Positions 1 to 64,000 of a DNA stretch of 64,000 nt are shown piece after piece. Numbering within the stretch: position 1 is the stretch's first letter; each line of letters begins with the position of its first letter. A program made the translations under genes and the position numbers. Source of the DNA: an uncultured Rubrobacteraceae bacterium (GTDB taxonomy: Bacteria; Actinomycetota; Rubrobacteria; Rubrobacterales; Rubrobacteraceae); the NCBI GenBank assembly GCA_902806095.1, contig CADCVF010000053.1:1-64000 (forward strand), given 5' to 3'. The notes below the pieces were generated by a model. It had not been told where the DNA came from, searched no databases, and was given only the letters and a program-made list of their open reading frames with translations.

Positions 1-1140
1 CTCTTGCCCGGACCCGAGGCGCAGCAGGTCGCGACCTACATCGGGTGGAGGCTGCACGGGACGCTCGGTGGGATCGTGGCCGGCTCCTTCTTCGTCGTAC
101 CCTCCATCTTCGTTCTGTGGCTGCTCTCGTACCTGGCCGTGGCCCACTCCGACGTGTCCGCGATCACTGGCCTCCTCTACGGCATCCAGCCGGTGGTGAT
201 AGCCATAGTGGTAGAGGCGGTCTTGAGGATAGGCAAGCGCACCATCAACCACCGCGTTCTCGTTGGCTTCGCCGTTCTGGCCTTCGTCGCCCTCTACTTC
301 CTCTCGGTCCCCTTCCCGCTGGTCGTCCTGGCCGCCGCCGTCGCAGGGCTCGTCCTCAGCCGCACCAGCTTCGCCGGGGATGCCTTCGGGGGAGGGGGGC
401 ACGACCCTTCGGAGGATGAGGAGGAGGAGTCTGCCGTCGGCCGGACGGCCTCGAACGGGACGCGCTCGATGCTGCGCAACCTGAGGCTGTTGGGGATCTT
501 CGTCCTGCTGTGGGCTCTGCCGATCGGGGCGCTCTACCTGTGGCGCGGTGGGGAGGACGTGCTGGTTCAGGAGGCCCTGTTCTTCACTGGGGCGGCCTTC
601 CTGACCTTCGGCGGGGCCTACTCGGTTTTGAGCTACGTCGCGGACGTTGCGGTCAACCAGTTCGGGTGGCTCACCGCAGACCAGATGGTGCAGGGCCTGG
701 GACTGGCCGAGTCCACACCGGGACCCTTGATCATGGTCACCCAGTACGTAGGATTTATCGGTGCCTGGAACGATCCGGGGCCGTTCGCGCCTTTGCTATA
801 CGGGACGCTCGGGGCCCTGATCACGACCTACGCCACCTTCCTGCCGTGCTTCTTGTTCATCTTCCTGCTGGCCCCTTACATAGAGCTCCTGGCCAACGAC
901 CGTAGGCTCAAGGCCATCCTCATAGGGGTCACGGCGGCTGTCGTCGGCGTGATCGCCAACCTGGCGGTCTACTTCGCCACGCAGGTCCTGTTCCCAGATA
1001 GCGTCTCGCTGGGTGGGCTCGACGTCTTCGCGCTGGTGGTCGCGGTCGTCTCCTTCGTGGTGTTGCAGCGCTACAAGGTGCCCATATACCTGATGGTGCC
1101 GGCTGGCGCGCTGGCGGGGATGGCGTGGACCCTGCTGTAG
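1..1140 (+). CDS. chrA: Chromate transporter ChrA family, 5' end outside window
   Basis: ORF 4..1140; hydrophobic two-half CHR protein with GLAESTPGPLIMVTQYVGFIGAWNDPG typical of ChrA; adjacent to ChrB-like genes. Confidence 0.9.
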   Translation, partial: LLPGPEAQQVATYIGWRLHGTLGGIVAGSFFVVPSIFVLWLLSYLAVAHSDVSAITGLLYGIQPVVIAIVVEAVLRIGKRTINHRVLVGFAVLAFVALYFLSVPFPLVVLAAAVAGLVLSRTSFAGDAFGGGGHDPSEDEEEESAVGRTASNGTRSMLRNLRLLGIFVLLWALPIGALYLWRGGEDVLVQEALFFTGAAFLTFGGAYSVLSYVADVAVNQFGWLTADQMVQGLGLAESTPGPLIMVTQYVGFIGAWNDPGPFAPLLYGTLGALITTYATFLPCFLFIFLLAPYIELLANDRRLKAILIGVTAAVVGVIANLAVYFATQVLFPDSVSLGGLDVFALVVAVVSFVVLQRYKVPIYLMVPAGALAGMAWTLL

Positions 1141-1239
1141 CGGTAGCCTGGGGGCGTGAGGGGAGCGGCGGTATGCGGCAAGGGCTGCGCGGGCCGGCCG
1201 GCGCCAGAACGGTCGTGGAGGACTAGAACGAGGAGCTGG

Positions 1240-1563
1240 ATGGTCATGCAACGAAACGACATAGACGCGAGGACCTTGAGGGACATGCTGGAGCGCGGCG
1301 AGCGGGTCACGCTCGTGGACGTCCGCAAGTGGGAGCAACACGAGGCTGGAACGATACCCGGCAGCGTGAACTTCGACGCCTACGACGCCTTGAAGGCCGG
1401 CGAGGAGCGGGCCATGGAGGGGCTCGAGCTCCCCGAGGGCGCGCCGGTTGTCACCTTCTGCAACCGCGGGCACTCCGGCGCGGTCGCCGCGGAGCAGCTG
1501 CGACAGCAAGGTTACGAGGCGTACTCCTTGGAGGGCGGGTTGGAAGCCTGGAAGGGGCTCTGA
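1240..1563 (+). CDS. Rhodanese-like domain protein
   Basis: In-frame ATG at 1240; LVDVRKWEQHEAGTIPGSVNFDAYD and VVTFCNRGHSGAVAAEQLRQQGY (active-site Cys loop). Confidence 0.88.
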   Translation: MVMQRNDIDARTLRDMLERGERVTLVDVRKWEQHEAGTIPGSVNFDAYDALKAGEERAMEGLELPEGAPVVTFCNRGHSGAVAAEQLRQQGYEAYSLEGGLEAWKGL

Positions 1564-1621
1564 GCCGTGCCCGTGCGTAGCCCGCGGTGGTCCGTATCGG
1601 CCGACGCGTTATCCTGAGGCC

Positions 1622-2137
1622 GTGGAGAGACCGCGCTGGGTGCTGCTCGTCTACCGGATCCCGAGGGAGCCCTCGCGCCACCGCGTGGCCGTGTGGCGCA
1701 AGCTCAGAGACCTCGGCGCTCTCTACCTCCAGGACGGGGTTGCGGCGCTCCCGGAGGACGCCGTAACCCGCGAGCAGCTGGAGTGGCTGCAGCTCAGGGT
1801 GAGGGAGGCCGGGGGCGAGGCGACCCTGTGGGAAGGCCGGCCGGGCACGGTGGCCGAGGAGGACGAGCTGGTGGGGGCCTTCCGCTCCTCGCGGGAGGAG
1901 GCCTACCGGTCCATCATCACCGGGGCGGAGCGCCTGCGGCGCAAGGCCCAGATGGGCGGAGGAAATGTGCTGGAGGAGCTGGGCAAGCTGGAGCGCGGGT
2001 TCAGGGTGGAGAGGCGTCGCGACTACTTCCGTTCCCCGCTTAGGGGCGAGGCGTCGGAGGCGCTAAAGGCCGCCCGCGAGGCCGCGAGGGCCGGCGGAGG
2101 GTCGGCCGGGGCTCTAGACAACGGGGGCGGGCCCTGA
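1622..2137 (+). CDS. ChrB N-terminal-domain protein (chromate resistance)
   Basis: GTG start VERPRWVLLVYRIPREPSRHRVAVWRKLRDLGALYLQDGVAALP, typical of ChrB N-terminal domain. Confidence 0.8.
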   Translation: MERPRWVLLVYRIPREPSRHRVAVWRKLRDLGALYLQDGVAALPEDAVTREQLEWLQLRVREAGGEATLWEGRPGTVAEEDELVGAFRSSREEAYRSIITGAERLRRKAQMGGGNVLEELGKLERGFRVERRRDYFRSPLRGEASEALKAAREAARAGGGSAGALDNGGGP

Positions 2138-2553
2138 TGCTGTGGGCCACTCGCCGGAGCTGCCACGTGGACCGCACCGCCTGCATTTGGCTGATAAAGC
2201 GCTTCCTGGACCCGGAGGCCACCTTCTCCTTCTTCGGCGATCCGGCGGAGGCCCCGGAGGGAGCGGAGCTCTTCGACGTGGTCGGGGCCAGGCTCTCCCA
2301 CCGAGGGGAGGACTGCTCCTTCGAGACCTTCCTCAAAGAATACGGGTTGGGGGACCCCGTGCTGGACGAGATCGCCGAGATCGTCCACGACGCCGATCTC
2401 ATGGACGACAGGTACGGCCGGCCCGAGTCCGACGGGCTGGACGCGGTGATCAGGGGCATGCAGCTCGCCCTCCCCGACGACGATGCTCTCATCCTACACA
2501 CGGACGCCATCTTCGACGGCCTGTACGCGTACCTGCAGCGGGAGACGCTTTAG
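2137..2553 (+). CDS. ChrB C-terminal-domain protein (chromate resistance)
   Basis: RRSCHVDRTACIWLIKRFLDPEATFSFF..., typical of ChrB C-terminal domain; TGATG overlap with upstream ORF. Confidence 0.85.
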   Translation: MLWATRRSCHVDRTACIWLIKRFLDPEATFSFFGDPAEAPEGAELFDVVGARLSHRGEDCSFETFLKEYGLGDPVLDEIAEIVHDADLMDDRYGRPESDGLDAVIRGMQLALPDDDALILHTDAIFDGLYAYLQRETL

Positions 2554-2554
2554 C

Positions 2555-3265
2555 GTGGCCCCGCTGAAGATAGAGATCTCAGGGCTCGGCTACGCGGTCG
2601 GCGGCACGGAGATCCTGAAAAGCGTCGATGCCGGGATACCTGACGGTGGGATCACCGCCGTCGTCGGGCCTTCGGGGGCTGGGAAGAGCACCCTGCTCCG
2701 CGCCATCAACCGTCTCGTAGAGCCGACGTCGGGGGAGGTCTATCTGGACGGGGAGCCGACGGTTGGGCTGGACCCGCTGGAGCTGCGGCGGCGGGTTGGG
2801 ATGGTCTTCCAGGTCCCCGCTCTCTTCGGTGGATCGGTCGAGGAGGCGATTCTCTACGGGGCGCGCCTGGCCGGTAAGGACGCAGACCCGCGGCGGCTGC
2901 TGGAGATGGTGGGGCTGAGTGCCTCGCTGGCGGAACGCGACCCGCGGGCGCTCTCCGTAGGCCAGCAGCAGCGCGTCTCTATCGCCCGAGCCCTCGCCCT
3001 GGGGCCGGAGGCGCTCCTGCTCGACGAGCCGACGAGCGCGTTGGACGAGGCCGCGCGGCGCAGGATCGAAGAGCTCGTCACGGACCTGAACGCCAGGCTG
3101 GGACTCACGATGGTCTTCGTCAGCCACGACCTCTCCCAGGTCAGGCGGGTCGCCGACAAGGTGGTGTTGATAGCCGAAGGAAGCTGCGAGGGGGAGTGGA
3201 GCGGGGAGGATTTCTTCTCCGCGGCGGGTGAGCGGGCACGGCGCTACATCGCGGGGAGGCTCTAG
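2555..3265 (+). CDS. ABC transporter ATP-binding protein, FetA/YbbL type
   Basis: Walker A GPSGAGKST, LSVGQQQRVSIARAL signature, Walker B LLLDEPTSALD; followed by FetB-like permease. Confidence 0.88.
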   Translation: MAPLKIEISGLGYAVGGTEILKSVDAGIPDGGITAVVGPSGAGKSTLLRAINRLVEPTSGEVYLDGEPTVGLDPLELRRRVGMVFQVPALFGGSVEEAILYGARLAGKDADPRRLLEMVGLSASLAERDPRALSVGQQQRVSIARALALGPEALLLDEPTSALDEAARRRIEELVTDLNARLGLTMVFVSHDLSQVRRVADKVVLIAEGSCEGEWSGEDFFSAAGERARRYIAGRL

Positions 3266-3266
3266 C

Positions 3267-4040
3267 ATGGCGGGATTGCAGACGGTTGGCTCGGCGCTTC
3301 CCACCCTCGGTCTCGTGGCCGTCGCGGTCCTCCTCAGCCTCTACGAGAGGCTTGACCTCGAGAAGGATATCGGCGTCGCCCTAATCCGCTCCTTCGTGCA
3401 GCTCGCCGCGGTAGGGTACGTCATAGACTACATCTTCGGGCTCGACACCCTCGGGGTGGTCGCTTTGCTCCTCGCAGGTATGGTCCTCTTCGCCGCCTGG
3501 ACCTCGGCGCGCAGGGCCGGGGACGTTCGGAATGCCTTTCTCATCGCGGCCTTCGCCGTGGGGGTGGCCGCCGTGGCGACGTTGGGACTATTGCTCGCGC
3601 TCCGGATAGTGCCAGCCACGGCGCGGTACCTGATCCCGCTCGGCGGCATGGTGATAGGGAACTCCATGAACGCCGCCAGCCTTACGATGACCCGCATCCG
3701 CGACGACGTGGCGGAACAAGAGCTCAAGGTCGAGGCCGCCCTGGCCCTTGGCGCGACGAGCCGCCAGGCCGTCTCACCCATCCTCAAGACCGCGCTCCAA
3801 CGCGCCCTCATCCCCCTGATCGACGCCACGAAGACGACGGGCATAATCTTCCTGCCAGGCGCGATGGTAGGCATGATCATCGCCGGCGCCGACCCGCTAG
3901 AAGCCGTGCGCCTCCAGATAGTCGTCCTCTACATGCTACTAGGAAGCGTCTCCATAGCCGCAATCCTGGTAGGAACTCTCTCCTACCGCTCCTTCTTCAC
4001 CCCACATCACCAACTAAGAACAACCCAAAACAAAACCTGA
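3267..4040 (+). CDS. ABC transporter permease, FetB/UPF0014 family
   Basis: IPLGGMVIGNSMNAASLTMTRIRDDV... and FLPGAMVGMIIAGADPLEAVRLQIVVLYML typical of UPF0014. Confidence 0.9.
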   Translation: MAGLQTVGSALPTLGLVAVAVLLSLYERLDLEKDIGVALIRSFVQLAAVGYVIDYIFGLDTLGVVALLLAGMVLFAAWTSARRAGDVRNAFLIAAFAVGVAAVATLGLLLALRIVPATARYLIPLGGMVIGNSMNAASLTMTRIRDDVAEQELKVEAALALGATSRQAVSPILKTALQRALIPLIDATKTTGIIFLPGAMVGMIIAGADPLEAVRLQIVVLYMLLGSVSIAAILVGTLSYRSFFTPHHQLRTTQNKT

Positions 4041-4157
4041 AAGCGAGGCCGGAGGCCGAAGCGTGCCGACAAGCGAAGGCGAAGCCTGAGCGTGCTGACA
4101 AGCGGAAGCCGAAGGCTGCAGCGTGCCGACAAGCGAAGCCCGAAGGGCGTAGCGTGC
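4037..4157 (-). repeat. Tandem array of four hairpin units between convergent stop codons; candidate multi-hairpin terminator
   Basis: + strand units aagcg-[variable]-agcgtgcYgac with inserts GGCCggaGGCC, AGGCgaaGCCT, AGCCgaaGGCT, GCCCgaaGGGC; on the minus strand it ends in CTTTCAGGTTTTGTTTTG. Confidence 0.85.
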
Positions 4158-4618
4158 TAAAACGGCCGGCTCGTGCCCCCGGTCGGGCGCACGACGAGGA
4201 CCGGACAGTGGGCGTGACGGACCACGGAGTCGGCGACGTTGCCCATGAGGGCGCGCTTCATCCCGCCGAACCCGCGGCTGCCGATTACTATAAGGCCGGC
4301 GTCGATGTCCTCGGCAAGGTGGACGATCGCCTCATCCCTTTCCTCGTCCAGTTTCAGGTGGGCGACCGCGACGGTGCCTCCAGACTCTTCTATCCTTCTG
4401 ACCTGCTCGTCGAGTATCTCCTGGGCCTCGCGCCTGAGATCCTCGCGGCGCGTTTCGGCGTACTCCTCGTAGACGGCTGCGGGAAAGGTGCGTCCGACCG
4501 CGACGACGTGGAGCCGCGAGTCGGTGGCCCCGGCAAGGTCTATAGCCGTCCTGGCTGCCAGATCCGCGTGCGGGGAGCCGTCGGTAGCCAGCAAAATGTG
4601 CGCGGGAAAGATACTCAT
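4157..4618 (-). CDS. Universal stress protein (UspA family)
   Basis: HILLATDGSPHADLAARTAIDLA ... IVIGSRGFGGMKRALMGNVADSVVRHAHCPVLVVRP. Confidence 0.93.
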   Translation of the reverse strand: MSIFPAHILLATDGSPHADLAARTAIDLAGATDSRLHVVAVGRTFPAAVYEEYAETRREDLRREAQEILDEQVRRIEESGGTVAVAHLKLDEERDEAIVHLAEDIDAGLIVIGSRGFGGMKRALMGNVADSVVRHAHCPVLVVRPTGGTSRPF

Positions 4619-4766
4619 ATTGCCTTCCTTTCGTCGTAGTGCAGACCTCTAAAACCGCTGCTCCACCGCGTGTGAGAGATCTCGAACCATTCTAGTCGCG
4701 GTATACACAGCCCGTTTGCCGGCAGATCCTGAAGCCTGAAGCCGCGGTTTGCTTCGCAAACCGTTT

Positions 4767-5516
4767 TCAGACCGGCTCGTCGCTGGGCTCGACCAGGATC
4801 TCGTTTACGGCGACGTGCTCGGGCTGCATGAGAGCGTGCACCACCGAAGCCGCGACGTCCTCGGGATCTAGTACCCGCGCCTCACCCGATCCTCCGTACG
4901 CCTCCAGCGCCTCTTCGTCCGTGCTCATGGAGTGGAGGTTCGTGGCCACGTTGCCTGGCTGGACCGTGGTCACCTTCACCCCAGTGCCCGCTGTCTCGAG
5001 CCGCAGCCCTTGGGAGAGCGCCTCGACGAAGAACTTGCTCGCCGAATACACCGCGAGACCGGGGAAGACTTTGCGTCCGGCGTCTGAGGAGATGGTGACG
5101 ATGTGCCCGCTTCCTCTCTCCAGCATCCCCGGTAGCACGGCGCCCACGCAGTTGATGGAGCCCTTGCAGTTGACCTCGACGGTCCGCTCCCACTCCTCCT
5201 CGCGGAGGTTCTTCATCATGGTGTAGTACATTACGCCGGCGCAGTTGACGAGCATCCTTACGGGTCCAAGCTCCCCGGCGCGCTTCACCAGAGTACGGAC
5301 CTGCTCGACGTCCGTTACGTCGGTGGGCACGACGATGCTCTTCTGGCCGTCGCGGCTCTCGAGACCGGACTGGACTTCCAGCAGCGCCTCCTCACGGCGG
5401 GCCGCGAGCGCGACATGCGCCCCCCAGGCGTTCAGCGCCAGGGCTACGGCGGCGCCGATGCCACTCGAGGCCCCTGTTACCACGGCGACGTTGCCCCTGA
5501 GCCGGTCGGTGTTCAA
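4767..5516 (-). CDS. SDR family NAD(P)-dependent oxidoreductase
   Basis: VAVVTGASSGIGAAVALAL, NCAGV, YSASKFFVEALSQGLRLE. Confidence 0.92.
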   Translation of the reverse strand: MNTDRLRGNVAVVTGASSGIGAAVALALNAWGAHVALAARREEALLEVQSGLESRDGQKSIVVPTDVTDVEQVRTLVKRAGELGPVRMLVNCAGVMYYTMMKNLREEEWERTVEVNCKGSINCVGAVLPGMLERGSGHIVTISSDAGRKVFPGLAVYSASKFFVEALSQGLRLETAGTGVKVTTVQPGNVATNLHSMSTDEEALEAYGGSGEARVLDPEDVAASVVHALMQPEHVAVNEILVEPSDEPV

Positions 5517-5544
5517 GGGATAGAGACCCGGTGGTGACTAACCC

Positions 5545-6120
5545 TCAGGTGGAGCTCCAGTTGTACTCCGTCTCCCGGGCCTCCCTGGGCCACAGGTACC
5601 CGAAAAACTCGAGCTTCTCTATCACCCTGCTGGCGCTCTCCTCCGGCGATTCCTCGTCGGTCTTGAGGACGAGGTCGGGGGCGTTCGGCGGCTCGTAAGG
5701 GTCCGAGACGCCCGTGAACTGCTCTATCTCCCCGGAGAAAGCCTTCTTGTAGAGGCCCTTCACGTCCCTCTCGGCGCAGACCTCGAGGGGAGCGTCGACG
5801 AAGACCTCGACAAAGTCCACGATCCTGCGCCTGACCTGGTCGCGCGCCTCCTTGTAAGGCGAGATGGCCGAGACGATCACACCAACCCCGTTGCGCGTGA
5901 GCAGGTTCGCCACGAAGCCTATCCTCAAGACGTTTATGTTACGGTCGTCCCTTGAGAAGCTGAGGCCCTTGGAGAGGTTGGTCCTCACGATGTCCCCGTC
6001 GAGGACCTCAACGGGCCGCTCCCTCTCGCGCAGCTCGCGCTCGACGATCTCGGATATGGTCGTCTTGCCTGACCCCGAGAGGCCGGTGAACCACAGGGTG
6101 AATCCGCGTTCTTCGTTCAT
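5545..6120 (-). CDS. cysC: Adenylylsulfate (APS) kinase
   Basis: LWFTGLSGSGKTTISEIVERELRERERPVEVLDGDIVRTNLSKGLSFSRDDRNINVLRIGFVA. Confidence 0.95.
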   Translation of the reverse strand: MNEERGFTLWFTGLSGSGKTTISEIVERELRERERPVEVLDGDIVRTNLSKGLSFSRDDRNINVLRIGFVANLLTRNGVGVIVSAISPYKEARDQVRRRIVDFVEVFVDAPLEVCAERDVKGLYKKAFSGEIEQFTGVSDPYEPPNAPDLVLKTDEESPEESASRVIEKLEFFGYLWPREARETEYNWSST

Positions 6121-6185
6121 ACACGTTCCTTTCGACTCTCCGAACTTCTCTTCGGCCGTAGTTTACATTCCTCTCCGGGCCTTGC

Positions 6186-7487
6186 TTACACCACTACCGT
6201 GGGATCGTTGGGGGAGAGCCCGTCGGGGTCGTTTAGCTCGGCGCCCTCAGGCGCGGGGACGTCCCCTTCGAGTAGCGGGTCTTTGGTCTGGACCATCCAC
6301 GCCTCCAGCCTCCCGCGCAGGTTCTCCAGCGTATCAGCGTGGGCGGGGTCGTAGGCTAGGTTGTGCGCCTCGTTGGGATCGAGCACGATATCGTAGAGCT
6401 GCTCCTTGGGGATCTCACGCTCGCCCCACCCGTGGGCGAGGAGCAGGTCCTTGCTCGGGCCGTCGTCGGTGTTCGGCAGGACCGGTCTGACCCTGTCCCC
6501 AAAGCGCCGGATGTACTTCCAGCGGTGCGTGCGCAGGCACCGCTCCGGCTCGTAGGCGACGTGGTAGGTCTTCTCGGCGAAGATGGCGTCCCTGACCTCA
6601 TCGGCCTCCCCGCTCGCGAGCGGTAGCAGCGACTCGCCCTGCAACCACTCCGGCGGGTCTACCCCGGCCAGTTCGCAGACCGTTGGAAACAAGTCTATGT
6701 GGGAGACGATGGCGTCGCTGGCCTTGCCGCCGGTGAAACCGCCGGGCCCGCGCAGGATGAGCATGACGCCGAGGCCCCTGTCGTAGAGGGTGGCCTTGGC
6801 GCCAGGGAAGGCGAGACCGTGGTCGGTCGTGCAGATCACGAGCGTGTCCTCGGCCAGCCCCTCGGCGTCGAGGGCATCCAGAACGGCCCCTATGCCCCGG
6901 TCCAGCGAGCGGGCGCTCTCCTGGAAGGCGGCCATGTCCAGGCGCGTCTCGGGCGCGTCAGGCAGATTGGGCGGGGGCATGACGTAGTTGGCCTTCCTCG
7001 GAGAGCTTGGCCGGAACCACTCGCGGTGGGTCTCGAAGAACCCGACGGAGAGGAAGAAGGGCCTGTCACTGGCACGTTCCAGAAGGTCGAGGGTGACGGG
7101 CACCACGTCGTCGGTGTGGCTGGTGCTGATCTTGACGACCTCGTCGTACCCGATTATGTCAGGCTCTTTGGAGATGTGCTGCTCCCCGATGAGGGCAGAC
7201 CAGTACCCGAGCTCGCGCAGGGTGTGGACGATGTGGTGCCTGTAATCCTTGAGCGAGAAACCGCGGTGGGCGAGGCCGACCATCCCGTTTGAGTGGGCGT
7301 ACTGGCCCGTGAGCAGACAGGCCCGGCTCCCCGAACACGTCGGGGCCGCGCAGAACGCCTTGCGAAACAGCACGCCCTCCTCCGCGAGACGCTGGATGTT
7401 GGGCGTCCTTACGGAGTAACCGTACGGCCTGACCCACCTTCCCGTGTCGTGGCTGTGGATGTAGAGGATGTTCGGAAGATCCGGCAA
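6186..7487 (-). CDS. Sulfatase family hydrolase
   Basis: CAAPTCSGSRACLLTGQYAHSNGMVG (C-x-x-S-R sulfatase motif with Ser at x), DHG metal-site motif. Confidence 0.9.
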   Translation of the reverse strand: MPDLPNILYIHSHDTGRWVRPYGYSVRTPNIQRLAEEGVLFRKAFCAAPTCSGSRACLLTGQYAHSNGMVGLAHRGFSLKDYRHHIVHTLRELGYWSALIGEQHISKEPDIIGYDEVVKISTSHTDDVVPVTLDLLERASDRPFFLSVGFFETHREWFRPSSPRKANYVMPPPNLPDAPETRLDMAAFQESARSLDRGIGAVLDALDAEGLAEDTLVICTTDHGLAFPGAKATLYDRGLGVMLILRGPGGFTGGKASDAIVSHIDLFPTVCELAGVDPPEWLQGESLLPLASGEADEVRDAIFAEKTYHVAYEPERCLRTHRWKYIRRFGDRVRPVLPNTDDGPSKDLLLAHGWGEREIPKEQLYDIVLDPNEAHNLAYDPAHADTLENLRGRLEAWMVQTKDPLLEGDVPAPEGAELNDPDGLSPNDPTVVV

Positions 7488-7489
7488 CT

Positions 7490-8380
7490 TTATCCTTTCT
7501 GGACGGTTCTTACGGATGCTGCTTCATTGTACAGACGCACCCACTCCTCCGAGAGCTCGTCGGCCTGCCGCCGCATCCTGGGCTCGACGACGGCAAAGTC
7601 CCCAGGAATAGAGACCCCGATGCCATCGAGGAGCCACAGCACGGTACCCTCATAATCCTCGACGAGATCCTCGTACACGACCTCCATGGGCTCCACGCTA
7701 CACCCATCGAAGAAGTCCTGCCAGGCGGCGTTGTGCTCGTCTATGCGCAGCTTGAGGTGGTCGACCGCCGCGAAGCTGAACCGCAAACCCCGCCCCCCGA
7801 TGTCCTCGTCGGAGTCCCTGCGCCACTGCTGGGTCTGGAGCGCCTTCCACAACGAGACCGCCTGACGGGTGGTGTCCCTGCGATGTATCCAGAGGAAACG
7901 CCCCAGGTTGGGCAACACGGCGGCTGGCACCTCGCAAAGACGCACGTCCTGCAGTCCCCGCCTGCGCGCCAGGCGGACGAAGTCCCTGAAGTAAGCCCAC
8001 ATGATCTTGGTCCCCACCACGCCGTTCCCGGTCATGCCCTTGCTCAGCGCCCCCTCGACCAGCCTCTCGAAGTCCGGCGGGCTCCAGGATGGGTCCCTTT
8101 GCGCGGGGTGCTCGGAGTACCTGCCGCCGTACTCGCCCAGTACCTCCCTGAACTCGGGGTCGTCGAGAAGCGCCCATACCTCGGGGTCGTTGGAGCGCTG
8201 GAAGTAGTCTCGCGGCTGCCTGCGCTGCCCCGTCTCGAGCAAGACCTCGAAATGCTCCTCAGGATGACCCGCTATCCCCGTGCCGTCGAGCGCCGCACAA
8301 AGAAGCGTGCTCCCACTTCGCGGCGTCGCACAGATCAAATACGACAGCTCAGGCCCCCCGAGCCCGGATCTAGCACCCAT
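7490..8380 (-). CDS. Stf0-family sulfotransferase
   Basis: YLICATPRSGSTLLCAALDGTGIAGHPEEHFE 5'-PSB loop; GGGGAGG Shine-Dalgarno before ATG at 8380. Confidence 0.85.
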   Translation of the reverse strand: MGARSGLGGPELSYLICATPRSGSTLLCAALDGTGIAGHPEEHFEVLLETGQRRQPRDYFQRSNDPEVWALLDDPEFREVLGEYGGRYSEHPAQRDPSWSPPDFERLVEGALSKGMTGNGVVGTKIMWAYFRDFVRLARRRGLQDVRLCEVPAAVLPNLGRFLWIHRRDTTRQAVSLWKALQTQQWRRDSDEDIGGRGLRFSFAAVDHLKLRIDEHNAAWQDFFDGCSVEPMEVVYEDLVEDYEGTVLWLLDGIGVSIPGDFAVVEPRMRRQADELSEEWVRLYNEAASVRTVQKG

Positions 8381-8612
8381 AAAACCTCCCCAATATAGGG
8401 CCAATCTCTACTAAAGTAACTTTGTCTATTGCGATGGTAAAGAATACACGAAACCTTCTGCGGATCAGCTAGCCTGGATGCCGGACACCACGGTACCCCC
8501 GGCAGCGCGAGCGTCCGAGAGAGGCCACGGCTCTTGACGCCATACAGACGGTCATATACCATTTTGTATACTTATAAAATGAACAAACAAGAACAGGCTT
8601 GAGGTAGGGGTG

Positions 8613-8777
8613 ATGAAGTGGGACCTGGATCTCTGGTACGAGCTTTGGGATAGGGCTGGTAGCCAGGGATTGGACAACTGGTACGACCTGCGGGGCGAGG
8701 CGCGCGAAGGAACCGGAAGCGGCCCTGACGCCACCGCGCTGGATAAGATCGAAGACGAGCCTCTAGAGGGGACCTGA
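8613..8777 (+). CDS. Small acidic ORF (54 aa), unknown function
   Basis: ATG preceded by GAGG; MKWDLDLWYELWDRAGSQGLDNWYDLRGEAREGTGSGPDATALDKIEDEPLEGT; two similar LD-x-WY-[ED]-L motifs; below ORF-track length cutoff. Confidence 0.4.
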   Translation: MKWDLDLWYELWDRAGSQGLDNWYDLRGEAREGTGSGPDATALDKIEDEPLEGT

Positions 8778-9010
8778 CCGGTCTCTGGTGCAAAGCGGGA
8801 GGGACGATAGGGGAGTTCTGCCTGCGGATGGCTCGGGCCCACGCTCGGTTCGGCCGTACTCGCTCTACTGCTCCTCTGCGAGACGGCTTCGGCGATGGTG
8901 GGAGCCGAGGCGGTTTACTTCTCGACCATCGCGGTCGCCATGAGCGTCGAACCCTACCGCCGTGGGCAACAGTTACCCTCGCGCCCCAGAGCGAGGCCGG
9001 AACAAAAAAG

Positions 9011-9132
9011 CTGAAAGCGAGGCCGAAGGCCGAAGCGTTGCCGACAAGCGAGGGCCAAAGGCCCGAGCGTGCTGACAAGGCGCGAAGCGCAGTGCTGACA
9101 AGCGGAGGCGAAGCCGGAGCGTGCTGACACGC
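9011..9132 (-). repeat. Second tandem array of four hairpin units, abutting the sat stop codon
   Basis: Inserts GGCCgaaGGCC, GGGCCaaaGGCCC, GCGCgaaGCGC, GGCgaaGCC between aag(cg) and ag(cg)tgctgac; minus strand ends CTTTCAGCTTTTTTG. Confidence 0.85.
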
Positions 9133-10334
9133 TACCTGTTCTGCGTTCGCTGTCCCTGCATGAGTACTTCGATGACTTCGGGGCGGGAGAACTCGGGGGG
9201 CGGGTACTCGCCCTTGGAGAGCATCTCGCGCACCTTCGTGCCGCTAATAAACACGTGATTGACTTTATCGTGGGGGCAGGTCTTCGTAGTCCCCATCCCC
9301 TGGCATTGCAGGCAGAAGAAAGCGTGTTCGAAGAAGAGTGGGGTCAGGCCGATCTTCCCTTCCTCGAACTCATCGAAGATGTGTTGGGCGTCGTAGTCGC
9401 CGTAGAACGGCTTGCCGCTCGAGTCCTTGCCTGGTCCGGCGTGGTCGCGGCCCACGATAAAGTGTGTGCAGCCGTAGTTCTTGCGGCAGATCGCGTGGAA
9501 GATCGCCTCGCGGGGTCCCCCGTAGCGCATCGCCGCGGGGAAGACGGCAAGCATGGTCCGATCCTTCGGGTAGTAGCGCTCGAGGATCGTCTCGTAGGAG
9601 CGCATCCTGACGTCGGCGGGGATGTCCGCGGAGCGGGTCTCGCCGACGAGTGGGTTCAACAGTAGCCCGTCGACTATCTCGAGGGCGCTCTTCTGGATGT
9701 ACTCGTGCGAGCGGTGCACGGGGTTACGGGTCTGAAAACCGACGACGCGCTTCCAGCCTTTCTCCGCGAAGACTTCGCGCAGTCGGCGGGGCTCGTAGTG
9801 GTAGGTCGGGAAAGGCTTCGGGTTAGGGTCGTCTACGAGCAACGTTACCTCACCGCCGAGGAGTACATCCTTCTGGCGGTAGACGGCGGCGACGCCGGGG
9901 TGCTCAGGGCTGGTAGTGCCGAAGACCTCGCCGGCCTCGTGCTCCTTGTCGTATGAGTAGCGGTCCTCGACGATCATGGTCGCAAGCACGCGTCCGGCCT
10001 CGTCTGCGAGGGAGATCTCCTCGCCCACCCTTATCCCGTTCGCCTCTTCCTCGCTCACGGGGAGTGTGATCGGCAGGCTCCAGACCAGACCGTTCTTCAG
10101 GTGCATAGTCTCGACGACGCTCTCGTAGTCCTCACTGACCATAAAGCCAGTCAGGGGAGAGAAGACGCCGGTCGAGATCATCTCCAGATCAGAGAGAGCC
10201 CTCGGTCCAAGGGTTACCCTGACGAAGCCCTCGGCCCTACTGAGTAGCTCATCGCGCTGCTCTTCGGGCGCCCTGCGGTCGACGAGCTCGCCGCCGTGGG
10301 GGGCGATAGTAGTGTATTCGGTGCTGACGTTCAT
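9132..10334 (-). CDS. sat: Sulfate adenylyltransferase (ATP sulfurylase)
   Basis: [67 protein letters not shown]. Confidence 0.96.
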
Positions 10335-10672
10335 CGGTTTACCTCCGCGAGAATAGTGTCCTGCCTGGCCGGGAGCCTACGCAACAAGCGGCCGGCGAGG
10401 CCGGTCGCGCAGTGGTTCCAGGGACGTTCGCCGACGACCCAGAGCCTGAATTCACCCGCGTAAGAGCGCGAGATCTCCAGGAAACGCCCGTAGCCTATGC
10501 CGGCTACTTCGAGGTCGGTCCCCCAATGTTCCCAGAGGAGATCCGAGACAAAAGCGGCGTCGGCGATGACGCCGCTCCCCTCCTCGGGCGCGTCCTCGAG
10601 TAGGGCACGGGTCTCGGCCTTTACCTCTGTAGGCTCATCTGGCACAGGGAACCTCTTTATGGCGCCTTCCAA
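10331..10672 (-). CDS. Conserved-context hypothetical protein (113 aa) between frhB-like gene and sat
   Basis: 4-nt overlap with sat start; stop of upstream gene immediately adjacent; no family recognised. Confidence 0.75.
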
Positions 10673-11872
10673 CTAGTACCTCACCGCTTCGTGCTCGACC
10701 GGGGCGCGGTCCGTCCCGGCGTAGTCGTTCAGGTGCTCCTCGTAGTCTATGAATAGCGGGGCGTCGGGGTCGAAGGCCCGCTTGAGACTATTGAAGGCCA
10801 CCCGCTTGTCCAAACCGTTTAGCTTATCCAAAGCCTGCGGCTTGTCAAGGGGACGCAGTTCCAATCTATCCCTGACGCTGTCGAACGCGGCCAGGCCTTC
10901 TTCGCTCCTGAGGAGTACGCTTGAGTAACCGTCCGCGCTCCCGACGCTGCCCACGGAGATATCGGCCGCGTGCCCCATGAAGTCCGCGCACTCGTCGCAA
11001 CCCTTCAAGGCAGCCCCGTGGAAGTCCCTTATCGGCTCCTCGAAGATCGTCGCGCCTTCGAGGTCCTGGACGATCATCTTCCCGCGTATGATGTCGACCC
11101 GCCCTACTTGGTCGAGGTCGACGTTCCTCTTGTCCCTGATCTCCTGGAGCATCAACTTCTCGTAGTTGAAGCTCTTGGTACACAGCAGGGCTATCGTGAG
11201 CGTTATGGCCCCGACCTGTGAGCTGCCCCAGGTCCATGGCCTCGCCTGCATCGCCTTTATGCCCTCGATCTCACACGGCGTCCCGACGACCGCAATCCTT
11301 GGGTTCGGCGGCAGGTCGTATCCTCCGAAGTCGACGTGCCCTAGCGCAAGCGTCTGGTTGTAGAAGCTCCCCGCGCAACCGCGCACCTCCTCGGGCGTCG
11401 TCGCCAGGAAAGCCTCACCCTTCCAACGTTCGGACGCACTCTCGCGCGCCAGTAGGGCGCCGTCGATCTCACCGGCCTCCAGCAGCGAGACCAGGAGCGC
11501 GCTGACGAAGCCACCGTCCTGCACGCCGTCTATCCTCTGCCTGACGCGGGCCGTGTAGCTCTCCTCGACACGCCCCACTCCTTCGATGCTCTCGCCCTCT
11601 GGGCCTCCCGTAATCTTCCAGGTCGACTCGTACTGCAGGCCGCCGCGGGGGCAGAAATCCCAGCACAGCGAGCAGCCGGTGCACATCTTGACGAGCTCGG
11701 GAAGGTCGTCCCCGCCTATGCCGATGGAATCGGTGGGGCAGGCCGCGACGCACACGCCGCACTGCACGCAACGGTCGGCGTCGATCACCGCCTTCTCCAG
11801 ATCCCAGAACCAGACCTTGCCTGGAGCCTCGTCGATGTCGTTCATCATCTCCCTGATGTCGAAGCCGGCCAC
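10673..11872 (-). CDS. Coenzyme F420 hydrogenase/dehydrogenase beta subunit (FrhB/FpoF)-like protein with N-terminal 2x[4Fe-4S] ferredoxin domain
   Basis: CVQCGVCVAACPTDSIG and CTGCSLCWDFCPRGG ferredoxin motifs; VGTPCEIEGIKAMQ; LLCTKSFNYEKL; GAALKGCDECADFMGHAADISVGSVGSADGYSSVLLRSEEG; GTG start overlaps stop of sulfite reductase (TAGTG). Confidence 0.9.
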   Translation of the reverse strand: MAGFDIREMMNDIDEAPGKVWFWDLEKAVIDADRCVQCGVCVAACPTDSIGIGGDDLPELVKMCTGCSLCWDFCPRGGLQYESTWKITGGPEGESIEGVGRVEESYTARVRQRIDGVQDGGFVSALLVSLLEAGEIDGALLARESASERWKGEAFLATTPEEVRGCAGSFYNQTLALGHVDFGGYDLPPNPRIAVVGTPCEIEGIKAMQARPWTWGSSQVGAITLTIALLCTKSFNYEKLMLQEIRDKRNVDLDQVGRVDIIRGKMIVQDLEGATIFEEPIRDFHGAALKGCDECADFMGHAADISVGSVGSADGYSSVLLRSEEGLAAFDSVRDRLELRPLDKPQALDKLNGLDKRVAFNSLKRAFDPDAPLFIDYEEHLNDYAGTDRAPVEHEAVRY

Positions 11873-13536
11873 TATGGGCTCACCCCGCTCTCGACCGGCT
11901 TGCGCAGCGCCTTGCGCAGATCGGCGTTCTTCTTGCGTCTGGCCCACTCGTGGAAGCGCTCGCCCTCTCGCCGCTCTTCCTCGAACCGCTCGAAGACGGC
12001 AGCGAGGGCAGCGGGGACCTCCCCGGCCGGCTTCGCGCCCTCGACCCAGTCGATAAACGCAGCATCCTTGCCGAGAGAACCGCCGAGCCCTATGTCAACG
12101 CCCTCTACGATCGCGTCACGCGTCTTCGCGATCTCCCCGCGGAGGCCTATGTCCCCGATCTGGGGCTGCGCGCACGAGGCCGAGCAGCCCGAGAAGTGCA
12201 TCCTCACGGCCTCCTGGCCGAGATCCCCAACCCTCTCGTCCATCTCGCGGGCCCACTCCAAGGCCCTGATCTTGGTCTCGACGATGCCAAAGCGGCAGAA
12301 TTCGCTCCCCGTACAAGCCACGACACCGCGCTCGAACGCCCCAGGGTTTGGGGAGAACCGTGCCAGTAGAGACTCGGCCAGAAGTTCGTCGAGGCGGTCC
12401 TCAGAGACGCCAGTAACGATCAGGTTCTGGTCCGTGGCGAGACGGACTCCGTCCCCATACTCCCCTGCGAGCCTACCTGCCTCCTCGAAGTGCTCACCGC
12501 TCATCCTCCCCACAGGTACGTTGAGACCAACGTAGTAGAGGGCAGTTCGTGTAGGGGCGGTTCGCGAACCGCCCCTACGCTGGGCGTGGACCCCGATGTG
12601 ATCCCCACGGTACCTCTTCGTCAGGTCCTCTCCGGCGGGCGTGAGCCCGACAGAGACGCGCTTCGCAAGTTCTTCGCGGAAGCCCTCGGGACCGAGTTCC
12701 TGGACCAGGTAGCGCATCCTCGCCGTCCAGCGGTTCTCCCTGTTCCCGAGCTCGCCGAAGACCTGGGCTATGCCGCGGGTGATCTCGACCGCATCTTCGG
12801 GCCTGACGAAAACGTCGATATCCGAGGCCATCCTCGGGCCGTCGGAGAGGCCGCCACCCACACGTAGATTGAAGCCTAGCGTGCCCTCTTCCAGGCGGGC
12901 GGGGAGCATGCCGACGTCGTTGATCTCGGCCTGCGCGCAGTCCTCAAGGCATCCCGTAACGCTCATCTTGAACTTCCTCGGCAGGTTCGCGTACTCGCGG
13001 TTGCCGGTAAAGTAGGCTGAGATAGCCTGCGCCACCGGGAGAGCGTCTATGGCCTCGTCGTGGCCGAGGCCCGAGACGGGGCAACACAGGACGTTGCGGG
13101 CCGAGTCGCCGCAAGCCTGCACGGTCGTGATGCCGACCTCCTCCAGGCGGCGCCAGATCTCGGGCACGTTCTCCATCTTGATCCAATGCATCTGCACGTC
13201 CTGGCGCGTGGTCAGATCGAGGAAATTGTTCCCGAAGTGAGGGTTCGGAATAGGGCCGCGCGCGAAGTCAGCAGCTATCTTCCCGACTACCCTCGTCTGC
13301 TCGGGTGTAAGGACGCCGCCGGGGACTTTGATCCGCATCATGAAGGCGTCGCCACCCTGCTTCTGCGGATAGATGCCGACCCACTTCAGCCGCTCGACCT
13401 CGCCGGGGACATCGTCCATGGCCGAGAGGTCCTTCGAGTAGGTGTCTAGAATTGCCCCATACACCTCGAGGGGATGGCGCTCCTGCTTTATCTTCTCGAC
13501 CTTGTTCAAGGTCTGGTCGTTCTTGAGGAATCTCAT
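11872..13536 (-). CDS. Siroheme- and 4Fe-4S-dependent assimilatory sulfite reductase (NirA/ferredoxin-type)
   Basis: VACTGSEFCRFGIVETK (C-x5-C) and HFSGCSASCAQPQIGDIGLRG (C-x3-C); sits between cysH and sat; start ATG at 13536 (MRFLKNDQ). Confidence 0.9.
   Translation of the reverse strand: MRFLKNDQTLNKVEKIKQERHPLEVYGAILDTYSKDLSAMDDVPGEVERLKWVGIYPQKQGGDAFMMRIKVPGGVLTPEQTRVVGKIAADFARGPIPNPHFGNNFLDLTTRQDVQMHWIKMENVPEIWRRLEEVGITTVQACGDSARNVLCCPVSGLGHDEAIDALPVAQAISAYFTGNREYANLPRKFKMSVTGCLEDCAQAEINDVGMLPARLEEGTLGFNLRVGGGLSDGPRMASDIDVFVRPEDAVEITRGIAQVFGELGNRENRWTARMRYLVQELGPEGFREELAKRVSVGLTPAGEDLTKRYRGDHIGVHAQRRGGSRTAPTRTALYYVGLNVPVGRMSGEHFEEAGRLAGEYGDGVRLATDQNLIVTGVSEDRLDELLAESLLARFSPNPGAFERGVVACTGSEFCRFGIVETKIRALEWAREMDERVGDLGQEAVRMHFSGCSASCAQPQIGDIGLRGEIAKTRDAIVEGVDIGLGGSLGKDAAFIDWVEGAKPAGEVPAALAAVFERFEEERREGERFHEWARRKKNADLRKALRKPVESGVSP
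12551..12578. repeat. 28-bp perfect palindrome within sulfite reductase CDS
   Basis: GTAGGGGCGGTTCGCGAACCGCCCCTAC equals its own reverse complement; encodes RRGGSRTAPT in frame. Confidence 0.97.
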
Positions 13537-13576
13537 ATTGTGAAACCTGCTCTTTTTACGAGAGAATCTCTGAAGT

Positions 13577-14350
13577 TCAGGCGCCGGCGCGGCGGATCTG
13601 GCCGTCGTCGAAGTGGATGCCACACTCTGTCTTGTCGATTCCAGCCCACCGGCCGGCCCTGGGATCCTCGTCGTGGTGCACGGGCCTCGTCTGCGGCTCG
13701 CAGCCGATGCTCTTGTAGCCCTGATGCAGGAGCGGGTTGACGGGCACGTCGTGTGCCCTCACGTAGTCCCACACCTGCGCTTCCGTCCAGTCAGGCATGG
13801 GCGCTATCTTGGCGGCCTCGTAGCGCTCCTCCCAGGCAATGACCTTCGTGCCAGCCCTCTGAGGAGTCTGCTCCCTGCGGATGCCTGTCATCCAGGCGTC
13901 GTAGCGGTTCAGGGCTTTTTGCAGGGGTTCGATCTTGCGTATCTGGCAGCACAGGTGCGGGGTACAGGTTCGCATCTGCTCGCCGTAGATCTCTACCTGC
14001 TCCTCGATCGTAAGCTCGGGTTTCAAGACCTCGACCGGCAGCTTGTAGCGTCGCATGACTTCCTCGCGGAAGTCGGCAGTCTCTTTGAAGATAAAACCCG
14101 TGTCGATGGTCAGGACGGTGACCTTGTCTGTGACCTTGGAGATCATGTCGAGAAGCGCCATCCCCTCTCCCCCGCCGAACGAAGCAGAGAGAGCAAGACC
14201 CTCACCGTAAGTCTCGACAGCCCACTCTATTATCTCCCACGGTTCAGCACCCTCGAGTAGCTCGGACTCCCGCTCGAGCGCCACCAGCCCGGGTAATATT
14301 CTGTCGTTATGCTTCGAACGCAGGGATTCGTGCATCGCGCGATCCTCCAA
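13577..14350 (-). CDS. cysH: Phosphoadenylyl/adenylyl-sulfate reductase
   Basis: LALSASFGGGEGMALLDMI, CTPHLCCQIRKIEPLQKAL, TGIRREQTPQRAG, KTECGIH. Confidence 0.93.
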   Translation of the reverse strand: MEDRAMHESLRSKHNDRILPGLVALERESELLEGAEPWEIIEWAVETYGEGLALSASFGGGEGMALLDMISKVTDKVTVLTIDTGFIFKETADFREEVMRRYKLPVEVLKPELTIEEQVEIYGEQMRTCTPHLCCQIRKIEPLQKALNRYDAWMTGIRREQTPQRAGTKVIAWEERYEAAKIAPMPDWTEAQVWDYVRAHDVPVNPLLHQGYKSIGCEPQTRPVHHDEDPRAGRWAGIDKTECGIHFDDGQIRRAGA

Positions 14351-14478
14351 TGTAAATCGTGTAATCGAAAGTCAAGGGTTGAGATCAGACGCTCACGCTA
14401 CATCGCGCGCCCGCACGAGGGGTAAAAGACATTCGCCCCGTCGCATCACCCTGCGTACTGTGTAACACCATGCGCCGG

Positions 14479-14507
14479 ATACTAAGCGCCGAACAGCAAT
14501 ACGTCAA
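14479..14507 (-). promoter_or_regulatory. Candidate sigma70-type promoter of the cysH operon
   Basis: Minus strand TTGACG (14507..14502), 17-nt spacer, TAGTAT (14484..14479), upstream of cysH. Confidence 0.5.
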
Positions 14508-14582
14508 CAAAAATCCGATAAATCTCGTCGGGATTAAACGAATTTGCTTCTCTTCCGGCTAAAAGGAGTCCTCCAGAGCCGG

Positions 14583-15833
14583 CTAATCTGCTCTCTTGGC
14601 ATCGTTCGTTGCGGGATCGACCCCTCCGCGCCTCATAGCACGTCCGTAGAGCAAGAGGGTCGGTGAGAGGATGAGGGCGGCGGCGGTCAGGGCCGGCCTG
14701 ACGCCGAAGACGTTGCCTATGGCCCCGATCACGGGCCCGGCCGAGGCTTCGCCCAGGGCGCCTGACTGGCTGCTCATCGAGATCACGGTGGCCCGCACTC
14801 CGGGGTCGAGTCCTTCGTTGATCCAGGTAAGGTAGACAGGCTCTGCGACCCTGCGGACCAGGGTGGCGAACCAGAACGTCCCTAGCGCGAGCGCGAAGCT
14901 GCCGGCCAGCGCGAAAGCGAGCATCCCTGCCATGGTGAGCGCGTCGAGTGCGAGAAGCAGCCGCGCGGCGACGGCCGGGCTGCTCACATCGAGGTTGCGG
15001 GCCACGATACCTGCCGCCACGTAGCTAAGCACGAGCCCTCCGGCCCCGATCACACCGAACCAGACCACGGGGTCGAGGCCGCCGATGGAAGGTAATCCAA
15101 CCACGTCCAGGAACTGCTTGGGGTTAAGCCTGTCGAAACCTTCCTCGGACATGCCTGAGAACAGGGCGGCGGCGAGAAGCATCAGGAGGACCGGCCTGGA
15201 TCGGACGATTCGCACGCCGCCGCGCGCCGTGGTAGCAGCGTGCTGCAGAGAGGAGCGTCCCTCGCGCGGGGAGGGGCGGAAGTTGCGCTCAGGCATTATT
15301 AGGAGGAGCGCGAGGCCGAGCGCGATGGTCAGGACGCCGCCGACGATGAGCGGCAGGTTCAACGCGACGAGACCGAGAAGCACTCCCGCCGGGATGCCGA
15401 GGAAGGAGCCGATATAGTCGGCCTGCTCGCCACGCAGGTACACCCTTCCCAGGTCTCGATCCGGATCTTCGTCCGCGATCCAGGCCTCGAGCGCGCCGCT
15501 GATAAACGTGTACCCGACACCCCACACGGCCTGGGCGGCGAGTACGGTTGCGAACTCGGGGATCGCACCCTCCAGGGCAAAACCACACCCCATCAACATG
15601 CAACCCGTAATGACCGACCTTCGCCGGCCGTAGGTATCGGCGAACACGCCCGTCGGGACCTCGAAGAGAAAGACCGCGACCTCCAGCGCCGTCCCCAGCA
15701 ACACCAGCCGCAGTGGGTCGAGGTGCACGACCTCGATCCTGTAGACAGCCGCCACGGTTGCCCACAGCGTGAAGAACAGCGCGAACGACCCCTTGATACC
15801 CAGGTAGATCGGATAGGCTCTAAAGTTGTTCAC
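14583..15833 (-). CDS. MFS transporter
   Basis: FEVPTGVFADTYGRRRSVITGCMLMG MFS loop motif; about 12 hydrophobic segments. Confidence 0.88.
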   Translation of the reverse strand: MNNFRAYPIYLGIKGSFALFFTLWATVAAVYRIEVVHLDPLRLVLLGTALEVAVFLFEVPTGVFADTYGRRRSVITGCMLMGCGFALEGAIPEFATVLAAQAVWGVGYTFISGALEAWIADEDPDRDLGRVYLRGEQADYIGSFLGIPAGVLLGLVALNLPLIVGGVLTIALGLALLLIMPERNFRPSPREGRSSLQHAATTARGGVRIVRSRPVLLMLLAAALFSGMSEEGFDRLNPKQFLDVVGLPSIGGLDPVVWFGVIGAGGLVLSYVAAGIVARNLDVSSPAVAARLLLALDALTMAGMLAFALAGSFALALGTFWFATLVRRVAEPVYLTWINEGLDPGVRATVISMSSQSGALGEASAGPVIGAIGNVFGVRPALTAAALILSPTLLLYGRAMRRGGVDPATNDAKRAD

Positions 15834-15847
15834 GAAACGCCGGCGGC

Positions 15848-16591
15848 CTACCGAAACATGTCCCTATCGGGTGGCATGAGGAGCTCTGTGGCGCTGCCGG
15901 GAGCGGACGAGTACGCATACCCCCGCACGATGGCCAGCGGGATTCCGTCGGTCTTGCCCATTACCAGCTCGGCGGCGGCGGCGAGCTCGTCGGCCACGGC
16001 GAGTACGCTCGCCTCCATGGGGTAGCCGTGCGGGTCTGGCTGTCCTCTGTAGTCCGCGACAGGGTCCATGCCTGCGACACCGATGGCGACGTCTGTTATG
16101 CCGTGCCGCCAGGCCCGCCCGAACGAGTCCGAGATCACCACGGCCACCTCGACGCCGGGGTCTTCGGCGAGCGCGTCGCGGAGTCTCGCCGCGGAGGCAT
16201 CAGGGTCCACGGGAAGCAGGCAGACGGTGTCGTCGCCGGGAACGTTCGAGGCGTCTACGCCGGCGTTGGCGCAGACGAAACCGTGGTGGGTCTCCGTGAT
16301 GACTATGCCGCGGTCCATGCGTACGATGCGGCGACTCTCTCTCAACACGACCTCGATCTGGCGCGGGTCTTTCCCGTAGCGCGCCGCGTAACCTTTAGCG
16401 AGCGTGGAGGGCTCGACCGTGCGAAGGTCGACAAGACGGCCCTCGGCCTTGCTGACGATCTTGTGCGTCACGACGAGCACGTCGCGGGGACGCAGGTCTG
16501 TTGCTACTGCGCCCGAGATCATACGGTTTATGTCGTCATCGGTACGCACCTCGGGGAAGCCTTCGACGCCAAGAACCTCGATCCCCCTCAC
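15848..16591 (-). CDS. cofE: Coenzyme F420-0:L-glutamate ligase
   Basis: LVVTHKIVSKAEGRLVDL, SDSFGRAWRHGITDVAIGVAGM typical of CofE/FbiB N-terminal domain. Confidence 0.93.
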   Translation of the reverse strand: MRGIEVLGVEGFPEVRTDDDINRMISGAVATDLRPRDVLVVTHKIVSKAEGRLVDLRTVEPSTLAKGYAARYGKDPRQIEVVLRESRRIVRMDRGIVITETHHGFVCANAGVDASNVPGDDTVCLLPVDPDASAARLRDALAEDPGVEVAVVISDSFGRAWRHGITDVAIGVAGMDPVADYRGQPDPHGYPMEASVLAVADELAAAAELVMGKTDGIPLAIVRGYAYSSAPGSATELLMPPDRDMFR

Positions 16592-17202
16592 TGGCGTGCT
16601 ACCCCGGTCTTCCTGAGGTGGGCGAGGTCCCCCGCCGTGTCCAGGTCGAAAGCTAGGTGGGGCCGCTTGCAGACACTGACGCCTATGCCACGCCTGCGGG
16701 CAGTTGCGAGGTGTGCCTCGAAGCTATCGGTCCCGAAGGCGAAGTGTAGGACGTCGGGGGGTTGGATCAGGAGCGCGTTCGTACCTGAACGCGCCCCGTC
16801 GGGAGAGATGGCTACAGAAGGCCCCTCACCCGCCTCCTTCAGTACCGCCAGTACGTCCTCCGCGTCGAGGAGCGGGAGGTCAGCGGGGAGCACGAGCAGC
16901 GCCTGGGCACCGAGCTCCAGCGCCCTTCTGCGTCCTTCTTCGAGGGCCGGATTGAGCCCGCGGCTCTCCTGGACTAGCGGCGTTGCGCCGCGTCTGCTTG
17001 CCTCTTCCAGAACCATTCGGTCTGGGCTGACCACGCAGACGTCCACGACCCCGGCATCCAGGATCGCACGCACGACCCGGCCCATCATGTACAGGGTGAG
17101 CCCGGCTCTGGCACCGGGATCGAGGACAGGCGCCAGGCGACTCTTGGTGTCTCGCAGGTCTTTGACTGGAACTACCGCGTATACGCCGGTAGCCTCGCTC
17201 AA
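16588..17202 (-). CDS. cofC: 2-phospho-L-lactate (PEP) guanylyltransferase
   Basis: VPVKDLRDTKSRLAPVL ... LVLPADLPLLDAEDV typical of CofC/FbiD; overlaps cofE and cofD by 4 nt. Confidence 0.92.
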   Translation of the reverse strand: MSEATGVYAVVPVKDLRDTKSRLAPVLDPGARAGLTLYMMGRVVRAILDAGVVDVCVVSPDRMVLEEASRRGATPLVQESRGLNPALEEGRRRALELGAQALLVLPADLPLLDAEDVLAVLKEAGEGPSVAISPDGARSGTNALLIQPPDVLHFAFGTDSFEAHLATARRRGIGVSVCKRPHLAFDLDTAGDLAHLRKTGVARQ

Positions 17203-18140
17203 TGCACCACCATCCCAGCACCGAATTCCAGTGTTTCCGACGCGAGGCGCCTACGGTCTTCGGCGTCGCGCATCACCGACTCGGTCGCGAGGACGCGCAT
17301 CCCGATGGCCTCGATGCCGACCCGCTCCCTCTCGTCGGTCAGGTCGACGACCATCCCATCCACCAGGCCTGTGTATATCCTGGCTACTCCCGTAGATGAG
17401 ACCTCATGGCCGAGTGAGGCGAGCATCCTGTCCGCCGGACCCTTGAGCGCCCGTCCGCCGACGATCGGGCTGACAGCCACCTTCGGGGCTGAGGATGAGG
17501 TCAGGGCCTCCATCATCCCGGACAGGGCCAGGATCGGGCCGATGCTAACGATGGGGTTCGACGGACACAAGACAATGGTGTCTGCGCCACTGATCGCCGC
17601 AAGGACGCCTTCCGCTGGCCTGGCTTCCTCGATACCGCGCAGTTCTACCCCAAGCACCTCGTCCCTCTGCCGGCGGCGCACGAAGTATTCCTGGAACTCG
17701 AGCCGGCCTTCTGGGGTCTCGAGTACCGTCGAGACAGGCTCGTCGCTCATCGGCAGTACAACGCTCTCCACGCCCAGAGCGCCAGCTAGTCCCGCTGTTA
17801 CCTCCGTCAACGTCTCCCCTGAGATCATGCGGTGCGTTCTGAGTACATGGGTGCCAATGTCCCTGTCGCCGAGCTTGAACCAGATATTCTCACCGTAGCG
17901 TTCGAGCATGTTCAAGGTCTCGAAGGACTCGTCTGCGATGCCCCAGCCGGTCTCGGGATTGGAGATCCCGGCCAGCGTGTACATGACCGTGTCGAGGTCG
18001 GGGCAGATGTGCAGACCCCAGAGGTCGAAGTCGTCGGCGGTGTTGACTACCACAGAGAGATCCCCCGGTGGCAGCACGTCCTGCAGACCACTCGCAAGTT
18101 TCGCGCCGCCTACCCCGCCAGCGAGGGCACAGACCTTCAT
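17199..18140 (-). CDS. cofD: 2-phospho-L-lactate transferase
   Basis: LAGGVGGAKLASGLQDVL ... NTADDFDLWGLHICPDLDTVMYTLAG ... CPSNPIVSIGPILAL typical of CofD/FbiA. Confidence 0.95.
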   Translation of the reverse strand: MKVCALAGGVGGAKLASGLQDVLPPGDLSVVVNTADDFDLWGLHICPDLDTVMYTLAGISNPETGWGIADESFETLNMLERYGENIWFKLGDRDIGTHVLRTHRMISGETLTEVTAGLAGALGVESVVLPMSDEPVSTVLETPEGRLEFQEYFVRRRQRDEVLGVELRGIEEARPAEGVLAAISGADTIVLCPSNPIVSIGPILALSGMMEALTSSSAPKVAVSPIVGGRALKGPADRMLASLGHEVSSTGVARIYTGLVDGMVVDLTDERERVGIEAIGMRVLATESVMRDAEDRRRLASETLEFGAGMVVH

Positions 18141-18149
18141 CGCGCCCCC

Positions 18150-18722
18150 CTAGCAGGCTGCGGCATCGTGACCATTGGAGCGCTCGAGTGCGTAGGTCGT
18201 TAGGGCGAGGGCGCTGAGGGCGTCGGTGATTCTGCCGTCCACGACCATGGCGATTGCCTCGCCCACCGGAACGCGCCGCAAACCGATAACCTCAGTCCCC
18301 TCTGGCTGCTGCTCCCCTGGTATGAGGTTCGTGGCGAGGTACCACACAGCATATTCATCAGCGACCGAGTTGGAGAGGTAAGCCTCACCGAGCATCCGCC
18401 AGTCTCTGGCTTCGAAGCCCGTCTCCTCCCTTAGCTCGCGCTGGGCCGCACGCAGGGGTTCCTCGTCCTTTGGGCAACCGCCCTCGGGTATCTCCCACGA
18501 GTAGCGTTCGAGTGGGTAGCGGTACTGGCCTACAAGGTAGACGTGATCCTGTTCCACGGGCAGGACGCCTACGGCGGTGTTCTTGTAGTGGACTACGCCG
18601 TAGATACCAGGCTCGCCGTCAGGCCTAATCACCCTGTCCTCGCGAACCGAGATCCAGGGATTCTCGTAGACGTTCCTCGAACCCAGCGTCCGCCACGGGC
18701 TCCGTGTCTCTTCCTGTCTCAA
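18150..18722 (-). CDS. NUDIX hydrolase (ADP-ribose pyrophosphatase-like)
   Basis: Nudix box GGCPKDEEPLRAAQRELREETGF; probable TTG start overlapping upstream stop (TTGA). Confidence 0.87.
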   Translation of the reverse strand: MRQEETRSPWRTLGSRNVYENPWISVREDRVIRPDGEPGIYGVVHYKNTAVGVLPVEQDHVYLVGQYRYPLERYSWEIPEGGCPKDEEPLRAAQRELREETGFEARDWRMLGEAYLSNSVADEYAVWYLATNLIPGEQQPEGTEVIGLRRVPVGEAIAMVVDGRITDALSALALTTYALERSNGHDAAAC

Positions 18723-19627
18723 GGTCCCTCCAGGCCAGGAGCGCTGAAGGTCTCGGCGAAGCGCCGGTCCAGTCGCCTGAGGAGCGTCGCTGGTAGGGTG
18801 ACGCCGTGCCTCTCCCCGAGCGACGACATCAACTCCCTCCCCCACTCCCAGGCCGAGAGGTAAGCCTGCCGCAGCTCATCCCTGTCAAGGCCGGCGGTGC
18901 AGGCCACGTACCGGGTGTAGGAGGTCTCGGAGATCTCCGTCTCCAAAAGCTTCGAGGAGTTGAACCAGTGCAACGTCGACCCTTCGAGCACCCTGACCAT
19001 CTGTAACAGGCGGTCGCGCACGATCCCGAGGAGGTCCAGCGAACGCGCCAACTCGCCCCTGGCGAAAAGGTTCGAGCCGAAGACGAACCAGTTCACGAAG
19101 CAGTCGCAGACGAAGCGTATCTGTCTGGGCGTATCGCGCTCCGGCGGCGGACCGACGATCTCTCGCAGGCGTGGGGCCAGCTCTCCTGTGCGATCGAGGA
19201 CGAGGGTGCCTTCGAGCGAGGGAAGCCAGTCCGCGTCCCTCATCGACTCGCCGACGACACTCTCGATCTCCGAGGCACGGTCGAAATGGAACTCGCCCCT
19301 GACGAGGTTCTCGAAGATCGCCGTCCCGTTGCCGTACTCGTTCACGAAGTAAAGCCCGACGGGTGAGATCCTGGAGACCCACTCCTCCTGGTCGAGGTTC
19401 TCCAACTCCTCATCCCTGAAAAAGAGGATGAACTCGATGTCCGAGAACCCGTCCCCTTCGCCCTGGGCGAAGGAACCGTACATCATCGCCGCAGCGAGCC
19501 GTTCATCCTCCCTGCAAACGCGGCGCGTGCGTTCGATCATGACTTCCTGTTGGAGCATCGTCCTCCGTACTATCCGACCCTGTATCCGGGCTGCTATCTT
19601 AGCACCATAGATGTCGCGGCCAGCCAT
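18719..19627 (-). CDS. Nucleotidyltransferase resembling lincosamide nucleotidyltransferases (Lnu type)
   Basis: MLQQEVMIERTRRVCREDERLAAAMMYGSFAQGEGDGFSDIEFILFFRDEE ... FENLVRGEFHF; the real start may be the internal MLQQEV. Confidence 0.72.
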   Translation of the reverse strand: MAGRDIYGAKIAARIQGRIVRRTMLQQEVMIERTRRVCREDERLAAAMMYGSFAQGEGDGFSDIEFILFFRDEELENLDQEEWVSRISPVGLYFVNEYGNGTAIFENLVRGEFHFDRASEIESVVGESMRDADWLPSLEGTLVLDRTGELAPRLREIVGPPPERDTPRQIRFVCDCFVNWFVFGSNLFARGELARSLDLLGIVRDRLLQMVRVLEGSTLHWFNSSKLLETEISETSYTRYVACTAGLDRDELRQAYLSAWEWGRELMSSLGERHGVTLPATLLRRLDRRFAETFSAPGLEGP

Positions 19628-19705
19628 GGGCCGATAGATGCCCGACCAGGAGGCAGAGCGTGACGTACTCGGAGATCCACATGACCAAAGACACTGGGCT
19701 GTTCA

Positions 19706-20476
19706 TTGCCCGCAAGTGAGAGTGTGGAGATCCTGGTCGCGGGGACTTTCGATGACCCCGAAGACGGATTCGGGCTGCAACAGGCCGTGCTAGAGGAGGT
19801 CGCGGCACGAGAACGTGGTCCCACGGCCCTGATGTGGTCCTCCTCGCGTTACGTCGGGGCGACGCGGCAGGAGACGCGTCTACCAGGCTTTGCGGCAGCG
19901 ACGGAGGCTGCCTCGGGTCTCGGCTTCCCTGTGCTGGTGCGGAACTCCGGCGGCGGGGCCGTCGCGGCGAACAGGGGCTCTCTGTCGTTCTCCCTGACCT
20001 TCCCCGTCGAGGATTTGCGCCACGGCCTCTACGAGCGCTACTCGGAGGGTCTGGATCTCATCGCCTTGGCGCTGCGCCGTGTCGGGGTCGAAGCGGAGGG
20101 CGGCGAGGTCGAAGGCGAGTTCTGTCCTGGGGCTTACTCCGTGCGCTCGGGTGGACCGTGGGGTGTCAAGCACGCCGGGCTGGCGCAGCGCGTCACGCGC
20201 CGGTCAGCGCGCCTCGAAGCCCTCGTGCTGGTCTCGGAGACGGATGAGATCAGGGCCGTACTGGAGCGCGTCTACGGCCTCCTTGAACTGCCGTTCCGGC
20301 CCGAGAGCATCGAGGACCTGCCGGCGGACATACCGCAGGTTATACAGGCGCTCTCTGAAGAGGTGCGCGAACGCTACGAGGCTGGTGAAGGCCGGATAGC
20401 CAAGGCGACCATGGACCGGGCGTGGTCTTTGCGGGCTGAGTGGCGCGTTATCCCCGACAAAGGTTCTTCGTTGTGA
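19706..20476 (+). CDS. Lipoate-protein ligase / octanoyltransferase family protein
   Basis: VLVRNSGGGAVAANRGSLSFSLTFP, FCPGAYSVRSGGPWGVKHAGLAQRVTRRS; TTG start uncertain. Confidence 0.83.
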   Translation: MPASESVEILVAGTFDDPEDGFGLQQAVLEEVAARERGPTALMWSSSRYVGATRQETRLPGFAAATEAASGLGFPVLVRNSGGGAVAANRGSLSFSLTFPVEDLRHGLYERYSEGLDLIALALRRVGVEAEGGEVEGEFCPGAYSVRSGGPWGVKHAGLAQRVTRRSARLEALVLVSETDEIRAVLERVYGLLELPFRPESIEDLPADIPQVIQALSEEVRERYEAGEGRIAKATMDRAWSLRAEWRVIPDKGSSL

Positions 20477-20492
20477 GGTAAAGTCTCGCCCG

Positions 20493-21107
20493 ATGGAGTT
20501 CGTATTCAACGCGTTCGTGACGCTGCTCGTGGTCGTCGACCCGCTGGGTCTAGCCCCCATCTTCGCCGCGCTCACGCGCGGTTTCTCAGAGAAACAGAAG
20601 CGCGAGTCTGCGCTCAGGGGCACGCTGCTCGGAACCGCCATTCTCTTCCTGTTCGCCCTCGCCGGCGACGTGCTGCTTGAGGCCCTAGGCATCGGACTGC
20701 CGGCTTTCAGGATCGCCGGCGGCCTGCTGCTCTTTCTCCTGGCACTCGACATGGTCTTCGCCAGGCCCTCAGGGATACGCGCCACGAGCGTGCGCGAACA
20801 GGAGGAGGAATCCTACCAGCAAGACATCTCCGTCTTCCCGCTCGCCATCCCGCTTCTGGCTGGACCAGGAGCGATAACCACGGTCCTCCTCTATACGGGC
20901 GGCAGCGGTGCGGGCCAGGTAGTCCTGTTCATGGCGGTACTCTTCGTGATCCTGCTTCTGACCCTGGGCTCGCTGCTCCTCGCACCGCGCGTCATGCGGC
21001 TCTTCGGTGAGACAGGGGCCAACGTACTCTCGCGAGTCCTCGGCGTACTACTCGCCGCGCTCGCCGTTCAGTTCGTGATCGACGGCCTCCAGTCGAGCCT
21101 CGCCTGA
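20493..21107 (+). CDS. MarC family membrane protein
   Basis: VVVDPLGLAPIFAALTRGFS..., IPLLAGPGAITTVLLYTG. Confidence 0.9.
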   Translation: MEFVFNAFVTLLVVVDPLGLAPIFAALTRGFSEKQKRESALRGTLLGTAILFLFALAGDVLLEALGIGLPAFRIAGGLLLFLLALDMVFARPSGIRATSVREQEEESYQQDISVFPLAIPLLAGPGAITTVLLYTGGSGAGQVVLFMAVLFVILLLTLGSLLLAPRVMRLFGETGANVLSRVLGVLLAALAVQFVIDGLQSSLA

Positions 21108-21128
21108 AGGACGGATATACTCTCCTTT

Positions 21129-21845
21129 ATGTCGGGCGCACCCATAGTGATCGTCGGCGGGGCCTCCTGGTGGCCGGGTAGTTACCGCAACTTCGCGAGT
21201 ATGCTGCGGGAGATCTCCGGCTCCGAGGTGCACGTCGCCCCCGTGACGCCCCTGGACTGGACCCTTGGATACTTCCGGGGCTTCGGACAATTGATCTTTG
21301 AGGTCGCGAGCACTGTGGATAGGGCGCTGCTCGAGAGCGAAGCGAAAAAGGCTGTACTGGTCGGTCACTCGGCGGGTGGCCTCGCGTGCAGGGTGTATAT
21401 CGGCGGAGATCCTCCGTACGGAGGCCGCCGCTACTCGGGACACAGGAGGGTGGAGTGCCTGATCACACTAGGCACCCCACACAACATAGCGGATAAAGAA
21501 CGCCTCGCCCCGATCACCCGCGTAAACGAGCTCTTCCCAGGCGCCCTCCATTCTGAGGCAGGCTTACGCTACCTCTCGGTCGCGGGTAGCGCCGATGACG
21601 GCGCCTCTTCACCCAGGAGCCGCAAGCGCTACGAGCGCTTCGTCGAGGACGGAAGGATAGCCGGAGACGGGGTCGTGCCGGTCGATGCGGCCATACTTAC
21701 TGGTTCAGAGAGTATGGTTGTAGATGGCATCCATCACAATAGGCGCCTCGGCCGTTGGTACGGCTCGGACAGGGAGACGGTGGAGCTATGGTGGCCTGAG
21801 GAGTTGCGTGTGGGCGGCTCTCTCGTTGGAGGAACGCGTGCATAG
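21129..21845 (+). CDS. Alpha/beta hydrolase (lipase-like)
   Basis: VLVGHSAGGLACRVYIGGDPP nucleophile elbow; LITLGTPHNIADKERLAP. Confidence 0.82.
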   Translation: MSGAPIVIVGGASWWPGSYRNFASMLREISGSEVHVAPVTPLDWTLGYFRGFGQLIFEVASTVDRALLESEAKKAVLVGHSAGGLACRVYIGGDPPYGGRRYSGHRRVECLITLGTPHNIADKERLAPITRVNELFPGALHSEAGLRYLSVAGSADDGASSPRSRKRYERFVEDGRIAGDGVVPVDAAILTGSESMVVDGIHHNRRLGRWYGSDRETVELWWPEELRVGGSLVGGTRA

Positions 21846-21883
21846 TGGTCCCTGGAGAGTCCTGCCTACCAGAAGGGCTGTGG

Positions 21884-22507
21884 ATGTCTGACCGTGCGAA
21901 GGGGCGAGAGTATCCCTGGGAGGTCAGGGACGCCGACGCCGACGCTTTGCGGAGCGCGATGAGCCACTTTCCTACCGGCGTGACGGTAGTGACGAGCGGG
22001 CGGGAGGAGAGGGTCGAGGGCATGACCGCCAACGCGGTGATCTCCGTCTCCCTCGACCCGCTGCTCTTCCTGGTGAGCGTCCACAAAGACGCGCGCCTCA
22101 ACCCACGCATCAGGGAGGAAGGCTCCTTTACGGTGAACCTCCTGGCGGACGACCAGGAAGGACTAAGCAGGCTCTTCGCCTCGCCCGAACGCTCCAGCGG
22201 ACTTGAGGCGCTCCACACTCTCGGCGGCGGCTACGGCTCGACAGGCGCGCCGCTGGCGGCCGGCGCACTGGCGGCGATCGACTGCGCGCTGGCCGAGATC
22301 TACGCTGGAGGCGACCACGACCTGTTCCTCGGCAGGGTCGTCCAGGTTCGTCTCGGCGATACACGCAAGGGACCACTGATCTTCCACGAGGGCGGCTATC
22401 CGGCCCTGAATCCCGCCCCCCATCCTGAAGAATCTGGCGCCTTCGTCGACTCCGTCAGGGGCTTCGACGCCCGCCTGAACCGCCTGCGCGACAGAAGACG
22501 GCGCTAG
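21884..22507 (+). CDS. Flavin reductase family protein
   Basis: ALRSAMSHFPTGVTVVTSGREERVEGMTANAVISVSLDPLLFLVSVHKDAR. Confidence 0.9.
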   Translation: MSDRAKGREYPWEVRDADADALRSAMSHFPTGVTVVTSGREERVEGMTANAVISVSLDPLLFLVSVHKDARLNPRIREEGSFTVNLLADDQEGLSRLFASPERSSGLEALHTLGGGYGSTGAPLAAGALAAIDCALAEIYAGGDHDLFLGRVVQVRLGDTRKGPLIFHEGGYPALNPAPHPEESGAFVDSVRGFDARLNRLRDRRRR

Positions 22508-23335
22508 ATGATAAGCAAGGACCTGCTCTCCATAGTCCGCCCCCGTCCCTCGGATACCGGGGATCTCGTCTACGTCGGGGGTATCGAGAGAGACGGTATG
22601 ATTCTGGACGGCGAAGTCCGCTCCCCGGCGACGGGCGAAACCTACGAGATCAGGGACGGATACCTGGATCTCCTCAAGGCCAGCACAGGCGCAGACAGCC
22701 TCGCCAACCTCACCAACTTCCTGCCTGGCGCCGGACGTGGCTACGAACCCCTCTGGCGTGTCCGCTCCCTTAGCCTGCTCACCGGCGAACCGTTCCCGAA
22801 CGAGCGGGAGCTGGAGATCATCAAACGTCTCGTCCGCCCCATCAGCAGCGGCCGCTACCTCGACCTGGGTTGCTCCGCAGGCCTGTATACCCGCAGCCTG
22901 GGCGTCAACCTCGACAGCGGCCTCGCAGTCGGAATAGACATCTCCCCCTCCATGCTGAGAGAAGCCGGCCGCCGCGCGCGCAGGTCTGGAGCGAAGCCGT
23001 CTTTCGTAAGGGCGAATGCGAAAAGACTTCCTTTCTTCGGCGGCTCTTTCAGAGGCGCCGTCTGCGGCGGCACCCTCAACGAGTTCGGCGACCCAGCCCG
23101 TGTCCTGCGAGAGACACACAGGGTCATCGAGCCAGGCGGGCGTCTCGCTATTATGGGCATCCTTCGGGCCGATACGCCGCGTGGACGCCAGCTCCAGCGC
23201 TTACTCTCCACGGGCGGGATCCAGTTCTTCCATCCCGACGAGCTGCAGAGCCTCCTCGATCATGCGGGCTTCGAGCCGGATCCACTTCAGATGTACGGTC
23301 CTGTCTTTTTCGCTGGTGCGACGCGTAGGGGTTGA
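22508..23335 (+). CDS. Class I SAM-dependent methyltransferase
   Basis: YLDLGCSAGLYTRSLG...VGIDISPSMLREA...RVIEPGGRLAIMGIL. Confidence 0.9.
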   Translation: MISKDLLSIVRPRPSDTGDLVYVGGIERDGMILDGEVRSPATGETYEIRDGYLDLLKASTGADSLANLTNFLPGAGRGYEPLWRVRSLSLLTGEPFPNERELEIIKRLVRPISSGRYLDLGCSAGLYTRSLGVNLDSGLAVGIDISPSMLREAGRRARRSGAKPSFVRANAKRLPFFGGSFRGAVCGGTLNEFGDPARVLRETHRVIEPGGRLAIMGILRADTPRGRQLQRLLSTGGIQFFHPDELQSLLDHAGFEPDPLQMYGPVFFAGATRRG

Positions 23336-23341
23336 CGCTAC

Positions 23342-24267
23342 CTACAAGGCCTCTACCACGTCTGGTGTCGGGAGCGCTCCCTGGGCCCCCGCCTCCGTTA
23401 CCGCTGCAGCCCCAGCCCTTACAGCGTAGGCAACAGCATCTTCCAGAGGATCATCGTCGGCGAGCCTTGCGGCCAGGGCCCCGACGAACGCGTCTCCGGC
23501 ACCCGTAGTGTCAATGACTTCCACCTTCGGGGCCGCGAGGTGCTTCGCGGATTCGCCACCGGAGAAGACAGCGCCATCTTCTCCGACCGTGACAACGACG
23601 GATCGCGGCCCCAGGGACAGGAGTTTCGGTGCGGCAGAGAGGGCGCCGTCTACCCCTTCGACCCTCTCTCCGAGTAGGAAGGCGGCCTCATGCTCGTTGA
23701 TCACCAGGGGGTCCAGCTTCTCGAGCAGTGCCCGCGGAACCTCGAACGGGGGCGCGAGGTTGACCAGCGCGCGGGTCCCGTTCCCTGATGCGACCTCGAC
23801 GGCCCGCAGGACGACCTCGGGCGGGATCTCCATCTGGGCGACGAGCACGTGCGCCTCGCCGATAGCCTCGGAAGCATCGTCTACGTCCTCGGTGGTGAGG
23901 CGGCGGTTCGCGCCAGGGGCGACCGTGATCGCGTTCTCCCCGTCAGGGGTGACGGTTATGAAAGCCGTGCCCGTAGACGAGCCTGGAGCCTCCCGCACAA
24001 GGCTCGCATCGACGCCTTTATCCGCGAGCGACCGTACGAGCGGCTCGCCGAACCCGTCGTCGCCAACGCGGCCAAGGAAGGTCACGCCCGCACCGAGGAG
24101 GGCCGCTGCGGCGGCCTGGTTGGCCCCCTTGCCGCCGTTGTGGGTCGCGAGACGGGCGTCCGTAACCGTCTCGCCGGGCGTGGGACGGCGCTCAACGCTC
24201 AGGACGAAGTCCTGGTTGATCGAACCAACGACGAAGACGTCAGCCACTCCGACTCTCCTCTCCCGAC

Positions 24268-24271
<4 letters not shown>
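23342..24271 (-). CDS. rbsK: Ribokinase (PfkB family)
   Basis: VVGSINQDFVLSVERRPTPGETV, THNGGKGANQAAAAALLGA, DTTGAGDAFVGALAARLA. Confidence 0.9.
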
Positions 24272-25684
<1,413 letters not shown>

Positions 25685-25847
25685 GATCCTACCCTCCCCG
25701 GCCTACGAACGGCCATTCGACGGCTCTTGTACGGTACCCGACCCTGGCACCGCCTAATCCTCGTGCTCTGGAAGGCATCCTTCGTAAGGTCCCAAACTGA
25801 AGTGTAGAATGGTGCGGGCAGCGTTCTAGAGCCGGACCAAGGGCAGG

Positions 25848-27464
25848 ATGTCAGAAGCGAGAAAAACAGTCCTGGACGACCGTTACGATGTCGTCCGACC
25901 ACTCGGAAGCGGAGGTATGGGCGAGGTGTTCCTGGCCCGAGACCGGGTGCTTGGTCGCAACGTGGCGCTGAAGGTGCTGAGGAAACAGTTCGCTGGCGAC
26001 GAGGAGTTCGCCGAGCGCTTCAAGCGCGAGGCCATGAGCGCGGCGTCCCTCTCCCACCCGAACATAGTCCAGGTCTATGACAGGGGCGAGACGGAAGAAG
26101 GGGCCTCCTACATAGCCATGGAATACGTGCCCGGCGGCACGCTCGAGGAGAGGATCTCCAGGTACGGCCCGCTCGAGGCGGCGGCCGCGGCCGCGATCGG
26201 GGCACAGGTCGCCGAGGCGCTCGGAGCGGCCCACGACAGGGGCATGGTCCACCGCGACATAAAGCCCCAGAACGTACTACTCACCGCAAACGGCGGGGCG
26301 AAGGTGGCTGACTTCGGCATCGCCAGGGCCGGCTCCTCAGCGACCATCTCTCGGACGGGATTCGTGATGGGAACCGCCGGCTACATGTCCCCCGAACAGG
26401 CACTCGGCGAGCCCGCGACCCCAAAGAGCGATCTCTATTCCCTAGGTGTGGTCCTCTACGAGGCTCTTACAGGCGAGCTACCGTTCACCGCGGACAACCC
26501 TATCGCCGTCTCGATGAAGCACGTCAACGAACCTCTGCGGCCCCCCATGGAACTAAACCCCAGAATACCCGGTGGCATGAACGCCCTCGTGACGAAGCTC
26601 CTGGCGAAAGACCCGGAACACCGTTACGCGGACGCCGACGAGCTTGCCGACGATCTCTGGAAGGTAAGTCGCGGGCTCGAGCCGGTCGTGGCGGGTCTAG
26701 GAAGGATTGGCGGACCGCAGGGTACCGTGGGCGCATCGTCAACTCGTACGAACGTGATGCCAAGACCCCGTCCTGCTCAAGCGCCGATTCGGCACGGGCG
26801 GGGTCTGCCCTGGTTTTTGATCGCACTCGTTGTGATCCTGTTTACCCTAGGCACAATCGGCGGCCTCCAGGCCGTTCTCGGACCAGACGCCATGAGTGGC
26901 TGGTTCGACGTCTTCCAGAACGACGCGCAGCCGCCGCCTCAGCCAGACGGACCGGAGCAAGTCAAGGTGCCCGACGTAGTTGGAGTCACCCGAAACGTGG
27001 CGGAGCGCAGGTTCACCGATGCGGAGCTCGAGGTCGGGCGGGTGAGTTCGTTTCCGAGCGACAGTGTCGCCGCTGGCAGGGTGATCGAGCCAGGCTTCCC
27101 TGCAGGCACGTCCGTCGAGCCAGGTACGAAGGTGAACCTGACTATCAGCTCAGGACCACAACCTTCCTCCTCCTCGGCGAGCTCGTCCGCGTCCGCCCAG
27201 TCAAGCCCAGAACCAGGGAGTGCCTCGGCAAGCTCTTCCGCTTCGGCACAGCCTGGCCCGCGCGAGGACCGCCAGGCGCGCGAGAGGCCGGCGGCCGGAG
27301 AGAATGGCCCAAGGGTAGCAAGAGAACCCAAGACCAAAGTGCAGAAGAGCCCACCAGCACAAACGCCGAACGCGGCCGCACCAGCAAGGGAACCCGGAGA
27401 CGACAGCGGGGGACAAGGCCGCGGTCGAGGACGCGGACGCGGCGGAGAAAGCGGTGAGGACTAA
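25848..27464 (+). CDS. Serine/threonine protein kinase with one PASTA domain and low-complexity tail
   Basis: GSGGMGEVFLARD, HRDIKPQNVLL, DFGIARA, TM segment, PASTA VKVPDVVGVTRNVAERRFTDAELEVG. Confidence 0.95.
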   Translation: MSEARKTVLDDRYDVVRPLGSGGMGEVFLARDRVLGRNVALKVLRKQFAGDEEFAERFKREAMSAASLSHPNIVQVYDRGETEEGASYIAMEYVPGGTLEERISRYGPLEAAAAAAIGAQVAEALGAAHDRGMVHRDIKPQNVLLTANGGAKVADFGIARAGSSATISRTGFVMGTAGYMSPEQALGEPATPKSDLYSLGVVLYEALTGELPFTADNPIAVSMKHVNEPLRPPMELNPRIPGGMNALVTKLLAKDPEHRYADADELADDLWKVSRGLEPVVAGLGRIGGPQGTVGASSTRTNVMPRPRPAQAPIRHGRGLPWFLIALVVILFTLGTIGGLQAVLGPDAMSGWFDVFQNDAQPPPQPDGPEQVKVPDVVGVTRNVAERRFTDAELEVGRVSSFPSDSVAAGRVIEPGFPAGTSVEPGTKVNLTISSGPQPSSSSASSSASAQSSPEPGSASASSSASAQPGPREDRQARERPAAGENGPRVAREPKTKVQKSPPAQTPNAAAPAREPGDDSGGQGRGRGRGRGGESGED

Positions 27465-27577
27465 AGCGATTGGCAGCGGGTATCGACCTACCGCGAATGG
27501 CCCATTCGGCAACGCGCGATCGGCCATAATCGAAACCAAAAAAGCTGACTAGCTGAAATGCTGAAAAGGAGAGAATC

Positions 27578-28549
27578 ATGAAGGCGATCAAGATACACGA
27601 GTTCGGCGGGCCTGAGGTCCTTGGCTACGAGGACGTTGAGGTCACCGAGCCTGGCCCCGGTCAGGCACGCGTGAAGCTCGCGGCCTCCGGCGTCAACTTT
27701 ATAGACGTCTACCAGCGCACGGGCCTCTACCCCGGCGACGTTCCGCGTACGCTCGGGCTCGAAGGAGCCGGCGAAGTGGATGCTGTGGGAGAAGGCGTCG
27801 AAGACGTGTCCCCGGGAGATCACGTTGCGTTCGCGAGTACCCCAGGATCCTACGCCGAGTACGTGGTCGCCCCCGCCGAGAACCTGGTGCCTTTCAACGC
27901 CACGCTCGTCGAGGCGCGGGTCGCCGCCGCCACCATGCTCCAGGGCATGACCGCACACTACCTGACGCATAGCACCTTCCCGCTGCAGGAAGGCCAGACG
28001 GCGCTCGTGCACGCGGCGGCAGGCGGCGTCGGACTCCTGCTCGTCCAGCTCGCGAAGATGCGTGGTGCGACCGTGATCGGGACCGCTGGCACCGAGGAGA
28101 AGGCGAAGCTCGCCACGGAGGCAGGGGCCGACGATGTCATCCTCTACACCGAACAGGACTTCGTGGAGGAGACGAACCGTATCACGGGCGGAGAAGGCGT
28201 CCACGTCGTCTACGACTCTGTAGGCAAAGACACCTTCGACGGCGGCCTCGACGTCTTGCGCCCGCGCGGCTACATGGTGCTCTACGGGGCATCCAGCGGC
28301 CCCGTGCCCCCACTCGACCCGCAGGTTCTCAACCAGAAAGGGGGTCTCTTCCTCACCCGCCCAGCCCTCGCCCAGTACACGGCGAACCGCGAGGAACTCC
28401 TGTGGCGCGCCGAGAGCCTCTTCTCCTGGATCGGGCAGAACAACCTCAACGTCCGCATCGGCGGTACCTACTCCCTCGAAGACGCAGGGCAGGCCCACCG
28501 CGACCTCGAAGGCCGCAAGACGACAGGCAAATTGCTACTTATCCCGTAG
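27578..28549 (+). CDS. NADPH:quinone oxidoreductase, zinc-type ADH-like
   Basis: [22 protein letters not shown]...[32 protein letters not shown]. Confidence 0.93.
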
Positions 28550-28558
28550 GACGATACC

Positions 28559-29575
28559 GTGATGCTCGACGCCGGCCTCGGCACAGAGGGCGATTACCTG
28601 AGAGGTATAGACCAGACTGCCCGCTCGGCCGAAGACTTTGGCTTCGCCGGCCTGTGGACGAGTGAGACGAAACACGACGCGTTCCTACCCCTGGCCATAG
28701 CCGCCAACGAGACGCGCGAGATCGAGCTCGGCACCTCTGTAGCCATCGCCTTCTCACGCTCACCTATGGAGACGGCCCAGGCCGCATGGGACCTCCAGTA
28801 CCTCTCCAAAGGCCGCTTCGTGCTCGGCCTTGGCACACAGGTCAAGGCCCACATAACCCGTCGCTTCTCGATGCCCTGGGATAGGCCCGCCGCTAGATTA
28901 CGCGAGTACATCATGGCCGTGCGCGCGATCTGGGCGTCCTTCCAGGGCGAGGGACCACTGCAGTTCGAAGGCGAGTTCTACAGGCACACCCTGATGACGC
29001 CGTTCTTCAACCCGGGACCTATAGATCACCCTGAGATCCCGGTCTACATAGCGGGCGTCAACACCCGTCTCGCCACGCTCGCCGGGGAGATCTGCGACGG
29101 CTTCCACGTCCACCCGTTCCACTCCCCCGAGTACGTAAGGCAGACCGTCAAGCCCGCCATAGCAGAGGGCGCAGAAGGAGTCGGCCGCGACCCGGAAGAG
29201 GTCACGCTCGCGACGAGCGCTTTCGTCATCTCATCCGAGAAGGAAGCGGAAGCCAAAGAGCAAAGGGAGTCTGTACGGGCCCAGATCTCGTTCTACGCCT
29301 CGACCCCGACCTACCGCACCGTCCTCGAAGCCCACGGCTGGGAAGAGGTCGGCGAAAGGTTGGGCGCGATGGCCCGCGAGAAGAAGTGGCGCGAGATGCC
29401 TGCCCTCATCTCCGACGAGATGCTCGCGGCGTTTGCCGTCGAATCGACCCCGGATGAGATCGGGGCCGCGATAAGGGAGCGCTACGAAGGTCTCATAGAC
29501 CGCGTCGCGCTCTACATCCCGTTTGTGGCAGGCGAGCAGGATGGATTCTGGCGCAAAGTGCTCTACCGATTCTGA
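28559..29575 (+). CDS. LLM-class F420-dependent oxidoreductase
   Basis: DFGFAGLWTSETKHDAFLPLAIAANETREIELGTSVAIAFSRSPMETAQAAWDLQYLSKGRFVLGLGTQVKAHI. Confidence 0.88.
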   Translation: MMLDAGLGTEGDYLRGIDQTARSAEDFGFAGLWTSETKHDAFLPLAIAANETREIELGTSVAIAFSRSPMETAQAAWDLQYLSKGRFVLGLGTQVKAHITRRFSMPWDRPAARLREYIMAVRAIWASFQGEGPLQFEGEFYRHTLMTPFFNPGPIDHPEIPVYIAGVNTRLATLAGEICDGFHVHPFHSPEYVRQTVKPAIAEGAEGVGRDPEEVTLATSAFVISSEKEAEAKEQRESVRAQISFYASTPTYRTVLEAHGWEEVGERLGAMAREKKWREMPALISDEMLAAFAVESTPDEIGAAIRERYEGLIDRVALYIPFVAGEQDGFWRKVLYRF

Positions 29576-29633
29576 GGCGAGAAAGCCTAGACGGGCAAAT
29601 TGCGCATAAGCTGTGCGTGTTAGTATTGTGTGC

Positions 29634-29837
29634 ATGAGAACGACACTAGATATCGATGCGCAACTGATGGAAGAGGCCGTTCGTCTCTCGGGCGAACGAA
29701 CCAAAGCGGCGGCGGTCGAGGCTGCGTTAAGGGAATACGTCAGGCTCCGGCGCAAGAAGTTGCTGCTGGAGTTGCCGGGCCAAGTTCGGCTCGAAGAAAA
29801 CTGGGAAGAGTTACGAGAGGCCGAGCTTGGCGAATGA
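29634..29837 (+). CDS. vapB: VapB-type antitoxin
   Basis: MRTTLDIDAQLMEEAVRLSGERTKAAAVEAALREYVRLRRKK; overlaps vapC. Confidence 0.88.
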   Translation: MRTTLDIDAQLMEEAVRLSGERTKAAAVEAALREYVRLRRKKLLLELPGQVRLEENWEELREAELGE

Positions 29838-30231
29838 GCCCGTCCTGGTCGACACTTCTTGCTGGATAGAATACTTCAACCGTCCTGGCGCGGAGGTCGC
29901 GACCGCTGTAGAGGCTATGGTACGAGACGATCGCGCCGCCCTCACTGGCATCGTACTAGCGGAACTCTCGCAGGGGGCACGCACCGAACGCGAGCTGTCC
30001 GAATTGCATGCGGCTCTCGGTGCGGTCGTCTGGATCGAGGCTACCCGCGAAACGTACGCTCGTGCCGCCAGACTAGCGTTCGAACTGCGCCGCAAAGGTA
30101 TAACCGTTCCCATAACCGACTGCATTATCGCCGCGGCGTCCGAGTCCGCGGGCGGCCGCGTTCTGACCCTCGACGCGCACTTCCAGGAAATCGCCGAGAT
30201 CTCACCCCTGACCGTCCTTCCCGAGCGCTAA
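29827..30231 (+). CDS. vapC: VapC-type PIN-domain toxin
   Basis: VLVDTSCWIEYFNRPG ... TDCIIAAASESAGGRVLTLDAHFQEIAE. Confidence 0.9.
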   Translation: MANEPVLVDTSCWIEYFNRPGAEVATAVEAMVRDDRAALTGIVLAELSQGARTERELSELHAALGAVVWIEATRETYARAARLAFELRRKGITVPITDCIIAAASESAGGRVLTLDAHFQEIAEISPLTVLPER

Positions 30232-30253
30232 ACCTGGTCTAGGACGACACATT

Positions 30254-30420
30254 CTAGCCCGTGTGCTCGGGCTCTCTGGTCTTACCCTCGGGATGGATCT
30301 CGATGAAGGTCTGGGTGATCTCGGGGACTTCGGAGCGGGCCTCTCGCGCGATACGTTCGCTGAGGTCTTCGATCTGGTCCGTATCGGGGCCGCGCCAGAG
30401 GAGTTGGGGGAGCCCTTCGC
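30254..30420 (-). pseudogene. C-terminal remnant, possibly of a cation-diffusion-facilitator-type protein
   Basis: PQLLWRGPDTDQIEDLSERIAREARSEVPEITQTFIEIHPEGK; no upstream domain present. Confidence 0.35.
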
Positions 30421-30510
30421 GAGCGCTACACCGGACTCATAGACCCTGTCGCCCTCTACATCCCATTCGTGTCCGGCGAGTGGGATTCATTCTGGCGGAC
30501 TGTGGTGGAG
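30421..30510 (+). pseudogene. C-terminal remnant of an LLM F420-dependent oxidoreductase paralog
   Basis: ERYTGLIDPVALYIPFVSGEWDSFWRTVV aligns with ERYEGLIDRVALYIPFVAGEQDGFWRKVL at the end of the 28559..29575 protein. Confidence 0.75.
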
Positions 30511-30821
30511 TCAGTGAAATCCACGAACTGCCGTAGCAGAGTCTGGTAGCCTACGCCTTTGACGGCGGCCAGGACCCTGAGGCGATTCACTAGGTCGTTC
30601 TCCATCCTCACGGAGACTACGCCTTTACGCGGTCTCGTTATGGTCCGCCCCCGCGGCGGCGGCAGATTGTCTCTCTCCGAGCGCGGCTCGAACGTCTCCA
30701 ACATCTCCTCCGAGAGGCTGTGGGAACCCCAAAACTCGTGCTCTTCGCGCTCGCTCTTGAACTCCGGTACCTCGTCCCAGCTCTTTATGGTCTTCAGCCT
30801 GTTCCCTGCCAAGTCACTCAC
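30456..30821 (-). CDS. CopG/BrnA-type antitoxin
   Basis: SWDEVPEFKSEREEHEFWGSHSLSEEML ... GVVSVRMENDLVNRLRVLAAVKGVGYQTLLRQFV; C-terminus runs antisense through the LLM remnant. Confidence 0.72.
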   Translation of the reverse strand: MSDLAGNRLKTIKSWDEVPEFKSEREEHEFWGSHSLSEEMLETFEPRSERDNLPPPRGRTITRPRKGVVSVRMENDLVNRLRVLAAVKGVGYQTLLRQFVDFTDSTTVRQNESHSPDTNGM

Positions 30822-31012
30822 CTCCTTCCTCTACGGTATCTTCTCTTCTCCGTTCCATCGGCGGCGCGGGCTGTGATCGGCCGTAGCTTCTCCCCGCGCA
30901 TCGTATAGACGACGTGCAGGATACGACCGAACTCTGTCGCGCCTATCAAGGCCTCCCGTTTCTCTCCAGCAAGCTCGACGGCGGGAGGCCGGATCGTCGT
31001 TATCGTGTACAC
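30818..31012 (-). CDS. BrnT-like toxin, probably N-terminally truncated
   Basis: REALIGATEFGRILHVVYTMRGEKLRPITARAADGTEKRRYRRG; ATGA overlap with antitoxin. Confidence 0.6.
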   Translation of the reverse strand: MYTITTIRPPAVELAGEKREALIGATEFGRILHVVYTMRGEKLRPITARAADGTEKRRYRRGRR

Positions 31013-31091
31013 CGATAGGGAAGGGAAGATCAGGCCGATCTCGGCGAGGGACGCGACGGATGCGGAGAAACGGAGATATAGAAGGGGGTAA
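30978..31091 (+). pseudogene. Second BrnT-like C-terminal fragment, opposite strand
   Basis: GGRIVVIVYTDREGKIRPISARDATDAEKRRYRRGK*. Confidence 0.65.
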
Positions 31092-31098
31092 GAGAAAC

Positions 31099-31310
31099 GT
31101 GACCGAAAAAGAGATGCCCCAGATCGATAGTATGGAGGAGGTGCCTCAGTTCGAGACGGAAGCCGAAGAGGCCGAGTTTTGGGCGACCCACGAGCTAAGC
31201 GAGGCGATATTGAATCGTATGCGCCCCGTGCGCGAGAGCGATAGCCTGGGGCAATTTATGCAGGATGCTGGATATGATCTTCGGAGAATCCACCTTCCAC
31301 GCACTCCGGT
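31099..31310 (+). pseudogene. BrnA/CopG-type antitoxin N-terminal fragment
   Basis: EEVPQFETEAEEAEFWATHELSEAILNRMRPV; expected ribbon-helix-helix C-terminus absent, ORF runs into convergent gene. Confidence 0.55.
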
Positions 31311-31376
31311 GAATGGAGGAGCCGGAGCATGGCAGCCTCGGCTCCTCCTCTTGTTCGAAAAGCGGTTGCTACTCTG

Positions 31377-32615
31377 TCAGTCGGCCAGCGCGGCACACAC
31401 GGCGAGTTCCTCCGCACGCCTCAGCGCCTCGAAGACCACCGGACTGCCGGACACCGGGGTGTGTTGTGCGTTGATGGACACCGTCACCGAGCGCCTCCCG
31501 TCTGCGCTCGCAGCGGCAAACTGGGTGTAGCCCGGGGTATTGCCCGTGTGGCCCCACACCGTTCCGCAACGCGTCTGGTAGCGGAAGAGGGCGAGGCCAG
31601 CCGAGTTCTTCCCAGGACCGGGCGGCTCGGAGCTTCCCCCCTCGACGACCCTGCGCTGCTTCGCCTGCGTCCGCTCGTCGAAGAGCTTGCCGCCCACGTA
31701 GCCGCGGATGAAGGTGTTTAGGTCGGCTGGTGTAGAGACTATGCCCCCCGAAGCCCAGGACCACCCGGCGGCGAGGTCCTCGCTTACGTCTTCGGGCGGG
31801 TCTTGGGAGGGGACGTTATCGTAGCCGTGGATGAAGGGCTTCCTCAGGTCGGGGCCGCGGGGCAGGCTGGTCTTTTTCAGCCCAAGAGGCCTGTAGACCC
31901 GCTCCCTGAGCTGCTCCTCGTAGCTCGTGCCCGTGGCCGCCTCGACCATCAGGGCCACGGCTATGTTGTCCGAGTTGGAATATTGGTACTTGGAACCGGG
32001 TTCGAAACGCAAGGGCGGCTTACGGTCGTACGCGTAAGTAAGCAGCTTCTCCGGCGGGGGCGCTTTCGTGGGGCTGTCCCCCACCGCTTCTTGGAAGTCC
32101 TGGTTCTCTAAGATGTCTGGCAAGCCGCTGGTGTGGTTGAGGAGCTGCCTGAGGGTGACTTCCGCCCAAGCGTCGGGAGGCGGCTTTGGCAAGTCCGACA
32201 GGAGCTCTCCGATGGTGTCGTTCAAGGAGAGTGCCCCCTTGCTCACCAAAGAGAGTGCGACGGCCCCGCTGAAGGCCTTCGCGGCGCTCGCTATGCGCAT
32301 GCGGTCGTCGACCCTCATGGGCAGCCCGCTCTTTATGTTGCGGACCCCGAAGGTGTGTACCTTGCGATGCTGGCCGCGCTGCACGACGGCGATGACGCCA
32401 GGCGGCCCGCCTTCCATGGCGACGAGCTCCTTGAGCGCCTGATCTAGCGCGGCGTCAGCGCCATTGGCCTGCTCCTTGCCGAAGGCCGCGCTCCGGCCAG
32501 CCAGGTAGGGGACGGAGGCCACCGCAGTGGCAAAGGCCGTCTGTTTGAGGAAGCGCCTCCTGCTGATGATCGTCGCGCTTCCTAGCGATAGTTGTGTTCC
32601 TTCGTCTGTGGCCAT
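31377..32615 (-). CDS. Serine hydrolase (class C beta-lactamase/PBP-like), Tat-exported
   Basis: Twin-arginine SRRRFLKQTAFATAVASV; RIASAAKAFSG (S-x-x-K), YSNSDNIAV, HTGNTPG. Confidence 0.87.
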   Translation of the reverse strand: MATDEGTQLSLGSATIISRRRFLKQTAFATAVASVPYLAGRSAAFGKEQANGADAALDQALKELVAMEGGPPGVIAVVQRGQHRKVHTFGVRNIKSGLPMRVDDRMRIASAAKAFSGAVALSLVSKGALSLNDTIGELLSDLPKPPPDAWAEVTLRQLLNHTSGLPDILENQDFQEAVGDSPTKAPPPEKLLTYAYDRKPPLRFEPGSKYQYSNSDNIAVALMVEAATGTSYEEQLRERVYRPLGLKKTSLPRGPDLRKPFIHGYDNVPSQDPPEDVSEDLAAGWSWASGGIVSTPADLNTFIRGYVGGKLFDERTQAKQRRVVEGGSSEPPGPGKNSAGLALFRYQTRCGTVWGHTGNTPGYTQFAAASADGRRSVTVSINAQHTPVSGSPVVFEALRRAEELAVCAALAD

Positions 32616-32910
32616 TCTCGGGTTCCCCCCTCTGCGTAGGACTCGGCGGTGTCGCCCTTCCTCGCTCAGCTTAGCATGATGCCATCCAGGGAGTTTCGCG
32701 TTTGCACACCCTTTTCGCCGATACACAACGGCTCGACTGCTGCTACCGAGTCGCCGTGTGCTGATGCCGGAGCGGTGCCAGCATGCCCTTGTGGAGTGCT
32801 GGCCGCGGCGCCCGATAGGTCGCTTGCTAGCTTGAACTTCGCAGAACCCCCCAGCCTGGTGTGAAAATCCGGTCGAGTGACGGCCTCCTACGCGGTTTGG
32901 GGTGTATTCC

Positions 32911-34080
32911 TTACGGCTTCAGTACGATCTTGATGGCGCCGTCCTGCTTTCTTTGAAAGATCTCGTATCCTAGTGGCGCGTCTTCTAGAGGCATCTCGTG
33001 AGTCTTGAGGTCCTCGACGCCCAGAGGATCATCGTCGTTCAGGAGCGGCACGATGTCCTCGACCCACTGCCACACGTTGGCCTGTCCCATGCGGAGCTGT
33101 ATCTGCATGTCGAAGAGGTCGCCCAGTGGGAAAGCCTGGATCGGTCCTGTGTAGACGCCGGTGAGCGAGAGCGTTCCGCCGCGTCTCACTGCGGACATAC
33201 TGTCGCGCAGGGCGGTCGCCCGGTCGAGCTGCAGCTTGGTGGTCTGCAGTATGGAGCCGACGAGCGAGCCTCCGGCCTCCATACCGACGGCGTCTATGGC
33301 CGAGTCGACGCCGCGGCCGTCGGTGAGGTTCAGGATCACATCCCTCACGCTGTCCACCGCAGAGTAATCCACGGTCTGGACACCGTGCCTCGAGGCCATG
33401 GCGAGTCGCTCCGGCACGTTATCTATGCCTATAACGCGTCCGGCGCCAAGGTGCATTGCTATGCGGGCGCACATCTGGCCGATCGGTCCGAGGCCCCAGA
33501 TCCCTACGGTACCACCGTCGGGAATATCCGCGTAGGCAACTGCCTGCCAGCTCGTCGGCAAGACGTCGGAGAGGTACAAAAAGCGCTCGTCCGGCGGTCC
33601 GTCGGGCACCTTGATGGGCCCGAAGTGGGCCTGGGGCACGCGCAGGTATTCGGCCTGCCCACCGGGGACGGCGCCGTAGACGTGGGTGTAACCGAACAAG
33701 CTCGCCCCCCTGCCGCGTCCCAGGAGGTTCACCGTCTGGGCGAGTTTGCCCGTATCACGCGTGGTCTCGCACTGGGAGTAGAGCTGTTGGTCGCAGAAGT
33801 AGCAGTGCCCGCAAGAGATGTTGAAGGGGATCACGACGCGGTCGCCGGGCGCGATGTGCTCCACGTCGGCCCCGACCTCCTCGACTATGCCCATCGGCTC
33901 GTGCCCGACGATGTCGCCCTCGCGCATCAGCGGTGAGAGCTTGGCGTAGAGGTGCAGATCCGAGCCGCAGATCGCGGTCGAGGTCACCCTGATTATGGCA
34001 TCGGTGGACTCCTGGATGATCGGGTCTGGGACGTTGTCCACCCTGACGTCTTCCTTGCCGTGCCATACTACGGCCTTCAC
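32911..34080 (-). CDS. Zinc-dependent alcohol dehydrogenase (formaldehyde dehydrogenase-like)
   Basis: MKAVVWHGKEDVRVDNVPDP, CGSDLHLY, GHEPMGIVEEVG, CGHCYFCDQQLYSQC. Confidence 0.93.
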   Translation of the reverse strand: MKAVVWHGKEDVRVDNVPDPIIQESTDAIIRVTSTAICGSDLHLYAKLSPLMREGDIVGHEPMGIVEEVGADVEHIAPGDRVVIPFNISCGHCYFCDQQLYSQCETTRDTGKLAQTVNLLGRGRGASLFGYTHVYGAVPGGQAEYLRVPQAHFGPIKVPDGPPDERFLYLSDVLPTSWQAVAYADIPDGGTVGIWGLGPIGQMCARIAMHLGAGRVIGIDNVPERLAMASRHGVQTVDYSAVDSVRDVILNLTDGRGVDSAIDAVGMEAGGSLVGSILQTTKLQLDRATALRDSMSAVRRGGTLSLTGVYTGPIQAFPLGDLFDMQIQLRMGQANVWQWVEDIVPLLNDDDPLGVEDLKTHEMPLEDAPLGYEIFQRKQDGAIKIVLKP

Positions 34081-35132
34081 TGCTCCCTCCCTCCTACTCC
34101 AGTGAGTATCTCTCGTATCCGGAAAGGTCCGCCCGTCCTAGGCGAGAGCGGCGGCGTGTCGAGGCCGGTTCCGGCCCGCAAACCTTCGAGAACCTCGAGC
34201 AGGGTCTCATCGGCAGAATAGCGCGGCGTCCAGCCTAGCTCTGTGCTGGCCCTTGTCGTGTCCATGATCGGGACCTGCCGCGAGAGGTCGAGCCATCCAG
34301 GTGGGACGGGCTGCAGCCTGAGCCTCCACGACAGCCCCGCCCCGGCGCGGGCGAGCCGCGAGGAGACAGGCACGGGACGGGCGTTCAGGATACGTCCGAT
34401 TTCCCCGGCGTCGAGTACAGGCTCAGCAGCCAGGTTGAACGCGCCGCGGGCGTCCTCGTTCACGATGGCGAGCCTGAAAGCCTCGCCAACGTCGTAGGAG
34501 TGGACCACCTGGGAGCGCAGATTCTCTATGTCGGGGATGACGTTGATCAGGGCCGGATTGGCGATCATGCTAGGGAAGAAGGGTCCGGCGAAGAGACGCC
34601 TTATTCCCTCCGCAGCTTCCTTCTTGAAGACAAGCCCGGGACGCATTCTGACGAGCCGCACGTCGGGCGCCTCGGCCTCGAATCGGTCCAGTCTCCGCTC
34701 GACCTCGGCCTTGTGGCGGCCGTAGTACGAGGTCGGGACGCCGCCGGTCGGCCAACTCTCATCCACGCGGCGCTCCTTCGGCCCCGGCGAGTACGCGCCG
34801 ACCGACGAAGCGTACAGGAGCAAAGGAACGCCGGCCTCCTTTACGGCCCTGGCGACGCGCGTGCTCCCCTCGACGTTCACCATCCACTGCTTTGTCAGGT
34901 CCCGAGAGGGTTGGATGATCCAGGCTAGCAACACCACGGCGTCAGCGCCTGCAAAGTGGGGAACGAGATCGTCGCTGACTATATCAGCCGAGGCCCACTC
35001 TACCTTCGGTATCGAAAGACCAGGTAGCCGGCGTGCCAGTCCGAGGACGGATTCTACGCTCTCTTCCTTTTCGAGCGACCGGAGCACACTGGTTCCGATA
35101 TTTCCGGTCGCCCCTACCACCACGACTCTCAT
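34077..35132 (-). CDS. NAD-dependent epimerase/dehydratase
   Basis: VVVGATGNIGTSVLRSL; YASSVGAYSPG, YYGRHKAEVER. Confidence 0.9.
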   Translation of the reverse strand: MRVVVVGATGNIGTSVLRSLEKEESVESVLGLARRLPGLSIPKVEWASADIVSDDLVPHFAGADAVVLLAWIIQPSRDLTKQWMVNVEGSTRVARAVKEAGVPLLLYASSVGAYSPGPKERRVDESWPTGGVPTSYYGRHKAEVERRLDRFEAEAPDVRLVRMRPGLVFKKEAAEGIRRLFAGPFFPSMIANPALINVIPDIENLRSQVVHSYDVGEAFRLAIVNEDARGAFNLAAEPVLDAGEIGRILNARPVPVSSRLARAGAGLSWRLRLQPVPPGWLDLSRQVPIMDTTRASTELGWTPRYSADETLLEVLEGLRAGTGLDTPPLSPRTGGPFRIREILTGVGGREQ

Positions 35133-35218
35133 GCAGGTCCCTTACCCTACTGCCCGACGGGTGAAACGCCAGAAGCGGGATGATGTACTATCGGCCGAGA
35201 ACGAAACAGGGAGGATCG

Positions 35219-36127
35219 ATGCGAGTACTGGTAACGGGTGCGCGGGGCAAGGTCGGAAGGGCGACGGTGGCGGCGTTCCAGGAGGCCGGCCACGACGTGC
35301 GTGCTACAGACCTGACGCCGCCGGTCTTCGAGCGGCCCGAGGAAGGCGAGGCAAACTACGTCCAGGCCGACCTGTCTGACGCGGGCGACGCCTTCGCGGT
35401 CGTGAGGGGCGCTGAGGCCGTCGTGCACACGGCCGCGATCCCCGAGCCGACGAGCAATCCGCCGCACGTCGTATTCCAGAACAACCTGATGGCGACCTTC
35501 AATACCTTGGAGGCGGCGATCCGGTTCGGGGTGCCCCGTTTCGTGAACACCTCGAGCGAGACGGTGCCTGGGTTCTTCTTCCCCGAACGGCCTTTCCTTC
35601 CCGACTACGTGCCTGTGGACGAGGAACATCCGATTCGTCCCCAGGATCCATACGCGACAGCCAAGTATTTCGGCGAGCTCCTGATGGACGGCGCTATTCG
35701 ACGCTCGGACATCAGGTGCATCTCGATCCGCCCTTCCTGGGTGCAACACGAGGGCAACTACGAGCGTAACCTCGGCCCGATGGTCCGCGACCGCTCGGAG
35801 CTTAGCGCGGGTTTCTGGAGCTACATCGACGTCTACGACCTGGCCGACGCCATGGTGCTGGCCGCAGAGAGCGACCTGCCAGGCCACGAAGTCTTCTACA
35901 TTGCCTCGCCTGATAACGTTGGCGGCAGACCGTTCGAGGCCGCCGTGCGCGAGCACTACGGGGATGAGGTCGAGGTAGGGTCGCCCCTCCCACGTGAAGA
36001 CTCTTCAGGCATCTCTATCGAGAAAGCCAGGCGCATGCTCGGCTACGATCCAAAACGCTCCTGGCGCGACTACCTCGACGACGAGGGCCGCTTGAAGCCG
36101 GGCGTAACGGGCCTGTTCGCCGACTAA
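35219..36127 (+). CDS. NAD(P)-dependent epimerase/dehydratase
   Basis: MRVLVTGARGKVGRATVAAFQEAGHDV; YATAKYFGELL. Confidence 0.9.
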   Translation: MRVLVTGARGKVGRATVAAFQEAGHDVRATDLTPPVFERPEEGEANYVQADLSDAGDAFAVVRGAEAVVHTAAIPEPTSNPPHVVFQNNLMATFNTLEAAIRFGVPRFVNTSSETVPGFFFPERPFLPDYVPVDEEHPIRPQDPYATAKYFGELLMDGAIRRSDIRCISIRPSWVQHEGNYERNLGPMVRDRSELSAGFWSYIDVYDLADAMVLAAESDLPGHEVFYIASPDNVGGRPFEAAVREHYGDEVEVGSPLPREDSSGISIEKARRMLGYDPKRSWRDYLDDEGRLKPGVTGLFAD

Positions 36128-36135
36128 GGCCCCGT

Positions 36136-37254
36136 CTACCCCCAGACCTGCTCCGCGGTCTCGACTATGGTACGGAGCTTGTACTCTTCGTCTTCGACGC
36201 TTATGGCGTTGCCGACGATGGATGTGGCGAAGCCGCACTGCGGGCTCAAGGCCAACCGCTCCAGAGGGAGGAACCTCGACGCCTCGCGAAGCCTGGTCTC
36301 CAGCTCTTCTCTCGTCTCGCGCCTGGGTGTCTTGGTGGTGACGAGGCCAAGGACGGCGACCTTGTCCTCGGGTACATGCGAGAGAGGGCCGAAGTCGCCC
36401 GAGCGTTCGTCGTCGTACTCGAGCATCAACCGCTGTGCGTTTATGCCGCCGAAGATGCGTCGCGCCAGCGGCTCGTAGGAGCCCGAGACCAGCCAGCGGC
36501 TCCCCTGGTTGCCCCGGCAGAGGTGGAAAGAGAAGGTGAGGTCGCTGTGGTCCCCGATCACATAGTTGTCGAGCTCGATCCCCCGACTCAGCCAGCGGTC
36601 GAGATCCCAGCCCCGGCGCTCGTAGAACGCACGGGTCTTGGGATCCAGCAGTAGTGGATAATGCGGCGCGTCGAGCTGGACGTACTCGGCACCGAGTCGC
36701 GCCAGCTCTTCGACCTCCTCGCGCAGGATCTGCGCAACGTCCTCTAGAAAGAGGTCGAGCGTCGGGTAGGCCCCAGCGGATAGCTCGGGAGACCAGAGGT
36801 TCGCGTACATGCTCGGGCTCGGCAGCGTGACCTTCACGGTCCTGTCCGTACGGCCCCGCGCGTACACGAACTCCTCGACCGAGAGGTGGCGCCTCCGCCG
36901 CAACTCTCCGACCACCCCGAGGGCCTGTGGGCGTTCGGTCGCCTTATCCCCTACCGTATCGTCTCCGTGCCACTCTCCCCACAGCCAGGCGTCAATGTCG
37001 TGCTCCCCAAAGCCCTCGACGGCCTCTACCATCTGGCTCTGGAAGGACTCCCGACGCATCTCACCGTCTGTGACGATAGGGAGGCCAGCCCGCTCCTGCA
37101 GCCCGATAGCCCAGTCCACGGCCCGATCCTCGATACGCTTGAACTCGGTTGCACAGAGCCCGCCTGCGGCGTAGCGCTCGCGCGCCTCGAGCAGTTCCTG
37201 AGGACGCAGAAGGCTGCCTACGATATCTGCGCGGGCGGTAACGACTTGCTTCAT
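36136..37254 (-). CDS. Cobalamin-independent methionine synthase-like protein (MetE C-terminal family)
   Basis: DIVGSLLRPQELLEAR, GAEYVQLDAPHYPLL, FHLCRGNQGSRWLVSGSYEPLA, LSPQCGFATS. Confidence 0.87.
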   Translation of the reverse strand: MKQVVTARADIVGSLLRPQELLEARERYAAGGLCATEFKRIEDRAVDWAIGLQERAGLPIVTDGEMRRESFQSQMVEAVEGFGEHDIDAWLWGEWHGDDTVGDKATERPQALGVVGELRRRRHLSVEEFVYARGRTDRTVKVTLPSPSMYANLWSPELSAGAYPTLDLFLEDVAQILREEVEELARLGAEYVQLDAPHYPLLLDPKTRAFYERRGWDLDRWLSRGIELDNYVIGDHSDLTFSFHLCRGNQGSRWLVSGSYEPLARRIFGGINAQRLMLEYDDERSGDFGPLSHVPEDKVAVLGLVTTKTPRRETREELETRLREASRFLPLERLALSPQCGFATSIVGNAISVEDEEYKLRTIVETAEQVWG

Positions 37255-37291
37255 GCGGGCCAGTCTAGCATCCGACGGTGTCCAGGGAAGC

Positions 37292-37537
37292 CTAAGCGGC
37301 TACCTCGGCGACCTCGGCTTCGATTCCTTCTGAGGCATCCCGCACAAAGAAAGTATCAGGATCTAGAGGAAACATAACGCTCAAAGTGCAACCAGGGTTC
37401 TGTTCCCCTGCCACCTCCAGCGCCCGCAAGATGCTCTCGGCCCTGACGAACAGCGTCGTGGAGTGGGCCGTGCCGCGATCCACCTCGATGCAAACTCTTA
37501 TCAATCTGGTCCTCCATCTTCCTGTGAAGCGCTCCAT
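37292..37537 (-). CDS. Hypothetical protein (81 aa)
   Basis: Open ORF RVCIEVDRGTAHSTTLFVRAESILRALEVAG...; no family recognised. Confidence 0.45.
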   Translation of the reverse strand: MERFTGRWRTRLIRVCIEVDRGTAHSTTLFVRAESILRALEVAGEQNPGCTLSVMFPLDPDTFFVRDASEGIEAEVAEVAA

Positions 37538-37700
37538 GCCCCTTCTACACCTCTTCTGTTACATATCGGCAACAGCGGCGCAAAGTGTAGGTAACAGAGG
37601 TACGCGTCAGGACCGGGTCTGGATCAGGCCCTTAGTTCCAAGCTGCTCCACTGTGGTGTAATGCGGGAACTTGCCTGGTCTAGATCGAGCGGAGGAAAGT

Positions 37701-38870
37701 GTGAAACTGGCGAGGCGGATGGAGCGTCTGGGAACAGAGACGGCTTTCTCGGTCCTGGCTAAAGCGAAGGCCCTGGAGGCGGAGGGGCATGAGATCATCC
37801 ACCTCGAGATCGGCGAACCCGATTTCGATACTCCGGCCCACGTCGTCGAGGCCGGCTGTAAGGCACTGCGCGAAGGGCATACCCACTACACCCCCACCGC
37901 CGGCATTCCCGAGTTGCGCGAGGCTATCGCCGGCGACGTGGCGCGTAGCCGGGGCATAGACGTCGGTCCCGAACAGGTAGTCGTCACGCCCGGCGGGAAG
38001 CCGATAATGTTCTTCGCCATCCTCGCACTCGTCGAAGAGGGGGACGAGGTGCTGCTTCCCAACCCGGCGTTCCCGATCTACGAGTCGATGGTGAACTTCG
38101 TCGGCGGAAGGCCGGTCTCCGTACCGCTGCGCCAGGAAAACGGGTTCCGATTCGACCTCGACGAGTTTAGCGCAGGCCTCACCGAACGCACGAAACTCGT
38201 GATCCTCAACTCCCCGGCCAACCCGACGGGCGGCGTGCTTACGGCCGATGACATCGCCGCACTCGCCGGCATCCTGCGCGAACGCCCCGACGTCTACGTC
38301 CTGAGCGATGAGATCTACTCTCGGCTGCTGTACACGGGTGAGTTCGCCAGCATCGCCTCGGAGCCTGGACTCGGGCCTGATGGGCGGACGATCATACTAG
38401 ACGGTTTCTCGAAGACCTACGCTATGACAGGCTGGCGGCTCGGCTACGGCGTAATGCCCGAACCCCTCGCAGAGGAGGTAGCCAAGCTACAGGTTAACTC
38501 CAATTCCTGCACCAGCGCGGCCACGCAGTACGCCGGTCTCGCTGCGCTCCAGGGGCCGCAGGACGCAGTGGAGAGTATGCTCGCCGAGTTCAGGGCGCGC
38601 CGGGACCTGATCGTAGACGGCCTCAACGAGCTCCCAGGTGTCGAATGTATAACGCCCAAGGGTGCGTTCTACGCCTTCCCGCGCATTACAGAGACCGGAC
38701 ACTCGGCCGACGAACTGGCCGATCTACTGCTCGACGAGGGAGGCGTAGCGTGCCTCTCCGGCACCGCGTTCGGCCGCTATGGAGAAGGCCACCTGCGGCT
38801 CTCCTACGCCAACTCGCGCGAGAACATCAGCAGGGCTCTGCAAAGGATGGGCGAAGCCCTCTCGCGGTGA
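37701..38870 (+). CDS. Pyridoxal-phosphate-dependent aminotransferase (class I/II)
   Basis: HYTPTAGIPELREAI, NSPANPTGGVLTADD, LSDEIYSRLLYTGEF, DGFSKTYAMTGWRLGYG. Confidence 0.94.
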   Translation: MKLARRMERLGTETAFSVLAKAKALEAEGHEIIHLEIGEPDFDTPAHVVEAGCKALREGHTHYTPTAGIPELREAIAGDVARSRGIDVGPEQVVVTPGGKPIMFFAILALVEEGDEVLLPNPAFPIYESMVNFVGGRPVSVPLRQENGFRFDLDEFSAGLTERTKLVILNSPANPTGGVLTADDIAALAGILRERPDVYVLSDEIYSRLLYTGEFASIASEPGLGPDGRTIILDGFSKTYAMTGWRLGYGVMPEPLAEEVAKLQVNSNSCTSAATQYAGLAALQGPQDAVESMLAEFRARRDLIVDGLNELPGVECITPKGAFYAFPRITETGHSADELADLLLDEGGVACLSGTAFGRYGEGHLRLSYANSRENISRALQRMGEALSR

Positions 38871-39005
38871 TCGCAGAATCCTCGACGTATAGAGTAGCCG
38901 GCTGAACCACCAACTCGTCGGTCGAGTCGTCCGACAAATCGGCTGCCCTCCAGGGTAGCCTTCTGCTACACTTCCTGCGACGATAGATCGACCAGGGAGA
39001 AGAAA

Positions 39006-39116
39006 ATGCGCCGGACTTTCATGTCTATCCAGAGGGGAATTACCACCTACTCGAAGGACATGAGGCTCCGTGAGAACTTTGAACCTGGGGATTTTGGCGC
39101 ATGTAGACGCCGGTAA
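39006..39116 (+). CDS. Candidate leader peptide upstream of ribosomal protection gene
   Basis: AGGGAG then ATG; MRRTFMSIQRGITTYSKDMRLRENFEPGDFGACRRR; overlaps GTG of downstream gene by 47 nt. Confidence 0.35.
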   Translation: MRRTFMSIQRGITTYSKDMRLRENFEPGDFGACRRR

Positions 39117-41064
39117 GACGACCCTGACCGAGCGGCTTCTCCACACCGCCGGTGTCATCGACGAGATCGGCAGGGTCGATGACGGAAGTACCCAAACCGA
39201 TACCTTAACGCTAGAACGGCAACGTGGCATCACGATCAAATCTGCCGTCGTGTCGTTCATCATCGACGACGTCACGGTCAACCTGATCGACACACCCGGC
39301 CACCCTGACTTCATAGCGGAGGTGGAACGGGTGCTAAACGTGCTCGACGGCGCCGTGCTCGTCATCTCCGCGGTGGAGGGCGTGCAGTCGCAGACCCGCT
39401 TGTTGATGAGGACGCTGCAACGGCTGCGCATACCCACTTTAATCTTCGTGAACAAGATCGACCGCGGCGGCGCGCAGTATGTGAGCTTGTTGCACAGTAT
39501 CTCCGAGAGACTGACTCAGGCGATCATCCCGATGGGATCTGCCAGCGGGTTGGGAACCCGCAGTCCAAGTTTCACGCCTTACGGTGCCACCGACGCCGAC
39601 TTCACTTCCGGACTCGTTGACCTGCTCGCCGACCATGACGACGCGTTTCTCGCCGCATACGTCGACGACGAGGCGACGGTCTCCTACCCCCGCCTCCGCG
39701 ACGAGCTTGCGGCACAGACCGGGAAGGCGCTGGTGCATCCGGTTTTCTTCGGCTCGGCCGTCACAGGTGCGGGCGTGGATGAGCTGATCTCCGGCATCAC
39801 GGAGTTGCTGCCCGCGGCCGAAGGCGATGTCCATGGCCCGGTCTCTGGCGTGGTTTTCAAGGTCGAGCGAGCTCAGGCAGGGGAGAAGATCGCGTACGTC
39901 CGTATGTTCTCAGGCACGGTGAGGGTGCGGGATCTTCTGCGATCCGACCGAAACGAGGAGGGGAAGGTCACCGGAGTAAGCGTTTTCGACCGCGGCTCGA
40001 CCGTCCAGCGCGCATCTGTCTGTGCGGGGCAGATCGGCAGGCTCTGGGGTCTCGGGGAAGTTCGGATCGGGGACGCGATCGGCGAACCGCGGACGAACCA
40101 GGAGAGCCACTATTTCGCCCCGCCGACGCTGGAAACGGTCGTCGTTCCCCGCCGCCCCGCCGACAAAGGCGCGCTGCACGTCGCGCTCTCCCAACTCGCC
40201 GAGCAGGACCCGCTGATCGACGTGCGCCAGGACGACAGCAGGCAAGAAATGTTCGTCTCGCTCTACGGTGAGGTGCAAAAAGAGGTCGTCGGGGCTACGC
40301 TGGCGAACGACTACGACATCGACGTCGAGTTCCGTGAAACGACAATGATCTGCATAGAACGTCCCATCGGCGTCGGTGCGGCTGTCGAGGTGCTCCCCAA
40401 GGTACGTTCGCCGACCACTCCGTTCCTGGCCACCATTGGGCTGCGCATCGAGCCGGCCGCGCTCGACTCGGGGGTGCAGTTCGGGCTGGATGTCAAGGTG
40501 GGGTCGATACCGACTCACGTCTACAAGACGGTGGAGGCTTTTCATGAGGCGATGGAGCGCACGGTGCTAGAGACCCTACGCCAGGGGATCTACGGATGGG
40601 AGGTCACTGACTGCACCGTCACCATGACCGACTGCGACTACCAGGCCCCACCACGAGGGTGGCCTGGTACCACCGCCTCTGACTTCCGTGTGCTGACCCC
40701 GCTGGTGCTGATGGGCGCGCTTAAGCAGGCCGCCACTGCGGTGTGCGAACCGATACAACGCTTCCATCTCGAGATCCCGTCGGACACGTTCGGGGCGACG
40801 GTGTCCGCGATGGCGCGGCTGCGCGCCGTTCCTCAATCACAGGAGATGCGAGGTTCGTCGTACACACTGGTGGGTGAGATCCCCTCGGCCAGGGTGCACG
40901 AGCTGCAGCAGCAGCTACCGGCGCTGACCCGAGGCGAAGGCCTGGTGGAGTGCGAATTCGACTCCTACAGAGCGGTCCCCGGCAAGGTCCCGACCCGGCC
41001 GCGGTCAGACTACAACCCGCTCAACCGCAAAGAGTACCTGCTGCACGTCATGCGGCGGGTCTAA
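39070..41064 (+). CDS. Tetracycline-resistance-type ribosomal protection protein (OtrA/TetM-like translational GTPase)
   Basis: [64 protein letters not shown]; C-terminal EF-G-like domains. Confidence 0.88.
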   Translation: [664 protein letters not shown]

Positions 41065-41081
41065 CGTAACTGGAGGTTTCC

Positions 41082-41810
41082 GTGAAGGACTATGAGCCGA
41101 TCATGAGCTTTGGCGAAGACGTCGCCGAGGCGTATGACGACGAGCAACGCGGCGACGAAAAAGCGGCCGTCGTGTTCCTGGAGAAGCTGGCGGGTGGTGG
41201 CCCCGCGCTGGAACTCGCCATCGGCACCGGTCGGATCGCGCTGCCGCTCGCCGACCGGGGGATCCGCGTAGACGGAGTCGACATCTCAGCAGCGATGGTC
41301 GCGCAGCTGCGCACCAAGCCGGGTGGAGAGCAGATCTCCGTTACGATCGGCGACTTCGCCGATGTGCCGGTGCCTGGCAAATACCGCTTGATCTACGTCG
41401 TCTTCAACACGTTGTTCAACCTGCTGACCCAGGATGATCAGGTGCGCTGCTTCGAGAACGTCGCCGCCCACCTCACCGACGAAGGCTCGTTCGTGATCGA
41501 GGCAGGCTCACCCGCCTTCCTCTACACGTTGCGTGACGACCAACACGTCGATGCGGAGTCAATCGAAGTCGACGCGGTAAAGCTCGATGTGCTTCGTCAC
41601 GATCCTGCGAAGCAGATGCTCGATGAGAGCCACGTTTCTATCTCTCGCACGGGCGTGCACTTGGGCCCAATCGTCCAGCGATATGCATGGCCGGCCGAGC
41701 TCGACCTAATGGCGCGGATCGCCGGGCTGCGCTTGAAGGAGCGTTGGGACGGCTGGAACCGCGAACCGTTTACCGGTAAGCACAATGTCGTGTCGGTCTA
41801 CGGACGCTGA
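41082..41810 (+). CDS. Class I SAM-dependent methyltransferase
   Basis: ALELAIGTGRIALPLADRGIRVDGVDISAAMVAQLR. Confidence 0.9.
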   Translation: MKDYEPIMSFGEDVAEAYDDEQRGDEKAAVVFLEKLAGGGPALELAIGTGRIALPLADRGIRVDGVDISAAMVAQLRTKPGGEQISVTIGDFADVPVPGKYRLIYVVFNTLFNLLTQDDQVRCFENVAAHLTDEGSFVIEAGSPAFLYTLRDDQHVDAESIEVDAVKLDVLRHDPAKQMLDESHVSISRTGVHLGPIVQRYAWPAELDLMARIAGLRLKERWDGWNREPFTGKHNVVSVYGR

Positions 41811-41958
41811 AATGATCGGTGTTGATCACACGGGCCGAGTCCTGATCTCACGGTAGACCTCCTACAGCGTTCTTCACAGCTTCGCCGCCGTTCGGTATCT
41901 TGGAAAGAAGTATCGGAGATCGAAATTCGACGAGCGTAGAAGGGGAGGCACTTAGGCT

Positions 41959-42750
41959 ATGTCGACAGGACGCGGGGTCCAGACACAGGATGATCCCACA
42001 GAGGAAACACAGGCCGCTTTGCGGGCTGAGCGTGTGGCAGGGTGGCTGCGGGCACCGCTGATCGTCGCCGCGCTGCTGGCCATTCCGACTATTATCGTGC
42101 AGGAGTCGAACCTCGGCGAGACTTGGGAGATCCTGGCCATGGTCTTGGATTGGTGCATCTGGGCCATGTTCGCGGCCAATCTGGCCATCATGCTCGCTAT
42201 CGTTCCGGACCGGCGGCGCTGGCTGATAAACAATCCTCTGGACGTACTCATAGTGGTACTCACTCCGCCGTTCCTTCCGGCGACGATGAAGCTGGCGCGC
42301 GTGCTGCCGCTCGTAAGGCTGGTCTGGCTCGTGGTGGTGGCCAACCGCCTGCGAAATGTCTTCTCGCTGCAGGGGTTGCGCTACGCTGCGCTGATAGTCT
42401 TCACCATCGTGGTAGGCGGCGGCGTGGTCTTCGTCGCCGTCGAGTCGGGACAGCACCTGAGCACCTGGGACGGGCTGTGGTGGGCCACAGAGACGGTCAC
42501 GACCGTGGCCTACGGGGACATCTACCCAACAACGGCTCCAGGTCGCATAGTGGCCACCGTCGTTATGACCGCCGGCATCGGTTTCGTGGCCCTGCTGACC
42601 GGCGCGCTAGCCCAACGCTTCCTGTACGGCGGGAGCGCAGGTGCTGCCCCAGAACCCGATCCGGACAGGGCCGAGATAATGCGGAAGCTCGACGAGATGT
42701 CCAACCAGATCGCAGAGCTCCAGAAGGATCTGAGGGAGAGGCACGGGTGA
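41959..42750 (+). CDS. Voltage-gated-type potassium channel family protein
   Basis: WWATETVTTVAYGDIYPTTAPGRIVATVVMTAGIGFVALLTGALAQRF pore; S4-like arginine-containing segment. Confidence 0.85.
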   Translation: MSTGRGVQTQDDPTEETQAALRAERVAGWLRAPLIVAALLAIPTIIVQESNLGETWEILAMVLDWCIWAMFAANLAIMLAIVPDRRRWLINNPLDVLIVVLTPPFLPATMKLARVLPLVRLVWLVVVANRLRNVFSLQGLRYAALIVFTIVVGGGVVFVAVESGQHLSTWDGLWWATETVTTVAYGDIYPTTAPGRIVATVVMTAGIGFVALLTGALAQRFLYGGSAGAAPEPDPDRAEIMRKLDEMSNQIAELQKDLRERHG

Positions 42751-42774
42751 CCGAGACGATCGGCTTCCTCGCCC

Positions 42775-43887
42775 TCAGGCCCCGCGCGACCGGAGCGCGG
42801 GCACAGCGGCGATCGCGAGGACGCGGCCGTATACGGCGGTCAGGGCGTAGATGGCCACGCCGAACGCGACGCCACACACCATCACAGGCCCCCCGGTCTG
42901 CCACCAGGGGTCGAGCAGTTCCTCGCGTCTTATGAACGCGCTCGAGGCAAGGACGACCCCGAACACGCCAAGGGTGAACAGCGACAGGCCGAAGGCCTGC
43001 CAGAGACGGGAGAGGCCGCCTGGCGCTAGGTAAGGCAGCACGAACTCGTAATAGGCGGCGCTGATCCCGACCAGGAGCAACAGGACGGCGATGTACACCA
43101 GCAGGGTTGTCGCCCGCACGTGGGGACCCGCGCCGACGAGCCAGCCAAGGAACGCGTAGGCCACGTTGAGCGGGTGCGGGGCGCCGAGGAGCTCGGCGAC
43201 CGTGGCTGTAGCCGAGAGGGTCGCACCGAGCGCGAGCGCGCCGAAGAAGCTCCCCAACAGCGCCGCACCGAACGCGCCCCCGCGAGCGGAATCGTCGGGG
43301 TGACGAAGACGCGAGACCCCGAACACCATCACGAGCGGCAAACCCACCGCCAGCGGGACCATCCACAGTAGGCGAACGGCTAGCACAGGCAGATGGATGC
43401 GGTCGATTACGGCGGGCCCGAAGATCGCCCCAAGCGCAAGAAAAGCCACAATGTACACCGACGAGCCGACGAGTTGGGCCGTCAAGAAGCGCAGGTATGG
43501 CACCTTGAGCAACCCGCAGGCGATGACCGTTGCGTAGCGCAGCCCTGGCGTGGCGCGACCGACGGCGATGCCTCCCCAGCCGCTGCGCGAGAGTAATGCT
43601 TCGGCTCTGGAGAGTTGCTCCGGTCCAAGGTGCACGTAGTGGCCGAATCGGTCGACGAGGGGACGTCCGCCGCGGCGCACCAAAGCGTAGAGCCCGCTGG
43701 CCCCGATTGCGGCGGCCAACGACAGCGCCACGTAGAACATCCCGAGCCTCGGGAGCGAGTGATCAGCCATCGTGCCGGCGAAGATGATCATGAAGTCGGT
43801 CGGGATCGGTAACGGTAGGCCGAGCTCTTCGATGATTACGGCCAGAAGTATGGCCCCGAAGCTGTGTCTGGCCAGAGAACCGAGCAT
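42775..43887 (-). CDS. DedA/SNARE-associated (VTT) membrane protein with C-terminal membrane extension
   Basis: LIDRFGHYVHLGPEQLSRAEALLSRSGWGGIAVGRATPGLRYATVIACGLLKVPYLRFL. Confidence 0.85.
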   Translation of the reverse strand: MLGSLARHSFGAILLAVIIEELGLPLPIPTDFMIIFAGTMADHSLPRLGMFYVALSLAAAIGASGLYALVRRGGRPLVDRFGHYVHLGPEQLSRAEALLSRSGWGGIAVGRATPGLRYATVIACGLLKVPYLRFLTAQLVGSSVYIVAFLALGAIFGPAVIDRIHLPVLAVRLLWMVPLAVGLPLVMVFGVSRLRHPDDSARGGAFGAALLGSFFGALALGATLSATATVAELLGAPHPLNVAYAFLGWLVGAGPHVRATTLLVYIAVLLLLVGISAAYYEFVLPYLAPGGLSRLWQAFGLSLFTLGVFGVVLASSAFIRREELLDPWWQTGGPVMVCGVAFGVAIYALTAVYGRVLAIAAVPALRSRGA

Positions 43888-43977
43888 AACGTCCTTCTCG
43901 GAGATACCCTCTTAAACCGGTCGTGGGCGGTACCCCGGTCCGCTTCGGGTCTCACCGCCCAAACGGGCCGATCGCCT

Positions 43978-44598
43978 TCAGACAGCCCTGAAGTACACGA
44001 TGGCCGATGCGCCGACCAGGACCAGGACCAGAACAAACACCAAGATGGCGGGAAGCAAGACTACGAGGAGCGCCCTGCCCGTGGTCGTCCCGTGCATCTC
44101 GCGAATCCCCACGGTGGCCAGATAGAGCCGGTACAAGGAGAAGATCCAGCCGATAAAAGGTAACCAGCCCAGGAGGCTCGTCACCGAGGAGTAGGAGATT
44201 ATCCGGAAGGTCGCCCCGAACCCGGAATGCCCGGATCCCACCACCAGGATCACCAGCAGGTGCGTCACGAGCGCCGTCAGGAATACGCCCACGGTCCCCG
44301 CTATGGGGGCGATCACCAGCCCTCCCACAAACGCCAGGAAGCCCTGGTTGCCCCTGGCTCCGAACATCGAGGTGAGGCCCCCGGGGACGTCTATGAAGGT
44401 TAGAAGACCGACGAGGATGGCGGAGATTTCGATGCAGATCAGGGCGAAAACCAGAGGGCCCAGGAAGCTTCCTTGACGGGGAAGGCCCCCGAAGAAGGCC
44501 GCAGGCTGGAATACCACGCGCCTCACGACATCCACAAAGCTGTTGACGGGATCGGAGAGGTCGTAGTCTCCACCTGAGGTAGTGGTCCTTGAAGCCAT
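43978..44598 (-). CDS. Yip1 family membrane protein
   Basis: Start MASRTTTSGG; VVFQPAAFFGGLPRQGSFLGPLVFALICIEI...; multiple TM segments. Confidence 0.75.
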   Translation of the reverse strand: MASRTTTSGGDYDLSDPVNSFVDVVRRVVFQPAAFFGGLPRQGSFLGPLVFALICIEISAILVGLLTFIDVPGGLTSMFGARGNQGFLAFVGGLVIAPIAGTVGVFLTALVTHLLVILVVGSGHSGFGATFRIISYSSVTSLLGWLPFIGWIFSLYRLYLATVGIREMHGTTTGRALLVVLLPAILVFVLVLVLVGASAIVYFRAV

Positions 44599-44653
44599 AG
44601 TCACGCTCCTTCGCTGGTAGGGATATCTGGGCCGACGCTTCTCAAGTCTAAAC

Positions 44654-44869
44654 TCATGCACCCGCAGACGCAACGAAGGCCCCTACGGTGGCAAAGGGCA
44701 CGGCCGTAGAGAGAACGAGAGGAACGAGGGCAACCTCGCTCACTGGCCACAGTAGGAACCCCAGAGCAACAATAGCAACGACAAGGGTCCACAAGGACCA
44801 GGCCAGCCAGGCGGCTCGGGGGCTTATCCTTCTAGTTCCTCGACCCACTTTCCCAGCCCCTTCTGTCAC
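44654..44869 (-). pseudogene. N-terminal remnant related to the 50381..51679 membrane protein
   Basis: RISPRAAWLAWSLWTLVVAIVALGFLLWPVSEVALV resembles RMSRRTAVWLAWSLYGLVICLSIIWSGVG; upstream DNA also similar. Confidence 0.5.
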
Positions 44870-44984
44870 AACCTTACTCTACAGCACTACCGTCTCCCGA
44901 GCGTTACGACAACCGTTACGGAGATCGGTTTCTGAGTGGAGAAGCGCCGAACCCTCGAAGATTTACCTACTAAGCAGCCTAGCA

Positions 44985-45200
44985 ATGTATGCTTGCATCC
45001 CTGAAACTAGGTGCGGATTTTTCGAGGGAGTGTGCGCACCCTACAAGACGACCGCCTCTTTCCGCGACCCACCCCATCACTGCGCGAATCTCGACTATGG
45101 TCGATACACCCTGGCTACCAAGCGGTGTTCGGGTTTATGCAGAATCGTACAGACGGATATATGGGAACACTCTTGTGCAACCTTGAAAGATAGACGATAG
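44985..45200 (+). repeat. Small-ORF/repeat element, copy 1 (71-aa ORF)
   Basis: MYACIPETRCGFFEGVCAPYKTTASFRDPPHH...; DNA similar to 48414.. and 51775.. Confidence 0.6.
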
Positions 45201-45249
45201 CCTAAGCAATGTAGCGCCGCAGCACCAGCAGCACGGCGCCGAATTGCTA

Positions 45250-45894
45250 CTATGCGCTAACTTCTCGTACCCCTTCGAGTCCCTTGAAGTCCTTACCCAG
45301 GAGCTGGTTGGATCGTCGCAGGCCAACAGTAGCCTCATCCACGAGGCGGTCGTAATCGTCGAAATCGGCCTGGGTTGCCGAGACGGGATCGGCGGCCAGA
45401 GCGTATGCTAGCTGGGCAGCCTGATGCAACTCGTCGATAGCGGAAACGAACTCATCCTTCTGGTTCCTGTACTGCTTAGGCGCCCTGAGATCGCTGGCCT
45501 GGTCGACAAATCCTTGCAGGGCAGTTTGGTTGGCTTGCATCTGCTCAATGTCGCCGGACGTGAGAGTATCGTAGCGTAGAAGCTTCTCATGACTATCCAA
45601 GAACGCCTCCACAGAGTTGGCTTGTATCTCGCCAACCCCATCAACGTATTGGGTGGGTTTGTCTTGATGATGTTGAGGAATCTTGCCTTGTTCACCTGCC
45701 GGGCCTGGCCCATCTGGTCTGGCCCTATCTCCCGTGGGCCAGCTTACATTGCCACCTACCACAAGGGCCGCAACTGCACCTACGCTTGCGGCCATGACTA
45801 ACATCAAAATTACTGCCACAGCGTACACTAGCAGCCTTGTGAGCCGCGAGGGCTGGTCCCACCATCCGTTCATGCTGGGCAATGCCTCCGGCAT
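45250..45894 (-). CDS. Hypothetical membrane-anchored protein
   Basis: N-terminal TM LLVYAVAVILMLVMAASVGAVAALVV then helical soluble domain. Confidence 0.7.
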   Translation of the reverse strand: MPEALPSMNGWWDQPSRLTRLLVYAVAVILMLVMAASVGAVAALVVGGNVSWPTGDRARPDGPGPAGEQGKIPQHHQDKPTQYVDGVGEIQANSVEAFLDSHEKLLRYDTLTSGDIEQMQANQTALQGFVDQASDLRAPKQYRNQKDEFVSAIDELHQAAQLAYALAADPVSATQADFDDYDRLVDEATVGLRRSNQLLGKDFKGLEGVREVSA

Positions 45895-46235
45895 GGTTTC
45901 TTCGTCATCATGCTCTCCTCATTCCTCTCAAAACGCAAAATCAGCCACCGAGGTTGTTACGACCTCCGGTAGTCAGTTGCACCACTGACTCCCTCCGCCC
46001 CAGGTGCCCAAGCTTGGAGCGGGAATCTTCGTCTCTACCCACCTACACTTTGTAGTAACGACACGATAGACGCACGATACACCTGATGCAAGTCGGAATT
46101 CCCTGACTAGGTTCTTCTTCTAGGCACTTCGGTTAATAAAGGTAGGGGAAGATTAGAGTAGTGTGTGGAGATGCCCTCAGCATGTACCCAACCTGGATGG
46201 TGGAATTGCAACGGTTTGATGGACACTTTTTCGCT

Positions 46236-47123
46236 TTAGGCCACCCTCACCTCCTCTACAATGGCTCGCTCGTAGTCGGCCGGGCTCACGTAGCCGATCG
46301 AAGAATGCCTCCTGGTCGGGTTGTAGAAGCCCTCGATGTAGCCGAAGACGGCCGTCCTGGCCGCTTGCCTGGTGGGCAACGGACGACCGCTGAGCATCTC
46401 GGCCTTGAGCGTGGAAACGAACGATTCGGCCATGGCGTTGTCCAGGGCCGATCCCACCCTCCCCATCGAAGGGAAGACTCCCGCTTCCTTCAGGCGCTCG
46501 CCGAAGGAGAGGGAGGTGTACTGCGATCCTCTGTCGGAGTGGTGGATCACTCCCGCAGGCGGCGATCGCCTTCTCCAAAGGGCCATCTCAAGGGCATCCA
46601 CGACCAAGCCGGTTCCGAGACGATCGCTCATGGACCAGCCGACCACTTTGCGGCTACACGCATCGAGGATGAAGGAGAGGTAGAGGAACCCTTCCGTAGT
46701 CGGGACATACGTTATGTCGGCTAGCCAGAGGCGATCGGGCGAGGCGGCGAGGAAGCGGCGATCCACGAGGTCGGGGGCGGGAGGCAAACGCTCATCGCGG
46801 CGGGTGGTTGACCTCCTGCGGTGTCGCCCACGCATGCAGCCGCTAAGGCCGGCCTCCCTCATCAGCCGAGCCACCCTCCTTCGGCCGCACTCGACGCCTA
46901 AAGACCTAAGTTCGGCGTGAACACGGGGGTAGCTGTAGGTGCGGCGAGAGCGCTCGTGGACCTCCCGGATCTTGGCGGTGAGGGCCGAATCCTCGACCGA
47001 TCTCCTCGACGGCGGTCTTCCCTTCCAGGCGTAGTAGCCCGAGCGCGACACCTTCAAAACCCGGCACAAAAGCGAGATCGGGTAGAGGGCCTTCTCCGCG
47101 TCGATGAACCGAAAGAGGCTCAC
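46236..47123 (-). CDS. IS3 family transposase OrfB (DDE integrase)
   Basis: RLWLADITYVPTTEGFLYLSFILDACSRKVVGWSM ... HHSDRGSQYTSLSF ... YNPTRRHSSIGYVSPADYE. Confidence 0.95.
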   Translation of the reverse strand: MSLFRFIDAEKALYPISLLCRVLKVSRSGYYAWKGRPPSRRSVEDSALTAKIREVHERSRRTYSYPRVHAELRSLGVECGRRRVARLMREAGLSGCMRGRHRRRSTTRRDERLPPAPDLVDRRFLAASPDRLWLADITYVPTTEGFLYLSFILDACSRKVVGWSMSDRLGTGLVVDALEMALWRRRSPPAGVIHHSDRGSQYTSLSFGERLKEAGVFPSMGRVGSALDNAMAESFVSTLKAEMLSGRPLPTRQAARTAVFGYIEGFYNPTRRHSSIGYVSPADYERAIVEEVRVA

Positions 47124-47449
47124 CGGATCCCGTCTTCCCTGGCGAAGAAGGCGGTCGCTTTTCTTAAGATCTCCTTCTCTTGACGCAGCACCCTCACTTC
47201 CCGGCGGAGCTTGCCGAGCTCCTCACGCTCTTCGGTAGTCAGCCCTTCCCTTTCGCCGGCGTCGATCTCTTGCTGCTTTCTCCAGTTCCTGAGCGTTTGC
47301 TCCGAGACCCCCAGCTCGCAGGAGATCCGGGCCAGGGGCTTCTCGGAGGAGCGCATCAGCCTCACGGCCTCCTCCTTGAACTCCTGAGGGTACGGTGGTC
47401 TCGTTGGTGGCACCCGAACAACTCCTTTCAAGAAAACTCCATCCCACAA
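47120..47449 (-). CDS. IS3 family transposase OrfA
   Basis: YPQEFKEEAVRLMRSSEKPLARISCELGVSEQTLRNWRKQ; overlaps OrfB start. Confidence 0.93.
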   Translation of the reverse strand: MWDGVFLKGVVRVPPTRPPYPQEFKEEAVRLMRSSEKPLARISCELGVSEQTLRNWRKQQEIDAGEREGLTTEEREELGKLRREVRVLRQEKEILRKATAFFAREDGIR

Positions 47450-47501
47450 TCTTCAGGTGTCCACCTAACCGTATCAAGCCCAATGGCGCCAGGTGTGGCG
47501 C

Positions 47502-48146
47502 CTACATGTTGCGCTTTAGCACTGCAAAGCCCACGACACCCGCAACAACCAACAACGCGGCTGTGGGCAGGAGTATGCTCGGCCCACCACTGGTTGGTAT
47601 CTCACTGACCATCATGGTGCTCTCGCCTATCATGGTGGTCTCCTCGTTTAGGGAAGCGCCCTCAGCGGCAGTCGGGACGAGATCGGCGCAGGCGATCCCA
47701 GGAGGGACCCCCTCGCCTTCTATGGCCTCCGCGTGCAAGAGTACGAAGCGCTCCTTGTCTTCGCCGAAGAGCTGGGCTACCGAGACGTCCTCGATCGTAG
47801 TGGTGGCAGACCCCGTTCCGTCACCCTGGGCCGTGATGGTCTCCAGAGGGATCGTCACGGGGGCGGTTCTTCCGGCCCTGTCGTCGGCGCAAGTTCCGCC
47901 GGCGTGGATGTGGTTTATGTGCTTGATGCCGGACTCTGGCAGGCCGCGCATCTCGAGCTCGACCTCCACCCCGCCCTCGACGTCCTCCAGGGTCGCGGTC
48001 CCGCTCACCCCTGAGTCGCGGCTTTGGGTAAGGTTCACTTCCATGGTCTGATCCTCCTGCGCAAAAGCGCTCCCTCCCACAATCACAGCGGCAAGAAGCG
48101 CAATGCCTAGAGCAAATCCAGCAAAGCGTGCAGCTTGGTACCCCAT
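47502..48146 (-). CDS. Secreted, C-terminally anchored CHRD/SOD-like protein
   Basis: Signal peptide; VSGTATLEDVEGGVEVELEMRGLPESGIKHINHIHAGGTC; C-terminal TSGGPSILLPTAALLVVAGVVGFAVLKRN. Confidence 0.7.
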   Translation of the reverse strand: MGYQAARFAGFALGIALLAAVIVGGSAFAQEDQTMEVNLTQSRDSGVSGTATLEDVEGGVEVELEMRGLPESGIKHINHIHAGGTCADDRAGRTAPVTIPLETITAQGDGTGSATTTIEDVSVAQLFGEDKERFVLLHAEAIEGEGVPPGIACADLVPTAAEGASLNEETTMIGESTMMVSEIPTSGGPSILLPTAALLVVAGVVGFAVLKRNM

Positions 48147-48413
48147 CTTCTCCCTTCAGTATCTGGTAGCATCTGCGGCTGTGTCGACATCGCAGGCCGT
48201 GGTGAGCGTCGATCCAAAGGCGAACCGCTTGGCTTCCTCTTACTACAGTATTTTGTGGGTGCAGCATATAGACGTACTACACAGAACGCAAGACGAGATC
48301 GTCTCGGTGCGGAGAGCTGGTTGGACGCGAACATAGCAGAACTCCCTACACCCGAACTTCTAAGGCCTCCGTCAACGCGAGGTTCGTAAACATCAGTTCT
48401 TAGAGGGTAAGCG

Positions 48414-48563
48414 ATGTGTGCTTGTATCCCGGAAGTTTGGGGCGGATATTTTGAGGAGGTGCGCCCACCCAGCACCCCGACCGCCCATCTCCACGACCCA
48501 CCCCCGCCGATTCGCGAATCGAGTGCCGTCAACGCTAATCGCGGCAAAAGCGCATGGGGCTGA
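48414..48563 (+). repeat. Small-ORF/repeat element, copy 2 (49-aa ORF)
   Basis: AGAGGG then ATG; MCACIPEVWGGYFEEVRPPSTPTAHLHDPPPP... Confidence 0.6.
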
Positions 48564-48692
48564 CAACACACCAACTGCCGCGTTGGCTCGATAGGGCGTC
48601 TATGAAGCTTTATTCTATAAGCTCGTCGCTGTCGTGGCAGTCAACGATCTGGCAAGCCATCATGAAGCCGTTCTGAGAAACCCGTGGGCTCT

Positions 48693-49073
48693 CTAAACGT
48701 GGAGCATATGGCGTAGCGCGAGACACCCCCGATGTTGTTGAAGTAGGTGACGAGCCTTCTGGACCCACTCCTCGTCGTCCCACAATTGCCCTGCTTCGGC
48801 CTCGTGCCATCGCCCGTCGGGCGTGAGAATCGCTTCCACCTGGAGTTCGGAAAAGCGCTCTACGATGTCGCCCACAGGCCACATCAATCGATCGTCATCG
48901 TCGGGTTCGCTGAGATCGTTCGGCTGGAGGAACCAATCGAACTGGTAGTCGGCTTCGGGATCATCTTCTGAGCGCATGAAGGGGTAAAGGAGTTTCGCAG
49001 CGGCCTCGCAGGCTTCGTCCACGGGGGTACCGGCATCGCCGGGTACGAGAACGAGGGCGTGGTAGCGGCTCAT
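48693..49073 (-). CDS. Hypothetical protein (126 aa)
   Basis: MSRYHALVLVPGDAGTPVDEACEAAAKLLYPFMRSEDDPEADYQFDWF; acidic soluble ORF. Confidence 0.6.
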   Translation of the reverse strand: MSRYHALVLVPGDAGTPVDEACEAAAKLLYPFMRSEDDPEADYQFDWFLQPNDLSEPDDDDRLMWPVGDIVERFSELQVEAILTPDGRWHEAEAGQLWDDEEWVQKARHLLQQHRGCLALRHMLHV

Positions 49074-49089
49074 CGCAACACCGTGCTAC

Positions 49090-49155
49090 CCTTCCGCTCG
49101 CTCCTTGAGGTCGTCTCAGGGCGCAACCACAGCGAGACGTGGGCGGGTTGCATCG
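49090..49155 (-). pseudogene. C-terminal remnant related to the 50381..51679 protein
   Basis: QPAHVSLWLRPETTSRS matches QPAHVSLWLRPETASEG at DNA and peptide level. Confidence 0.55.
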
Positions 49156-49159
49156 AGTC

Positions 49160-50248
49160 TCAGTTCATCAGCCACCTGTTGAATTCTTGCTCCACTGCTT
49201 CTCGGTTGTTATCCCACCACTCAGCGTTAAACGTAACGTTCACCTCTCGGTATGCCGTCGGCAGTTGAGAAGTCACTCGTGAATCTACTTTGGGGATCGA
49301 TTCTTTATTTATCGGTGCATATGGGATGAATTCGGAGAGCCGATGGTTGTTTTCAGCGGATGCGCAGTAGGCGATCAAGTCCATCGCCTGGTCTTTATTG
49401 GCCGTTCCTTTCGGCACTACCAGGTAGTCGGCAGTCTGTAGGTTCTGATTCCACTGAATCTTGACCGGAGTTCCCGCGTCAATCTCCTTCTGTACTCGTC
49501 CATTCCAAGCCGAGGCAAGTGTCACCTCCCCATCAGCGAGTTGCTGTTGTAACTGGCCACCGGTTTCCCACCAGAGGATTTGATCTTTGATAGTGTCGAG
49601 TTTATCGAGCGCCCGATCCACATCGAGGGGGTAAAGGTTCTCCGGCGGCACGTTGTCGCCCAACAATGCTACCTCCAGGGTTTCCCATGGGCTCTTACGC
49701 AAGCCGCGCCGTCCAGGGAACTTCTGGGTGTCGAAGAGGTCGGCCCAGGTGCTTGGAGTGCCGTCGATTTTCTCGGTGTTGTAAGCAAGGGTGTTGGCAT
49801 AGAGCATGCAGGCGATACGGTACCTGCTGGCGTACCCTTCCAGGATAGGCTCCTTGTCGATAACGGAGTAGTCGAGCGGCTCAAGTAGGTCTGCTGTACT
49901 CTGGAGCCCGAAGTCGTTGCTGACGTTTACCACATCCCAGACCACTTGGTCGTTCTCCACCATAGATTGGATTTTGGCGTAGTCAGTGGGCCAGTCCTGG
50001 CGAATTGTGGTACCGGTCTCATTGGAGTAGGGGTTGAGCCAAGCCTTTGTCTGCGCCCTCTGGTAAGAACTGCCAGAGCTTGCGAAGACCAATCCTTCGT
50101 CAGCAGAGCCGCCACCTTCGCCACCAGAACCGCCACCTCCGCACCCGCTAGTGCAGAGGAGCGTAGCCCCGGCCAGCCCTAGCCCGCTCACCTTTAGGAA
50201 CTCTTGGCGACTCAGCATCTTGCTAGTGAGTGTCTCCGAGTACTTCAT
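49160..50248 (-). CDS. ABC transporter extracellular solute-binding lipoprotein (spermidine/putrescine-type)
   Basis: Lipobox LLCTSGCGGGG; NPYSNETGTTIRQDWPTDYAKIQSMVENDQVVWDVVNV. Confidence 0.82.
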   Translation of the reverse strand: MKYSETLTSKMLSRQEFLKVSGLGLAGATLLCTSGCGGGGSGGEGGGSADEGLVFASSGSSYQRAQTKAWLNPYSNETGTTIRQDWPTDYAKIQSMVENDQVVWDVVNVSNDFGLQSTADLLEPLDYSVIDKEPILEGYASRYRIACMLYANTLAYNTEKIDGTPSTWADLFDTQKFPGRRGLRKSPWETLEVALLGDNVPPENLYPLDVDRALDKLDTIKDQILWWETGGQLQQQLADGEVTLASAWNGRVQKEIDAGTPVKIQWNQNLQTADYLVVPKGTANKDQAMDLIAYCASAENNHRLSEFIPYAPINKESIPKVDSRVTSQLPTAYREVNVTFNAEWWDNNREAVEQEFNRWLMN

Positions 50249-50380
50249 CGTTCCTGCCTTTCTTCGCTCTATGTTTTCGACACCACGTCTATGGGTTGCT
50301 CCGTGTTCACGTAATTCTGCCCTATTCATCGACCTTCCGAGAACGCGGCTTTCTCCTAGGCACTTTGGTGAACAAGGATG

Positions 50381-51679
50381 CTAGTCTGCCTGCTGACCTT
50401 CAGAGGCTGTCTCGGGACGCAGCCACAGCGAGACGTGGGCTGGCTGCATCGTATCTTTCACCACCCCCACTAATTCGTCGTTCAGCGCCTCCAGGTCCGT
50501 CTCGTCGCGCAGCTTCGTCGAGAACTCTTCGAGCGTCTTCGCAGCGTCGTACTTCCTGCGGTAGAAGCGCCTATCGATGAAAGAGTGGATACGTCGCCTC
50601 AGCGGGTTGAACATCGCCGCTATCAGGAGGGTGGATGCCACGACCGCAAGTGTGGACTGCTGGCCGCTGAGTAAGACGAAGATACGCTGTAATAGAAAGA
50701 TGCCCCCGAAGTACAGTGCGATAAGCGTAGCGGTGAGAGAACCGTAGACGAGGGTGCGGTTTATGACCACGTCTATGTCGTAGAGGCGATACTTGAGGAT
50801 GGCGATGCCGATTGCCGTCGGAAGGGCAATTACGCTCAGCCCGAAGAACACCCCCCAGATGTAGCCGCCAAGACTGGACGTACCGCCCAGCGCGCTTGGA
50901 AAACCTCCCACATACACCACCAGGAACATGGCGCAGGCATAAAGCAACCACTTGATCTGCTCGCGCTCGGTTGCATTCGCACGCCGGTAGCGAACGAACA
51001 GGGCCACCGCACACGCCATAGCCAGCGTCAGCAAGCCAACAATCCACACGCTGACCAGCCGCTCGACCGTGTCCTTTCCGAGTACGCCGATCGGGTTGTC
51101 GACCACCACATTGGTCGTGGTGGCCACGGTGATCTGTTGTGGAAGAGCCGCTAACAGTACAAAGAGCGCAGCCCAAGCGATGGCAGCTACACCAACCCAA
51201 CGCCAGCGTGGCGTTGGAGGCTGTCCGTTTGGAAACAACAGCAGGATGAATAGCAGCGGGAAGATCAGCAGCAGCCAGTTCCAATTGTTGAACCAGACCA
51301 TCAGCAGGATCGGCACCGTGGGCTCAGAAGATGACGGCGCAAAGCGCTCAATATAGCTCGTGATCGGCCCGCCCACCACATACAGACCCACCGGTACCAT
51401 CAGCACCCAGCCTAGGGTATTTCGTGGTTGGCGCGAGACGATCAGCGCGGCCACTATCGCAAATACCACCGGCGCTACGCCTGAAATCAACGCCTCACCG
51501 GCGAGATAGAGCGCGTTTCTCGAACCACCCTGCCCTAGCAGACCCACCCCAGACCAAATGATCGAAAGGCAGATCACAAGTCCGTACAGTGACCAGGCCA
51601 ACCAAACAGCAGTACGGCGGCTCATCCTACCGGCTCCTCGACGATCTTGTTCCCTTGACTGCTCCGTCACGACCCCCAC
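50381..51679 (-). CDS. Multi-TM sensor-like protein with truncated cytoplasmic region (no kinase catalytic domain visible)
   Basis: Multiple TM segments; YDIDVVINRTLVYGSLTATLIALYFGGIFLLQRIF and FNPLRRRIHSFIDRRFYRRKYDAAKTLEEFSTKLRDETDLEALNDEL. Confidence 0.75.
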   Translation of the reverse strand: MGVVTEQSREQDRRGAGRMSRRTAVWLAWSLYGLVICLSIIWSGVGLLGQGGSRNALYLAGEALISGVAPVVFAIVAALIVSRQPRNTLGWVLMVPVGLYVVGGPITSYIERFAPSSSEPTVPILLMVWFNNWNWLLLIFPLLFILLLFPNGQPPTPRWRWVGVAAIAWAALFVLLAALPQQITVATTTNVVVDNPIGVLGKDTVERLVSVWIVGLLTLAMACAVALFVRYRRANATEREQIKWLLYACAMFLVVYVGGFPSALGGTSSLGGYIWGVFFGLSVIALPTAIGIAILKYRLYDIDVVINRTLVYGSLTATLIALYFGGIFLLQRIFVLLSGQQSTLAVVASTLLIAAMFNPLRRRIHSFIDRRFYRRKYDAAKTLEEFSTKLRDETDLEALNDELVGVVKDTMQPAHVSLWLRPETASEGQQAD

Positions 51680-51774
51680 TCTACAGCAGTACCGTCTCCA
51701 AAGCGTTACGAGTATCGTTTTGTGAGCGGAGAAGACCCGATCCGTCTAAGGTTCTCCTAACGAGGAGACTAGCG

Positions 51775-51918
51775 ATGTATGCTTGCAACCTCGAAACCGG
51801 GTACGGATATTTCGAGGGGGTGCGCCCACCCGGCAGCGCAACCGCCCAACTCCACGACCCATCCCCGCCTTCCAATTCGCGAATTGACTCTAGCGACTGC
51901 CGGTTGGAGCAAGGATGA
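51775..51918 (+). repeat. Small-ORF/repeat element, copy 3 (47-aa ORF)
   Basis: GAGGAG then ATG; MYACNLETGYGYFEGVRPPGSATAQLHDPSPP... Confidence 0.62.
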
Positions 51919-51966
51919 GCGGGGCAGATAGTATGTCGTTTGCCCCGCTCGATCAGGTAGACGAGG

Positions 51967-52269
51967 TTAAGCCATAAGCTCGTCTACATCGTGGTCGTAG
52001 CGATCCTCGACGCTCGGGCTGATGCGTCCCGTCCTCATAGCCCACAGCCGGTAGCCGATCCTGCCCTCGCGGAAGGATGCCACGCGGGTGGAGGACCCGT
52101 TGGAGGGATCGCCTGCGTAGAGAGCGTACGCGGAATCGGGGTCCTCGACCTCGACCGCGTAGCCGCCAGCGGCTATCCCCGTGAGAAAATCGCCGTGCCG
52201 ACTGACGGGGTGAGTGAGGCGTCGTCCTCGATGCGGCACAGCACGTACGCTACACTGGTGGTGTCCATA
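51967..52269 (-). pseudogene. Hypothetical protein with apparent frameshift
   Basis: AAGGAG-preceded ATG at 52269 gives MDTTSVAYVLCRIEDDASLTPSVGTAIFSRG*; one-nt shift continues IAAGGYAVEVEDPDSAYALYAGDPSNG... Confidence 0.45.
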
Positions 52270-52371
52270 AGCAGCTCCTTATGGGCCGGGCCTCGGGGTG
52301 CGACCAACACCGCCGGGGCCATCTCTTTATGACACCTAAATTCTCTCATATTCTGGTTGATATGTCAACAA

Positions 52372-52611
52372 AAAGTAGGTAAAATGTTGGTTATTATGGA
52401 GAGATTCATAGAGGTAGACGGGGCGAAGTTGAGGGCGCTTCGGAGGCGCAGGATGCTCAGCCTCCGTGAACTGGAACAGCTAAGCGGCGTGGCGTTCGAC
52501 AACATCAACAAGCTGGAGAACGAGAAGCGGCGTGCCCAACCGCGCACGCTCCGCAAGCTGGCCGTAGCCCTCGGGGTAGAACCCCACGAACTGATGAAGG
52601 GAGAGGAGTAG
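52372..52611 (+). CDS. XRE-family helix-turn-helix regulator
   Basis: LRALRRRRMLSLRELEQLSGVAFDNINKLENEKRRAQPRTLRKLAVALGV; exact start uncertain. Confidence 0.87.
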   Translation, partial: KVGKMLVIMERFIEVDGAKLRALRRRRMLSLRELEQLSGVAFDNINKLENEKRRAQPRTLRKLAVALGVEPHELMKGEE

Positions 52612-52613
52612 AG

Positions 52614-53732
52614 ATGCCCGCAAAAGGCGACGGTATCACGAAGCGCAGGGATGGCCGGTATATGGCCCGCTACACCATCGAGACGCCGGAAGGACCGAAG
52701 CGCAAGACAATCTATGGCCGGAAGTACAAGGAAGTCGAGAAGAAGCTCGCCGAGGCGCGTGGCGATGCGGCGAGGGGCCTCGTCTTCGATGCGGATAACC
52801 TCAAACTCGAGGAGTACCTGGATCGGTGGCTGACGGACAGCGTGGCCGATACGGTCAGGCCGACCACCTTCGAGCGGTACGAACAGATAGTCCGAGTGCA
52901 TATACGCCCTACCCTCGGCAACCTCAAGCTCAAGAACGTGACGCCTGCCCACGTGCGCGGCCTCTACCGCGAGAAGCTAGAAGTCGGGCTTTCGCCACGC
53001 ACAGTTCAGTATATCCACGTCACCCTCCACAAGGCTCTCAAGCAAGCCGTCGCCGATGGCCTCATCCCGCGCAACGCCACTGAAGCGGTTAAGCCACCAC
53101 AGGTCAGGAAGGAGGAGATACGACCTCTGTCTGCAGAGCAGGTGAAGATATTGTTTGAGGCCGTGCAGGGCGACAGGCTCGAAGCCCTCTACGTCCTTGC
53201 CGTCCACACCGGGCTGCGCCAGGGCGAGTTGCTCGGCCTCAAGTGGGGCGACGTTGATCTTGAGGCCGGGACGTTACAGGTGCGGCGCACGCTTACCACC
53301 GCGAAGGGTGGCCCGGTGCTCAGGGCTCCGAAGACCAAAGCCAGTCGTCGCACCGTGAAGCTCTCTCCGACGGCCCTGGAAACTCTCAGAAACCATCTGA
53401 TGCGCCAGCTTGGGGAGATAGACCAGGCGGGTGATCTGTGGCGTGAGAACGGCCTCATATTCGCCTCTGAGTCAGGAGAGCCACTTGACCGTCGCTACAT
53501 CACTACGCACCGTTTCAAGCCCTTGCTGAAGCGGGCGGGGCTGCCGCAGATACGCTATCACGACCTGCGGCACACGTGCGCGACACTGCTGCTTACGAAG
53601 AACGTCAACCCAAAGGTAGTGTCCGAGATGCTCGGGCACGCCACCATAGCGATCATCCTCGACACCTACTCGCACGTCCTGCCCAACATGCAAGAGCGCG
53701 CCGCCGCTGCGATGGAGGACGCCCTTACCTAG
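52614..53732 (+). CDS. Tyrosine-type site-specific integrase
   Basis: HTGLRQGELLGLKWGDVD, HDLRHTCATLLLTKNVNPKVVSEMLGHATIAIILDTYSHV. Confidence 0.95.
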   Translation: MPAKGDGITKRRDGRYMARYTIETPEGPKRKTIYGRKYKEVEKKLAEARGDAARGLVFDADNLKLEEYLDRWLTDSVADTVRPTTFERYEQIVRVHIRPTLGNLKLKNVTPAHVRGLYREKLEVGLSPRTVQYIHVTLHKALKQAVADGLIPRNATEAVKPPQVRKEEIRPLSAEQVKILFEAVQGDRLEALYVLAVHTGLRQGELLGLKWGDVDLEAGTLQVRRTLTTAKGGPVLRAPKTKASRRTVKLSPTALETLRNHLMRQLGEIDQAGDLWRENGLIFASESGEPLDRRYITTHRFKPLLKRAGLPQIRYHDLRHTCATLLLTKNVNPKVVSEMLGHATIAIILDTYSHVLPNMQERAAAAMEDALT

Positions 53733-53757
53733 AGCGCGGTGGTGTCAAAGTGGTGTC

Positions 53758-53790
53758 AAAAGCGCCCGGTGCGATCACCGGGCGCTTTTC
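53758..53790 (+). terminator. Rho-independent terminator after integrase
   Basis: AGCGCCCGGTG-cgat-CACCGGGCGCT followed by TTT. Confidence 0.85.
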
Positions 53791-53833
53791 ATACGGCGGT
53801 CCTTTTATGCTGCTTTTGCAGGACTTTTAGAGG

Positions 53834-53919
53834 TACCGGAGGTCGGGCTCGAACCGACACGGTGCTTTCGCACCACCGGATTTTGAGTCCGGCGCGTCTA
53901 CCAATTCCGCCACTCCGGC
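53834..53919 (-). tRNA. tRNA-Leu (anticodon CAA)
   Basis: Minus strand GCCGGAGTGGCGGAATTGGTAGACGCGCCGGACTCAAAATCCGGTGGTGCGAAAGCACCGTGTCGGTTCGAGCCCGACCTCCGGTA; long variable arm, anticodon loop CTCAAAA. Confidence 0.95.
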
Positions 53920-54077
53920 TTGGAGAACCGCGACATTATACCAATGTACAAAGCTCCCAAGACTTCGCAGTAGGGCTCGCTTGACAAGGAGGAGCATGAA
54001 TACTCATAATGCTGGCCTCAATAGTCTTTACGGCACTCTACTCGGGCGGGTCAGCGATCCGGCTACAAGGAGGTAAC

Positions 54078-55328
54078 TTGTCGGGATTACGTCGGGTGAT
54101 AAGTCTTGTGGTACTGGGCATGGTAGCGGCCCTGGTCGCCGGTTGCGGCGGTGGTGGAGATCAGGGCGGCGGGGGTAGCGGTGGAGGCCAGACGGTAAAG
54201 ATAGTCAGCGACCTGCCGCTGCAGGGCGCGAACCGCTTTCAGAGCACCACGATGGTCAACGCCATAGAGATGGCCATAGATGAGCGCAATGGCAAGGCCG
54301 GGAACGTCAACATCGAGTACGAGTCGCAGGACAATGCCACGGCCCAGGCCGGCCAGTGGGACGAGGCCAAGTGCGCCGAGAATGCCCAGACCGCCGCCCA
54401 GGACGAGGAGATAGTCGGCTGGATCGGCCCGTTCAACTCCGGTTGCGCGGTGGTCGAGATCCCCATCCTCAACGAGGCTGGACTGGGCATGATCAGCCCG
54501 GCCAACACCTACATCGGCCTGACCAAGCCAGGTGGTGAGCCCGACGAGCCGGAGAAGTACTATCCGACGGGCGAGCGCAACTACACCCGCGTAATCGTGG
54601 CCGACGACGAACAGGGCCAGGCTGGCGCCCTCCTGATGGAGGAGGAAGGCGTCGAGTCCGTTTACATCCTCGACGACAAGGAGACCTACGGAAAGGGCCT
54701 CGCCGATCAGGTCCAGCAGAGCGCCGATGAACTCGGTATACAGGTCATAGGCCGCGAGGGCGTCGACACCACAGCGGCCAACTTCCGTTCGGTGATGAAC
54801 AAGATCGCCCGGGAAGACCCCGACGCCATCTACTTCGGTGGCATCATAGAGAACAACGCCGCCCAGCTCGTCAAGGACAAGCTCGGGGCCGGTATGAGTA
54901 ACGACGACGTCCTCTTTATCGGTCCCGACGGCATCTTCCTCGACGAATTCCTCTCCCAGGGTGGAGAGGCTGCAGAGGGCGCCTACATCACCTTCGGAGG
55001 ACTGCCTGAGAGCGAGCTCTCCGACAAGGGTCAGCAGTTCGTCCAGGAATACGAGAGCCGCTACGACGATGAGGTCCAACCCTACACCGCCTACGCTTAC
55101 GAGGCGGCCAACGTGATGCTCGATGCCATAGAGCGGGCCTCCAAGAAGGGCGAGGTCACCCGCGAGACGGTGCTGAAGGAGATCTTCGCCACCGAGGATT
55201 ACAGCGGCGTCCTCGGCACGTGGAGCTTCGACGAGGACGGCGACACGACCCTTACGGAGCTCTCGGTCCAACGGGTCGAGAACGGTGAGTTCGAGTACCA
55301 GCGCACCATCGATGCCGGCGAGATGTAG
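54078..55328 (+). CDS. livK: Branched-chain amino acid ABC transporter substrate-binding protein
   Basis: AAGGAGG then TTG; lipobox LVAGCGGGG; periplasmic binding fold; followed by livHMGF. Confidence 0.9.
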   Translation: MSGLRRVISLVVLGMVAALVAGCGGGGDQGGGGSGGGQTVKIVSDLPLQGANRFQSTTMVNAIEMAIDERNGKAGNVNIEYESQDNATAQAGQWDEAKCAENAQTAAQDEEIVGWIGPFNSGCAVVEIPILNEAGLGMISPANTYIGLTKPGGEPDEPEKYYPTGERNYTRVIVADDEQGQAGALLMEEEGVESVYILDDKETYGKGLADQVQQSADELGIQVIGREGVDTTAANFRSVMNKIAREDPDAIYFGGIIENNAAQLVKDKLGAGMSNDDVLFIGPDGIFLDEFLSQGGEAAEGAYITFGGLPESELSDKGQQFVQEYESRYDDEVQPYTAYAYEAANVMLDAIERASKKGEVTRETVLKEIFATEDYSGVLGTWSFDEDGDTTLTELSVQRVENGEFEYQRTIDAGEM

Positions 55329-55401
55329 CGCGTCGCCAGGAACGACCATCGAACGGGGACCGGATCTTCTCCGGTCCCCCGTTCCGGAGTGAGGACCTTG
55401 G

Positions 55402-56487
55402 ATGACCACGGGTGAGGCCACCAAGACCCGTTCGGCGGCCGTGATCGATGGCATAAAGTCATCGACCTGGTCGTCCCGTATCGCGGTCGCGCTCACGGCG
55501 TTCCTGCTCGTCATGCTCCTGGTGCGGGCCGTCCAGGAACCGGCGCTTTTTACCTCCCAGCTCCTCATCGGCCTGACCAACGGCGCGATCCTGTCGCTCA
55601 TAGCACTGGGTTACACGCTCGTCTACGGGATCATCGAGCTGATCAACTTCGCCCACGGCGACAACTTCATGATCGGCTCCTTCGTCGGATTGACCGTACT
55701 TTCCGGCACGATCTTCGGCCTTGGACTCTTCGCTCCCATCACGATCAACTCGGGAGCCCCCCTGAGGATCCTCGGCGTCCTGATAGCCCTCTTCGTCGCG
55801 ATGGCGGCCTGCGGCCTCCTGAACGTCGGGATCGAGCGGGTGGCGTACAAGCCCTTGCGCAACGCGCCGCGGCTGGCCGTCCTGATTACCGCCATCGGCA
55901 TGTCCTTTATCCTGCAGAACGTGGGGCTCGTGTGGAAGGGGCCGATCCAGGTGCCTTTCCCCGAGCTCATCTCCAGCGCCAATATCCTGCCTAGCGACGC
56001 GATCATCTTCCGGTGGAAGGACCTCTTCGTGGTCCTGGTTACCGTGCCGCTGCTCGTCGCCCTCTCCTACTTCATCGGCAGCACGAAGCAGGGGAAGGCG
56101 ATGCGGGCCGTTGCCCAGGACAAGGACGCTGCCGCGATGGTCGGTATCAACGTCAACCGCACCATCTCGATAACGTTCCTGCTCGGAGGCATCCTGGCCG
56201 GAGCCTCGGGCGTGATGTACGGTCTCTTCAACGGCATTACCATCTTCAATGTAGGCTTTACCCAGGGACTCTACGCGTTCACAGCAGCCGTCCTTGGCGG
56301 TATAGGGAACCTCACTGGTGCTGTGGTCGGCGGGCTCCTCATCGGGGTAATCAGCGCGATGTCCGACCAGTACATAGGAACCAGTTGGACGCCGATAGTG
56401 ATCTTCAGCGTCCTGATCCTGGTGCTCGTCTTCAGGCCCCGCGGCCTGCTCGGCGATCGCTCGGCGGTGCAGGGAGGGGGCGAATAG
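55402..56487 (+). CDS. livH: Branched-chain amino acid ABC transporter permease LivH
   Basis: GLTNGAILSLIALGYTLVYGIIELINFAHGD. Confidence 0.93.
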   Translation: MTTGEATKTRSAAVIDGIKSSTWSSRIAVALTAFLLVMLLVRAVQEPALFTSQLLIGLTNGAILSLIALGYTLVYGIIELINFAHGDNFMIGSFVGLTVLSGTIFGLGLFAPITINSGAPLRILGVLIALFVAMAACGLLNVGIERVAYKPLRNAPRLAVLITAIGMSFILQNVGLVWKGPIQVPFPELISSANILPSDAIIFRWKDLFVVLVTVPLLVALSYFIGSTKQGKAMRAVAQDKDAAAMVGINVNRTISITFLLGGILAGASGVMYGLFNGITIFNVGFTQGLYAFTAAVLGGIGNLTGAVVGGLLIGVISAMSDQYIGTSWTPIVIFSVLILVLVFRPRGLLGDRSAVQGGGE

Positions 56488-56489
56488 TA

Positions 56490-57671
56490 ATGGAGCGGCT
56501 CAGGAAGTTCGCGCTCCCGGCGATCCTGATCGTGGTCGCGTTCCTGTTCCCGCCCATCAACGCGTTCCTGGAGAGCACGGTCGATGTAAACCTGATGTAC
56601 CCGGCGATAATCGTCGCCGTCTACGTCATGCTTGCCCTCGGCCTGAACATCGTTGTCGGATTCGCGGGCCTCCTCGACCTTGGCTTCGTGGCTTTCTACG
56701 CCCTCGGCGCCTACGTAGTCGGCTGGCTAGCTTCGTCCCACTTCAGGCAGGTCAGCATCTCCTTCGGTTCGACCGCGACCTCCCTGACAGGGGGCGAACT
56801 CCCTGGCATACACCTCTCGTTCTGGCTGATCCTGATTATCGCGGGGGCTTTCACCGGCCTGTGCGGCATGATCATCGGCGCCCCTACCCTCAGGTTGCGC
56901 GGGGATTACCTGGCGATAGTGACCCTTGGCTTCGGGGAGATCATCCCGCGCTTCTTCCAGAACGCCGGAGATCTCTGGGGCTTCAACCTGACCAACGGCA
57001 CAATCGGCATCAAGGCCATAGACTCGCCAGGTTTCCCGTTCCTGCCCGAGTCTATGATCGCCTGGCAGCGCTTCGGTACGTTGGACCTGAACCCGTGGTA
57101 CTACACGATTTTGGTCCTGGTTCTCATCACCGTCTACGTGAACATACGTCTCAGGGACTCCAAGCTCGGGCGGGCCTGGATCTCCGTGCGCGAGGACGAG
57201 ACGGCGGCAGCCGCGATGGGCATCAACCCGGTGACGACCAAGCTGTGGGCCTACGCCATGGGGGCTGTTTTCGGAGGCCTGGCAGGCGCTTACTACGGGG
57301 CGTTCATAAAGAACATCTTCCCGACGAGCTTCTCGTTCAACATCTCCATCCTGATACTTTGCATGGTTATCCTGGGCGGTATGGGAAGCATCTACGGTGT
57401 GATCCTTGGCGCGGTCGCCTTGCAGGGCCTCAACTTCTACCTGCTCCCGCAGTTAAACGAGTGGGTCCACGCCATGGGCGACGCGGTCGGGAGTCCGGCC
57501 CTCAGCGGCTTGGACCTCCCGAAGTATAACTTCTTCCTATTTGGCATCATCCTGGTATTGATGATGCTCCTTAGACCGGAGGGGATCATCCCCAACCGCC
57601 AGCGGGCGGAGGAGCTGCACGACGAGGATGCCACGACCGGCGATGCGATGAGTGGGCGGGCCCGTGCCTGA
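56490..57671 (+). CDS. livM: Branched-chain amino acid ABC transporter permease LivM
   Basis: ALGLNIVVGFAGLLDLGFVAFYALGAY, LRLRGDYLAIVTLGFGEI. Confidence 0.93.
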   Translation: MERLRKFALPAILIVVAFLFPPINAFLESTVDVNLMYPAIIVAVYVMLALGLNIVVGFAGLLDLGFVAFYALGAYVVGWLASSHFRQVSISFGSTATSLTGGELPGIHLSFWLILIIAGAFTGLCGMIIGAPTLRLRGDYLAIVTLGFGEIIPRFFQNAGDLWGFNLTNGTIGIKAIDSPGFPFLPESMIAWQRFGTLDLNPWYYTILVLVLITVYVNIRLRDSKLGRAWISVREDETAAAAMGINPVTTKLWAYAMGAVFGGLAGAYYGAFIKNIFPTSFSFNISILILCMVILGGMGSIYGVILGAVALQGLNFYLLPQLNEWVHAMGDAVGSPALSGLDLPKYNFFLFGIILVLMMLLRPEGIIPNRQRAEELHDEDATTGDAMSGRARA

Positions 57672-58458
57672 GACGGAGAACGGCCCCGCCTCGAACATAC
57701 TCGATGCCCGCGGCATCACCAAGGTATTCGGCGGGCTCGTGGCGGTCAGTTCCGTGGACTTCGACATCCCAGAGCTTTCCATCGTCAGCCTGATCGGGCC
57801 CAACGGCGCCGGTAAGACCACGTTCTTCAACATGGTGAGCGGGCTCTACGAGGTCTCCTCGGGTAACTTCACCTTTCTAGGCCGCGACATAACGCGCTAC
57901 GGAGCCCACCGCAGGGCCCAGATGGGTATCGGTCGCACCTTCCAGAACATCCGGCTCTTCGGCACCATGAGCGCGCTGGACAACGTGCTCGCCGGGATGC
58001 ACACGCGTCTTAAAGGAAGCATCGTCGGTGCCATATTCAACACGCCGGGATCGCGTCGCGAGGAACGCGAAGCCCGCGAGAGGGCCGCGGAGCTACTGGA
58101 CTTCGCCGGCATACAGGGACGAGAGGTGTTCGCAAAGAACCTCTCTTACGGGGACCAGCGGAGGCTAGAGATAGCCAGGGCCCTGGCCTCCGAGCCGAAG
58201 CTCCTGCTGCTGGACGAGCCGACGGCCGGGATGAACCCGCAAGAGACGGCGCGCCTGACGGAGCTCATCGGCAGGTTAAGGGAGGAGCGGGGGATAGCCG
58301 TGCTGCTCATCGAGCACGAGATGCGCGTCGTCATGAGCATCTCCGACAGGGTGACGGTGCTGGATCACGGGGAGAAGATCTCCGAGGGTTCACCATCCGA
58401 GGTGCGCCAGGACCCGAAGGTGATAGAAGCCTACCTCGGAACAGCCAGGACGGGCTAG
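57652..58458 (+). CDS. livG: Branched-chain amino acid ABC transporter ATPase LivG
   Basis: GPNGAGKTTFFNMVSG, LSYGDQRRLEIARAL, LLLDEPTAGMNPQE. Confidence 0.93.
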   Translation: MGGPVPETENGPASNILDARGITKVFGGLVAVSSVDFDIPELSIVSLIGPNGAGKTTFFNMVSGLYEVSSGNFTFLGRDITRYGAHRRAQMGIGRTFQNIRLFGTMSALDNVLAGMHTRLKGSIVGAIFNTPGSRREEREARERAAELLDFAGIQGREVFAKNLSYGDQRRLEIARALASEPKLLLLDEPTAGMNPQETARLTELIGRLREERGIAVLLIEHEMRVVMSISDRVTVLDHGEKISEGSPSEVRQDPKVIEAYLGTARTG

Positions 58459-58459
58459 C

Positions 58460-59173
58460 ATGCCCCTCCTAGAACTGGACAACGTCCACAGCTACTACGG
58501 ACACATCCAGGCCTTGCGCGGCATCTCGCTGACCGTCGATGAGGGCGAGGTCGTCACCCTCATCGGCTCCAACGGGGCCGGCAAGACTACCACACTGCGC
58601 TCCATCCACGGCGTATTGCCGCCGAGGGAGGGCAGGATCCTGTTCTCCGGAGAGGAGATCCAGGGTTTGCCGGCCCACGGCATGATCTCCAAGGGTATCT
58701 CCCAGAGCCCTGAGGGGCGCAAGATCTTCCACCGCATGACGGTCCGCGAGAACCTGGAGATGGGTGCTTATCACAGGAACGATCGCGCTGGCGTACATGA
58801 GGACATAGACCGCGTCTTCGAACTCTTCCCGCGCCTCCAGGAACGCTTCAAGCAGGAGGCCGGTACTATGTCGGGCGGCGAACAGCAGATGCTCGCGATC
58901 GGCCGCGCCCTCATGAGCCGTCCGAAACTGTTGCTACTCGACGAACCCTCCATGGGATTGGCCCCCGTACTCGTCGAACGCATCTTCCAGACCATCGAAG
59001 AGATCAACAAACAGGGCACCACGATCCTGCTCGTCGAGCAAAACGCCAACGTCGCGCTCGAGATCGCCACCCGCGGCTACGTCCTGGAGACGGGTACCAT
59101 CGTCAATGAAGCACCAGCGAGCGAACTCCGCGAAGACCCTAAGGTCCGCGAAGCGTACCTGGGCGAGATCTAG
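58460..59173 (+). CDS. livF: Branched-chain amino acid ABC transporter ATPase LivF
   Basis: GSNGAGKTTTLRSIHG, MSGGEQQMLAIGRALMSRPKLLLLDEPSMGLAP. Confidence 0.94.
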   Translation: MPLLELDNVHSYYGHIQALRGISLTVDEGEVVTLIGSNGAGKTTTLRSIHGVLPPREGRILFSGEEIQGLPAHGMISKGISQSPEGRKIFHRMTVRENLEMGAYHRNDRAGVHEDIDRVFELFPRLQERFKQEAGTMSGGEQQMLAIGRALMSRPKLLLLDEPSMGLAPVLVERIFQTIEEINKQGTTILLVEQNANVALEIATRGYVLETGTIVNEAPASELREDPKVREAYLGEI

Positions 59174-59236
59174 AGCCAATTCTTCACAGAACAACTAGGC
59201 TTTGGCCTGCTTTACTGTATACTGCGAGTATGTACG

Positions 59237-59425
59237 TTGTGTATTCAATACCAGACCGCCAATGATGGACCTCTCGTGTTTCGCACCTTCTTTCAGGCTC
59301 AAGCAGCTCGCTTGGAGCGGCTACGGGTTCGGGCACACCACGCTCAGGGAGCCTGGAGACTTGCGTGGGACCGTTATCGGAAAGAAGGGCCGGTTCCGGG
59401 GTCTCGGGACATCGACAGGAGGTGA
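59237..59425 (+). CDS. Possible small hypothetical protein
   Basis: DGPLVFRTFFQAQAARLERLRVRAHHAQGAWRLAWDRYRKEGPVPGSRDIDRR; no start or RBS clearly supported. Confidence 0.25.
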   Translation: MCIQYQTANDGPLVFRTFFQAQAARLERLRVRAHHAQGAWRLAWDRYRKEGPVPGSRDIDRR

Positions 59426-59455
59426 TGCTTAGAGACCGATCCGGAAAGGTGATCC

Positions 59456-59902
59456 ATGTCCCTCGACCTGCGGGCAGACCTGTACGAGGCCTGCCAACGA
59501 GTCTCCCCAACACATCCAGACTACGCGACTCTACCCATTGAGGACGGCTTCGACTGGTCCTCCCTCTCCCGCTGCCCCTTCGATAGCCTTTACCTGATAG
59601 TCTTCCGTTCCCTGCGACGCCCCGAGGCGGACCTCGACCTCCTGCGCGAGCTCGACGACCGTGCCTACGAGGAGGCCCTGGCCTCAGGCGGCCTCCTCAG
59701 CTACTTCAAAGGCCACGCGAACGAGCGGGGCCAGTGCCTGTCTTTCTGCCTCTGGGAGACCGGAGAGCAGGCCAGAAAAGCATCAGGAGCCCCAAGGCAC
59801 AGATCCGCCGCCAGCATCACCGCACAGACCTACCTCACCTACACGCTAGAACGCTATCGGTTGAAGAAGCAAGGAGACAACCTCGTCTTCGAGCGAATCT
59901 AG
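59456..59902 (+). CDS. Hypothetical protein (148 aa)
   Basis: Open ORF; FDSLYLIVFRSLRRPEADLDLLRELDDRAYEEALASGGLLSYFKGH. Confidence 0.6.
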   Translation: MSLDLRADLYEACQRVSPTHPDYATLPIEDGFDWSSLSRCPFDSLYLIVFRSLRRPEADLDLLRELDDRAYEEALASGGLLSYFKGHANERGQCLSFCLWETGEQARKASGAPRHRSAASITAQTYLTYTLERYRLKKQGDNLVFERI

Positions 59903-59972
59903 CACCGTCAGAGATTGGCTATCAGCCACGAAAAGCTGACCGCTGACAGCTTGCAATGAGGTCATTGACCTC

Positions 59973-60000
59973 TTTGCAGACCCACTCCCTCCGGTATAAT
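59973..60000 (+). promoter_or_regulatory. Candidate polA promoter with very short or no leader
   Basis: TTTGCA (59973..59978), 16 nt, TATAAT (59995..60000); ATG at 60002, in-frame GTG at 60008; palindrome GAGGTCATTGACCTC at 59958..59972. Confidence 0.5.
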
Positions 60001-60001
60001 C

Positions 60002-62506
60002 ATGCCGGTGCGAGTTTATCTTATCGACGGCTACTCACTGCTGTACAGGGCTTTCTACGCGTTGCCGCAGAGCATAAGCACCTCTAGCGGCCTACCGACG
60101 AACGCCCTCTACGGTTTCACGAGCATGCTGCTCAAGTTGCTCGACTCTGAAGAAAAAGTGGGGCTTGGGGTCGTATGGGATGGGGGGATGCCGAAGTTCA
60201 GGTTGGAGATCTTCCCGGAGTACAAGGCGCAGCGCTCGGCCATGCCCGAGGAGCTCAGGTCGCAGCTCGACCACATGGATGAGATCCTCGAAGCCATGAA
60301 TATCCCTGCCATCAGGGCTGAGGGCTTCGAGGCCGACGACGCCCTCGCGACGATGTCGCGCCAGGTGCCTGAAGGCGTGGAGCTTTTCATAGTCACCGGT
60401 GACCAGGACGCCATGCAGCTCGTCGACGGAAAGGTCAAGGTGCTGCGTACCACCCGCGGCGTCTCGGAGACGAAGACGTACGGCAGGGACGAGGTCGTCG
60501 AGGAGTACGGCGTTACGCCGGAGCAGATCCCAGACTACAAAGCCCTCACGGGAGACTCCTCGGACAACATCCCCGGCGTGCGGGGTATAGGTCCCAAGGG
60601 AGCGGCGAACCTGCTCAAGCAGTTCGGGTCCCTGGACGGTGTCTACGAGAACCTGGAGAACATCTCCGCGAAGGGCACGCGCAACAAGCTGGAAGAAGGC
60701 AGGGAGAGCGCGTTTATGTCGCTCGAGCTGGCGAGGATGCGCTTCGACGTGCCGGTGAAGTTCGACCCCGAAAAGCTCCATTTCGAGGGCGTCTCACCCG
60801 AGATCCGAGACATTACCAGGCGCTACGAGTTCCGCACCCTGGAGTCTCGACTAACCGAGTTGCCCGTCGCAGGAGGAGAGGAGCTCCCGCCGCTCGAACG
60901 CCTGGAGGTACGTGTCTCCGACGAGCCCGTCGAGTTGACCTTCGAACCCGTGGCTGCAGCCCCTGTCGAGGATGAGAGCGGGCGCTGGTGTGTCGCCGTC
61001 TCGGAGGACGAAGTGCGTCTCGCTGACGGTCTGCCTGACGGCCCCGTCAAGGGGCACGATTCCAAGAGGCTCGGGGTGCGGGGCGCGGATTTCGACACCT
61101 ACCTCGCAGCGTACCTCATCAAGCCGGGGCTTGGGAGCTACGAGCTGGAGACGCTCGCCGCGGAGCGGGGAGTGGCTGGGGTCGAGGTCGACCATGAGGA
61201 CCGGGCGATCACCGAGGCTGCGAGGAGGGCTGCGCTGGTGTACGCGCTCTCGCCGAGGCTCGAGGAAGAGTTGGAAGAGATGGGGCTCGCCAGGCTCTAC
61301 TACGACGTCGAGCTCCCGCTCGCCGACGTGCTAGGGGGGATAGAGGAGGTCGGGATGCCCGTCGACGCCTCTACCCTCGAGGTGGTCGGAGAGGAGCTGG
61401 AGGGACGCATCTCGGACCTGGAGCAACATATCTACGAAGACGTTGGTCACCCCTTCAACATAGGGTCACCCAAGCAACTCGGCGAGGTCCTCTTCGAGGA
61501 GATGGGCATACCACCCGTCAGAAAGACCAAGACCGGCTACTCCACAGACGCCAAGGTCTTGCAGCAGCTCGCCATAGAATATCCCGTGGCCGACCGCATA
61601 ATCGAGTACCGCGAGTTGACCAAGCTCAGGGGCACCTACATAGATGGGCTGGTCAAGCTCATCTCCAAAGAAGGCCGCATACACAGCACCCTGCACCAGA
61701 CACGGGCTGCCACCGGTCGTCTCTCGAGTGACTCGCCCAACTTGCAGAACATTCCTGTGCGCACAGCGATGGGAGTGCGGATCAGAGACGCGTTCACCGC
61801 TTCGCCGGGCCGCAAGCTCGTGGTCGCCGACTACTCCCAGATAGAGCTCAGGATCCTGGCCCACATGACCGAAGAACCGGCGCTCGTCGAGTCATTCACC
61901 AGCGGCGAGGACATACACACGCGCACCGCCTCAGAGGTCTTCGACGTGCGCATGGAGAGCGTGACGTCCGAGCTCAGGCGGAGGGCGAAGATGGTCAATT
62001 TCGGCATCCTGTATGGCATCTCGGGATTCGGGCTGGCGACGAGGCTCGGGAACGTGCACCCGGCAGAGGCCGAGCGGTACATCAGACGCTACTTCGAGCG
62101 CTACCCGAGGGTGACCGAGTTCATGCAGGAGACCCTCGAGGAGGCCGAGGAGCTTGGGTACTCGACGACGCTCTTCGGGAGGCGACGGTACGTGCCCGAG
62201 CTGAGGAACGCGAACAAGAACGTTAGGAAGCTCGGGGAGAGGATCGCCTTCAACGCCCGCGTGCAGGGGACCGCAGCAGATATCATCAAGGTCGCGATGG
62301 TGGACCTCGCGCCGCGGCTTGGTTCTCTCGGGGCTGATATGATCATGCAGGTACACGACGAGCTCGTCTTCGATGTCGACGAGGATAGAGTCGATGAGGT
62401 CGCAGGCCTCGCCGTAGACAGGATGGTCGCGGCTTATGACCTGAGGCCACCGCTCGAGGTCGAGGCCAAGGTCGGAGACCGTTGGGGGCAGGTGAGTCCT
62501 CTGTAG
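60002..62506 (+). CDS. polA: DNA polymerase I
   Basis: 5'-3' exonuclease domain and polymerase motifs DYSQIELRILAHMT, RRAKMVNFGILYGISGFGLA, QVHDELVFDVDE. Confidence 0.97.
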   Translation: MPVRVYLIDGYSLLYRAFYALPQSISTSSGLPTNALYGFTSMLLKLLDSEEKVGLGVVWDGGMPKFRLEIFPEYKAQRSAMPEELRSQLDHMDEILEAMNIPAIRAEGFEADDALATMSRQVPEGVELFIVTGDQDAMQLVDGKVKVLRTTRGVSETKTYGRDEVVEEYGVTPEQIPDYKALTGDSSDNIPGVRGIGPKGAANLLKQFGSLDGVYENLENISAKGTRNKLEEGRESAFMSLELARMRFDVPVKFDPEKLHFEGVSPEIRDITRRYEFRTLESRLTELPVAGGEELPPLERLEVRVSDEPVELTFEPVAAAPVEDESGRWCVAVSEDEVRLADGLPDGPVKGHDSKRLGVRGADFDTYLAAYLIKPGLGSYELETLAAERGVAGVEVDHEDRAITEAARRAALVYALSPRLEEELEEMGLARLYYDVELPLADVLGGIEEVGMPVDASTLEVVGEELEGRISDLEQHIYEDVGHPFNIGSPKQLGEVLFEEMGIPPVRKTKTGYSTDAKVLQQLAIEYPVADRIIEYRELTKLRGTYIDGLVKLISKEGRIHSTLHQTRAATGRLSSDSPNLQNIPVRTAMGVRIRDAFTASPGRKLVVADYSQIELRILAHMTEEPALVESFTSGEDIHTRTASEVFDVRMESVTSELRRRAKMVNFGILYGISGFGLATRLGNVHPAEAERYIRRYFERYPRVTEFMQETLEEAEELGYSTTLFGRRRYVPELRNANKNVRKLGERIAFNARVQGTAADIIKVAMVDLAPRLGSLGADMIMQVHDELVFDVDEDRVDEVAGLAVDRMVAAYDLRPPLEVEAKVGDRWGQVSPL

Positions 62507-62589
62507 GCCGAACCAGAGCCCGGTTTTCGCGGGCTGAATTGCTGTATAATCTGCACCCGTAAAGCAAAGTAAAGGAAAGCAACTGTTTC

Positions 62590-63846
62590 ATGACTGACAC
62601 CACACAGCAAGTATCCCGAGAGTTGACCATGAAGGACTTCTTTCGGGAGGAGAACGGGGAGGTCATCCCCGTCGACGAGAGCGTCCTCATAGATTTCAAG
62701 GACGGGGACATCGTCGAGGGCGAGGTCGTCCGGATAGACAGGGACGAGGTACTCGTCGACATCGGCTATAAGTCCGAGGGGCTTGTCCCCTCGAATGAGC
62801 TAACTATCCGCAAGGGCGCAGACCCGCACGACGTCGTCGAGCTAGGCCAGCGCCTCGAAGCCCTGGTCATGCAGAAAGAGGACGCCGACGGGCGCCTCAT
62901 CCTCTCGGCCAAGCGGGCCGCTTTCGAGCGGGCCTGGAACCGTATCGAGGAAGCCTACAACGACCAGCGCACCGTCGAAGGACCCGTCATCGAGGTCGTT
63001 AAAGGTGGTCTGATCCTGGACATCGGGCTGCGCGGCTTCCTGCCGGCGAGTCTCGTTGATATCAGGCGCGTAAGGAACCTCGACTCTTTCCTCGGCCAGA
63101 AGCTCGAGTGCAAGGTCATCGAGCTGAACCGGAGCCGCAACAACGTCGTTCTCAGCAGGCGCGCTGTCCTGGAGGAGGAGCGTAAGGAGGAGCGCGAGCG
63201 TATCCTGACCTCTCTCGAGGAGGGCATGATCGTCAGGGGCACCGTCTCCAACCTCGTCGACTTCGGCGCCTTCGTCGACCTCGAAGGCATCGACGGCCTG
63301 ATCCACATCTCCGAGCTCAGTTGGCAGCACGTCGACCACCCGAGCGAGGTCGTAGAGGTAGGTGAAGAGGTCGAGGTCAAGGTCTTAGAAGTCGACCGCG
63401 ACCGCGAGCGCATCTCGCTCGGCCTCAAGCAGACCAGGAAGGACCCGTGGCAGGAGATCGTCGAGCGGGTCAACGTCGGAGAGCAGATCCAGGGTAGGGT
63501 AACCAAGCTCGTCTCCTTCGGTGCCTTCGTCGAGGTCGCAGAGGGGGTCGAAGGTCTGATCCACATCTCCGAGCTCGCCGACCATCACGTCGAAACTCCG
63601 GACGAGATCGTACGCTCCGGCGATGAGGTCGACGCCCGCATCATCGACGTCGACGCCCGCCGCCGCAGGCTCTCTTTGAGCTTGCGCCCGAAGCGCGAGG
63701 ACCGCGAGGAGCGTCCCCGCCGCGAGGAGCGCCCGCGCCGCGAGCCCGAGCAGCGCGGCACCTCCGAGCGCAGGAGCAGCGAAGGTAGCGGTCTCCGCAC
63801 CGGCGCCTTCGACGCACTCGCCGACCTCGACCTCGAGGAGAGATAG
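62590..63846 (+). CDS. rpsA: 30S ribosomal protein S1
   Basis: Four S1 domains, e.g. GMIVRGTVSNLVDFGAFVDLEGIDGLIHISELSW; TATAAT upstream. Confidence 0.95.
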   Translation: MTDTTQQVSRELTMKDFFREENGEVIPVDESVLIDFKDGDIVEGEVVRIDRDEVLVDIGYKSEGLVPSNELTIRKGADPHDVVELGQRLEALVMQKEDADGRLILSAKRAAFERAWNRIEEAYNDQRTVEGPVIEVVKGGLILDIGLRGFLPASLVDIRRVRNLDSFLGQKLECKVIELNRSRNNVVLSRRAVLEEERKEERERILTSLEEGMIVRGTVSNLVDFGAFVDLEGIDGLIHISELSWQHVDHPSEVVEVGEEVEVKVLEVDRDRERISLGLKQTRKDPWQEIVERVNVGEQIQGRVTKLVSFGAFVEVAEGVEGLIHISELADHHVETPDEIVRSGDEVDARIIDVDARRRRLSLSLRPKREDREERPRREERPRREPEQRGTSERRSSEGSGLRTGAFDALADLDLEER

Positions 63847-63872
63847 ACAAGGTCTCTTTACACAGAGGGTCC

Positions 63873-64000
63873 GTGGAAGGGCCGGTGACCATTGCCGTCA
63901 CCGGCCCTTTCGCGTCGGGCAAGAGCACGCTGGTCAGCCTTCTCGGGGAACTGCCTGGCACAGAGACGGCCTCAGCCGATGAGATCGTGCACCACCTCAT
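63873..64000 (+). CDS. coaE: Dephospho-CoA kinase, 3' end outside window
   Basis: VEGPVTIAVTGPFASGKSTLVSLLGELPGTETASADEIVHHL; P-loop GPFASGKS then ADEIVH. Confidence 0.85.
   Translation, partial: MEGPVTIAVTGPFASGKSTLVSLLGELPGTETASADEIVHHL

Follow-up and report, generated by a model that had tools for sequence, protein, structure and literature searches.

The window analysed here (a stretch of 64,000 nucleotides from a soil actinobacterium of the Rubrobacteraceae) carries an operon in which the gene of a siroheme/[4Fe-4S] sulfite reductase (Sir) is directly followed by the gene of an FrhB-like protein. The two products appear to make up an assimilatory sulfite reductase with a separate F420H2 dehydrogenase as its electron-input subunit, the arrangement called aFsr. 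We put the probability of this reading at roughly 0.78, and give F420H2 as the electron donor about the same weight. The operon itself was confirmed, and its interpretation as a split, F420H2-fed assimilatory sulfite reductase, made in the original prediction, is supported by sequence, predicted fold, gene order, the co-occurrence of F420 genes and the absence of CysJ. The enzyme class is not new, since it was proposed in 2012, which the original prediction does not mention. The present analysis adds how far the pair extends among bacteria, that the paired reductases form a single clade, that the operon is linked to F420 genes, and that a third gene is conserved with it.

Organization of the locus

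On the minus strand the genes run in the order cofD-cofC-cofE, an MFS gene, cysH, sir, the frhB-like gene, a third small gene and sat. The features of the window are the following:

17199-18140, minus strand: cofD, 2-phospho-L-lactate transferase (TIGR01819 over cut-off)
16588-17202, minus strand: cofC, guanylyltransferase of F420 synthesis (TIGR03552 over cut-off)
15848-16591, minus strand: cofE, F420-0:glutamate ligase (TIGR01916 over cut-off)
13577-14335, minus strand: cysH, APS/PAPS reductase type (PF01507 and NF002537/TIGR00434 over cut-off; motif tally in relatives)
11872-13536, minus strand: sir, alpha subunit, two-repeat siroheme/[4Fe-4S] protein of the NirA/SirA type (NIR_SIR, NIR_SIR_ferr, PDB relatives)
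10673-11872, minus strand: frhB-like gene, beta subunit, 399 aa, with an FrhB/Fsr-type F420 oxidoreductase domain (PF04422 and PF04432 over cut-off; PDB sequence matches; Foldseek)
10331-10672, minus strand: third small gene, 113 aa, predicted all-helical product (conservation behind the frhB-like gene; AF2 pLDDT 91)
9132-10334, minus strand: sat, ATP sulfurylase (NF003166 552 bits, TIGR00339 460 bits, both over cut-off)
5545-6120, minus strand: apsK, adenylyl-sulfate kinase (TIGR00455 over cut-off)
28559-29575, plus strand: LLM oxidoreductase, F420-dependent, outside the operon (TIGR03617 476 bits, cut-off 278)

The three cof genes had been placed about 1.5 kb upstream of cysH and were found there, at 15848-18140, the gap of this size between cofE and cysH holding the single MFS gene. 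Further downstream of sat a sulfotransferase gene, a sulfatase-like gene and apsK follow on the minus strand. The interval 10331-14350, originally given for the operon, takes in the genes from cysH to the third gene; it stops at the start of sat and omits both sat and apsK, which belong to the same pathway. The LLM enzyme noted at 28.6 kb was likewise recovered, and its family assignment suggests that the host uses F420.

The start codon of cysH is the ATG at 14335, which has GGAGG upstream, and the reading frame can be followed from 14350; the product retains the CC pair and its CxxC motif reads CEPQ. The start of sir is probably the ATG at 13536, the frame being open from a GTG at 13623. The TAG stop of sir and the GTG start of the frhB-like gene (11872) have one base in common (TAGTG), so that the overlap claimed for this pair agrees with the coordinates. 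The third gene begins with the base that immediately follows the frhB-like stop, and the sat start overlaps the third-gene stop (ATGA). Since these stops and starts touch or overlap, the genes from sir to sat look translationally coupled. No RNA families were found near the operon.

The FrhB-like subunit

The protein encoded behind Sir had been described as FrhB/FpoF-like with two N-terminal [4Fe-4S] motifs, and this description is real: two ferredoxin-type motifs, invariant in every aligned relative, are followed by the FrhB N- and C-terminal domains, which score well over the Pfam cut-offs. It is the sole PF04432 match in the host genome. Its nearest PDB sequence is 8RIU, the F420 subunit of the ethanotroph CO dehydrogenase (E 9e-39), with Fsr (E 2e-37) and FrhB (E 1e-28) behind it, while the plant 7-hydroxymethyl chlorophyll a reductase (HCAR) follows far behind the F420 enzymes (E 6e-4). 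The same ranking was obtained in a profile search of PDB sequences. In the AF2 model, which is weak over residues 1-96 and good across most of the FrhB domain, the fold matched most FrhB structures in Foldseek with TM scores of 0.79-0.83 (by target length), and the structural matches formed the same set as the sequence matches, HCAR included.

The cluster cysteines of FrhB, Cys104, 134, 192 and 195 (PMC3591093), have their equivalents in C200, C231, C292 and C295 of the FrhB-like protein. These four and the eight ferredoxin cysteines are invariant in 23/23 sequences from bacteria and haloarchaea. As for the flavin motifs, the QDGG helix start is retained in all 23 sequences and the S-V-G-S-V-G-S loop in most of them. 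Judged by its sequence, the protein is a member of the F420-oxidising family. The original prediction was not refuted by this comparison, which covers the cluster cysteines, the flavin motifs and the FrhB fold.

Distribution of the gene pair

The nearest named relatives of the window genome are Rubrobacter bins. Of the 40 genomes in its class, Rubrobacteria, which all fall in one family, 34 have the frhB-like gene, and sir was adjacent to it wherever flanking sequence existed. A scan of named genomes gave 235 relatives of the frhB-like gene, and the best 80 of these belong to Rubrobacteria, Acidimicrobiia and bins of the Thermomicrobia type. Where a locus extends far enough, sir lies directly upstream with practically no exception, and in three bacterial groups the two genes often overlap by 1 or 4 bases. 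Within one Chloroflexota class the pair was found in 5 of the 158 genomes. On haloarchaeal plasmids the pair stands alone, the nearest pairs being 53-55% identical to the window proteins; at other haloarchaeal plasmid loci the Sir is fused to rhodanese domains. A fusion of sir with the frhB-like gene, which was sought as proof of contact, did not occur in about 115 loci, where the two were separate ORFs throughout.

Beyond the window the gene order recurs in Rubrobacteria, Acidimicrobiia and Chloroflexota, the haloarchaea having the pair only. Because of this recurrence the gene order cannot be attributed to chance. On the genomes compared, the pair is widespread and old, reaching from Rubrobacteria and Acidimicrobiia to a few Chloroflexota and the haloarchaea.

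F420 genes and the identity of the electron donor

CofD scored over the curated cut-off in 46 of 50 carriers of the pair and was truncated at a contig end in one more; two of the remaining three have CofH, which brings the carriers with F420 genes to 49/50. The exception is a Thermomicrobiaceae metagenome bin (G402) of unestablished completeness, in which the pair is present and neither CofD nor CofH was found. With this one exception in 50, the coupling to F420 was not refuted by carriers devoid of F420 genes. A phylum sample contained 7 carriers that do not belong to the class; they come from four families, and every one has both CofD and CofH, whereas CofD occurs in about half of the other genomes. 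In the Chloroflexota class there was no enrichment, CofD being present in 4/5 carriers versus 124/158 genomes overall (78% in the class of G402). Since many genomes of these lineages have F420 genes with or without the pair, the co-occurrence taken alone is modest evidence, consistent and not decisive.

The position of the F420 genes is stronger evidence. cofD-cofC-cofE lie just upstream of the operon in many Rubrobacteria, and in 14 Rubrobacteria genomes fbiC is on the same contig, 8-16 kb from the frhB-like gene. In the window cofC, cofD and cofE are present; fbiC was not found in the assembly of this genome, whose contig breaks off at window base 1, roughly at the place that fbiC has in the relatives. 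The missing fbiC was not taken as an argument against F420, since 28 of the 40 class genomes have the gene over cut-off, often near the operon, and the contig stops about there.

Donation of electrons by CysJ, as in the CysIJ NADPH enzyme, was rejected: a search for the FAD_binding_1 domain gave no match in this genome and none in the high-quality genomes of the class (0/22). Among candidates for the F420 reductase, no Fno or Fgd equivalog scored over its cut-off; there were only weaker Fgd-like proteins, at 225 bits in this genome.

The FrhB-like protein might also feed Sir with electrons of another origin, for instance from NAD(P)H or from reduced ferredoxin. HCAR belongs to the same superfamily and takes electrons from ferredoxin. 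Its appearance among the Foldseek matches, the single bin with the pair and without F420 genes, and the fact that no F420-binding residue is diagnostic from sequence alone speak for such a donor. We regard it as unlikely, since the FrhB-like protein scores far better in sequence and somewhat better in fold to F420 enzymes, only one of the 50 carriers was without F420 genes, and the Rubrobacteria operon has cof genes and fbiC on its flanks. Moreover, ferredoxin could reduce a Sir of the NirA/SirA type directly, and therefore a flavin intermediary would seem pointless.

The sulfite reductase subunit

Sir has two NIR_SIR and two NIR_SIR_ferr stretches and falls in the NirA/SirA group, with plant nitrite reductase (NiR) and M. 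tuberculosis NirA as its PDB relatives. The domain search detected no Fer4 domain within it, thus there is no inserted ferredoxin domain. Four basic sulfite-binding residues and a CX5C..CX3C motif have been described for such enzymes (PMC10229431), and all of these are present: R97, R176, K217 and K219, the R,R,K,K signature of sulfite, and the cluster cysteines C437, C443, C480 and C484 (583-aa ORF numbering) are conserved. At the position of the second lysine the nasA-linked haloarchaeal relatives have an asparagine, while every aligned FrhB-paired Sir has a lysine. Because of this lysine signature and the cysH/sat context, sulfite is the likely substrate.

The maximum-likelihood tree unites the 23 FrhB-paired Sirs in a single clade (support 99/98), apart from the unpaired haloarchaeal Sirs, which include nitrite reductases, and from the unpaired bacterial ones. 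The pairing needs 1 label change on this tree; shuffled labels need 9.6. As far as the tree of these sequences tells, Sir and the FrhB-like protein were therefore probably coupled a single time, and the coupled pair came to be present in two domains of life by spreading.

The Sir and FrhB distances were correlated (r 0.91 overall, 0.78 in bacteria). No weight is given to this correlation, as common descent would by itself produce it.

The tree also bears on the possibility that Sir uses ordinary ferredoxin, as M. tuberculosis NirA/SirA does, and that the FrhB-like protein, an F420 enzyme in its own right, merely shares the operon, for instance as a source of reductant for CysH. That the paired Sirs make up one clade, with stops and starts that often overlap, does not fit such an independent role, although the nearest solved relatives of Sir are ferredoxin-dependent nitrite and sulfite reductases, and related Sirs stand without an frhB neighbour in annotated loci of the Bacillus type, Tsukamurella and Deinococcus. 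Furthermore, the frhB-like gene tracks sir and not cysH or sat: the haloarchaeal pair stands alone, and in Acidimicrobiia the genes past the third gene vary. We therefore hold two independent enzymes to be quite improbable. A nitrite reductase in place of a sulfite reductase is highly improbable, given the location of sir between cysH and sat and K219, where the nasA-adjacent haloarchaeal enzymes and the plant nitrite reductase (PDB match) have N, even if relatives are labelled ferredoxin--nitrite reductase in databases and sulfite reductases often reduce nitrite as well.

The third small gene

The third gene was found behind the pair in 73 of the 77 bacterial loci with sequence there, at identities down to about 30%. 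Nine residues of its product are invariant in 46 sequences (W50, E74, W78, G81, R83, W85, G94, R98 and R99), and AF2 predicts a confident six-helix fold. No convincing match was obtained in Pfam, NCBIfam, PHROG, PDB sequences, plasmid records or Foldseek. One locus (L080) shows an in-frame fusion of the gene with a CysD-like domain. The haloarchaeal loci are without it, and the N-terminal extension of the haloarchaeal FrhB-like protein, where it might have been hidden, did not match the third-gene profile. Since the haloarchaeal loci do without it, the third protein is probably dispensable for the chemistry, and in bacteria it is probably an accessory subunit or an assembly factor. A more specific model, at somewhat less than even odds, is that the enzyme of Actinomycetota and Chloroflexota is a three-subunit F420H2-dependent aSir, in which the helical protein, a member of an undescribed family, would be an obligatory subunit or a cofactor-loading factor.

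Proposed electron route and comparison with known systems

In the model suggested for the pair, F420H2 would hand a hydride to the FAD of the FrhB-like subunit, from which single electrons would cross the FrhB-type [4Fe-4S] cluster and then the two N-terminal ferredoxin-type clusters. The latter would dock at the ferredoxin site of NirA/SirA enzymes, and the electrons would reach the siroheme-[4Fe-4S] centre of Sir, where sulfite would be reduced to sulfide with six electrons. Sat and CysH of the same operon, possibly with ApsK, would deliver the sulfite. We infer both the physical complex of Sir with the FrhB-like subunit and its docking site.

Fsr is the precedent for F420H2-fed sulfite reduction (PMC10229431). 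In the group I Fsr of methanogens, too, a siroheme-[4Fe-4S] centre is coupled to an F420H2 oxidase of the FrhB type that has two ferredoxin clusters at its N-terminus; this enzyme shares the CX5C..CX3C motif and the R,R,K,K residues of the active site. However, it is one polypeptide where two are found here, and its reductase half is a single-repeat, Dsr-like domain with an inserted ferredoxin domain, in contrast to the two-repeat aSir without insertion.

The closest proposal is that of Susanti and Mukhopadhyay (2012), who gave the name aFsr to a putative haloarchaeal enzyme for assimilatory, F420H2-dependent sulfite reduction, in which the aSir part and the Fsr-N-like part are separate subunits (PMC3448663); R. 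xylanophilus Rxyl_0964 and Thermobaculum terrenum appear on their tree, and the aFsr label was reused in 2022 (PMC9295563). Among open-licence full texts on F420 and sulfite reductase the name turned up in these two papers only (PMC3448663, PMC9295563), and in the parts consulted no report of aFsr activity was found; later or subscription work may have been missed. The window pair resembles aFsr in its Sir (aSir type, two repeats, CX5C..CX3C, R,R,K,K), in its beta subunit (FrhB domain with two N-terminal ferredoxin-type [4Fe-4S] centres) and in its adjacent alpha and beta genes, which are homologous to the haloarchaeal pair and fall in the same Sir clade. It differs in that the bacterial unit adds the conserved third gene, which the haloarchaeal aFsr loci lack, and in that the Rubrobacteria pair shares its operon with cysH and sat and has genes of F420 biosynthesis around it.

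M. tuberculosis NirA/SirA shares the sequence family and the active-site residues of Sir, but it is ferredoxin-dependent and has no FrhB partner, and the unpaired related Sirs lie outside the paired clade. The CysIJ NADPH sulfite reductase differs in its CysJ-type flavoprotein partner, which is absent here. The nearest solved relatives of the FrhB-like subunit, 8RIU and FrhB, serve other partner enzymes and other reactions; in the ethanotroph CO dehydrogenase an add-on subunit turns a normally ferredoxin-linked enzyme type to F420 (PMC11493965).

Implications

Most of the known tasks of F420 in bacteria are side reactions of the LLM type and reactions related to these. If the proposed reading is true, F420H2 would feed central sulfur assimilation, the supply of sulfide for cysteine, in numerous bacteria of soils, peat and hot springs, and F420 would have a core metabolic role outside the methanogens. 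Bacterial sulfate assimilation would then have a route that runs on F420H2 instead of NADPH or ferredoxin, a pathway that the database label 'ferredoxin--nitrite reductase' masks. The proposal of 2012 would become an enzyme open to testing, with hosts that are in culture (Rubrobacter, Haloferax mediterranei), and for the question of how Fsr came to be put together the split enzyme would be an obvious point of comparison.

The cysteine motif of CysH and a palindrome within sir

The motif tally covered the CysH proteins of the window and of the relatives' loci with the sir/frhB-like pair (L041-L120).
13577-14335, minus strand: cysH, APS-reductase motif CC...CxxC for a putative [4Fe-4S] cluster
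12554-12575: perfect 22-bp palindrome GGGGCGGTTCGCGAACCGCCCC, inside sir

The fourth Cys of the CysH motif is gone in most such operons. At this position Gln was found in the window and in 14 other Rubrobacteria loci, Thr in 42 loci, mostly of Acidimicrobiia, and Pro in a single one, while the intact CxxC was observed in 7 Rubrobacteria loci. The palindrome, which occurs once in the window, is translated in frame with sir and belongs to an insertion of roughly 10 residues that is absent from most relatives.

F420 genes of the genome

The F420 biosynthesis genes cofC, cofD and cofE are present, and fbiC was not found in this genome's assembly (98.6% complete); its absence probably reflects truncation at the contig end, at base 1 of the window. 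Elsewhere listed for this genome, an Fgd-like LLM gene carries a TGA in frame inside the match and is possibly a decayed copy.
G000:C77:26651-27193: Fgd-like LLM gene

Domain fusions and extensions in the relatives

L080:6386-7627: 414-aa fusion protein in which the small unknown protein and a CysD-like PAPS_reduct domain share one reading frame
L127:3556-5955 and L129:2104-4644 (Natronococcus and Halomontanus): paired Sir with N-terminal rhodanese domains
L125:5479-7203, L124:5482-7200 and L126:5692-7203: haloarchaeal frhB-like proteins with an N-terminal extension

The extensions of these three haloarchaeal proteins comprise about 100-174 residues and are partly rich in Cys, of the CGCG... 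type.
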